Shown piece by piece: positions 1 through 64,000 of a stretch of DNA of 64,000 nt. A program made the translations under genes and the position numbers. Position 1 is the first letter of the stretch. The number at the start of each line of letters is the position of its first letter. The notes beneath the pieces were generated by a model. The model searched no databases, was not told where the DNA came from, and saw only the letters and a program-made list of their open reading frames with translations. Source of the DNA: Antedon mediterranea (taxonomy: Eukaryota > Echinodermata > Crinoidea > Comatulida > Antedonidae); the NCBI RefSeq assembly GCF_964355755.1, contig NC_092676.1, positions 26,332,288 through 26,396,287 of the forward strand, read 5' to 3'.

Positions 1-42
1 AACTTTAATGAACATAGTTACACATGGAGCAGAAAAATCATT

Positions 43-48
43 TTTATT
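43..48 (-). terminator. ARF6: candidate poly(A) signal of ARF6
   Basis: An AATAAA hexamer on the minus strand lies about 85 bases past the ARF6 stop codon. It is a plausible cleavage/polyadenylation signal, but AT-rich sequence makes chance matches common. Confidence 0.4.
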
Positions 49-129
49 TAATCATATTTTCCCACCTCTTCTACTTACGTAAATAATTTTTATGTACATT
101 GGTTCACTTAATTAAGACTAAGGATATCA

Positions 130-6528
<6,399 letters not shown>

Positions 6529-8413
6529 CTTGGCATGAAGATATTGATCCTACCAAAGGTGATGATAGGATGACGAGGAGTATACAAACTCTGTTTCTCA
6601 CTCAATGCTCCTGAAAATGCAAAAAAAAAGAAACAACTTTTAGTACAGTTCTGCTACTACAATAATAAAATAAAAAACATGATTTTCTTTTACTTTATCT
6701 AATCTGTATAATTTAGTAATGGCATATTCTTACTATCAAATTACAGAGTTAAACTTAAAATAATATTTATTCAAGAATTTCAATTATAACATTTATTTAT
6801 TTGTGCTGGGTGGAGATGAGCTAGCTACAAGTTCCACCCATTCTAAGTTTTTAGACTTCCACACGCTCTAATTTAAACATGGAATACACCAGAAACCTAT
6901 GGATACTGCTTTCTAGTGACCTACAGTACCATTAACCTTTGACCTCATGATCCCTATTTGTGTTATACTGTACGTTACAATATTATGATTCTAAAGACAA
7001 CATTGAAACTATATAAATTATAATTATTGCCTTACAAATAATAGCAAAAACAAAATGAATTTTAAACAGTGAAGATGTACTGTATCACAGAGCTATAAAT
7101 ATAATACAGTACAAAGATACAATCAAAACAAATATTGTTTAAACAATTTGAAATTACCATATGTTGAATTATTCATGATAGTAATATTGAATATACAGTA
7201 AATGTTGGCAGAACATCTAATAATAATATACAATAAATTATTACTAATACTATAGAATATAAATTGCAAACACTGATTTGTTAAACTAACAGTTTCTCTG
7301 GGTGTTATTCTGTTCTACACTTAGCACATTGGTCTGCACTAAGTAACTTGCTGTAATGTGTTCTATTAACAGCATATAGAGGATAAGCATATCTAAATAA
7401 TTTAATCCCTAGTCAGTACTAATGAAAGTACTGTACAGTACTATATCAATATTTATGAAACATGCTTATAAATTTGTATTATAATTTATTCACAATTTCT
7501 GCAAATTTATTCTATTTTGCAAATTATGAGAATTATCAACCAAAAAGTAATAATTATAAAGTTGTCATCCTTAATATTTGCCAATTGATTTGTGAGTTGT
7601 ACAGTAATATTAAATACTTTGTTCTTTTTTAAAGTAAAACAAATCATACTACTTATTACATTATTGAAATTTACTTATTGAATTTGATAATTACTAAATT
7701 AGGCCATGGGGAATAGATGACATGGTTCTTGTCAGTCGAATACCATGCAAAATTGGCCCCGCATAAAAAATCCTTTGAAAAAGAAATAAATATAAATATA
7801 TATTTTCATTTCTGTTTAGGGTTAATATATTTTCAAAATATTTTTAATCTAAAAATCTAGCTAGGCCTAGACCCTAACTGGGTCTTCAATAAATACAAAA
7901 TGATAAGGCCTTAAGGGACCATTGAATTTAGAAATTATATTTTTATTGTAAAAATAACATTTAATTAACTTAGAGTCAGACTCAAACAAGTGCAGTGAGT
8001 GGTTTACTGCTTACAGACTTACTAAAATATTGTGGCACAAAGTAAACTACAGTGCAAATGCCTAGCCTATTATCATTAACAGGAGACTAGGCCTAGGCAC
8101 ATTCAGCCAAAGGGCTAGGCCTGTCTGCGTTAAGCCCCATCACCAGCCTGAACCCTCCCATGTCAGGCTAACGGCGCGACGAAGGAAGGTTTCGAGACAG
8201 CGTAACCTAGCCTAGGCCTAACCTAGATTTACTCTTTTTCTAACACATATACTAACAAGAACGATTATATATGCTACACTACAAACAGTAAAGTAATCAA
8301 ATAGATATCAGAACTCTTATCATGATAATAGTAACCTATTTATTTGTAAAAATCAATGATTATTTGTCTCAATTTCAAACAAGAAGCGTGTAAACTGGTG
8401 AAGTGTGTGTTAC

Positions 8414-8640
8414 CTACCAACTTCCGGGGTTGAAGTTTCGATTAACCAAACGATAAAAGCACACTGTTTTTAGGATTACAGATAAAACCAAATGTATAAA
8501 TATTAATAGAAGAATATTTCACTTCATTTTTAGATAAAACCACTGTCAAAATACAATAACAAACACAAAGCAAATGCGTCCTTTTTAGTTCAACAGAAGT
8601 ATACACCCCTCATAACTTCCGTTTGATGGATGGCGGTTGA
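8414..8640 (-). promoter_or_regulatory. ARF6: ARF6 5' noncoding exon and promoter region (inferred)
   Basis: A good minus-strand splice donor (GTAACA after TTGGTAG) lies at 8408-8413. It can pair with the 5' UTR acceptor near 6611. The region just upstream is less AT-rich and carries AGGCCTA-type words around 8090-8225 in the presumptive first intron. The exact start site cannot be seen. Confidence 0.4.
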
Positions 8641-9919
8641 AAGTTTATTTACACCAGACAACACAAGTCCAAACCTCCGCAGCATAAAAGTAACGAACTG
8701 TTTTTTGATTGCTTTTTGGAAAATGACAATACCAATTGTAGATTTAATTAATTATTTTTATACCTTAATAAACAGTGATCGTATGCAAATTTTATTTCAT
8801 CAAATTATGTTTAAAAGAAATATCAACATGTTTAGAGTATTCATCCGCTGAGTGAACTAATCTTCATGAGGTCATCGGGTGTGGTGACGTACAAGCGTAC
8901 AACACGACGTGCACATGTTTGCGTTCGTTAACTCCAATGCTGGCAAGTACTGTTCATAGAGGGCGACAGGACATATTTTTATGAAAATCATAATTGTACA
9001 CTCCATGTACTAAAGATGGAGATTAAAATTACCTTTAGCAGTTTTGTGCTCTAATAATCATTGCATTCAAACAATTTTTTCTTTTTAAAAATTGTTTTTT
9101 CGGAAGATATAGTTGGAGGCAAGATGTTCAATGAAAATGTAGATAACAAACAAGACGATGACGTTTTGTGTATGCGATCTTTTCATTTATTTTTTCATAA
9201 AGGGATCACAAGCATGCAATAATTTACAGATTACATAACTACTACTCAAAAATACATGTGCAAATAAAATTTATTAATAATTTACTACCAACCATCAAAA
9301 TGGTATAGTCATAATTGAAGAAAATGTGTACATTATTACTTTACACAAAGGAGTGGACAATTAATGAATATTCAATGATGGACAAGTACATTGTATAAAA
9401 GGGTGTTATTAATGAATGGCTTACATAATGGTTAGTTCCTCTGTAATCAGATCACGTTTCCCATGACGTCATATTCAGCTGAGATTGTTTAATTAACATC
9501 CTCGTTTTTTCACGTTATTTGTCTCATTTTCGCATTTTAGTTAATTCCCAAAAGATAATAATTAATTCCTGCTGTTGTTGCATTAACATATTTTCATCAA
9601 TGAGTATTGAATAATTGGTATCCCTGTTTATCCACCCTTGTAAATGTTATAATACATACATTTTTACATCTGAAAATTATTGAAATATATTTTCTTTCCA
9701 AACTGCAGTATATTTAATATTGTTTACTGATAACGTAACACAGTACAATTAGTGCATCCATTAAAATTAGGTAACCATTAAAAGATTATAAATATAAATG
9801 TACTAATGTCTCCTGAGAGGCACAATTTTTTTTATGTGACTGGCTATACCAAGTCTTCTTAGTGCATAACATTAGTAAGAGTTTGTTTGAAATATACATA
9901 CATACTGAAACATAACAAC

Positions 9920-10069
9920 CAGTGGCCGTATTCACCAATCACACTTAAGTGAGATCTTAACTCAATAAAATAAAGTATTTCCCTTTAATTGTATTAACTT
10001 AGATAGGAGATGTTTTCAATGTTAAGGGTGTTTCCCTTAGCCTAAGTGTGAATGGTGAATACAGTCACT
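9920..10069. mobile_element. hairpin MITE, about 150 bp
   Basis: Outer CAGTG/CACTG, then GTATTCACC and GGTGAATAC, then CACACTTAAG-type sequence are inverted across the element. Together these make an imperfect terminal inverted repeat of about 30 bp. There is no coding content. Confidence 0.75.
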
Positions 10070-10918
10070 GATTACTGCAGTAACGCAATTGGATTTTGAC
10101 TGCATCTCTAATTCAAACTAAACTGTATACATAATTTTTTTTAAACTAAAACTATTACACATTGCACACAACTTAGCACAGCAAAATAAAAGTGAATATG
10201 TGTTTAAAAAATGGCATTAAACAGAAATCTGTTCAAATGATAGTAAAGACAAATTATAAATAAATATCAAATTGGTGGTAGTCTACTGACACAAAACCAC
10301 ATCTTTGCACCCTGGTCATATATAATAATTTTATACAGTAATTTAAGTGTATTTAAAATATGTTTGAGTCACAAACAATAGAGATTAATGTATGAGTTAT
10401 TTCTTCTAAATATTTTTCATGATACAAATATAGTAATGAATTAATTAAATTAAACAAAGTACATACATAGCCTAATCGGTGGTGCATTACAAAAGAACTA
10501 AAAACTAATTTTGAAGATGTAGATTTAATTTCAATTTTTAAACAATATTATATATTAATCTGATTTTATTTTTAATATACAGAGGTTCCAAAAACAAGTG
10601 AAGATGAAACAACATCTAAAAGCCAACACACAAAGAATCAAACTTTGCAGTCCAGGATAGGAAATACAACAGATAAATAGCTAATATGGTACGTATAGTA
10701 TGTTTTAAAGATACTTAGCACTTGCTTATTTTACCAAATTGATATCAAAGTACACTTTATGCTTGGACTATTTACAGTTAGTTTTGTTTGACTACAGTGG
10801 AACCTTTAAGTGGTGTCACCTGGCCGTAGTGTTAAAACACATAATTCATCTTGTTTGTTACATAAGTGTCCCTGGTGTGCCCTGGATATGAGTGTACCAA
10901 AGCAATGGTTTTACTGTC

Positions 10919-11028
10919 TAAGGCTCTGTCTACACTATCAAACTGTATGTGATGTGCCCATATATAAACATGATGTCAATATCACTACCATATTTAAGAA
11001 TATAGAAAGATAGTATAGACAGAGCTTA
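10919..11028. mobile_element. MITE family A, copy 5 (internally deleted)
   Basis: Left AGGCTCTGTCTACACTATC and right GATAGTATAGACAGAGCTTA inverted ends, with a shortened core (one degraded unit). Confidence 0.8.
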
Positions 11029-11737
11029 ACAAAAACTCCACAAGATCAAGACATTATGGACCAACTTTTATTTGCACCAAATACAGATACAGCACTATAG
11101 GGTAGTAATGTTCAAAAACAGTTTGACAGACTTTTACATCGCAGTCCCTTTAAATCCTTAACAGCATTGATTAATATAATTAATAAACATGATATCACGT
11201 GTCATATGATTAAAGGTACAGCATCCGGTTATTGCACGACTGTTTGATGATGATAGAAAAAATAAATAAATAGTAAAAAATAAAACTGTATGTTTTAAAT
11301 CCTTTTATAACCACCATTAATATAATTGTGCACAACAATTGTTTTAACCTAAATAAATAATACTAAATAATAACACTTTAAAGATAGAGAATTATATATT
11401 AAAAGGTAAGTTTTTCTTGAGCGTGTATAGTATGTGTGGTATGCAATCATTTTGGTCAAATTTACAATAATTATATAAACTCCAAATTAATACATAAGTT
11501 GCTTGGTACATCAACTTCTGTTTGTGTGTGGCTCTTGCTCATCATCACTTCTTGTTTACTGTGTTCTTATTGGTTGGTAAATGCTGATGGTTGAACTACT
11601 GTACCATATAACAAAAAACACAAGACGTATCTACAGTATCTTTACAGAAACACAAGACTCAAGGTCCATCTGAAATTGAAAAACAAAATATATTTGTAAA
11701 AACCAAAACATTCAGAAATAATAGTTTGTTGTGTATA

Positions 11738-11875
11738 GATCAGCGAACGAGATCAGCGAGAGAGAGATAAGCGAGAGATAGAGAGATCAGCGAGAGAGAG
11801 ATCAGTGAGATAGAGATCAGTGAGATAGAGATCAGTGAGAGATAGAGATCAGTGAGAGATAGATCAGCGGGAGAA
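11738..11875. repeat. short tandem satellite (AGATCAGYGAGAGATAG)n
   Basis: About eight imperfect units of 12-17 bp built from GATCAGCGAGAGA and GATCAGTGAGATAGA run in direct order. It is noncoding and intergenic. Confidence 0.85.
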
Positions 11876-12032
11876 AAGGCATATCATCATGGATAGCTAT
11901 AACTGAGTTTGTTCACTGGCCTTCTCAAAGGTGGGAACACTGTCTCCCCTGGACAAACATACCCACTAGTTAAACAGATTTAAATTTGTAGAGAATCTTA
12001 TACTAATTCCTTATGTTTTATTTCCATAATAA

Positions 12033-12175
12033 TGCTCGGTCTACACTTTCAAACTTTATGTTACAAAAAAACGTGATGTATCCATACTGTATATGGACAT
12101 TTCATATCAGTACCGTATTTGGGCATATCACACTTTTCTTTGTCAAACTAATTTGATAGTGTAGGCAGAGCTTAA
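12033..12175. mobile_element. MITE family A, copy 6
   Basis: Left GCTCGGTCTACACTTTCAAA and right TTTGATAGTGTAGGCAGAGC ends, with a typical core holding one ACCGTATTTGGGC unit. A few point changes in the termini suggest an older copy. Confidence 0.85.
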
Positions 12176-12335
12176 TACATCATTATTCAATGAAAATTTA
12201 TCATAAATTATGGCAGCTACAGTACTGTACATAAATCCTTTGTGTCCATTTCACACATAATGAATATGTACATTGTTGCATTGATAGATAGATTATAAAT
12301 TAATGTTGTTTCGTTCAGTGTGAAACTACTATTAT

Positions 12336-12940
12336 TTTAAAGGCCAGGTGCGGGCAAAAAATTTCTATTGATCATACATTCCAATAATTATCGATCTATA
12401 GTTTCCCCTATGTTTCATAATTTTTGGGATTTTATTTGTGTTACACGATCTTGTTGAAAATAAGCACTTTCTTATCAGTGGGGGGATAGTTCAAATTACA
12501 CAGTAAAATCTCTATTCTTTTGTACACAAATTTTGTAAATAGAGAGGCATTTCAAAAAGCTATCAAAAATTAACGGTGTGGTAAAAAATGTTATCAGATG
12601 ACTAAATATAGGTAATATAACTTCAATTTTACATTTCCGGTATTTTTATTCAACTTTAGATTTTTATTTTCATACTATAGCAAAAATTATCCACCGTATA
12701 TCCACCATCTTTTTTCACCTTCTAGGGAGTCACAAGACATGTTATTACATTAGGTTAAACTACCTAACTACTGAAAAAAAGTGTTCCTGGTTCTTATGGC
12801 AGAATTTTGCCAAATTGTGTATTTGACCATATTAAGGGAAAATCCTATTTTTTCGTTTTGATTTCTGTTACAAATATTTGATTTATGTACAATTAACCAG
12901 ATATTATATTTAAAATTCATGCCTGTACCTGAGCTTTAAA
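12336..12940. mobile_element. 605-bp inverted-repeat transposon, copy 1
   Basis: It begins TTTAAAGGCCAGGTGCGGGC and ends with the inverse of TTTAAAGCTCAGGTACAGGC, an imperfect terminal repeat of about 20 bp. TTTAAA at both edges fits a TTAA-containing target. A second copy of the same length and orientation lies at 35258-35862. No coding capacity, so it is non-autonomous. Confidence 0.8.
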
Positions 12941-14192
12941 TTAATATTTGTTACTGTTACTTTCTACATACACTATCTTTATTAAAATTAGTAATAAGTA
13001 TTGCATTACGTTTACTTTGTTAAACCAACTTATCCTACAAAAATTATATATGCAAATATTTATTTATTCAACCATATTTCACGAGGGTGACCCAGCCAGC
13101 GGAAGCTGATTTTAAGGGGCCCTCAAATACATGATATTACATTATGCAATATGGTATGATTGCATCCTTTGTGTTCAATATTCATTAGTATTCAGATTAT
13201 TACTTTAGTTTTTTACCAATTATATGATATATTATAATATAAATTACATTCCTTTTGTATGTCAATTGTGTATGCATATCATCACTGTACCAGTCTAATG
13301 AATGAATGTGACAATGAATATCTCGTTTTTATAATGTATGCACTACATAGTGTAGTACACAAATTCAATGAATCTTATGCAAATCCCTACATAATTTATG
13401 TACAAAATTATTCTTTGTAGGTTCTAATGTATTGTACTGTATTTTTAAACCATTATCCGTAGTGCATGTTTTTAAACTGTACACTACAGGCAATATTTTC
13501 ATTCAAAATCTATAATCGCTAATCAAAATATAAATTGTGTAGTAGCCAAGTAAACATTTTGATTAGCAATTTTTCATGTACTGTACCTACACATATTTAC
13601 AAATGCACCAATTTATTAAATTCCTGTATCATTTGATTTCCTTTGTATGATTTGGTAACAACGGTCGCCATAACAACAACATACATATCCAATTACACTT
13701 TATGTTAATGAGGCGGCATTGTTAAGAGATATAACTCCTATACTGTATGTGTACTAATTATCATATCAACCACCTGCCTATAAATAGGCATCAAATTACA
13801 TGATTAAATTTTTTTCAAGCAACCAATCAATCATTTTTATACAGTACTGTACTTGAGTAAAAACAATACTCAAATTGTAATAAGGCTTTTATTTTTTTGG
13901 GATATAATCCTATAGCTTTCTTCACCCAATAAAACAATAATGGCATTGTGATTCATTGTAAAAAAGAATAGTTGAACCAGGAAATCGAAGCGAGACAGAA
14001 AAAAGTATCTGGATAGTAATTTTGTATACATTTCAAAACTTTAAAATGTTTGTATAGGTACATGTTAATTAATAAAAATGTATCATACAATATATTTCCC
14101 TTCAATATAAAATTATCTTTAAGTTAAGATTAAGCAGGTTGAAATAAAAAATATTAAAAATTATTAATTTAATAATCTTTGATTATAGGACT

Positions 14193-14352
14193 AAAGCTCT
14201 GTCTACACTATCAAACCTTATCTGACAAACAAATGTGATGTACCCAAATATGGTAGTGATATTCTTAAATATGGTAGTGGTATAACATCATCATGTCCAT
14301 ATATGGGAATATCACATGTTTAAGTCACATAAAGTTTGATAGTGTAAAGAAG
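14193..14352. mobile_element. MITE family A, copy 7 (reverse orientation)
   Basis: AAAGCTCTGTCTACACTATC on the left and AGTTTGATAGTGTAAAGA on the right. The core reads in reverse compared with most copies and has two ATATGGTAGTG units. It lies about 210 bases past the G gamma stop, possibly in its 3' UTR. Confidence 0.8.
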
Positions 14353-14564
14353 AGAGATCAAAACAGATTGAAGCTTCAGCTAAAAAATATCATGGCGATG
14401 ATGATAGGCAAAAGCATGGAATGAAATTGAATAAAATTATTAAAAATTGTTGATTTACATAGTGTATAATAAATAACGAACCCTAAATAACATGCATAAT
14501 GATTTTGAATAGGGAAGATAACCTTACCTAAATAAATGATTGCACATATTTCATTTGACATAGC

Positions 14565-15350
14565 TTAAACAATGGTACATGATTTCTTCTCCTTAAATGG
14601 ATTAGATACGACTGAAAAACCATTAAGAAGGAAATCTTCACTGGCGTTCTGTTTCACGTACTGCAGTAAACTAAGAAGAAAACAAACAAATTGTTATTTT
14701 ATTAATTAATAAATTGATGGCATGTAAAAATACTTGTAAATATTGACGAATATCGTCTGGACGAAATAGTAAATCATTTTTCAAAAGTATCGATTATTAA
14801 ATTAAATGAAACAATAAATGCTATTAGTATTAACTTTACAATGTCAACAATGGTTTTTAAACATAGATAATTAAATAATGCTACACACACAGTATATATA
14901 GGCTATCCCGGCTAAACCACCAATGCACAGACAGTTTTTTTTTTTCAAGTTTTAAAAAATGTATAATTTTTTTAATGTAAGCTAATTTTATTAGGTCGGA
15001 TATATGTTACATAATTGTCTGGTTCTTAAATCTTATAATATACGCGCGTATAATATATTATTATTAGAATAGGCTAGCATAGTGATTCTGTTAAAGCAAT
15101 GTTTTATAATTTAGCCAATGCTTTACTGTTGTCAGTGATAATGAATGAAACCTTTGTTTTGGTTGGCCTAGCTAGCCATCCATCAATCAAGCAAGCAGCT
15201 CAGGTTTTTGTCAAGCAAGTCTCTCTCATCTCTTCATCTGAATGAAAATATTACTTACTCATTTGCAGCGTCTGAAACGTTTATTCGTTCAACTCTAGCT
15301 TCACGACGAAGCTGTTCTACTGTTCTTACTAATGCAGAATTTCCACTCAT
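14565..15350 (-). CDS. heterotrimeric G-protein gamma subunit, 2 coding exons
   Basis: Exons 15259-15350 and 14565-14670 join in phase (GA|T) to 66 codons, 65 aa, a normal gamma-subunit size. The first exon gives MSGNSALVRTVEQLRREARV, the N-terminal coiled-coil helix that pairs with G beta. The second gives LLQYV and then the diagnostic NPFKEKKSC tail. The C-terminus is CTIV, a CAAX box; a final Val is compatible with farnesyl or geranylgeranyl transfer, and prenylation anchors G beta-gamma to membranes. The intron position in the middle of the protein matches the usual gamma gene structure. Which vertebrate subtype it corresponds to cannot be decided from so short a protein. The region upstream at 15360-15480 is a plausible promoter. 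Confidence 0.93.
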
Positions 15351-17460
15351 TTTTAGGTTTAATAATTTAGGCTAGGCTATGGGCGTTGCTGCAAGTTCTT
15401 CTTCGCTTCTTTTTTCGCTTCGAAATAAATCCTCCCCATCCAAAATGGCGAACTCCACCAGTTTTCCTCTTTAATTTTAATTAAAGTTGGGGGCGTCGCC
15501 GTCTCAAACGTATAGAAAATCCTTCCAAATTGTAGAGGGCGGACTAGGCGGTTTTTGTTTGTTCATACTTTACTGTAGTACGGTAACTAATTTTTCCAAA
15601 TAATTTTCTGGAAAATGTCAACCCTCTAATAAATATTTATATTTTAACCTCTTGTTTGTTGTCTTCTTTTATTTTAAAATCTTCCTGGTTTTAGTAAATG
15701 TCTTAATTTGTAATTTGCTTTATATATTTATTATTATTCTTTATTTTATTGCATTTGGTTACATTTATGGTTGTGTAAATAAGTCTGTAAACAGCATGAA
15801 TAAAGTCATACAACAAAGCATTTACATCTTGCCATATTTATTATACTCTTTTTACTACATTTTTCTAAAATTGTGTCACATAGTATACAAGTTCCAAAGC
15901 ACAACAGCATGCAAAGAAGCCTACTTTTAAAATTATACTAGGCCTATTTTTGGATAATGTCAAACTTAAATTTAATTGTTTTCCTTATCAAAGGATATTT
16001 AATGTTTTAAAAAAATACAGTATGTAAAGAAATTGTACACAGTATTATGGTGACACTTGGTGAATGAAATGAAGTTTGACAGAAAAAACTTAAATGGACT
16101 AAAATGGTTTTTCAATATTTGTCATGATATCCTAAATAAAACAAAAACATTTATTTTTACAATTTAACAACTTAGATTGCATATTAATATTAGGTTTTTA
16201 TTAAATCAATAGTCTAGCTCCACCATGTGAAAGTTTACTTTAAAATGTAATGCTTACAAAAATGAATGGAACCATTGTTGTTAAAAAGTTTGCTATATCA
16301 AAAGTAAACATTTATATTAAAGATGTCGAATCGAGGCATGGTGTATCTAGAATCTACAAATATCTACGAGACAACATCTAAAATTACATTTAAAATAAAT
16401 TATATACTGTATTTACAAGATCATGTAAAACATTATGATAACATGGGGTTTGGATAGACACTTCATTGGCTTCCAAACGTCTTTTAAAATATATACTACT
16501 ACTATATATACTCAAATATACCAAAACCATGTTCTGTGAAAACAAGCAACTAAAAAATGTTTGCCAGCCAAAGGGATTTAAGAGACTCTTTTTTGGAGAA
16601 ACGCTTTAATTATGTGCTATGGTACTGTATGTTAACTGTGTGTTAACATCTGATATGGATATAAATACAGTGCTGAGTAAATTCCCTATCTATTAGAGAT
16701 AAATAAGCAACGGGTAATTAACTAAAGTCTCTCATATAACTTAAGCTATGATGTATTAAAACTATAGATAGCCAACACAACTATTAATGCATGTGTATAT
16801 TCAAATTAATTAACATTAATCTATACAGTACTACTCTACACATTGAGGTTTAATATTCATATATGCATATTAATCTTATATACAATATTTAGTTATATAA
16901 TTTATACAACAAATACAAATAGATATTAATCAAAATAATTACATCCAGTTTTCATATACAGTATATGCATATCATATCACTGTATAATATACAGCAGTTG
17001 TATCAGCATCTTAGATTATCAATTTTCAATCATAAATCATCTAAAATGAGTAAAAGAATAAATTAAAAAAGTAGAAAATAATATTCTTTTATAACTTAGG
17101 TTGTAAGAGGTTTAGTTAAGATGATTGGATAATATGTAGTCGTTATTTTGGGTAGAGTATTCAGGGGTCGTAGCAGGCAGTCGTGATAGGGTGTTTTGTA
17201 GAGATTCTCGTAGACTATCAATACAGATGAATCTGGTTTACATCAACGCACAGTCAAGTTTAGACAGTAAACTAGGGTATTCAGGGGTCGTAGCAGGAAG
17301 TCGTGATAGGGTGGTCTTTTTGTAGAGATGCTATCAAATCTGGTGTACATCAATGCACTGCCAAGTTTAGGCAGTATTCTACGTATACTGCACTTCCAAT
17401 ATATTATTCACTGTTTTTGTGTATCTATAGATGATGCTGTTCATCCAATAATATACTTGA
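15351..17460. other. spacer: G gamma promoter side and TMEM30A 3' UTR side
   Basis: No conserved coding exon is visible. The left end is the 5' flank of the G gamma gene. The right part is probably TMEM30A 3' UTR and contains a tandem duplication at 17157. A 92-codon plus-strand frame at 15652 is hydrophobic and AT-biased, with no family signal. Confidence 0.5.
17157..17380. repeat. tandem duplication of about 110 bp
   Basis: GTATTCAGGGGTCGTAGCAG starts both copies (about 17157 and 17277). Each continues through GTCGTGATAGGGTG and a CATCAA..GCAC..CAAGTTTAG segment. Copy 2 has an internal deletion. It lies just downstream of the predicted last TMEM30A exon. Confidence 0.8.
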
Positions 17461-17467
17461 TAGGTTG

Positions 17468-20400
17468 TTAGTTGTCAAACTCTGGCGTTGACAAATCCAG
17501 TCCCCTAAAGAAAAATTAGATCAATAATGTATTACTATTTGTGAGATCTGAATTTATAAGAAACTGTAAATATGAGAGAATCTGTAAGAATGAAAAGTAT
17601 GACTGACTCGAACCAACTTGAATTTAAACAATGATTTAGCATGAATAAGCTGGTAGTCATTATTCAAATCTCCTTCATAAACACATTAGAATGAATCAAT
17701 GAATAACAATACTATAGCTTGGTAACTTTTTTACATACTGTATGAAAATGTTTTTAGATTGTGACCACATTGATAGTATGCTCTAGATAAAAATATCTTT
17801 ATAGCTTCTTACCTTTAAATGACAGATTGTTTTAAAAAATGTATTATTACATTAGTAGGGTTGTTTCAGATACAGTAATGGATGCAGTGGAGTAATGGCT
17901 ATGAGTGCTCACAGGCTAAAGTCAGAAACCTCTAGAGCTTAGGAAGGGCCCAGATGAACAGCCCTAACACAACTACCCAGTATTGGAGGGCCTATTAGAA
18001 CGCTAGACCAGGGGCCCTATTATGCCACTGTATGAATGATTGTTGTGATACAATTTGGTGACAAGATGGATTCCTAGTCAATGTCTCCGATACACAATAC
18101 ATCAATGTGTATATTGAAATGGTTCTCCGATAATTGACAATCACACAAGGTACAAAAACAGTTAATGAATAAATGACAGAAAAACTTCTAAGCCCAGTTA
18201 ACACATTATGGTAAAACTATAACTGCATGAAAATATCCAAGTGTGAACAATGGTCAAATCTTCTGATGACATTGGATAAAGCTATCGTGGTTAATTTTAC
18301 CATTTTTCAAGCCCAGTGCAAACAAGGCTTATGACTAGTGTCCAAATAGACCTGCCTATTCTCACTTGACCATTATGGTTGGATTGCATCTTGGAGTAAA
18401 TGTTAAATCACATATGATTCTCACAAATGAAATGCGCACAATTAATCATGTTAATGAAACCTCACCCAGAAAAACATGTTCCATGTTTTTTTAAATTGAC
18501 TCACCATAAAGTTGTTTAAGTTTCAATAGGTTGATGGAAATCATACCTGCATCAAAACAGTCATTAATGTTTAAATTCTAATTATAGAAATAACATTGCA
18601 ATAAAGGTATTAAGTCACTGCTGCCCTTATTCTGAGCAGACCATATAATTGCTTACTTTTAGATCATTGCAGTATGCAGTAACAATTAAAATATCACTTG
18701 GTTTTAGCAGGGAATGTGATTTCACTCTTCCCTGGTTTTAATAACCCTCTTCCAAATGACATGGCTTAGGACCATTGTAAAATATATTTTATCTTTAGCC
18801 CCTTCGACTCACATTCTGGTTAAAATCATAAGAAACATCTTGAATTAAACATGCATTGTTTTGCTTATTTAGAAACGTGTTATTCTCCAAACTAAGCCCC
18901 ATTACAATAGGTGAAGTTATTTTTGAAGCAGATTTGTATAAAAGTGAAGGAAAAGGGCATCAATGATTTGTGCATATTGTCAATCATGCAGGTATTACTA
19001 AATTAATTTAAGCTTGCTTGTAAGGTAATATAGTATCTAATTTGTATACATTTTCCATAACTGTATAATAATTGCTAAAGGAAATTCAAATTTCCAGTTT
19101 ATGGACAAATAAATAATCTTGAATCTAGAATGGATCAAAAGAAGTTGAAATAGTTAAAATTCAGGGGCCTAGCAAATACAAACCAGTTAAAATACCGTAT
19201 TTAAAATCCATGGACCTCGCTATTAAATGCTAACTAGTTGAAATACAGTATTTAAAATCAGAAAAAGAGGAACAGCAAAAAGATCATTATAGACAAGACA
19301 ACGCTTGCTACAGTAAGCCAAGAAAGAAGATGGAGCATTTGTTGTAGGATCCGACCAGGAGATACAAGAATCAGAAAAAACTCTTTAACTCAACTTATTG
19401 CGGTATTAGTAGGAGACTAAGCCATAGAATGGACTCATTAAGTGAATGTTTTGTATTTGCACACGTTCAGTTATAAAGCATATTAGCAAAGATCTTGATG
19501 AGAGTTCTTGCATGGTAATCAATGAATTAACTGATGTATGTATTTACCTAAATATGTATTAGGATTCTACGTTAAAGTAGAAATGAGAAAGTCAAAAGAA
19601 AGTTAACCTTTGTCTACACAATCAAAAAGATGATGTGACAAAAAAATGTGATGTGCCCATATATGGACATGATGATGTCATATCACTACAATGTTTGGTC
19701 ACATCACACTTTTTTTTGTCAAATTAGTTTGATAGTGTAGACAGAGCTTAAGTCACCCTCTTGTAGATTTTCTCATCTACCTTTTTACACATTTATTTCT
19801 AGATTATCGCTACAGTCCTTCTTTCTATTTCTATGATAATATGAATATCAAGTATTTTACTAGAAATTGCAAAATTTCACAAGCAAAGGCTGCATTTCCC
19901 ATACAGTAGGAGCATCTACTTAAAGCTCTGTGTACACTATCAAACTTTATGTGACAAAAAAGTGTGATGTGCCCAAATATGGTAGTGATATGTTTAAATA
20001 TGGTACTGATATGACATCATGATGTCCATATATGGGCACATCAAATTTATTTGTCACATAAACTTTGACAGTGCAGACAGAGCTTAAGCTTTATTTAAGA
20101 AGGTACGATATTTAGGAGTTTTGAGTGTTACTCATTACTCTTACGTTATGTTTAATAGGCCAACTATGACATATATATTAAACATCAAATTAGCGTATCA
20201 TGCAAAAGTACTTTATTAAAATTAAATCTTTGGTTTTTAGAATATATACTGAGAGATATTAGTATATAATTTATAAGTTACCTTTATTATTATCACCAAC
20301 CTTACTCTTGTACTATATTTAAATAGCTGATGATGGACTGTAAGCATCAAATTAGTAATAATAATCATTGGATACAGAAAACAGTGCATAATTCTGGCGC

Positions 20401-21467
20401 GAGTTGATCAATAGCTTAACATACATACAGTAATAGGGGTGTTTCCATTGAATAGGATTGCCTCCTGTCCAAAAGGAGATGTTCTGCTTATAAATAGACT
20501 TAAGCCTTGTCTACACTATCAAATTTGTATGTGAAAAAATGTGATGTGCCATATATGGACATGATGATGTCATATCACTACCATATTTGGGCATATCACT
20601 ACCATATTTAGGCACATCAAACTTGTTGATAGTATAGACAGAGCTTAGGAAAGCATGAGTTTAGTTCTTATCTAATAACACTAGCAGCTTTTTGTAGCTG
20701 TTGGATGTAACATATAAAAACCCACAAGACAAGCACTATTTTTTTTTACTAAAATTAAATTAAAAATCAGAAATTCAGATTCACACAAACCTCTTTCCAT
20801 GCTTGATGTGAATAAGCAGAAACAAAGCGCCAAATGCCACGCACAACGACCCTGTCACAATGTATGCGATACCGAGAAAGCTGTTTTTGCCTCCTAGCCA
20901 AGACGTCGTTGTCAACACGAAGCTCTTCTTTCCTTCAAATGCATTGACTAGGTATCCTACGTTAACAAGTTAAGTTAGAAATATAAGTGAAATGTTTAAT
21001 TATATAAGTCAACCTCTTGTTTTCACGTTGCACCATGTGAATTGAGCTTAATAATTATTCTATGTATGCTCATTATCATTCTGAGAATGTGCAGAATGAT
21101 TTTAAACTCAACAGCTTTATTGTCTAGAGAAAAAAACAAAGGATAAATTCAACACTTGTTTTTGGTCGACATTTTACAGCTACCACATTCTGGTGTTTTA
21201 GCTAGCAGAAAGAAAATTGTCATTTTACATTTATAAACAGTAAAGGATACGGTAGTTGACAGTGAGGGTGTACATTCCCTTCGGAAGCTGCTTGTCAAAG
21301 ACGGTCTCGCTTACATGCCTGACACGCCCATTTAGTTTGCGAAATGTTGGTAATGCTGCCGTTCTCATCCAGACTATAAAGTCCTCATTCTGCAGTTGGT
21401 TTGGAATGTCAGAGATATTTGTAGACCAATTTGGTGGCTGAACAGTATCCTCAAAACCTAAAACAAA

Positions 21468-21498
<31 letters not shown>

Positions 21499-24400
21499 TT
21501 TATTCGGCAAAAGTTCATAAAGTACATTTTACAATTCATCTTGCCAGGAGCAAGTAATAGGCATGAGCCCAAACAGAAAACTGCTCTTACTCCATCATTA
21601 CTTATAAAATACAAAAATAACAAAACTAAGTAGCACAAATTAAGTCAAAATAAAACAAAACAAAGTAATAATGAGATACACCAATTAAAAATAAGCTGCA
21701 TTAAATAAACAATATAAACAATTACAACTTAATATTTTGAGATCAAATGTTTGATAAGTTGGGCTTTAAAGTCTGAAATTGTAGCACATTGTTTAATTTC
21801 ATTGGGAAGTTGCTCCCATAATCTAGGGAAAATAACAAACGATGAATTTAAAAATGTATTGGTCTTTGCCTTCCAATGTATTAACCGCCCTTCACACCTC
21901 TCACTTGATCTCACAAACTCATTAAAGGATGATGGACAGAGGCCATGCATTATTTTAAAACCTAATGTGAGTCTATACACTTTAAATATATCTTCAATAC
22001 TTAAAATATTTAGGTTCTTTAACCTATATAAATATGAAGTGTCCCAATTTCCTTCTTTTCTGTACATAATTATTCTAGTGGCCTTTCTCTGAACCCTTTC
22101 AAGTCTATACATATGAGATATTTCAGTAGGTGCCCACATACAACAACAGTAAGTCACAACAGGTAGTATTAGTGCTTTGTAAAGATTTAGCATTGCCATC
22201 CAAGACATTGCTTTACTACATCTTGAAACAAAACCAAGAAGTTTGCTTGCCTTACTACAAACATAATCTACATGAGAATGGCATGTTAATTTACTGTTGA
22301 TATATACACCAAGTAGTTTGAATTCATGGACTCTTTCCGTTGAATCGGAATTGATATCGTAAGCAAATATGATGGGATCTTTACACCTGGATAAACTCAT
22401 TGCTGCACATTTTGATGCATTTAATGGTAGTTTATTTAAAACTGACCATTCATAAATCTTATTTAAATCACTCTGTAACTTTATACAGTCTTCTAATTCA
22501 TGAATAGGTCTTGAAATGGTATTGTCATCTGCAAATTGAAAAATTGAAGATTCTATAGCATATTCAAGATCACTCACATACAATAGAAACAAAAGAGGGC
22601 CAAGAACTGACCCCTGGGGTACCCCTGATATTACATTCTTCCAATGCGATATTTCACCTCTATAGATAACTCTTTGTTTTCTATTTAAAAGAAAATCCTG
22701 GATCCATTTATTTAAACCTTTGTTTAAGCCAATATTGTTAAGTTTCTTAATCAGACGATTATGGGGTACTTTATCAAAAGCAGATGAAAAATCTAAGAAA
22801 ATTACATCTACTTGCTTACAATTTTTTGCATCTAAACTTTGAGCCCATGAATGAAACGCCTTAGTGAGTAACAATTCCGTACTATAAGCATGTCTAAAAC
22901 CAAACTGATTATCTGATAATATACTATTAGCCTCTAAGAAATTATTGATTCGGGTACACACAAGTTTCTCCATAATTTTACAAACAATTGGTGTTAAAGA
23001 CACAGGTCTGTAACTCTTAAAATCACCTTTAGGTTTTCCATGCTTTTTGAAAACAGGTACAACATTAGCAGTTTTCCACTGTTTTGGTAAAATGCCTTTT
23101 TCTAAAGATAAGTTAAAAAAGTCGCACAACAATCGTGCTAGTTCTACCCTACAAACCTTTAGAAATATGGGAAGTAAATTATCAGGTCCTGGAGATTTTG
23201 AAACAATTAAATAGTTTAATGCCTGATAAACTTCCATCACATTAAATTTCTCAAGTTCCATATAATGCTGAGGGATAATATCAGAGTTGCAGAGCAAGTC
23301 ATCATTACCACCATCATCATTATTACTGAAATTACTAGAAAATTGATCATTAAACAAATTTGCTATCTCTCTAGCATCTGTTACTATAGCATCATTAATC
23401 TTAAAACTTATAACTTGTGAATAATAGTTAATACCGATAATACTTTTTTAAAATTTTACTTGAGTATTATTCACACTACCTCAAGAATTGTTTAGATCTT
23501 GAATACAGACAAAATACTACTAATAATAATCAAACATTGAATATAGCGGCAATTCCAAAAAAGATGATAGAATTCCCATTGTATTCTACTCAATAAATGA
23601 TTCAGTTTAGTTTTATTCAAATAATAGTAAAATAAACTATTATTGATAAATACATCTTCTTTAGTTGGACAAAATAAATTGAACTTTTTCTTTATATTAA
23701 TTTTTTCAAAGTTGTTTCAAATTACTTTTTCAACGATTAAATGAAAGCAAAATGTAATTCCGAAGAGAAATAAAAGCTTATAATTAAAATTTGATGTGAA
23801 ACTAGACGAAGACTAGAGTATAACTATACGACTATTATTACATTGGACTTTGAGTTGCCCAACATAAATAATAAGAGTAAAGTAAACAAGAGTTATGACA
23901 TATTTCTGGCCAAACACAATTAAACAAACTACTCCACAAAACTGCACCCAACTGTGAAGTCAAAAGGACGCTGTGCACTCAACCATGAAATAAAAGTATC
24001 GGCAGAACCTTTAAACATGGTCCAGCTCTAATACTCTTCTCACAATTTTTTTAACATTTTCATGTTCCCATATTAATTTATTTCTGTATAAAAAAACATA
24101 TATATATACAAAAAGCAGCAGAAGCTGAAAGTATTGCATATTACATAAAATCAGCATAAAAAGTACACAAAAACATCACAACATTAACATAGAAAAATAT
24201 CAATACTTGAACTGAGAATGGCCATGGATTAACAATTGTTCATCCAATGCACAACAAACAATCTATACTAGAATTAAATATGTTGTGTTTTTACTCATTT
24301 GTTGTTTACGCATCACATGATCCACACAAAACCACAATTTTGATTGGAACATGCATTTTAACAATAAAAAGTCTTAATGTCTTAATTATGTAATCTTATT

Positions 24401-27279
24401 TTCTAAAAGAGAAAAAAAACCACCTTTTTATCCACATAAATTAAAACAAGAACAAAACAAAATAACTATAGGGTATTAAATTCCTCCAAAATAAAATACC
24501 TTTTCTATTTATTGTGGTAGGTATTGTACATAAGAAATTAATTTGTATTTAAACATTCTTTAAGTTATTGATTAGTATTGATCCAATTTAAATATTGACA
24601 ACAGCGTTGCTAGTCAATGGTAACAACTTGTATAAAATCAATGAATACTGTATAATGTCAATAGAATAACTGTATTATGGATGCGCACTTACAATATATA
24701 CAAACATCTTTATTCTTTTTTTTATTTCTTTATTTCAAAACCACAACCAATAAAAAAATAAATTTAAACCGATGGTTTAATCTTCGAAACGTCTAACAAA
24801 AAACATGTGTGTACAGTAGAATGGCTTTTATTTACAGAGTATCATAAAATAATAACAATACACCATCAGTAATTCAGACCACAAAACAAAATATGCTAAA
24901 GAAACAAATAATAATAATAATTTGTCTTACTTTCTGGGTTGTTAAACTTTGTTTCTACGTCACTCGGCCACGCCAACCCATTTTTGTTAATCGCCACACT
25001 GGTGTTACTTTGTCCATCCTGATTGTGAAAAGTCAGCTCAAATGTATCTAAATAAATATAAACAATTATCACAGTTTACTCTCTCTGAAAACTGGAATCT
25101 CTCTTCCTAAAAATATTGGAATTTTCCTTCCTGTTTTTTAAATTTATTATATTACTTATTATAAGGGTGACTTATCTGGTTCCAGTGAAGGAATTGATCA
25201 TTAAGGGCCCTCGAAAAAAACATACAAATAAAAACATATAAATTATTTTTTCAAAACGTATGCATTTTGAAAAACAGATTACAAAAATTAGAGAGGCAGT
25301 AGCTGAGAAAAACTTGCAGTTTAAATACATAATCATGTTTTTTTTTTTAATCGAAAAATGTAAATACTGTACCATTAAAAAGACTGTTGGCAATGGCGCC
25401 ACAAGGCAAAATAGCCATCGATACATTGTCCACATCATCGTATTGATACGGTGCACATTCTTTAGACGGTTCGTTTACGCTTTGACCTAGCAGCTGAAGG
25501 TCATCTCGTGAGTTTACGTATCGTCTGTGATTCTGGTAGTAATTTTCAAGTCGATAGTATATGTATACTTGTTTCTAAAATTAAGAAAAATAGGATACAT
25601 TCAAACCTCCTCGGAAAACTGGAAAACATTTATTCGGTATAAATAGACATTAAAATAGTGCAGGGAAATTAACTTCTGTATTTAACTTTATCTCTCCCTA
25701 TACATACCTCTTATTTGGGACACCCCTTCTATCTATTGGCAAAACCAAGGAAGAGTAACATTACACTCTTTTCTGGTGAAACAAACTACAGTAGGGGAGA
25801 TATATGTTTTATCACTATGGCCAAGGTTTATTCTGAGGACAAATATTATTGTAAAATATCTAATAATCATTGTTAATCAGCTGCAATCATCAATCTTACA
25901 TTTTAAATTTTATATGTAAATCCATAATGTAAACTTATGCCTAGTCTAGACTATCAAACAAAAAAGTGTGATGTGCCCAAACATGGTAGTGATATGACAT
26001 CATGTCCCTGTATCAGAGGGGCACATCACATTTTTTATCACATCAATTTTGATAGTGTGTAGACGGAGCTTTACAGACCAGTACCTCGTAATCTTCCGTC
26101 AAATTAAACGGTATTTTACATATGCATGTACCGGTTGCGTTTTTAAAGTAATTGATACAAGACACATCATTGTCTTGTGTACAGCTGGTGTAATCAAGTA
26201 TCGTCTCCTTTACCTGAAAATTACAAAGAAAAAAAACATTTGAAATTCATTCATTTATTCGAAAAATAAAAAGAAATGCAAATCAAAAATGATATCATTT
26301 ACACATTAGGCTTGTCCATGTCTGAAAAAGGGTTACAGAACTAAACAACTATATTTTGTTTGATTTAAGATGAAAAACGTTTTTTTAATGAAATTCTGAA
26401 AACTTACGTTATTCTGAAAAGGGTTAAAGAACTACTGTAAACAACTACATTATGTTTGCTTTAAGATGAAAAACTGTATAGTTTTATAAAATCTGAAAAC
26501 TTACGTTATTTGATGTGACAAGAAATCCAACGCCAAGAGGTATGAAAACGATTCCAACAATGAAGAAGGCTGGTAGAACAGTACCTGCTGTTAAAATTGG
26601 TTGCCATGCTGGTAAACGTTGCTGTTTAAAAGCAGTATCTATACAAATTGTAAAACATACATTTTATATACATCACTTTAAAATATATTTAGTTCAGCAG
26701 AGGTGTAAAATCATACAAAAATAAGGAGCCAATAATAAATTGGTAAAACTTAAAAGTGGGATATTTCAAATTTGAGAAATGTTGATGCTAAGATAGAAAT
26801 ATACAATTCAAACAAGTTTAATATTTAATATTAATTAACTCATTTGGGGTTTTTTAAAACACAATCAACTTCTTCCTCCCTACATTTTGTTTTGTAAGGA
26901 TCATCCTATATTTCATATTTTCTATATTGTTATTATATTTTCTAGTTAGCTAGCTAGGCTACTACAGCCTAACTAAATAGTACTACTACTAGACCTATCT
27001 AACTATGGGCCGGCACTTCATCGCCTAGGCCTAGCTAAGCATAACCTGGTGGATGGGCCTTCTTAACTCAGCAGAGCGAGGCCTCTCTCTAGCAGTGATG
27101 CACTGATAGGCCTAGGCCTAGGCCTACTAGCCAAAATATCAAGAAAATTTAGGCCTACCTCCCGGCTTTTTACTCTTTATTTCGTCATCCTCAACAGCTG
27201 GATGAGAGGTTGAATTGGGAGTTGGAGATTGCGTCGTTTCCATATTTTCGGTTCTGTCTTCCACAGAATTTCCTGCCAT
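17468..27279 (-). CDS. TMEM30A: TMEM30A/CDC50A, P4-ATPase flippase beta subunit, 8 coding exons
   Basis: Exons in transcript order are 27159-27279, 26505-26638, 26085-26213, 25373-25574, 24931-25047, 21251-21457, 20791-20956 and 17468-17504. All phases agree, giving 370 aa. Signature segments are [20 protein letters not shown], a first membrane helix at about 59-80, [19 protein letters not shown].., [43 protein letters not shown] and a second membrane helix at about 331-352. Cysteines and NxS/T sites in the large extracellular loop fit the family. CDC50 proteins escort P4-ATPases out of the ER and are needed for phospholipid flipping. The last exon is less certain: reading through the weak GTTTGT donor at 20785-20790 would instead stop at 20781-20783 after KRFV and give 361 aa. 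A LINE fragment sits in the intron between the fifth and sixth coding exons. Confidence 0.95.
19612..19750. mobile_element. MITE family A, copy 8
   Basis: Left TTAACCTTTGTCTACACAAT and right GATAGTGTAGACAGAGCTTA. TTAA is present at both edges. Core with one degraded unit; within the last predicted TMEM30A intron. Confidence 0.82.
19922..20086. mobile_element. MITE family A, copy 9 (reverse orientation, two units)
   Basis: AAAGCTCTGTGTACACTATC on the left and CAGTGCAGACAGAGCTTA on the right. The core is inverted and has two AAATATGGTAGTGATATG-type units. Only about 170 bases from copy 8. Confidence 0.85.
20501..20647. mobile_element. MITE family A, copy 10 (two units)
   Basis: TAAGCCTTGTCTACACTATC on the left and GATAGTATAGACAGAGCTTA on the right, with two ATATCACTACCATATTTGGG-type units. 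Upstream of the 20791 TMEM30A exon on the map. Confidence 0.85.
21473..23450 (-). mobile_element. 5'-truncated non-LTR retrotransposon (LINE) with reverse transcriptase frame
   Basis: A minus-strand open frame (21729-23357, 542 codons, open a little further upstream) encodes a reverse transcriptase. Visible blocks are [33 protein letters not shown], motif [18 protein letters not shown], motif [21 protein letters not shown] and motif C FQFADD. The endonuclease domain is absent. The likely 5' edge, near 23450, is a frame-closing stop. The 3' tail runs to an (AAT)n array at 21473-21500, typical of CR1/jockey-like elements, though I cannot fix the clade. It sits in a TMEM30A intron in the sense orientation. 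The intact frame suggests a young insertion, but truncation makes it immobile by itself. Confidence 0.88.
25936..26072. mobile_element. MITE family A, copy 11 (reverse orientation)
   Basis: TATGCCTAGTCTAGACTATC on the left and GATAGTGTGTAGACGGAGCT on the right, one core unit in reverse. It ends 12 bases from the TMEM30A exon beginning at 26085, so on the transcript it follows that exon's splice donor almost directly. Confidence 0.85.
26321..26511 (-). repeat. tandem duplication that copies a TMEM30A splice donor
   Basis: Two units of about 95 bp (26321-26412 and 26413-26511) share TCTGAAAA.GGGTTA and TTTAAGATGAAAAAC and end in AACTTACGTTAT. On the minus strand that end is ATAACGTAAGTT, the true 5' splice site of the exon 26505-26638. 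The second copy therefore carries an extra donor about 100 bases into the intron, preceded by a TTTTCAG acceptor-like sequence. Confidence 0.8.
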
Positions 27280-29160
27280 GTTATAAAATAATTTTTAACA
27301 ATTTTTTCAAGTTTCCACTTTCCAAAGATGATCGATCGGCCCGATATATCGCGTCGATCAAAAACAACTTCGTGACCTTCCTCCGATCCCTTTTTTTGTT
27401 CCGGTTTTGTGTTGTTAAATTGCTCGAGCGTAACAGAAGTGCGCCACCATGTGATGCAAAACTTATTGTTTACAAAAACAAAATTAACAAACAAAATTAA
27501 CATACTGTTGGTGATGAAAGTAATATTTAATTTAATTATTTTCACTTCATTAATTTTTAAATAAAAAATTTCTTAAAAATCCAGTTTACACCCAAAATCA
27601 ATCATGTGTTTTAAAAGAGTTTCAAATGTTAAAGAATAAAACAATTTACACAAAAATAAAATAATATAAGGCCCGCTTATCCCTCAGGATGTAAAATGTT
27701 GACATTTAAATTGTTAATGTTAAGTCACATTAATTAATGTTGTTAGTCCACGATATTACTCTTTGTAACCTAATTAACTAAATATATCAGTAACACAACA
27801 ATACTGCAGTACTGTAGTGGATGCCTGGCAAGCCCAAACAATTTTGAATTATTTCTTTAAAATTATTCTAAAACAATCTTCTAATGATCTGTTATTTACA
27901 TATATATCATAAGAATCAACTTTAAAGTTCAACGAACTAATTATAATAACTTTTATCCATACATGGTTTCATGGAGATATAACTCTATATTTTTTTTTCA
28001 TCCAAATTTTAGGAAAAAGTAACCAAATGGAATAACATACTACAGAATGCTAAGCTTCTAACTGCTTTGCATCATGGGAAGACAAAATAAATGAATACCA
28101 ATTCGTTTACAAAATAATACAAATTCTTAAATTAAGGTACATTTTAAAAGTTTTGTTTATATTAACCAAATGTGTAGCTATATATACTTTAAAATTATTT
28201 TTCTTTTTGAACGTTAACAATCAAGAGAAAAGAATAATTATTTTTACAGTAAAGGTTCCATGATTTTTGTTCCAAGATTAGGTAGATAGATATACAAAAA
28301 GAAATTTCTTGAGTAAACATGAGGTTTAGAACACTCTGTAGTCCGTGACACGACACACAAAGCAATTCAACACAGCAATAATCTGTGCAGGTTACAAACC
28401 ATAGCATGATAGCAACAGCAACTACCCCATTTTAGAATTAAGTCTAATCTCAAAATTTAGTTGTGCCATTGATGTGTTTAATGTCACCTTGTGAAATCTA
28501 AAAGTCACTACATATTGCGAAACCAATCAGAGACTCAAACAATCGTATCAATAATTTTTTTAATTTTGTTTTTTAATTCTGCCATAATTTTGAAAGTTTT
28601 AGTTGGCAACATGGAATACATTTTATGGAAACAAAAAGGTGCAATAAAATCAACAAAAACCTTGTAAATAGCTAAAATCTTTTTCAGCCTCCATATTACC
28701 AATATCATTTTGTTGATGATTAAGACTAATAGAATACAGTCAACTACCCTAAAACCAGACCTTCCTAAAGCGTGGTTCCCATTTAGAACGCAATCACAAC
28801 GCAACAGTGCTGTAAACATCGCTACGGAAAATCAGTTTGATTTCATGTAGCAACGCAAGGCAAAAGAACACTGCTGGAAAACATATACAGTGCATACTCA
28901 AAAGTATGCAGGGTGAACAAGGTCAAAGTTATTGGAGGGGATCTTGTTACATCGCATGGGTTGCATTACGTTGTGTCGCAAGTGGGAACCACACTTTAAG
29001 GATTGTTAATCTTATTTACGAGCTTATATTTATAATAAAACTGGACGTTCTGTAAAACCAGATAATTTGACCAGCGTAAGAGCAATTCATTTTTGGAAAC
29101 TTGGAACTTTCATATAATAAAATGCATCAACCGACGTAAGCAGATATTAAAATTAAATAT
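27280..29160. other. TMEM30A 5' flank and spacer to CEPT1 3' end
   Basis: The TMEM30A promoter should lie just right of 27280; AGGCCTA-rich sequence at 26990-27155 is in the adjacent first intron. No conserved exon is visible between 27300 and 29160. A MITE lies at 28765-28998. Short open frames here have no recognisable family. Confidence 0.5.
28765..28998. mobile_element. MITE, about 234 bp, GTGGTTCCCA ends
   Basis: Left TAAAGCGTGGTTCCCATTT and right end inverse of TTAAAGTGTGGTTCCCACTT form terminal inverted repeats, followed by further inverted AACGCAA/CAACGTAATGCAA-type words. A TAA/TTA edge suggests a 3-bp target. No coding content. Confidence 0.7.
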
Positions 29161-29163
29161 TTT

Positions 29164-32100
29164 TTATTTATGTTTCACGCTTGATCTTGTTACAGGTTTT
29201 TTACTTGTACTAACAGAAGACTTTTTACTACTTGGTGGCTTGGAAGTAATTTCAAATATGTAAATTCCAAGATATTGAGATATTTGAAGGCAAATGATGG
29301 AGCAGAAACGTACCAGGTCAACTGTACACCATATCTGCAAAAAAAAAAGAGAAAGTAAATAAAAACTCTGGCTGCCACCACTGATATCATGTGATGCATA
29401 ACTAGTGGAATGACAGCTATGAGTGCTCACTGGCTAAACCCAGGGGCCCAAGAGCTTATGTTGCCCCAAAGCTTATGTGGTCCCTGAGCAGGGGCCCCAG
29501 AGCTTATGTGGTCCATGAGCAGGGGCCCCAGAGCTTATGTGGTCCATGAGCAGGGGCCCCATAGCTTATGTGGTCCCTGAGCAGGGGCCCCACAGCTTAT
29601 GTGGTCCCTGAGCAGGGGCCCCAGAGCTTAGGTGGTCCCTGAGCAGGGGCCCCAAGCTTATGTGGTCCCTGAGCAGGGGCCCCACAGCTTATGTGGTCCC
29701 TGAGCAGGGGCCCCAAGCTTATGTGGTCCCTGAGCAGGGGACCCAAAGCTTATGTGGTCCCTTAATGCAGGGCCCAGTAGAATAAAAAGGCATAAAATAT
29801 GTCGAAAAGGCTCAAAATGCTTGAGGCATTGAAAGTGATGGTAAATTGTCTAGGCCTTGCCTATTTAATAAGCCTATGATGATTTAACCCACCCCTTCAA
29901 TCATCTTCTCTGTAAAAATCCCACAGACTTGAACATGTTTTATAATTGGCAAACAAATGCAGCTTATTACTTACAGTAGCAGCCCATAGTAACACCCTTT
30001 CATCAGAGCATGGCAGACCTAGGTATTGGTTTAAAAATAACATTAACGGACCAATGAAAGCAGTATCCGCAAAATCCATACCACTTTTAGTCATATGCGC
30101 TACCTGTTAAAAAACGATAACAATTAAATTAATAAAAACAAATATATTTTGTTGTAGGCAAGTTCATATTTTGTATTGATAAAAAATACAATTAGTTTAA
30201 CTTACTATTAATTTGTTTGTAATTTTTGCAGACACAATTCCAAACATGAGAATGAATAGACAACAGTTATTTTGAAATAATTGCGTTGGTGACCTCAACA
30301 TGACCATTAGGGCTAGCACCAACACGGCAGCAAAATGTATGACTGGAGATATAACACTTGTACCCTGTAGAAATTTATCAGATTATTAATTCAAAATACT
30401 GTATATTCAAATGAACTGGAGAAGAGATAATATAAATTGATCAGGAGTTTAGGTCGAAAAGGGTCAATATTGGAAGTTATTGTAAAGGTGGATAACTTGT
30501 AGTTTGGATGTGGATTTTAATTCTAATTTAATTAGAGCTTAAATCACGAATTTTGATACACTCTTTATGTCAAATAACTTTTGTATTTGAGATACATACA
30601 TTGTGTATCGCTAACTCAGATGCATAGACAAATTACAGTACAAAACTACAATCAAAGAAATAGTAAAAGGAACTATCTTGTTGCTTTTGTTCTTCCTCCG
30701 AAAACCGAAAAGTCACTTTTTTACTTGTTTTATTTCACAATTTTAATCCTTTCAAAACCTTTAATTCTTTGTATGCATTTGTTTGTGGAGAGCCTCTCGA
30801 CTGTCATTTTTTATGTAATCCTGCCTCATTGATTTACATTTGTTCTGTATGTGTGTTTGTTTTTGTATTCTATATCGCGAAATAAACAATATGATATAAC
30901 ATAACTCACAGCTACAGTTGATCCATTTCTGCCAGATCCTCCTTCACCGAAGATGATTGAAAATGACTGGTAGAATGTAAGCAATGTCATAATTGTTGAA
31001 AATACTAACACAAATGTGCTTACTCTATAACCATGAATCTGAAAAACAATACCATTTGTATTCATTTGCGTGGACTGTTGTTTTTGTTTGGGCCTAGAGC
31101 ACACATGCTTATGATAAACAAAATAAAATTATATCAAAAATGTAAAATTCAATGCTCTCTACAGATCAAAGTACATTCTGAAAGAAATTCGGATTTATTA
31201 ATGTTAGTCCATTAATAGCAATCAATAGACAGTCTTTGGAATAAAAGTAAATAATTGTTTTGAAGATATCGTGAATTTAATAGTCAAAACGCATAAGGCA
31301 ACATCCTTACTTGATAGGACCAGATTCCAGGCCCAAACAAGCCACTAATAAATAGAGAGCCTATGATACACAGTTGGGTTTCTGTCACATCAAATCTGTA
31401 ATTAAGAAGGTAAAACTCACTATATGTTCAATTATAAAAGAAAATATTGAAACTAGCCTACTAAAGTTTATTATTCAATTTGTTGGCATGCATTCCTTTC
31501 TGCTGGGAACACAAATTAATCAACATATCAACATAAATTATATAAAAGTGTGTGAATAAAAATTTATCTTAAATCTAAAGTCTTTAACACAACCAAATTA
31601 TTCTGCAAAGCAAACTTTAAAGCAATGAAAAGGTTATTTACTTTCCAAACCGTAGTGTTCCTGAAACGTAAGTTTGCCAGTGTGCCGTGTAAAACAGCAA
31701 CAGCCCAGCAAAACACATGAAAAAGAATTCATTTGGATGTGCTCCTAGCTGCAGTGTTATTGAAGTTGCAATGCCTACAAAAACTGAAAAAAAAAATCAT
31801 GAAAACATTATGTAAGATACAGTATATATCATGTATTGTGTCTGGATATTTTTTTATACAAATATTCTAGTAACTTTAAAGCTCTGTCTACACTATCATA
31901 CTTTATGTGACAACAAAATGTGATGTGCCTATATATGGACATCATGATGTCATATCACTACCATATTTGGACACATCATACTTTTTGTCAAACTTGTGTG
32001 ATAGTGTAGACAGAGCTTTACAGTTGTAAAATGCTTTGTTTTTGTCCTGAAATATTTTTAAAAATTAAAATAAATAAAATAGAGTAATCAATGTGTGCCG

Positions 32101-32787
32101 TAGAATACCTGTTGACACCGCGTCACACCCGTGATCAAAGAGTTCTCCCAACGGACTGCTGCTATTAGTTCGCCTCGCTTGCTTCCCGTCAAGTGCATCT
32201 AGTGTTTGATATATGAAAAGACAAACGGCACAGAAAATATATACAAAGCCTGGTGCCTGTGAAAAAGAAAACAATTTTTATGTATTTTATTGGTACTATT
32301 TATTAATCTACTTTATCAGCACGGTCAACCAGGCATGCTTGCTATATCGACCATGCTGATAGTCAATTTGGTGTAGATAGTGTCTATCAGCATGATCAAC
32401 CATTCATGGAATTTATTTACATATACAAGAGGTCAAGCAATATGGAAAATTTTAAAAGTTCAATAATTTATTAATAAGAATTTAGAAGCACAGCAAACCG
32501 TGCCAATAGAAATTAAGTAAGCCAAATTTAATTCATATAAATATTCTCACCTCCTCCGATCCAGTTGGGCAATAAAACATCAAAAGGACTGAGCTAACAA
32601 TGTTTAACGCTAGGCCTGACAATGTCAAAGTGTTTGGAGCGATCGAGCGAGGGACCTTCTCGATAGCCCAATTCCAAAAAGGCTGCATGACCGCTTCCGC
32701 GATCGACTTGCCATGTGAGCTATATTTGTGCTCCTCCAATCGCTTTAGTTGGCTTGCCTCAAGAATTGTTGAAGTTAAAATCGACAT
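29164..32787 (-). CDS. CEPT1: choline/ethanolamine phosphotransferase, 8 coding exons
   Basis: Exons in transcript order are 32551-32787, 32109-32256, 31642-31783, 31311-31395, 30910-31038, 30206-30364, 29975-30103 and 29164-29334. They join to 400 codons, 399 aa, the family size. The CDP-alcohol phosphotransferase signature DG..AR...G...D...D is intact in [19 protein letters not shown] followed by HGCD (Asp99, Asp102, Asp120, Asp124). Later segments [35 protein letters not shown] and DTAFIGP are typical. The enzyme transfers phosphocholine or phosphoethanolamine from the CDP form to diacylglycerol in ER/Golgi membranes, the last Kennedy-pathway step. Hydrophobic segments recur along the protein. 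Wording of the matches favours CEPT1 over CHPT1, but one ancestral gene may stand for both. An AATAAA overlaps the stop codon. Confidence 0.95.
29440..29770. repeat. 31-bp minisatellite in last CEPT1 intron
   Basis: About ten units of roughly 31 bp, each containing AGCTTATGTGGTCCCTGAGC followed by AGGGGCCCC. Unit length varies by one or two bases. The flank TGGCTATGAGTGCTCAC is also present at about 17895-17915, so the array probably grew inside a dispersed repeat. Confidence 0.92.
31878..32020. mobile_element. MITE family A, copy 12
   Basis: Near-consensus copy: AAAGCTCTGTCTACACTATC at the left and GATAGTGTAGACAGAGCTTT at the right, with one core unit. It lies in the CEPT1 intron, about 90 bases from the exon 32109-32256. 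Confidence 0.9.
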
Positions 32788-33100
32788 TTTAATTTTTGCA
32801 GGTAGAAGCAATGCAAATAAAAATTATCAAAGGAAGAAATTGCAGCAAAACACCATAAAACGACCTCTTTACCATCAAACAACCGGTTGTTTTGCTCGAT
32901 AAAATCCCTCAACGACGTACGTCTCGATCTGATCCTCCCCTTCACATTTGACGTTGGTGGCGTAAGTGTTTTTGCGGATTGATATTTAGATTGTGCGCAT
33001 GCGTAAATAAAGAGAGAACAACGACCGAATTCACATCACGAAATAAAGGGAGAGTTGATGAAACCCTTACTAACTGGGTAGATTTCATTATGAATTGGTA
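32788..33100. promoter_or_regulatory. divergent promoter zone between CEPT1 and the KIAA2026-like gene (inferred)
   Basis: CEPT1 is read leftward from 32787 and the bromodomain gene rightward from an untranslated start somewhere before 33902. The stretch 32880-33050 is richer in CpG than its surroundings (TCGATAAA, AACGACGTACGTCTCGATC, GCGCATGCG). The GCGCATGCG word resembles an NRF1 site. No TATA box is evident. Confidence 0.4.
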
Positions 33101-33939
33101 TATTGCGATTTCTGCTTAATTTTGTATTATCTATGATGTACATTTATATTATGATATAACTATAATTTATTTATCAAATTAGTTGATTCAATGTTTTAGT
33201 TGTTTCGATACCCACAAGTCAACGGAGTTCTTTGTGGCAGAAAAGACGCCTGTTCACACCACTGAGTTGTATGCTGTACTACTGTGTGTGTGAGGCTTGG
33301 TGGTAACTATAATGTTAAGTTGTGAATGAATGAAAGTTTCTTTGCTGACGATTCATTCGTCAGCCAAGTTTGTTTTCATTGAACTGAACTACAATCTGGG
33401 TGCAGTATCACTAGAACTTGTGATCAAAGAACATTAATAATTTGTTCTTATTAAACACTTACTTAATGTAATTCTGGCATTGTTAATACTTTTCTATATA
33501 ATATTTTATTTTAAAACTAAAATTTAAAAAGAAGAATTGTGGATTTTGTTTTAAATTTAATTGCTTAAAAACTTTTTTGTTAAATATGTAGATTTTTTAT
33601 TTCATAAATGTATGAAAGTAATTAATTGTAAACAATCTAATGGAGATGGTGTGGTTCGAGTACACAGTCCTAATAGTAATATATCTCATCTTTCTTTATT
33701 ACCCAATAAAAAATACTACAATTTATATTATAAATAAGATGGATCAATAATTGGAACTAAAAAATAGTAATGTCTAATCATTTTTAATGTCTCTGTGTTA
33801 TTATTAATATTATGTTGCATTTTTCAATTGATTCAATTTTCAGGTTTTTTTTCAGGAAGCACTTATCAGGAAGCTTATAATTTTATTGAAATTTATTTTT
33901 AGGTTTTCTGATCTTGATTAACAGCGAATTTTAATAATA

Positions 33940-36900
33940 ATGGAAAAAAAAGCAGAATATTATAACAGCACAAGTTATGGACAAACGTATGAAGATGTTT
34001 CTGATAAAACCCTTTCAATTCAAAATATGTTGCGGTCAATAACAAGTGAAAAGGATGAAATGAAGAATAAAGAGGAAGCAGAGAATGGAATGTCTGACAA
34101 TTCCAGTACCACCAGTGATGTATCCGAATTGTCTCGTGATAATTCTAACCAATCAAAAGCCCAATTTGTCGATGTGGATGTAGGAGATACTCCGATGGAA
34201 ACAGTTCCAGTAGAAGATACATCTAAATCCACAAAACCTAAGGAAACTCCAAAAGTAGTGAAGAAAAAATTGATTTTGAATTCTGATTTAAAGGCAGCTC
34301 ACAAGATATTAATGCAGATTATGTCTGACAGAGCAAATTATGCCTTTATGGATGAGATCGACGTTGTAGCATTGAATCTATGGGACTATCATGACCGCAT
34401 TAAAGAACCTATGTGGCTGACTAAAAGTAAGTCATTGATACAAGGTTAAAGAATTAAACCTGAAACAGAAGTCGTAGCAGCAGAAGCAATGTGCTTAGCA
34501 TTTCTATTGGCACCTTGATTGAACATTTGTACTTAAGGGTCTTTCATACCTGTTCCGGCATTGTTTCCGGTCCGACACGGACAAATAAAATCGAACGTCA
34601 ATGTTTCGTTCTCACGGCTACGCACACATTTATTGCCCAAAGGTGCGTACCGTGGAGCTTTGAGAAAAATGAAAGAAGAAGCAGAGAATTTGATTTGCCC
34701 ATGTCTGACAGGAACTGTGCCGGAACAGGTGTGAAAGACCCTTTAAAAAAAGTCCACACCATTTTTTACAGTATGTTAGGGATAATAATGTGATTTATTA
34801 CCTTTACTACATAGTGTGTATAATTAAATGTTAATCAAATTTTTGTTTGTTTACAACAGTCGAAGAAAAATTTGAAACTAATGAATACTCGACCATCACC
34901 GAGGTTATTCGAGATCTTCGACTTATGTTGGAGAACTGCTACCGCTACAACGGATTAAATCACTACGTCTCTAAACAAGGCATGAAGTTGGAACAGGCCC
35001 TTGAAACTAAATTGTCATTACTTCCAAGGTATGCGCAAGACATTTGCTTAACCACAGAGACTAAAGCTCTGTCTACACTCTCAAACTTTATGTGACAAAG
35101 AAATGTGAAGTGTCCATATATGGACATGATGATGTCATAACACTACCATATTTTGGAATTTATCACTACCATATATAGGCACAACACATTTTACTGTCAC
35201 ATAAAGTTTGGTAGTGTAAACAGAGCTTCATAATAATATTCTCTCTGAATCATCTAGTTTAAAGGCCAGGTGCGGGCAAAAAATTTCTATTGATCATACA
35301 TTCCAATAATTATCGATCTATAGTTTGCCCTATGTTTCATAATTTTTGGGATTTTATTTGTGTTACACGAGCTTGTTGAAAATAAGCACTTTCTTATCAG
35401 TGGGGGGATAGTTCAAATTGCACAGTAAAATCTCTATTCTTTTGTACACAAATTTTGTAAATAGAGAGGAATTTTAAAAAGCTACGAAAAATAAACAGTG
35501 TGGTAAAAAATGTTATCAGATGACTTAAGTATAGGTAATATAACTTGAATATTACATTTCTGGAATTTTTATTCAACTTCAAATTTTTATTTTCATGCTA
35601 TAGCAAAAATTATCCACCGTATATCCACCATCTTTTTTCACCTTCTAGGGAGTCACAAGACATGTTATTACATTAGGTTAACTACCTAACTACTGAAAAA
35701 AGGTCTTTATGGTTTTTATGGAAGAATTTTGCAAAATTTTGTATTTGGCCATATTAAGGGAAATTCATGTTTTTTCGTCTTGATTTCTGTTACAAATATT
35801 TGATTTATGTACAATTAACCAAATATTATATTTAAAATTCATGCCTGTACCTGAGCTTTAAAGCAACACATTTAATTTAATTACAAATGGTCCTGTAATA
35901 TAGATTGTTTATTCTTAAAAAAAAATTGTTTTCATCTTTTACAGGATTCTGCAGGTGCAAACTACTCTATATGTAACATCTAATGGAAAGTTTGGGGAAC
36001 CCCCTGTGACATCATCAACCTCGCTTACTGGTATGTACAGTGGTTTGGTTAATTAACAGACAAATTTATCCGATTAAAGGGCCATATTTAATTTCATCAC
36101 AGCTTTTATCACTACCCAGTTTCTCGGAAAAGTGATATTTGATGGTTCTATTAATTGTTGTATTGCCCAGTCAGCTTTTTGTAGACTTTTTGAGAATTGT
36201 ATGTAATGCGGGACTACCGACTACTGCATGTTCGAAAACCAACGACTAAAACCCATATATAGCCTAAAGTTCTGTCTACACTATCGAACTAGTTTGACAA
36301 AAGAAAGTGTGATGTGCCCAAATATCATTTTTGTGTCGCATAAATTTTGATAGTGTAGACAGAGCTTTAGTCATATTTATCTCAACCTTTAAACTCAAAA
36401 ACATTAATTATCTGTATAATGCCATATAGGACGGAGGAGAACAAGTGGAAGATTCAACGCCGATGGTGCCTCTACACCTCTATCTAACTGTATACAGGAT
36501 GAATTCCTTAATGCCAAACTGGATGAGAAAAAACGGCAACAACAGGAACGCCATGAAGAACTTCTTCGGTACCGGAAAGAAGTAGATGAATGGGAGAGAG
36601 ATCTATTAAAAGAGCCAAATCAACAGCAATTGAATGCAATGTGGGAGGTTGGTTTTAAGTGATTTATATATTGTATCTAAGTATACAGTGCGACATTGAT
36701 CTAAATCCATTATGCATGCAATATAATATGACATGATATAATATAATATGGACATGATGATGTCATATCACTACCATATTTGGGCATATCACTACCATAT
36801 TTGGGCACATCACACTTTTTTTGTCAAACTAGTTTGATAGTGTAGACAAACCTTAAAAACTTTGTAGATTGACATCTATTATAATCTGGAGTATAGTATT

Positions 36901-39900
36901 TATAATGTGTTCAATCTTCGGATATTAAATAGTATATTAATTATTTTTTACTGTATTAAAAATATTAAGTATTTCTTTTCTCTTTTTTTAGATACCTGCA
37001 ATTGGACAATTTCTACTGCTATTTCAAGAAACGCTTGCCTTGAACGAATCTTCATATTACGAATTAGAGCGGTGCTTTCTCATACCCCGGGAAAGTAAAT
37101 TATTAGCCCAGATTTTTACTTGTTTACTGAGCTCTCCAACACAAAGGAAAAGGTAAATGATAGAATGGGGTGGAGTCAGATCTGGGTGGAGTAGTAAAAG
37201 GTTTTATGTTTCCATTATTTTACTTTGTTTCCAGTGATTTTATTTCAAGTGAATATTTTTTTTATAGGGAAATAAGCAAGAATATGGGAATGGCAATGCC
37301 ATATAATGTTTGGCATAGAAAGTTGAAAGAAAAAGTACAGAAATGGTACCAGGTTGTAGATAACTGGCAAGATACACAGTGGGTAAGTGAAACAATAGCT
37401 TAAGCTCTGTCTACACTATCAAACTTTATGTGACAAAAATATGTGATATGTCCATATATGGGCATGATGATGTCACATCACTACTATATTTAAGCATATC
37501 ACTACCATATTTGGGCACATCACACTATTTTTGTCAAACTAGTTTGATAGTGTGGACAGAGCTTTAGCAGTCAAGTCCTTATTTTATGTCTGTTGAAAGA
37601 AGTTGGCCTTCTTCTGAACTAATTAAAGACTATAAAATATAAGCCTAGAAGTTATAAATTCTTATTATATATATACTCCTTTTAAAAAACCTATATCAAT
37701 GAGTATGTTGTGACCAAATGTATTTTTTTTTATTAGGCTGCCTCTGATCTAGGAATTGACGTACATTTTTTCGAAGTGATGGGCGACACATTTCCTCTGG
37801 ATGACTACCAGTACCATGAATTATCTTATTATCAACGTGTAATATTAATGAAGGCTGTATGTGACCATTGTCTTGTAAGTATAAATATTTTTTTCAATTA
37901 TGTTGTTCCTTAAAACTCGCTGTATTTCACCTGGAAATCAAAATAATATCTTAATTCTCATGTCAGGAGATGCAGCCAACTTTAAGACAAAGTTTGGATG
38001 CGCAACTAAGCAACCAAGATCAACGTGCAATTGTTCTAGGAGAAGACTCCAGTGGCAATACTTACGTTCATTTTCCACAGTTTTGTGGCTATGACCTCAG
38101 GGTATACAAGCAAGCACCATTCCCAGAACCAGAACTCCGGTATATTGAAGTGGATGAGCCAGATGAACCAGAAAAGGTAATTTAAGAAGTAAATTTTCTT
38201 AAATTTTATGAGAGAAAAAAAAACATTTTATCTTGACCAATTAAAGTGTATTATTTCCTAAAATATATTTTTCTTTAATTTAAGAAGTAATTTCTTTACA
38301 TTTTATGATAAAGAAGTCATTTTTATATTGATCAATAAGTTTATTATAATTTCCAAAATATTTTTTTTTCAGATGGATGTTGAAAATAAAGAAAGCACAA
38401 TTAATAATGAATGTGAAGATGAGGCCAACAAGATTGCATCACCAGAACAAAGAAAGAGGCCGAGCAATTTACGACAGGTATTTCATAATAAATAATTTTA
38501 TCTATATCATTATCTGTAAATGTGATCCAATTTGTTTGTCTAGTTTGTATTTTAAATATTAGTAATGAATATAACTACTGATTTGTATCCTATTACCATA
38601 TTAAAATAAATTTTAGGAAATTATAAATATACTGAATGTTTACTTTATCTTCAGAGACTGACTCCTGTGATAAAAGATTTTAGTCAAAGAAAACGCTCAA
38701 AAAATAACAAGTCTTCCAAAGAGAAAAATGTTGTAAACATCAAAGATCCAGTTACAGATTCTACAAGCAAAAATCAAGAAGAAGAAAAAACTGAAGATAA
38801 GAAGATTAGTAAGGAGGACAATGATAAAAAAGAAAATGATTTACTTTCGGTTAGGGTTTGTTCACCTGAATTGACCAATGACAAAGTGGCTTCTAAACTT
38901 GATGTTAAGAAAGAAGAGAGTAATCACAACAATTCAAACTCGGCACTGGTTTTGAATTCAGATGATCATTTATACAACGATAAACCTAAAGTTTCTACTT
39001 TTACTAGCAATTTCCAAAAGGTTAATGGACAAATTAAGACACAGTGTAAAGACGATGAATCAGACACTAAAGAATCTAAAGTGTCTGAAGCGTCGAGTAT
39101 ATGTGAAGTACAACTTAAAAAAGATATAAAGAATTCTGATGACAGTACTGTGATTGAAAAGGAACATGTGGAGAATTTGCCATTTGATAAAGATGTTGAA
39201 GATTCTGAAAGAGTTGTAAAAGAAGGAGAAAAATCATTTACAAATGTGGAAACAACTGATCTGGTGAAAGAAGAAGAGACTAAACAAGAAAAAGATATTG
39301 TAGAATTGATGGAACCACAAGTAGCAGAACCATCTGTGAAATCAAATCTGGACACAGATCAAGAAAAATTAGGAATAATTTGTAATAACGATCCAACAAA
39401 TGAGACAGACAAAAACCTCAGCAGCAGTGACAATGATAGATCTGAGATGATGGATACCAATGTTCTGAAAAAGCAAGAACCTCTAAAACAAAGGTTGGAA
39501 TTGCCAAAAATAGAACCAGATAGAGATGTTTTTGAATTGGTGTGTGATAGTGTTGAGTCTTTAAAATCTTTGGTGGAAGAATTTGCTGAGAAAGAACCAG
39601 TTGAAGTTACGAAAGGAAGAAAAAAGAAGGTATGGATGTAAAAGTTGACATTGTGTCTGTTTTTTATAGGTTGTGAAAAATTTAAATACAGTAATTTTAT
39701 GTATTCTGGTTTGAAAGGTTTTATAATCTTAATATTTATAATAAAATAATGCAAAGATGTATTTTGATGGTTAATTTGGATGATTGTTTCAGATCATTAA
39801 GCCTCCGCCACGAACTCAATCCGAAGTTGAGCTTCATGAGAGACTTGCCCGCTTACTTGTAGAATTATCGCCCCATGAATCAAAACTCTGTAATTCTGTT

Positions 39901-42117
39901 GGAAGAGTTAAAGAACGCCTTCGCAAAGAGGTTGACAACTTTCAAGATAGCCAAGAGGTAAGAAAAACTTGATTTTTTTATTCTTCAGAATGACATTCCG
40001 AAGTATAGTATACCATTTCATTTCTGGCATAATAATTTTCTTTTTAGGAAAGTGATAGTTGGGAGTCTGAATCCTCATCTGGATCATCGTCTTCTGATTC
40101 TGACAGCAGTGATTCTGATGAAGATGAGGAAGAGAATGGGGAAGATAAAAAAGCGAAAGAAGAACAAGAGCAACTAAAACAGTCTATCGAAGAAGAGGTA
40201 ATGGAAACTGATGAACCATTTTTAGGTATTAGTACTAGAGCTCAGAAAATCTCAAAGAAAAAGGAGTTAATAAAAGCTAGAAAGAGAGCAAAACTATGTG
40301 GCAATAAAGAAGAAACTAAAGCGAAAAAACCGTGTGTAAAGAATTCCAATTCTACAACTCCTACACCAGATTCCATCTGTGTTACAAAATCAGTACCAAT
40401 ATCCATTAACATTGGCAATATTTATCAAACCTTGCAGAACCAAGTTGCTGCAGCATGCGCTAAAACTGCAGAAAAACATTCCTCAGTTTCGTCTACAAAC
40501 ATTCCAGTCAAGTCTCAATCAAAGATTTTTTTCAGCAACCCAAAATTATCAACCGCTCCAGCAAAGAAAATAATTGTTGATGAATCAACTTGGAAGGAGA
40601 TACAAAATGATCCAACAAGACAAAAAGAGATTGTATTAAAATATTTGATTCAACAGAAACAAAAACTCTCAGGCCAAAGCAAACAGATCATCTCTCAAAA
40701 TCGATCTACTCAGGAATTACATTATGCTGCAAATAAGAGTATTAACGGACCAGTTCCAACGTCTAGTTTACTTAGCAATCTATCTCAAACATACCAATTG
40801 GCTCCAGTAACTAAGCAACATACACATGGAGAGTCACCTGCATCATCGGCAGTTGGCAGTCGAGATAAACAAATTCAGTATCTGCAATCTATGTTAAAAG
40901 AGCCTCAAAGAAAAGTAGAGAGTAATCAGAAAGAAATATTTCTAGAAAAACTGTCAACCTCCAGTATACCCAGTAATGATCTATCTGGAGAAATGCACTC
41001 ATCAACAAGTGACCAGCAGAAAATGGCAGAAGTGCAAAGACAGCTACTTCAAGCAAAGAAACAAAAAGAAAATATGTTGGCACAACAGTGGTTGCAACAA
41101 CTTCTTTCACTTCAACAGACAACAAGTGTGAAGCCTGTCAGTCAAGTTTCTACTTTGCCAAACATTAGATTACCTACAACTTCAAGACCGGAGACTAATA
41201 TACAAACACTTCCAAATTCACAGACAGCAAATGCTGTCAGGGCGATCCCAAATGTGCTTGCAACTTCAATTCCTTCAGCAGGGACCAAGGTATTAACTGA
41301 TGGCTCCGTAGTAAAGATTCAAGCAAATGCAGCCAGCACATCTGATAATAAAACAAGCACTACAAAGGGTAAGCAAGAGATGGTTGTCTCATTAGATTGT
41401 CTACAAAAGATTTTGAACACAAGTCAGAACACTACTGCAACCACCACAATTACTTCTCACAGTATCAACAATAATGCTGTCAGAGTGACTACAAGTCAGT
41501 TAAGTAATCCTACTATCACTAAATTACCTCCAACTGTCCAAACTTTCCAAGCTGCCTCTCAACCAACAAATCAAGGTCAGATTTGCATTGTCAAAATGGC
41601 TGATGGAACATTACGGACATTGAAGTTTGTCAACCAAAAAATACCGGTCAATAAGAAAGTTCTAACATCAAGCCTTTTGAGTAATCAAGGCAGTACTGTG
41701 TTCCTTAATTCACCTGTATCCCAAAACATAAGCAAGCCGCAATGCTCAAACAATGTGTCTAATGTACAATCTACCGTGACAATTCAAAATTCACCAATTG
41801 TGGCAAATCAGTCGCCAAGTGTTAAACCTTCACCATCTGTTTTAACACCACCTTCCATTTCTGCAAGTACTACTAAAACCACAATAGCAGGAACTCCAAA
41901 GCAGATTGTGCCAATCAAAATTACACTTACTGCAGAGGAATTCAAGATATACAAGAGTTCAAGAGTTTTGCCATCTCGTTACAATTCTGTGATCACCGTT
42001 CCACAAAGTCACAAGGAAGCAGAAAAAAGTGGTGAGAATGGTTCTCTCCAACTAAAATGCCAAGATATGAACAGCAGTAACACAGACATAAACAGTAGTA
42101 ACAAGATTGTACAGTGA
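33940..42117 (+). CDS. KIAA2026: KIAA2026-type bromodomain protein, 12 coding exons
   Basis: Exons: 33940-34426, 34860-35028, 35945-36030, 36430-36647, 36992-37152, 37268-37382, 37737-37874, 37967-38176, 38373-38477, 38655-39629, 39793-39957 and 40048-42117. Phases agree and give 1632 aa. Residues about 115-220 form a divergent bromodomain (ITEVIRDLRLMLENCYRYNG, then HYVSKQGMKLEQ). The segments MWEIPAIGQFLLLFQ, SYYELERCFLIP, KVQKWY, LSYYQRVILMKAVCDH and TYVHFPQFCGYDLRVYKQ follow the order seen in vertebrate KIAA2026. Then come a Lys/Glu-rich exon, a conserved basic helix (ERLARLLVELSPHESKLCNS), an acidic Ser/Asp tract at about 944-980 and a long Gln/Ser/Thr-rich tail. It is presumably a nuclear chromatin protein; its biochemical role is poorly known. 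The donor GTTGGT at 36648 is weak. The 5' UTR exon begins after an acceptor near 33902. Confidence 0.92.
34533..34746. mobile_element. MITE, about 214 bp, long inverted ends
   Basis: Left TAAGGGTCTTTCATACCTGT and right end inverse of TAAAGGGTCTTTCACACCTG start terminal repeats of over 50 bp that also share TTCCGGCA and GGACAAAT-type words. TTA/TAA edges fit a 3-bp target, as in PIF/Harbinger elements. It lies in the first coding intron of the KIAA2026-like gene. Confidence 0.8.
35062..35228. mobile_element. MITE family A, copy 13 (two units)
   Basis: AAAGCTCTGTCTACACTCTC on the left and GTAGTGTAAACAGAGCTT on the right, with two variant core units. It begins only 33 bases after the splice donor of exon 34860-35028. 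Confidence 0.85.
35258..35862. mobile_element. 605-bp inverted-repeat transposon, copy 2
   Basis: Same length and orientation as 12336-12940, with scattered substitutions and balanced small changes. Ends TTTAAAGGCCAGGTGCGGGC and the inverse of TTTAAAGCTCAGGTACAGGC are preserved. It lies in the second coding intron of the KIAA2026-like gene, immediately after a MITE family A copy. Confidence 0.85.
36265..36369. mobile_element. MITE family A, copy 14 (short)
   Basis: AAAGTTCTGTCTACACTATC and GATAGTGTAGACAGAGCTTT ends with an internally deleted core lacking a complete unit. In the intron before exon 36430-36647. Confidence 0.85.
36748..36854. mobile_element. MITE family A, copy 15 (left end lost)
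   Basis: Starts at ATGGACATGATGATGTCATA within the core, has two ACTACCATATTTGGGC units and keeps the right end GTTTGATAGTGTAGACAAAC. The left terminus is replaced by AT-repeat sequence. Confidence 0.75.
37400..37566. mobile_element. MITE family A, copy 16 (two units)
   Basis: TAAGCTCTGTCTACACTATC and GATAGTGTGGACAGAGCTTT ends, two core units. It starts 18 bases after the donor of exon 37268-37382. Confidence 0.88.
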
Positions 42118-42940
42118 AAGATATTGAAATATTTATTTTGAGATGCAAACCAAAATATAAATTCATTTTACTTGAAGCTATAACAAAGGTTTTGAATCTT
42201 TTAAATTTGATTTACAATATGTTACGGAAAAAGTTATATTCATCAAGCAAAAATTGAAGTTTATATGTTTATTTTATTTTTGCTTTAGAAGATTTCATGG
42301 CTAAAGTATTAATGCAATCGATATCACAAGTTTCTGAAATATTTTGTTTTTGGAAAAGATGAAAATATTATAATAATTTGATTTTATACAGTAGTTGTAT
42401 TTGATTATATTTATTAATATATTTACATATATTAAATACAAATTGAATTAAACAAGTTGATTGTATCACATTGAATTCAATTGGTTATGGTGTTAGAAAA
42501 TTATTATGATGACAGTACGCTGGATCTACAAAATATGTGTTTATTTCTGTTATTTATATTTATTATATATTATTCTTTGAAATCATTCAGAATATATTTG
42601 TGTATATTTTCATGATTTTGTACAAAAATTATAATAAAAGACAGACTTTTGGACCTTAACAATGTTAACATATTTTTTATTTTGTGGCACTGTTACAGAT
42701 AGGGCTGATGGTGTACGATGTTGAATTCAAATAAATATATTAATTTTATCATTATTTTTAAATAAAAGCCTTTGGAATATGGAGGTATAATTTCATGTTT
42801 GGAACAATTTTACTTCGTACTTATACGTCTGCGCATGCGTAATTACATTATACAGTTAGACAACCACCAACTGCTGATCATGAACTACTGACCAATCACG
42901 AACGGCATATCCCAGCCACCACCAAACAACAGCCACATCG
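42118..42940. other. KIAA2026-like 3' UTR and spacer
   Basis: AT-rich sequence with no further coding exon. AATAAA hexamers at 42633-42638 and again near 42731 and 42762 mark possible transcript ends. Confidence 0.5.
42633..42638 (+). terminator. candidate poly(A) signal of the KIAA2026-like gene
   Basis: AATAAA about 515 bases after the stop codon. Two more hexamers within 130 bases downstream are alternatives. Confidence 0.4.
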
Positions 42941-43000
42941 TGCACAGGAGGCGCGGCGTGGTCTTTAGTTCGCATCGTCAACGACTTGGCGAAATTGTAA
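42940..43000 (+). other. possible 5' noncoding exon of the NUPR1-like gene
   Basis: A GC-richer stretch (GGAGGCGCGGCGTGG) ends at a good donor, AAATT|GTAAGT, near 42998. A matching acceptor, CTAGACAG, lies at 46252-46259, 54 bases before the NUPR1-like ATG. The intervening intron would enclose the FABP gene. This is inference from splice sites only. Confidence 0.4.
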
Positions 43001-44452
43001 GTCATCAATTAAATTACAGTTTATAGATTTTAAAGTCGTAATAAATACGTAAAGAGTATACAACTAAAATGTCGCTGCTGTCATCTTCTTACCGGGTCTC
43101 TCTTGTGGCCTAGCCTGGGCCTACATACAGGATTAGACTAGCCAAGGTAGGTAGGCAAGCCTAGTACTATCGGTAGGCCTAGTAGCATACTCTGCTATAG
43201 GCAAGGCCGTCTAGCTTTGAATCGAATAAATGTCCTGAACCAAGTATACTGCTTGGTGGTTGGTGTGTTGGACCCACCTGTACCTCATGATGATCTGACT
43301 GGCGGCATAAAAAGTGTCTGAGGCCTAACCAGACCTCTGCCTAAAAATTAATATAAATTGTTGGACTTATTTGTATTAACTATTATTGTGTTATAAATTT
43401 GTTTTGTTTTACTTGTACAATAATAGACAATAGGTAGAGAAAATTGCGGGTATAGCAATGAACGTCATCAGCTGATGAATCTATTTTAATTATTTTTAAA
43501 TATTCATTATCGTTGAGTTGTGTGTACGACGTAGAAACGGGGAATGCCTGCGTGATGAAACGATTTAATTGAAATATTGAATCAAAACATCAGTCATCAT
43601 TAACACGTTGTTTTCGATTGAAAAACAAATTGTTCTGGTTGAAGTGAGACTTAATTTAAATCAAAGTAAAATATAAAAACACGTTACAAATAATAATATG
43701 TGATAATATCGTATTTATTTACTGTATGGAATGTAATTACAGGTTGTCACGTGTTGTGTAAAGAAAGGGACAATAAACGAACAGTTCCATGGCACGTGAC
43801 GGAAGATATTTGTAGATAATTATTGATTTTTTGTTAAAGTGGCCTATACTTTCTGAATGATGGATGATACTATATGCCTATATAGCCTAATCCCAACTTG
43901 GTCCTCCTGTCTGTCTGTCATTTCAATCCATTGTCTTTGGGCACAATTATGTTAACCGTGCGTTATAATAATGACGTGTGTTTCTTAGTCACACAAGATC
44001 AGGTCTCCACAGTGTCACCTGACCGTAACTCTAAACGTCATCATAAACGTTCCTTTAATTAAAACAATGCATTAAAATGAGTTTTTATTACTTCCCTCTG
44101 CGTTTGACTGATAAATATACAAATACAGTACCCGCATCCATTAACATTGTAGATTATAGGACGGTATTATGTCATGGCATTTACATTTACAGGTACGTCG
44201 TGTTTCACACGCGATCTTCTGTAACCTTCTTTTTGCAGATGATTGGTGGAGTATGAATTCAATGGAAAAATCCATTAAAAAAATAACTATTATTAGTGGT
44301 ATCCGATTGTAATAAAAGTATTGAAAAATGACATTACGTAACCATTTGTGTGGGGCCGTCACCAAGTGTGACCACTCCATTTGGTATGACAGGAACATCA
44401 GCCGCATGTCCGAGATTAGTGTACAAACATTCAGCCACTATAATGACATTGC
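43001..44452. other. AT-rich intron/spacer, AGGCCTA cluster
   Basis: No coding exon recognised. CTAGCC and TAGGCCTAG words cluster at 43105-43215. A minus-strand AATAAA at 44084-44089 could end the FABP transcript. Confidence 0.45.
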
Positions 44453-44872
44453 CTACTGGGCTTCACCTCTCTTAAAGATCCTTTTACATACGACACCGTC
44501 CTTATTCATAGTCTGAACTAGCTCATCGTTGATAATCTCCCTGGTGACTGTCGGGTTATCTGTACCACTAACTGGTTCCACTATCAGTTTACCGTCTTCT
44601 ATCCGTGGCTTCATTTCGAAACTGTTTCCGGTCATCTTATTCGCTCCTTTGAATGGTTCTCCGATTTTAAATTTAGTTTCGTTGGTATCTCTTGGTGTCT
44701 TGGTAGAAATCACAAAATCATCACCGGATTGTTTTATTGTTACAGTGATATTTTTCGCAAAACCATTAATGATTTTTCTTTTCATCCAGTTCACTCCCAT
44801 CTTAGACAAAAATTCATCAAAGTTTTCGTCTCTGTCCAGCTTCCAGACTCCGTTTAGGTCAACCGTTGCCAT
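44453..44872 (-). CDS. intronless fatty-acid-binding protein family (iLBP) gene
   Basis: A single uninterrupted frame gives 139 aa starting MATVDLNGVWKLDRDENFDE, the standard FABP/CRABP opening. FLSKMGVNWMKRKI is the helix-turn-helix lid, followed by the beta-barrel strands ITVTIKQSGDDFVI, FKIGEPFKG and MKPRIEDGKLIVE. The ligand-carboxylate site near the end reads R131-I-F133, where most family members have R-x-Y, so one ligand contact seems changed. The protein would be a cytosolic carrier of fatty acids or other small lipids. Family genes normally have four exons; here there are none. That points to an origin by retrotransposition or intron loss, with no frame damage. A minus-strand TATA box lies about 125 bases upstream. 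The in-frame ATG 17 codons further up is less likely the start. Confidence 0.93.
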   Translation of the reverse strand: MATVDLNGVWKLDRDENFDEFLSKMGVNWMKRKIINGFAKNITVTIKQSGDDFVISTKTPRDTNETKFKIGEPFKGANKMTGNSFEMKPRIEDGKLIVEPVSGTDNPTVTREIINDELVQTMNKDGVVCKRIFKRGEAQ

Positions 44873-44994
44873 AATGGTTTCACACACACCTTGTAGAGGT
44901 ATAAAAAAACGACGTGTACACACGTACGACTAGATCGTTTGAAATATTTGTCAGAGCTTAGCCTACACAGTCGCACGACTCTTTCTTGTCTGCC

Positions 44995-45000
44995 TTTATA
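44995..45000 (-). promoter_or_regulatory. TATA box of the FABP-like gene
   Basis: GGTATAAAGGC on the minus strand, about 125 bases upstream of the ATG. Transcription would start near 44965, giving a 5' UTR of roughly 90 bases. This is a well-formed TATA box in an otherwise TATA-poor window. Confidence 0.55.
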
Positions 45001-45019
45001 CCGGTAAATCACTTCGCAT

Positions 45020-46250
45020 ATGTATTTAGTCTGATTATGGCTAGATTTTTTGAATGGTACTTATTATAATGTAATCAATGAAGTGTAAAGACGACCTTTC
45101 TCATACATTCAGGGATTGCCTTCAAAGTATAGGTATTATTATTCATTTCAGTAACGATTAATTTGTTGCGCGCGTACAAAAGACGTTTTAATTTCAACAA
45201 AATTTGAACGCGCGCGTCAAATCAGCCTAGAACAATTGATCAAATTAATCTAATTGGTGTGGAAATAATGGTCTCGTAAAAAGTATATAGGTGTAACACC
45301 TCAAATTTTAGATTTTTGCATAATGAGTCTGTCTTCTATGAATCCCGCTACGAATGCAGGAATTCCAATTAATAAACAGCAGGCGAACTTAATAATAATG
45401 CTGCAGTGTACATTTTGTGTGGGAGGTGGGGTGGATGGGGGGTCGAAAAGGTGGTCAATGATTAATAGGACGCGCTTGTAAGCGGCAACTGTTGTTTTTT
45501 TACATTTTTTCTAAGCCAAAATTGCAAAAAAAAGAAGACCCCTAAGAAGAAGATTCGAGGTGTCCTGGGATTGGTCATGCATTTATGTGTAGAAGTTCAT
45601 CTATTGTCTGCAACTCTATTGAAAAATATATGTACAAGTTCACCCTTTATATACTAAAATACCTCCAAAACCGTGTCAGACATTCCATTTCCTGCTCATT
45701 TGTTCATTATGGACAAAACAAATGACAGAACTCTATTTCGGTTCGGTGCGTATCAAGATGACAAAAAAAACACAAAGTCATGTCACTGGGACTTAAAATC
45801 ACCTTTAATTCAGTCCCCGGATGAGCATAACTTTTGACAAATCATCCGATAGATGCATATATCCTCTGGACCAATCCGATGACTGAAGACACAGCTCAGA
45901 CAAGCCTAAAGTAAAGAGGAACCGCGGGCTTGGAAGGCTATACAGTACAGTACTATAGTTATGTTATTTCATTCAACTTGTAGGTCTTTTAAATATCACA
46001 GGGGTTTTTATTTATGATGATATCTAAAAAAAACCTCCTCCCTCATAACCACACCAACGACGATGAGAAACCTTCGTGAATATATTATTCATTAAAATAA
46101 TTGATACAAAATGTGACGACTTTCTGCCAACGCGTTTGGGTCAACGCGTGAAGGATAAATAACAACGTTGTTGGTTCGCCCTTGATTGCACAGCTGTGAA
46201 GTAATTTTTAATCAAACAGCACACACACCTCTAGCCTAAGTAGGCCTAGC
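45020..46250. other. spacer/intron between FABP and NUPR1-like coding region
   Basis: No coding exon or obvious transposon found. It has some CpG-containing words (GCGCGCGTCAAA around 45210) and otherwise unique AT-rich sequence. Confidence 0.4.
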
Positions 46251-46312
46251 CTAGACAGGAATTGATCGAGAATACAAGTAAAGAAAATATAGTTTTAACT
46301 AAGCTTAAAACT

Positions 46313-46534
46313 ATGTCTGCAGAAGAGCATTTAGATAACCTAGAACACTACAATTTTGATCCACCCAGCCGGGGAAGTGGAGCAGGAGGAAAAGGACTTT
46401 CGAAGAAGGAGAAGGCCGATAAACAACACCAACATGAACATTTGTCCAACAAGGAGGCTAGGATAGTTGAAGATCAGATCGTGAATTCAGAACAAAAACA
46501 AAAGAATAAGGCTATCAAACAAAACAGCAAATAG
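46313..46534 (+). CDS. NUPR1: NUPR1/p8-like small nuclear stress protein
   Basis: One exon codes 73 aa. It opens MSAEEHLDNLEHYNFD, has a flexible Gly/Ser/Lys stretch (RGSGAGGKGLSKKEKADK) and ends in a basic helix, LSNKEARIVEDQIVNSEQKQ. This order (acidic start with EHYNFD, Gly-rich linker, basic amphipathic end) is that of NUPR1/p8 and its insect homologue: small disordered proteins that bind DNA and co-regulators and are induced by stress. The start at 46313 lines up with the family; an in-frame ATG at 46262 would add 17 residues of no visible similarity. A splice acceptor at about 46259 implies an upstream noncoding exon, possibly near 42950. Assignment rests on short motifs, so orthology is probable, not certain. 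Confidence 0.78.
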   Translation: MSAEEHLDNLEHYNFDPPSRGSGAGGKGLSKKEKADKQHQHEHLSNKEARIVEDQIVNSEQKQKNKAIKQNSK

Positions 46535-48246
46535 TGGATGACTTGCATAAAGTTTTCAATGGTGTGTTTGATAATTGATTGATTGATAATATTAATAATT
46601 GTATTAATAATTACTAACCCGATACTGATGATGTGTTTTTATCATACCTAAACTCAATCAAAACGAGAGTAACTTAGTTGTAATGTTATTGTATAGGTTA
46701 GGCACACATTGATTATTTTAATAATAATTGATATGTACAGTATACTACCGCTCACTAAAATGAGAAGTAATTATTAGTACCTGTTTGTTGGTTGGATCTT
46801 TTTATTTCATTTTCTAAAACTTGAATGCACAAAGACTTACAATGTACCTTTAAAAACATTATTTCTTACTATTACTAGTATTTATTTTCAGGTTGGCTAA
46901 CATTCTGGAAAAGGACAATGGTATGGATAACAAGGAATTGATCAATGGAATAAAACAAGTTCATGTCTCCCAACAAACAGCAACTTGCCACTGGGAACAA
47001 TTTTAAAGTCAATTTTATATGACTTACTAAAAGCTATGTTTTAAATTGGAAGTACTATAAACCAATATAATTATACTCCTTGTGTAGTTATTTTTGTTAA
47101 TACCATGCCCATTAACCTAAAATACAATACATGTTGATTTAATGTTAATTAGTTTCATTATTAGGAATATTTAATTAATAATTAATAATACAATCTCTTT
47201 TTGAATTTAGAAACAACAGTAAACACAATTTGGTGCAATTCTGTCTAGATTACAGCAGTTTCATGCTCATATAATGTCTTCATTTAGAAATTTATAATTA
47301 AATTTATGATATATTGTTTTGGTGGATTTATAAAAGATGGAGCTTCATATATACACACTTTATTAATATCAGATTTATGGAAACGGTACACTGTCGTAAC
47401 TTTGTAATGTTCTTTATAAATATACTCAGTAGTGATAGCACTTAGCACTGTATTCACTGGTAAAGCAATTAAAAAATATTGTGTGGATTATAAGTATATA
47501 TCTTTTTTCAGACAATTAAAATATGTTCAGTACTTAACCAAAATGGAAGTACATAGTGTAGTTATTTTCAGCTCTGTCTACACTATCAAATTTTATGTGA
47601 TGTGCCCATATGTGGACAGGGTGATGTTATATCACTCCCATATTTAAGCATATCACTACCATATTTGGGCATATCAATACCATATTTGGGCATATCACTA
47701 CCATATTTGGGCATATCACTACCATATTTGGGCACGTCCCACTTTTTTTGTCAAACTAGTTTGATAGTAGTAGACTGAGCTTTAGGTTTTATTTTCTGTA
47801 GCAGAATATATAAATCGTCTATTTATTACAAATCGTGATGGAATGCAATAACTAATATAAGTACTTAATCATAAATAAGTACTTACTAAATATCATGCAG
47901 GAAAACCATGTCGGAGAGGTTTTCTAGTAAGTATATTATTCAATGAATATTCTTTGGTATATTTCATAAAAACAGAAGGCTGTACATTTTTCATACAGCA
48001 AATTATACTTCACAAACAGGTACATTACAGCAATGAATCGTTTGGATATTTAAACGCAATTTATTTCGACAAAATTATTTTATTAAAATATGATGCAATA
48101 TTTTAGCTGCAGACCAGCCACGTCATACAACAACAAACATGCGAGTCCAGTGAAGAGAGAAATCACACAGCAACTATAAATATACCATTACGTCATGCAT
48201 CCAGGGAAGTCCCAAATGTGGTAGCGCCCTCTCTAAGTAAACAAAG
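46535..48246. other. NUPR1-like 3' region and spacer to GBE1
   Basis: AT-rich, no conserved exon. It contains MITE family A copy 17. A TTTTCAG acceptor near 46890 could mark a 3' UTR exon. GBE1 promoter sequence is presumably just left of 48247. Confidence 0.45.
47569..47783. mobile_element. MITE family A, copy 17 (five core units)
   Basis: CAGCTCTGTCTACACTATCA and GTTTGATAGTAGTAGACTGA ends. The core has five tandem ATATCACTACCATATTTGGG-type units, the most in the window, making this the longest copy at about 215 bp. Confidence 0.9.
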
Positions 48247-51200
48247 ATGGCTGCCCACAGTAGCAGCGCTGTTCTTCCCAAGGCTCCAAATCTTGACAAA
48301 CTTTTTGAGGTTGACAGTTATTTAAGACCATTTCAAAAAGAAATTCTTCGCCGGTGAAGTATTAATCTATTATTTATTGCTAATTTAACCTATGATTATG
48401 AATCTCTATTATATGACAGCCGCCTAGCCTTCTAGCTAGGCCTACTAGCTAGGCTAGTTGGGGAACAGACGATCGGGACCACGGACGATCGGGCCCAGAA
48501 AACGTGGTCCCGATCGTCTTCAGCGTTGGGCCCGATCGTCATACCAGTTGGGCCCGATCGTCCAGTGTTTTCAGAACCACGTTGGGCCCGATCGTCTTAC
48601 CAGTTGGTCCCGATCGTCTTAGCGTTGGGCCCAATAGTCTTTTGTGTTATATAAAATTATCATTTTTCATTCCTAGTGCTCAGTGTCAACGTGCTTTTCT
48701 TGCATACTTAAGATTTTAATTTAAAAGTTATAAATTATATTTTTTCTGATTTTATCATAATTTTCCCCTATTTTCCCACAACTTGTTTTAAGAATTTCTT
48801 ACCAATACTCTCGATTTATGAATAAATGTGATTGATTTTGATTGTTATTATTGTGTTGTTTGTATCTCGTTTTTTATTTTCCCCGAGAATGTTTTGGGCC
48901 CGATCGTCTGGGCCCGATCGTCCGTGGTCCCGATCGTCTGATAACCGGCTAGTTAGTTTGGTTATCAGACGATCGGGCCCACTTTAAGACAATCGGGCCC
49001 AAATCGTGAGACGATCGGGCCCATCAAGGTGAAAGACGATCACTGAACCAGAGACGATCGGACCCAGACGATCGGGCCCAATGAATAAGATGATCCGGCC
49101 CAAAACATTCTCGGAAAATTTTTAAAAATAATTATTTGATTTAAAGTAAGAAAAATATGAAACTAGATTTGAACTCGTTACGTTCACCCAATGCATCGTA
49201 ACATGCACATGTTATTTATTTATTTATTATGCTTAGTTAGTCTACAATAGGCTGCACTACAACGATTGTAACGAACAGCTGGAATAGATCAAAATCGTTC
49301 AATAAGTGTTAACAGTTGACGGTGTTAGCATTGTAAACGGTTTAGTTGACGGTTATTTTTTATTTTACACCACTCACGTTTATTCAATTGTTTGAAAATG
49401 ATGACCTTTTCAAATTAAAAAAAAAGTTCATATTCATAAGTCTAAAGAGGAATTGTTTTAGTAATAGAAGATTGAAAATTGGAAGAAAGTTGATAACGTT
49501 TATGCGGTATGCGCTCTATTAATTGTGACAAACTGTGTCGAAAGAGATAAAAATCCAATTTTTAAAATTTAGATGGCCATATGATGACGTTATAACTTAT
49601 TTATGATCTAAATTTCACATGAATTCATATCTACAACTCATTTCGCTTTATAATAAGTTAAAAAAATAGGGGGTCACCAGCCATCCTAATACGATTGGGA
49701 CCAACTGGTAAGACGATGGGACCCAACGTGGTATTTAAAATACTGGACGATCGGGACCAACTGGTAAGACGATCGAGACCAACTGGTAAGACGATCGGGC
49801 CCAACACATAAGACGATCAGGATTGCAAAATGTGGGCCCGATTGAGGTATGTCCGTGGTCCCGATCAACTGTTCCCCGTTAGTTTATGTGAGACCATAGA
49901 GATATTATGTTCATAATATCTCTATGGTGAGACGATGTTACTGTTGGTTATGTAGTTTTGTAACACTACTAGGCCCTATGCTTTAATTAAATTAATGGAG
50001 AAGGTGTGTGGGTATGGGCCTCCGCCTTTTTATTACAGTCTAGTATGTTGGCCCTTTCTGATTAGAGTTTAGAATTTATGTCATGATAATAGTAATATTA
50101 TTATAGATATGGTTGTTTCAAAAAGTTGCTAGAAGATATTGAACGAGATCAAGGTGGCTTAGATGAATTCTCAAGAAGTTACGACCATTTTGGATTACAT
50201 GTGACAGACGATGGAGGTATCGTATGCAGAGAGTGGGTACCAGCTGCAGAGGCAGTGTACCTAAAGGGAGAATACAGTAAGTGCAATTATTGTTGCTGGT
50301 AAAAAGTTTTTATTTTGGTCAAAAACCTACTATAGATCTTTTTTGAGAATCAAACTCACCTCTTTATTCTGGACTTTACCTTTCTTTTTATATAGATAAC
50401 TGGGAGCTTTCACCGGAATTCAAAAATGTTGGATTTGGAAAGTGGGAGCTTGTGATTCCTCCTGGAGAAAATGGTGTTCCTATACCTCACAATAGTGCTT
50501 ATAAGGTAATATACAGTCAATATTGCAGATATATGAGTGGGCTCTACAGAATGGGGATGCCCTAAGATCCAGGGATGCCCTAAGATCCAGGGATGCACTA
50601 GAATCCAGGGATGCCTTAGAAATCCAGGGATGCCCTAAAATCCAGGGATGCACTGGAATCCAGAGATGCACTAGAATCCAGGGATGCCTTAGAAATCCAG
50701 GGATGCCCTAAAATCCAGGGATGCACTAGAATCCAGGGATGTCCTATAATCCATTCACTTATTATTTTACTTGAAGTTTCAGCTTAATTTTTATCTCTCC
50801 CTACCCACAGTTCTTTTCGATTCACTTGAGCTTACTAATGTATTTTTTTTAGCTTGTAATCAAATTAAAAGATGGCCAGTACATAGATAGGATATGTCCT
50901 TGGGCCAAGTATGTTGTGCAGAATAAAGAAAACAATCTTTTTGAACCATATTTTTGGAATCCAGAGGCAAGTAAGCGGTACCAAATGCAGCACAAAAAAC
51001 CAAAGACACCATCCAGCTTAAGAATTTACGAAGCCCACGTTGGAATATCATCTTGGGAAGGAAAAGTATCAAGTTATGAGCATTTCACGCACAACGTTCT
51101 TCCACGCATAAAGAAGCAAGGTAATGAAATGAATATTAAAATAAAGCTCTGTCTACACTACACTACACATCAAAATTTGTGACACACTTTTTTTGTCAAA

Positions 51201-54200
51201 CTAGTTTGATAGTGTAGACAGAGCTTAAGCCTGTTTTTATGGGTTTTATGTCATATCATATAAAAAATGTATAGATTGCAATCATGAATATTGCATTTTT
51301 CAAAATAGATTTGATGGAAAACTTGATCTTTGGGGGAGGGGGGGCGGACTTGCTTTTACAGGATATTCATCTCCTGAAGGTTAAAGATCTAAATTTTTTT
51401 TTCGTTTGTATTTTCTACATTTTGGCAACAAGAAGGTGTTCACACTCTTCTTTCTTTCAGGGTATAACTGTGTTCAATTGATGGCAGTCATGGAGCATGC
51501 TTACTATGCTAGCTTTGGCTATCAAGTCACCAGCTTTTTTGCACCATCAAGGTAAGTCATAGCTCCAAAGTCAATTCCACCCAAGAGGTAAACTCTCTCT
51601 ACACTATCAAACTAGTTTGACAAAAAAGTGTGATGTGCCCAAATATGCTAGTGATATGCACAAATACAGTATAGTAGTGATATGACATCATCGTGTCCAT
51701 ATATGGACTCATCACATTCTTTTTGTCACATGTTTGATAGTGTAGACAAGGCTTTATACAATTTACAAAACCTGGAACAATATTTATTGCATTGTCAGGG
51801 AATATTTTCCATGACTGAAAAAGCCCTTGTCCAAAAAATACTAATCCACAGTTGAATGAGAAGGAATCTATACATTTAAATTTCTTCTTCTTTATGTTTA
51901 CAGTCGATGTGGAAGTCCTGAAGACTTAAAGAAGCTGATTGATACAGCTCACCATCTTGGACTGGTTGTTTTCCTCGATGTCGTCCACAGTCACTCTGCT
52001 AAAAATGTGCTGGATGGTTTGAATCAGTTTGATGGCACAGATTCTTGCTTCTTCCATTCTGGTCATAGAGGTGTTCATGAATTATGGGACAGTAGACTTT
52101 TCGACTATAAGAAGTAAGTACTATTGTATAAAAATTGTGTTTAATGTATTATGCAATCCGAGAAACTTCTGGTTGATGGCCGAAGTTGTATTTTGAATTT
52201 TGTATGACGGAAATAACAAATATTTTCTTTTAGTTGGGAAGTATTGCGGTTTTTATTATCAAACTTACGTTGGTGGATGGAGGAGTTCAAATTTGATGGT
52301 TATAGATTTGATGGTGTAACTTCAATGCTTTACCACCATCATGGTATAGGTAAGACTTTAACATTTAGCATTAATATTATTATTTTAAACTTAACATGCT
52401 GGCCTTCAAATCAATTCAATTCATCAATCATTTATTTCATCAAAGGCCATACAAATAATACAGAGCATAAAATGAGGACCAACCTAAAAGTAAACTTGTC
52501 TCAGTTGGCCCTTTAACATGGTTACAAAAAATAATAAGAAGAAGTGGCAGATCTTTTTTTCTTGCATACATGCACCCTCCTTTTGTGAAAGTAATTTTTG
52601 TGGATTGCATTGTGAGACATTTTTTTATCTGCAGCTTTACCTACAGGTTATAATTGTCAAATTACAACTTGTGATTATATTCTGTAATATATTATGTGTC
52701 TTTTTTCTTGTAGCATCCAGCTTTGGTGGTGGATATGAGGAATACTTTGGCCTTGGTACTGACACAGAGGCACTAGTCTACCTAATCTTAGCCAATCACA
52801 TGCTGCATACGTTCTACCCAGAATGCATCACTATTGCAGAGGTGAGTTTTTCATGTTATGTTCACCTATCATGTGAAATTATAAGTTACTTTGTTTGTGG
52901 TAAAGAGGTGCTCTGCTATGTCTATGTGAACATGCCCACAAAATACATCTGTTTATCATATTAGTTATTTATTAAGTTATTTATGATGTTAAATTTAAGT
53001 TTTCTAAATTTTAGGATGTTTCAGGAATGCCAGCCTTGTGTCGACCTGTGCTAGAGGGCGGTAATGGGTTTGATTATCGTTTAGCCATGAGTATACCAGA
53101 CCAGTGGATAAAGGTACAGCAGAAATAATTACTTTAAGAATACCACATTTTTAAAAGATTTGCTACAAACAACAACCAAAGTGCTATTAGTAGTATTAAA
53201 AGTTGACACTACTAAGTTTTTATGATACTATGTTTCGTTATTAAGCTTCTGAAAGAAGTAAAAGATGAAGATTGGAATGTTGGAAACATTGTCTGGACCC
53301 TAATTAATCGCAGACACGGTGAGAAAAGTATTGCTTACGCTGAGAGCCATGATCAGGCTTTAGTAGGTGACAAGACTCTAGCCTTTTGGCTTATGGATAA
53401 AGAAATGTACACAAATATGTCAAAGATGTCTGAGTTGACCCATGTCATCGATCGTGGGATGGCGCTTCACAAGATAGTAAGATTACTTACACATGCACTT
53501 GGAGGAGAAGGATGGCTTAATTTTATAGGTAAAAACGGTTTTATTTTGTTAGTTAAATGTTTCTTTTTTTCCCATTATGTTTTCTTGTATATTATTACAT
53601 ATTATCTCTAGAATGGGGAGAGATTATGTGGTCAATCAGGTGTGTTTGTGTGTGTGTGTTTCTATATTTGTTAGTTGGCAGGATTAATACTCTAAAAGTT
53701 ATTTCCCGATTTTCATAAGATTTTAAAGGATGGTTTTATACTGTAGTTGTATGTGTATACATCATTTAATTTTCATATGCCTATGCGGAGGTTTGCGCTC
53801 TCGGAGTGCCCTTCTAGTTTTTATTTTGTAAAGCGACTTAAAACTACAAAAAATGCTCTTTTTGTGTAAGGTCCATACTGCTTTTTGGCTAAATAAATGT
53901 GAACTTTAATTGAATATTATGCTCTACAATATTTTTAATAAAAGACTTAAAATAATCACATTTAGGTAACGAGTTCGGACATCCAGAGTGGTTAGACTTC
54001 CCAAGACCAGGCAACGGCAACAGCTTCCACTATGCCAGACGTCAGTGGAATGTGGTTGATGATTCTAATCTTCGGTATGGGTACTTAAACGAGTTTGATG
54101 CCGCTATGAATAAATTAGAAGAGCAATTCCATTGGTTGAACAGTCCACAGGTAGTAAATTTATTCAATCAATAATAAATATACTTCCATTTAGGAGCAAA

Positions 54201-55440
54201 CTTCATAGTTGAAGGTTACTGCTCCACTGGCTATAGCTGCATACATTGTGTGGTGCATATTAAACATCGGAAAAATACTTAATTCTTTCTTATTTAGTTG
54301 AGTGATTCTCTTTTTCAGGCTTACATAAGCTGCAAGCATGAGGATGACAAGATAATAGGCTTTGAGAGAGCGAATCTTCTTTTTATCTTTAATTTTCACC
54401 CTAATAAAAGTTTTGCAGATTATCGGATTGGTGTGCACAAACCTGGAAAGTATCCTTTACTGAAAATTAGAGTTTGTCTGATATTTATCTATTTATTATT
54501 AAGTTGTTTACCAACACTATCAGACACAACTACAATATAACATTTTCTTGTTAACACCTAGGAAACATACAAGAGACAATACATATTATTAAGAGGATAC
54601 CCCCATTCAGAAGACACCCCTTATTCAGAGAACCCCCCCCCCCCCCCCCCCCCCACCCATTCAGAGGACACCCCCATTCAGTGGACACCCCAATTCAGTG
54701 GACACCCCCATTCAGAGGACATCCCCATTCAGTGGACACCCCCCCCCCCCCCACACCATTCAGAAGACCCCTCCCCATTTACAGGACACCCCTATTAATA
54801 AGAACTTGCAAACATACAAGGGGAAATACATTATTAAGAGGACACCTCCTTATATGGGGAACTTTGTTGGATTCCAAAGGTGTCCCCTTAATAGTGTTCT
54901 ATTGTATACCCACAGTTTAGTTTAATTGTATTAAGTTGTTACTTAACAATGTGTTCCAGATACAAGATAGTACTTGACTCAGATTCTGCTGCATTTGGTG
55001 GTCATGGCCTTATCAATCATTCTACGGATTTCTTTACTCAAGACTTCAAATGGCATGATTGTCCACATTCCATTCAGGTAGTGGGCACTGTAGCCTGGTG
55101 ATTCTTTTTATATTCCCAATTTCCTGGTTCTTGTCAGTGGTGGATCCAGGATTTTGAAATAGGGTGGGAGGTGCGACTCAGGGCCTAAAAGGAGTCAAAT
55201 GAAGTGCTGAACTTTTTGATGTCCTATCTTTTGCATTACAATTTGTGACATTTTTAATTCGCCCCTGCTTGAAACAAAAATTTGGGCTTTTTTGGGTTTT
55301 CCAAAAACAATTTTTTTTAATGAACAGTGGCGTAATTCATTCATTCATTTTTATCTTGTTAATAAATACTATTTTTTTTTTTATTGTAGGTGTATGTTCC
55401 GTGCCGTGTTGCCTTAATTCTAGCCCAAGAAGAGCAGTGA
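48247..55440 (+). CDS. GBE1: 1,4-alpha-glucan (glycogen) branching enzyme, 14 exons
   Basis: Exons: 48247-48353, 50107-50276, 50396-50505, 50853-51120, 51461-51551, 51904-52113, 52234-52349, 52714-52841, 53015-53113, 53246-53528, 53966-54150, 54319-54449, 54960-55077 and 55390-55440. All phases agree: 688 aa, close to the usual size of about 700. The N-terminal glucan-binding module (YDHFGLHV.., [12 protein letters not shown]) is followed by the GH13 catalytic barrel with [37 protein letters not shown] (nucleophile Asp345), ITIAEDVSG (acid/base Glu400) and [12 protein letters not shown] (Asp469). The C-terminal beta domain is [11 protein letters not shown]...[10 protein letters not shown]. 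The enzyme makes alpha-1,6 branches in glycogen in the cytosol. Introns hold hAT-like elements, two MITEs and two minisatellites. The start ATG sits in a good AAGATGG context. Confidence 0.97.
48460..48946. mobile_element. hAT-like non-autonomous element X1, 8-bp target duplication
   Basis: The element is flanked on both sides by GGCTAGTT (48452-48459 and 48947-48954). Its ends are inverted repeats sharing CAGACGATCGGGACCACGGA and then CGATCGGGCCC. The interior starts with an array of TTGGGCCCGATCGTC words. An 8-bp exact target duplication is the hallmark of hAT elements. There is no transposase. It lies in GBE1 intron 1. Confidence 0.85.
48960..49877. mobile_element. hAT-like non-autonomous element X2, 8-bp target duplication
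   Basis: Flanked by GTTAGTTT at 48952-48959 and 49878-49885. The left end begins GGTTATCAGACGATCGGG; the right end is the inverse of GGGGAACAGTTGATCGGGAC. Both subterminal regions carry CGATCGGGCCCA-type repeats. It shares its termini with X1, 13 bp away, so both belong to one family. Confidence 0.85.
49894..49927. repeat. perfect 34-bp palindrome
   Basis: CCATAGAGATATTATG, two central bases, then its exact inverse. The arm matches the end of the hairpin repeat at 2731-2847. It lies 8 bp beyond the X2 target duplication. Confidence 0.9.
50553..50750. repeat. minisatellite (CCAGGGATGCMCTARAAT)n in GBE1 intron 3
   Basis: About eleven units of 17-19 bp based on ATCCAGGGATGC followed by ACTAGA, CCTAAA or CTTAGAA. 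It begins about 47 bases after the exon donor at 50505. Confidence 0.9.
51143..51228. mobile_element. MITE family A, copy 18 (short form)
   Basis: AAAGCTCTGTCTACACTACA and GATAGTGTAGACAGAGCTTA ends with most of the core deleted (86 bp). It begins 22 bases after the donor of exon 50853-51120. Confidence 0.85.
51589..51756. mobile_element. MITE family A, copy 19 (reverse orientation, two units)
   Basis: TAAACTCTCTCTACACTATC and GATAGTGTAGACAAGGCTTT ends; two variant units in reverse. It begins 37 bases after the donor of exon 51461-51551. Confidence 0.85.
54563..54880. repeat. C-rich tandem repeat (ACCCCCATTCAGAGGAC)n with poly-C runs
   Basis: Units of about 17 bp (CATTCAGAGGACACCCC / CATTCAGTGGACACCCC) are interrupted by C runs of about 22 and 15. 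Imperfect copies of AACATACAAG...TTATTAAGAGGA flank the array on both sides. It lies in GBE1 intron 12. The long C runs may be miscounted by sequencing. Confidence 0.85.
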
Positions 55441-56018
55441 GAAAAAAAACAAAACACAGACAAAATAAATAAAATTAGATTATTATAAATAGAAGATTTT
55501 TCATTTTGCATCATGAAATATAGATTGAGCATTTTATCTACACCTTTAGTATTACAGTAGTATAACTTATTTCAATATTTTTCTTTTCAATGCTCAACTG
55601 CATTGTTGAATAAAAGATTGGTACTGGTAGGCCTACTGTTTCAAATGTGCATATTCATAATTATGAATATTATAATTAGGTTTATTAAATGTTACCTACA
55701 ATTGATGAAAAAATAACAAAATTGCAATATGGTATAAACAGCCAATTCATAAATCTCAGAATGAACACATCATATTATGTGCTATATTTTATTTCTAGAG
55801 AAGAATTTTAACTTGTGTAAATAAAATATAAATATATAATCCATTGGCAGTAGTTGTGCAATTTTTCGTGGCCTTAAAATAAAATAATAATAAAATCTTC
55901 ATAATGTTAATTAATCTCACAACCACCCCACCACTTTACTTCGTTTTTTCATGCACATGCTAAAAAATAACCATCTACGCGCATGGCCAGTCCCCATACC
56001 GTACCACGTGGTTGGTTG
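55441..56018. other. GBE1 3' UTR and spacer
   Basis: No coding content. AATAAA occurs 24 bases after the GBE1 stop (55464-55469) and again at 55609-55614. The spacer ends at the target duplication of the inverted transposon pair. Confidence 0.5.
55609..55614 (+). terminator. GBE1: candidate poly(A) signal of GBE1
   Basis: AATAAA about 170 bases beyond the stop. The nearer hexamer at 55464 is an alternative. Confidence 0.4.
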
Positions 56019-56233
56019 ATATCATCAAAGAATATATATCACAAGAATGAGTAATCCGCGATTTTCCCTGTAACAGTAATATTGTCCATGTGGTAGGGCG
56101 CCGCCATAAGTGTGGATGTATCTGGGATGTATACAACTTTTTGTGAAGGTTTCACTAATCAAAAGCTGGACCACCGGAGTATTTTCCGATGATAAAAATT
56201 TTATCAACTACATGCCAACATCATGTTAAATAC

Positions 56234-57415
56234 TGTTAAGACAGTGGAACCGTAATCACGTAGCCATAACATCGGCAGGGGTTCGAGGCTCACGCACTCC
56301 ATGGTTCTGGTGGTAGAACGAGTCTTCTCGGATAAGGACTATAAACCGTAGGTCCAGTGTACATGTTATGCGCGATCTGAACGATTTGCACAATTTGAAA
56401 TTGCGCAAAAAAATCCTTGCGCAATTTGAATTGAAACATGTGTTTCAAATTGCGCAAGCAACGTATTAAATTGCGCAAGTAATCTGCAAATTGCGCAAGG
56501 TTTTTCGACAGATTGTGAAATCATGCACACCCATATTTTTATAGTAATTTCTAAGAATGATTCAAAATTAAAGATAAATATCGCATTTCCTTATTTTAGT
56601 AGTGCAAATATTGTTATAAGTTAGCATACCGTCGAAGAACCGACGAAGGAAAACGAAGCGGTGGTGTTCCACCAGGCGGGCGCGGCGCGGGCGGCCGGCT
56701 ATACTACTCTAGCCTAGCTAGGGTCTGGACTATAGTACTGACTAGGTTACATGGCCTAGCTTAAACTAATATTAAAAACTTAATTTTTACATTTATTTTG
56801 ATTTATTTCAAGTTACAGTGATAATATTATTTAATTGTAATAATAAATGTTATGTATTTATTATACACATGTTATCTTCGCATTTATTATGTTTTATTTT
56901 GAGTTATTTAGTTTCCAATAAATTATTATAATACCGATTGTCTGGTAGAATTTTGTTGCGCAATTTGAAAATTTACAGTTCGTTTTCAAATTGCGCAAAG
57001 GTGTCATATTGCGCAAGAACTATCTTGCGCAATTTACAAATTGTGCAGCGCAATTTAAAATTGCGCAAAGATTTTCTTGCGCAATTTGAAATTGCGCAAG
57101 TTGATTGCGCAATTTGAAATTGCGCAAAAAAATCCTTGCGCAATTTTGAATTGCGCAAGAATTCTTTGCGCAATTTCAAATTGCGCAAGGATTTTTTTGC
57201 GCAATTTCAAATTGCGCAAATCGTTCAAATCGCGCATAACATACACAACTTGCTCGTGTGCACTTTAAAGAACCTAGTACATCTTTCGAGACGAGTAGGG
57301 GGGTACCCCGGTGTAGTAGTACATCACAGCCACTGATCACCAACTGGGCCCTCTGGGAGATCAGACGTCTTTGACTGAAGAGGTCACCCAGTATAAAGAT
57401 AAAACAAACAAACAA
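56234..57415 (+). mobile_element. tRNA-derived SINE inside arm A, interrupted by another element
   Basis: The first part (56234-56363) starts GTTAAGACAGTGGAACCG, has the B-box-like GGGGTTCGAGGCTC and continues GGTCCAGTGTACA. The second part (57242-57415) resumes TACACAACTTGCTCGTG and ends in AAACAAACAAACAAA. Together they match the intact SINE at 59534-59815. The 5' end lacks the A box. The middle (56364-57241) is a separate insertion. Confidence 0.8.
56364..57241. mobile_element. 878-bp element with about 20 TTGCGCAA palindromes
   Basis: The ends are inverted repeats beginning TGTTATGCGCGAT and continuing GAACGATTTG, AATTTGAAATTGCGCAA and AAAAAATCCTTGCGCAA. The host SINE sequence TACA is duplicated at both edges (56360-56363, 57242-57245). 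Both ends are packed with TTGCGCAA separated by short TTTGAAA-type spacers: about five on the left, about sixteen on the right. The interior is unique AT-rich sequence with a GC-rich patch near 56640-56700. No transposase. Confidence 0.85.
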
Positions 57416-58055
57416 ATTTGGATATTTAATTGTTCGTTTTATGCAATTTATTTAGTAAAAACTGCCGTATAAACAGTTTGCTTTATCAACCGGGCGCTAC
57501 GATAGCGTGACCGGGCGTGTTGGTGTACGTTTACGCGTTTTCACGAAGGATAGTTTAATAGTATTCCTATATTTAACTTGTTTCTGGTAAAACAAATAAA
57601 TGTTAATGACATTTAATATTTTCTCCTATTAATAACATGTGTTTTATACTAATTTATATCATAAAAACAATACTTAATTTACCGGGCGTAGAGTAGTACA
57701 CGGCAATGGTAAAGAATAGGCCGTGCTGAGTAATATTCGTTGATTTTTAGTGTTGCTGTGTTAGGCCTTTTTTGTGAACTAACTTAGCATGTTAGTAAAT
57801 AATTGTCTGTAAAAGTGAATAAACACTAGTTTGTTAATAAATATGTATTATAAAATAGTTTACAATTGCAAAAACTATCATCATAATTCTATTTAATGTG
57901 ACATGTATCATGTCTATTAAATCAAGTCTTATTTAGTATGTATACATCCGCCCTTATGAGGGCGGGCATCACTCACTGGAGCTCTCTGTTACAAATTTCT
58001 CATGCAAAAATCGCGGAATACTCATTCTTGTGATATATATTCTTTGATATATCAT

Positions 58056-58892
58056 CAAAGAATATATATCACAAGAATGAGTATTCCGCGATTTTTGCAT
58101 GAGAAATTTGTAACAGAGAGCTCCAGAGAGTGATGCCCGCCCTCATAAGGGCGGATGTATACATACTAAATAAGACTTGATTTAATAGACATGATACATG
58201 TCGCATTAAATAGAATTATGATGATAGTTTTTGCAATTGTAAACTATTTTATAATACATATTTATTAACAAACTAGTGTACATTCACTTTTACAGACAAT
58301 TATTCACTAACATGCTAAGTTAGTTCACAAAAAAGGCCTAACACAGCAATACCAAAAATCAATGAATCGTTACTCAGCACGGCCTATTCTTTACCATTGC
58401 CGTGTACTACTCTACGCCCGGTAAATTAAGTATTGTTTTTATGATATAAATTAGTATAAAATACATGTTATTAATAGGACAAAATGTTAAATGTTATTAA
58501 CATTTATTTGTTTTACCAGAAACAAGTTAAATATAGGAATATTATTAAACAATCCTTCGTGAAAACGCGTAAACACCAACACGACCGGTCACGCTATCGT
58601 AGCGCCCGGTTGATAAAGCAAACTGTTTATACGGCAGTTTTTACTAAATAAATTGCATAAAACGAACAATTAAATATCCAAATAGTATTTAACATGATGT
58701 TGGCATGTAGTTGATAACATTTTTTATCATGAAAATACTACCGGTGGTCTAGCCTTTGATTATTGAAACCGTCACAAAAAGTTGTATACATCCCAGATAC
58801 ATCCACACTTATGGCGGCGCCCTACCACATGGACAATATTACTGTTACAGGGAAAATCGCGGAATACTCATTCTTGTGATATATATTCTTTG
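58056..58892. mobile_element. inverted transposon pair, element B (intact, 837 bp)
   Basis: Ends CAAAGAATATATATCACAAG and inverse, with inverted repeats extending over about 40 bp through TCCGCGATTTT. It lies 9 bp from arm A in opposite orientation, so 57416-58046 and 58056-58690 form a long, nearly perfect hairpin. Contains no long open frame. Confidence 0.85.
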
Positions 58893-59533
58893 ATATCATG
58901 CAGAAAGTTTTGTTGATTGAAATTCGCGGTGCCTTTTTTATTTTTCAAACGTGCGGCATAAGACGTGGCTATAAAAACAACCTGTAAAGAATTAACCAGG
59001 AATGAAAAGAAGAAGGTAATTTATGAGCAAGAAAGTAAATTAAGTACACCTACTATAAAGTTTAGTATAATTCATTACGTTAGGCCTAGATCTAGCCTAG
59101 GGCTGGCTAGGCCTAGAGGCTAGGCTCAATCAAAATCCAGACAGGCCAGGCCTAGATACTGATAGTAGCCTAGCTAGACTGGCCTAGTCTAAGGCCTAGA
59201 CTTTTTAATAAAGGTAGGCTAGGCCTAGTAGTAAGATGCCTAGGTAACATTCCTATCTCGGACTAATCATGATGTGTGGTGGCTAATCGGCTATTTATCA
59301 GTATTTGAACGACCCATCTAGACTAAACTAGTACAGTAGTAGGTCCCTATGGCATAGTAGTGCCTAGCCTAGTTTAAGTTAGTAGTACAATTAATAAATT
59401 AAATAGAAATCTTATGGTATTTTAGTTTTTTAACTGATTTGATTGAATTTTTACTCAAAATCATCAGTCCTAAAATCCACCCAAGGTACAGCATGGAAAT
59501 AAGTGCCCGAAGTCCGCCGCGGATTATGTGACT

Positions 59534-59815
59534 GTGAGTGGCCGAGCGGTTAAGACATTGGAACCGTAATTACGTAGCCATAACATCGGCAGGGGTTCGA
59601 GACTCACTCACTCCATGGTTCTGGTGGTAGAACGTGTCTTCTCGGATAAGGACTATAAACCGTAGGTCCAGTGTACACAACTAGCCCGTGTGCACTTTAA
59701 AGAACCTAGTACATCTTTCGAGACGAGTAGGGGGTTACCCCGGTGTATTACTATTAGTACATCACAGCCACTGATCACCAACTGGGCCCTCTGGGAGACC
59801 AGTATAAATATATAT
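59534..59815 (+). mobile_element. tRNA-derived SINE, complete copy
   Basis: Starts GTGAGTGGCCGAGCGGTTAA, a Leu/Ser-tRNA-like A box, with B box GGGGTTCGAGACTC at about 59592-59605. These form a pol III internal promoter. The body continues CTTCTCGGATAAGGACTATA and AAACCGTAGGTCCAGTGTAC, a conserved domain type found in many invertebrate SINEs. The tail ends near CAGTATAAATATA. The anticodon arm is not tRNA-like, so this is not a tRNA gene. Confidence 0.85.
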
Positions 59816-59936
59816 TTCAATTTCAACTGCTTGATATTTTTTCACCCACTTGTGTTGCGCCTATATCCAATTAAGAACCAAGCTTAAATGAAGATGATAA
59901 AATAAAGAAAATAAAACAATGTGGAAGAAAATTACA

Positions 59937-59942
59937 TTTATT
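59937..59942 (-). terminator. TTC17: candidate poly(A) signal of TTC17
   Basis: Minus-strand AATAAA about 690 bases past the TTC17 stop codon. Confidence 0.35.
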
Positions 59943-60627
59943 GTCATCATTTGACCCAATAATGCAACTACTGTATATCACAGTGGAAGATAATTTAATA
60001 CTAAAGATGTCTCAATGGTCAGTTAATAATATTAATAATATAATATATTTCATAGAAATAATAAATACATTTTGAAAGAACGTATGCCAATACCAAATTA
60101 TTTTAGTAAACAAAATTATATTTTCCCAATTTCAATTATTGTAAATTTTTTATAGTAACAAAACAATTATTATTATATAAAAAAAAATTAATTTTACCAT
60201 GATTCAACAATTTACTGTATTCAACAATATACTCATTGATTACTTGAATTAATGCTTGATTAACACTCTGAACAACCTTGATTCACTGTTGTTACTACAG
60301 TATAAGTCAATGAGGTTATGTTTTTTTAAATTTGCATTGTAATTTTGGATTTCACAGCAGTATATTAATATTGCGCTGTTATGAAAGTTAAAATACTGAA
60401 TTATTTTGCATAGTTATCAACATAAAAATGTACTCAAACATAAGAAATACTGATACATATTTTCCATATTAATTGATATTAATTATTATACCATACAATA
60501 TTAAGATGATTTAGGTAACAAAAGATTTTAAAACCTGAGGTTTTAAAATATTCCTGTACACAGGTATGTATTTCCAAGCTTGTATTTAAATTCTGTCTTG
60601 GATTTAGAAATACTAAAAAGATAGATT

Positions 60628-63600
60628 TTATGTGGATCCTGCTTGGTGGTTGATGATGGCACATTTAATGGTCTTCAGACGATCAATGGCAGGTTTAAAG
60701 TCTGATTGTTGTTGTAACGTTTTTTCATAGTATTTAATGGCTTCAGCAAATTGATCCTATGGAGGAGAAAAAAATGTCAACAAATATTCTTGTAGAAGTT
60801 TCTGAAAAAAGTATCGGTAACAACTAACCACTAGACTAAATCATTGCACTAGACAATAAACTCACCAGAGAAGAATGGATGTTAGCTAGAGTGAAGTAAT
60901 TGACCGCCAATTGTGGTGAAGACTCCAGAGCAATACCGCCGATGATGATAGCATCTTGAGCGTAACCAGCACGATGAAGAATATTCATCAGGTTTATGAG
61001 AGCTAAATCCTAAAATAAAAAAACAAAACAAATTTTGTTTGTTCACTGAATTATCTTCTATTTAGAATTCACCTAACTGTACAGTACATGTTTAGACTCC
61101 ATACAGAGGAATACCAATTGAGCTTTCCTTGGAATTAAGTTAAGAATTCTAGTTAGTAGGTATAATACAGGTAATTAGTTACAGAAATTAGTAAATTAAA
61201 GATCACCACTTTTAAAGGATCTTTAACACAGTTTTGGTGTTAAATTTAAATATTTACTGTATTATTTAATTTTTATTCAATATTTCACTCAGAGGCTCCT
61301 CACAAGGCACAGCCTTAGTCTCAAGGACTAGGAGCCTCTTCAACATATATGAGCTTAGCAACAGAAGGTGGAAATATATAACAAAAATAGTATAAAACAA
61401 AATGTAAATAATAAATATTTTGGTATCGTTCAACCAAATAGATAACCTTCCTACCTTGTGTTCTGGGGGAGAGTTGAACAAAGCTATTCGTGAGCAATCA
61501 ACTGCTTTCTTTGCATTGCCAACAACTCGCCAGTACAGACTTGCCACATTGGCTGCTATCCAGTTGTTTCGATTCTGTAAAGAAACATAATTAAATGAAT
61601 AGTATTTAATAAAAAGCAAATATTGTAAAACTTGCCATTACTTTGTGAGGTGTTTTCCCGAATGATAGTACGATTAAAACGGTACTGGGTATGATCAACT
61701 GGCGTTCATGTTTCAAACTACTTAATCATCCATTCATAGAAGTACTGATGATGAAGTCAATCTGTGGCAACTATAGAATGGCTGACATAAAGTACTGCAC
61801 CTTCTGCTAAGAATGTGTCAGATCCAGAACCATGACTTCTGCATACATAAAATTCTCAAAATTTGTTTATGTACTTTATCATTCTACAGACAGAATTTTA
61901 AAATGTGTGTAGCACAATGCATGACATCATGACCCCACCCATCTTTACAGATGACAACTTACTTTTGATAAAGCAATCGCAATCTTTGTTCCCATTTGTT
62001 CTTTAGTCATAGGAGCATCACCAAGATTTTGAAGAACCTAAACGAATACAAAACATGTAACCAATAATTTGAGAAGACAATGAACAACTTTATCTGATAA
62101 ATACTGTTTAAATAATATTTGTTGTTATACAATGCATACCTCTTTCAATCCCCTCTCACTGCTGGATTTGAGTTCAGCTCGCCTTGCAATGCCCTCCAAA
62201 TGATCCAACGTCAGTAGGCTAGCAGTCAAGTCAGTACGGCAGTTGGGTAGAAGAAACCGCCCCTGTGGATCTGTCGCCTTGAAGTCTATATATTCCTGGA
62301 TGCTAAGAATACAGTGGATAAAAATGAAATGATATCAAGACAGTATAATCAAATGAAGAAAGAATTTAAAAAGGAACCAAAAGATGTTGAATGAATTTTG
62401 ATGTTTGTTTATGAAGAAACGACAATTTTATAAAGAATGGACTTGAATAAAATTCCATAAAATCAATTACTTTATCTCCTTAGCGTGTATAGATAACAAG
62501 GTACTGGTAAACGCCTTTAGATTTGACTTCTTGAATGATGAACATTCCTGAAGCGACGGCCATGGTTCCTGGGTTTGACCAATCAATTTGATAAACTCTG
62601 GAGAGACAAAAAAATTGTAAAAATATTATAACCATCGTGATTCTAAATACTGTAAGGAATCAGGGCTGTAGCCACCAGTATGATTGGTAATGTTTCAACC
62701 CGACAACTATTTTGACAGAGGCCTTTGACAACCCAGTGGCTTGAACAGAGATTGTTCCCTTCCCACCACTTTATTTCTTGTGGATTTCTGTGAATATAAC
62801 TGTAATACTGTTGGCAAAATCTGCATGATGGTGGTGGTACTGATAAACAACAACATAATATTTACCATCAGTAATGAATGAAGGGGCCGGTATCTTTGGA
62901 CCATACACTGAAGCAGGTACACCATTTTTATCCTTCACTATCTCAGTATGATCATCGTTTTTAACATTCAATCCAACCGACATCTAATAAAAACAGGAAT
63001 AACAACAAATTAGAGAGAATTTCAACGTTATCGGACATAGTGCTATAAGTTGACAAGCTAGAGATACAACAAAGTACAGAAGTACAATACAGTCAGTTAA
63101 AATTTAATATCTAAATATTACTACTTATTGTGATTCTTAGCCCATATTCTGGTGTTTGAAGAGTTCAAGGTTGTCTAATAATGTGAGTGTTTTCTGTACA
63201 GATAATGTTATTATTACCCCTTCTGTTCCATCCGTGTTCACACCAATATAATGACTGGTTTTCAGTAGTTCATCCGGCCTATCAGCATTTGTCTTTCCAT
63301 CGTTATGTTGCTGAGTGTAAGGTGAACTATTCTTATGGCTTGCAGAATTCACCATGTTATCACTGGAAAGTGATGACGTTTGAACTATTTCACTTTTGCA
63401 GCATGTTTGCTTTAACACGCCATCTGGACATGGACACACCTTGACCCTTTGACCATCACCTTTTATATTCACTTCTGGGTCATCGGCGTAGCAGCTACTT
63501 GGTATTGCACTGTTTTCAGCATAATTACAACTCTGTATACTGTCTTCGTCAGAAATTGATTTTTCCTTTCTACCAGATAGCAGGATATCGCACTTGGAAC

Positions 63601-64000
63601 GCTTCCTACGTCCAAGAGTTTTTCTCCAGCGTGGAACAATTCTTTCGCAATCTTTGCAAAAATAGCTTACATAGCAATAGATGTGACGAAAGGCAAGTTT
63701 GGCAGGCTCGTAATTCTCATCGATCTTGAGAGCTTGGCGATACTGTTCAGCAGCTAATGTCCAGTTGCCGTTGGCAGCTAAGACATTGCCAAGTAGGAAG
63801 TAGGTCAAAGGCTAAAACAAAAAGAACACAAACATGATATTCAATAAGTTCCAAAATATACTTTTCCTTTTCTCTTCTTTTGGAAATTTAAAAATAATAA
63901 AAGTTTTACCTCTGTTTTGTTGACAACCAAAGCCATTCTGAGTAACTGGTTAGCATCATTGTACTTCCCAATGGACAGCATCAAGTTAGCAACATTCACT
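60628..64000 (-). CDS. TTC17: tetratricopeptide repeat protein 17, C-terminal part (gene continues past window)
   Basis: Exons in transcript order: 63910 to beyond 64000, 63218-63811, 62866-62983, 62471-62597, 62140-62302, 61963-62037, 61455-61574, 60866-61009 and 60628-60756. Phases agree throughout. TPR helices are visible in VNVANLMLSIGKYNDANQLL, TYFLLGNVLAANGNWTLAA, LALINLMNILHRAGYAQDA, NYFTLANIHSSLDQFAEAI and the final KYYEKTLQQQSDFKPAIDRL. Between the TPR blocks, TLDHLEGIARRAELKS, EVLQNLGDAP and NWIAANVASLYWRVVGNAKK follow the order of vertebrate TTC17. That protein acts in actin polymerisation and ciliogenesis. The 63218 donor (GGG|GTAATA) was chosen because it keeps the frame; unspliced, the frame stops at 63137. 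The N-terminal half is not in this window. Confidence 0.9.

Follow-up and report, generated by a model that had tools for sequence, protein, structure and literature searches.

We analysed a 64-kb stretch of DNA, referred to here as the window, in which a transposon of 878 bp occupies positions 56364-57241. The inverted ends of this copy are 95% complementary and are bordered by TACA on both sides, and the boundaries proposed in the first-pass annotation are therefore exact. Elsewhere in the window, the reading frame at 53216-53611 resembles, by eye, an exon of a glycogen branching enzyme. The features of the element and of its flanks are as follows:

56264-56359: left flank, part of the abundant dispersed repeat that hosts the insertion (from matches of the joined flanks)
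56360-56363: left target site duplication TACA, equal to 57242-57245
56364-56430, plus strand: left terminal inverted repeat (TIR) of about 67 bp, beginning with TGTTATGCGCGAT, 95% complementary to the right arm
56368-56382, plus strand: terminal motif ATGCGCGATYTGAAC, which repeats the array unit TTGCGCAATTTGAAA in degenerate form (12 of 15 bases in the family consensus)
56386-56498: left subterminal array, by word count five exact TTGCGCAA and the mutated TTGCACAA at 56386-56393
56514-56949: middle of the element, the most variable part between subfamilies, with no open reading frame (ORF) of at least 120 amino acids
56956-57219: right subterminal array, by word count 15 exact TTGCGCAA, mostly in inverted pairs TTGCGCAA-TTTNAAA-TTGCGCAA
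57175-57241, minus strand: right TIR, which pairs with the left arm
57242-57245: right target site duplication TACA, equal to 56360-56363
57246-57345: right flank, the same dispersed repeat continued (from matches of the joined flanks)

No transposase ORF was found in the element. When the flanks were joined with one TACA, the resulting sequence matched at least 40 genomic places without interruption at 99% identity (1444 candidates). The insertion went into a copy of an abundant repeat, and the uninterrupted copies of this repeat represent a clean empty site.

A genome-wide copy search, proposed in the first-pass annotation, was performed on 354 Mb in 18 contigs. Matches to the 25 outermost bases of the inverted repeat numbered 388 forward and 387 reverse, and we therefore estimate the family at about 390 elements. 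The term transposon used in that annotation is borne out. Many full-length copies are 96-99% identical to the window element, and the 27 closest distinct copies differ on average by 0.4% from their own 880-bp consensus, a set that was picked for closeness and thus gives a date for the youngest members only. The element is typically about 700-880 bp long, nearly all sized copies fall between a few hundred and about 1100 bp, the TIR measures 67-73 bp, and every full-length copy examined has the termini TGTTA...TAACA. Short, non-coding, TIR-bearing, homogeneous and present in high copy number, the element is a young, recently mobile DNA transposon of the MITE type. Two unusual copies were also seen. 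At about 75-115 of G000:C3:37937550-37938350 (L081), a 35-bp mini-copy in which both tips are joined at GCGCA is flanked by TATA duplications and sits in a repeat whose uninterrupted copy lies at about 56120-56150 of the window; this remnant represents an internal deletion or an excision scar. At G000:C1:14184301-14194300 (L076), an intact right transposon end borders on a tandem run of about nine satellite units of about 1.15 kb each, and the left transposon end is absent within 10 kb.

Insertion sites were compared between copies. An exact 4-bp duplication was present at 23 of 27 distinct sites, one site had a 5-bp duplication and three were without an exact one. In the aligned targets (n = 23), a 4-bp YAWR-like core is accompanied by T (23/23), R (22/23), Y (21/23) and A (21/23), and the consensus, T-R-YATR-Y-A, is palindromic. 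Genome-wide, TATA precedes 79 of the 775 ends, which is 8.3 times the expectation, and TRYATR precedes 147 of them. Ginger2 transposons are described as having TGTNR ends, a 4-bp duplication, an RTATAY target and, in metazoan members, a TIR of about 50-180 bp (PMC2836005). All these structural rules of the Ginger2/Tdd group hold for our family, with its TGTNR...YNACA termini, 4-bp duplication, RTATAY target and TIR length. The target duplication of Ginger1 is CCGG or CCGT/ACGG (PMC2836005), and Ginger1 was rejected, as the duplications observed here are AT-rich and YATR-like. Duplications of 6 bp are typical of IS3EU/GingerRoot, and reports of IS481EU come from parabasalids only. The most likely assignment, a structural one only, would be Ginger2.

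The first-pass annotation had also suggested looking for an autonomous relative with these ends. None was present among about 120 of the approximately 390 copies (our own tally from the listings) which were sized by the distance between paired ends; therefore, autonomous copies either make up less than about 2.5% of the family, or carry other ends, or have been lost from the genome. The long copies L085 (3.27 kb) and L086 (1.66 kb) proved to be MITEs with nested unrelated insertions, and L095 (5.6 kb) a MITE with a nested Gypsy gag-pol. Ends lacking the second palindrome were mostly MITE deletions or truncations, and L082 was a truncated end beside unrelated sequence. The Ginger2/Tdd transposase combines an H2C2 zinc finger with a DDE core and is devoid of GPY/F and YPYY. 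Our search with the integrase family PF00665 was saturated by Gypsy, the loci read being Gypsy-type pol, and an approximate Ginger2/KRBA2-like query revealed no strong relative, returning only Gypsy and the loci L083 and L084. Both of these were rejected as partners, since the transposon ends of the MITE family are absent in the stretches read. L083 (G000:C1:17900400-17904900) carries at 2199-4349 a 716-aa frame with an integrase core and an OTU protease domain and with no reverse transcriptase; introns seem to lie upstream of this frame. Score-identical frames of 512/716 aa recur across the genome, and this family is predicted to be a transposon of Ginger1 type of which many copies look intact. 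L084 (G000:C7:21686700-21690100, minus strand) contains an integrase-like gene with an OTU domain, one TGA break and a C-terminus that is F-box-like by eye.

The most conspicuous property of the element is its array of TTGCGCAA words. The window contains 20 exact words, a number reached by no shuffle, against 0.58 expected, and all 20 lie inside 56401-57219, within one element; the "about twenty" palindromes and the TTTGAAA-type spacers reported in the first-pass annotation are thus real. The array is asymmetric, with six words on the left (one of them mutated in the window copy) and 15 on the right, 21 in total in the consensus. In the 880-bp consensus, words of the right array mostly start 13-17 bp apart and those of the left one 15-33 bp apart, the last 11 words on the right being separated by 13-16 bp (mean 15.1), and the spacing is not phased with a helical repeat of 10.5 bp per turn. 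As its basic unit the array has an inverted pair of 23 bp, TTGCGCAA-TTTNAAA-TTGCGCAA, which, with only the central base allowed to vary, occurs 1692 times in the genome vs. 0 for the reversed control. Of the 21 consensus words, 20 are flanked by TTT on a single side. Most copies hold 9 to 21 words (five in L041 and four in the short L045), and whole array units have been gained and lost between copies. The tip of the transposon, ATGCGCGATTTGAAC, agrees with the array unit at 12 of 15 bases (p = 0.0003 in mononucleotide shuffles and 0.005 in dinucleotide shuffles), therefore the array resembles a repeated end-recognition motif.

It had been proposed that each end can fold into many small cruciforms. 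This needs refining: a lone 8-base TTGCGCAA does not fold (0 kcal/mol), whereas the 23-base TTGCGCAA-TTTGAAA-TTGCGCAA reaches -10.1 kcal/mol. A strand of the right array folds at -120.1 kcal/mol in comparison to -56.8 kcal/mol in shuffles (z = -17.9). Such strong folding results from the inverted arrangement of the units, and array folding alone is no evidence for cruciform function.

We also assessed conservation of the words. In the 27 closest copies, the per-site change after insertion was similar for words (0.0033) and non-words (0.0041), thus there is no sign of hosts preserving the words in individual copies. CpG changes in these copies affected 5 of 42 sites inside TTGCGCAA vs. 17 of 52 elsewhere in the element, a weak hint at protected or unmethylated words. 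Between subfamilies, divergence was 0.8% for words, 1.6% for spacers and 3.4% for the middle, and in the most distant subfamily the respective values were 2.1%, 5.2% and 7.3%. The difference between words and middle is significant (p = 8e-8), the one between words and spacers is not (p = 0.08 and 0.05). Loss of the words without bias from copies that keep the termini, which the first-pass annotation had named as the outcome contradicting its reading, was not seen between subfamilies, where words diverge least. Since the copies are related and the alignment of repeats is ambiguous, this conservation is a support, short of proof.

The identification of the word as a C/EBP core site was correct: in solved complexes C/EBP alpha/beta occupy TTGCGCAA, although their binding to TTACGTAA is stronger by a factor of 1.4-3.8 (PMC10941009). 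The host genome encodes C/EBP-type bZIP exons (L090 at C8:3372323 and L093 at C8:28400381) and several PAR/NFIL3-type basic regions, all typed from sequence. TTGCGCAA occurs 11,438 times in the genome, and the share of the transposon family is estimated at about 58% (390 copies x 17 words). A tandem array at G000:C1:920068-938511, unrelated to the transposon ends, has one TTGCGCAA per about 1.53 kb. The symmetric C/EBP-type 10-mer used for comparison, RTTGCGYAAY, is fitted by only 2 of the 21 consensus words. The sequence identity and the host C/EBP-type genes are all that speaks for a possible role as bZIP decoy or portable enhancer.

Taking these results together, we consider it probable that the element is a non-autonomous cut-and-paste MITE moved by a Ginger2/Tdd-type transposase and equipped with subterminal arrays of a recognition motif. 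The transposase, acting on the element in trans, would be of the integrase type and most probably a member of Ginger2/Tdd. The putative recognition motif is the asymmetric unit TTGCGCAATTTNAA, a degenerate form of which makes up the very tip. Several transposase molecules assembled on the array may bring the two ends together; cleavage would follow, and insertion at T-R-YATR-Y-A sites would then generate the 4-bp duplication. Words would be gained and lost in steps of about 31 bp, which changes the length of an array and leaves the words themselves intact. A short motif is repeated near both ends, as in En/Spm- and Ac-type arrays, with 5-6 words on the left and 15 on the right. Among the three functions considered in the first-pass annotation (transposase-binding platform, decoy for bZIP factors, portable enhancer), the platform appears to be the best-supported one, because the tip is a degenerate unit and the words are one-sided and kept between subfamilies. 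The data demonstrate the family with its ends, duplication, target preference and youth, the variation of the arrays and the one-sided unit; the Ginger2 identity of the transposase and its binding to the words are what we infer from these observations.

The structural classification leaves some room for a cut-and-paste MITE of another, non-Ginger2 superfamily, with TGT...ACA ends and a 4-bp duplication acquired by chance. The family is classed by structure alone, no Ginger2 transposase was found, and the autonomous partner is missing in the approximately 120 sampled copies; however, the joint presence of TGTNR ends, a 4-bp duplication and an RTATAY target is specific, and neither the targets of Ginger1, nor the 6-bp duplications of IS3EU/GingerRoot, nor the parabasalid-only IS481EU fit, which makes this alternative unlikely. 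We consider it very unlikely that the array is recognized by its shape, with long hairpins or cruciforms as the substrate for mobility or amplification by a replication-fork or hairpin-based route and with a word that matters only for pairing. Pairing tolerates compensatory change, yet the word is constant in 1692 pair units, and the 4-bp duplication with its symmetric target is a mark of a DDE integrase-type transposase; the very strong folding of the right-array strand and the 35-bp mini-copy, whose tips are joined at the shared GCGCA as palindrome-provoked deletion predicts, speak for recognition by shape.

The array may also have evolved, or have been kept, through binding of host C/EBP-type bZIP proteins to TTGCGCAA; the element would then serve as decoy or portable enhancer, or would in this way be expressed or targeted in certain cells. 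The identity of the word with the C/EBP alpha/beta site, the two host C/EBP-type exons along with the PAR/NFIL3 types, and the family's large share of the genomic words are consistent with such a platform. However, the conserved unit TTGCGCAATTTNAA is one-sided and departs from the symmetric 10-mer, the tip, which no transposon can do without, has a variant form of this unit, the words of inserted copies are not clearly more conserved than the rest, and TTACGTAA is the more strongly bound site. The one-sidedness of the unit and its match to the tip point to the transposase ahead of C/EBP, and we regard the host-binding explanation as improbable. Even less credence is given to the possibility that the recognition unit converged on a perfect C/EBP site and that the recent burst rewired or titrated host C/EBP binding; if this were true, more than half of all TTGCGCAA words in the genome would owe their position to one recent burst, which set them down as dense arrays at about 390 sites. 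The family represents a natural experiment, with hundreds of young, datable insertions, most of them bearing 9-21 perfect C/EBP words, in a genome with C/EBP-type genes. Compared with the C/EBP site of the solved complexes (PMC10941009), the likeness is the identical 8-bp word and the difference is that a transcription-factor site there is here part of a one-sided transposon-array unit.

Returning to the transposase-binding model, the view that no described element has such a design was mistaken, as CACTA and Ac/Ds carry subterminal arrays of short motifs to which a transposon protein binds. In En/Spm, the protein on the subterminal repeats is TNPA, and in soybean Tgmt* stem-loops are formed by 4 repeats on the left and 24 on the right (PMC2613891). 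The Ac transposase shows cooperative binding to AAACGG repeats (PMC3260210). As far as we found, the subterminal array design is known from plant transposons and has no description for Ginger2-type ones. Ginger2/Tdd MITEs such as Ginger2-1N1_NV (252 bp, TIR 52 bp) resemble our family in TGTNR termini, TIR range, 4-bp duplication, RTATAY target and the occurrence of short non-coding derivatives in animals, but the text of the Ginger paper makes no mention of subterminal or palindromic arrays and states the excision mechanism of the related Ginger1 as unknown (PMC2836005). CACTA elements (En/Spm, Tgmt*) share asymmetric subterminal arrays with direct and inverted units and stem-loops (4/24 in Tgmt* vs. 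6/15 in the MITE), as well as a GC-rich and an AT-rich part in each motif, which in CACTA is bound by TNPA; they differ in their CACTA ends, 3-bp duplication, unrelated transposase and other motif (PMC2613891). Maize Ac/Ds (hAT) is similar in having many transposase-binding AAACGG copies within 200 bp of each end and hundreds of non-autonomous copies, and differs in its 8-bp duplication, 11-bp TIR and non-palindromic motif (PMC3260210). If our interpretation is right, the subterminal array design of plant CACTA and hAT transposons extends to an animal integrase-type, Ginger2-like transposon.
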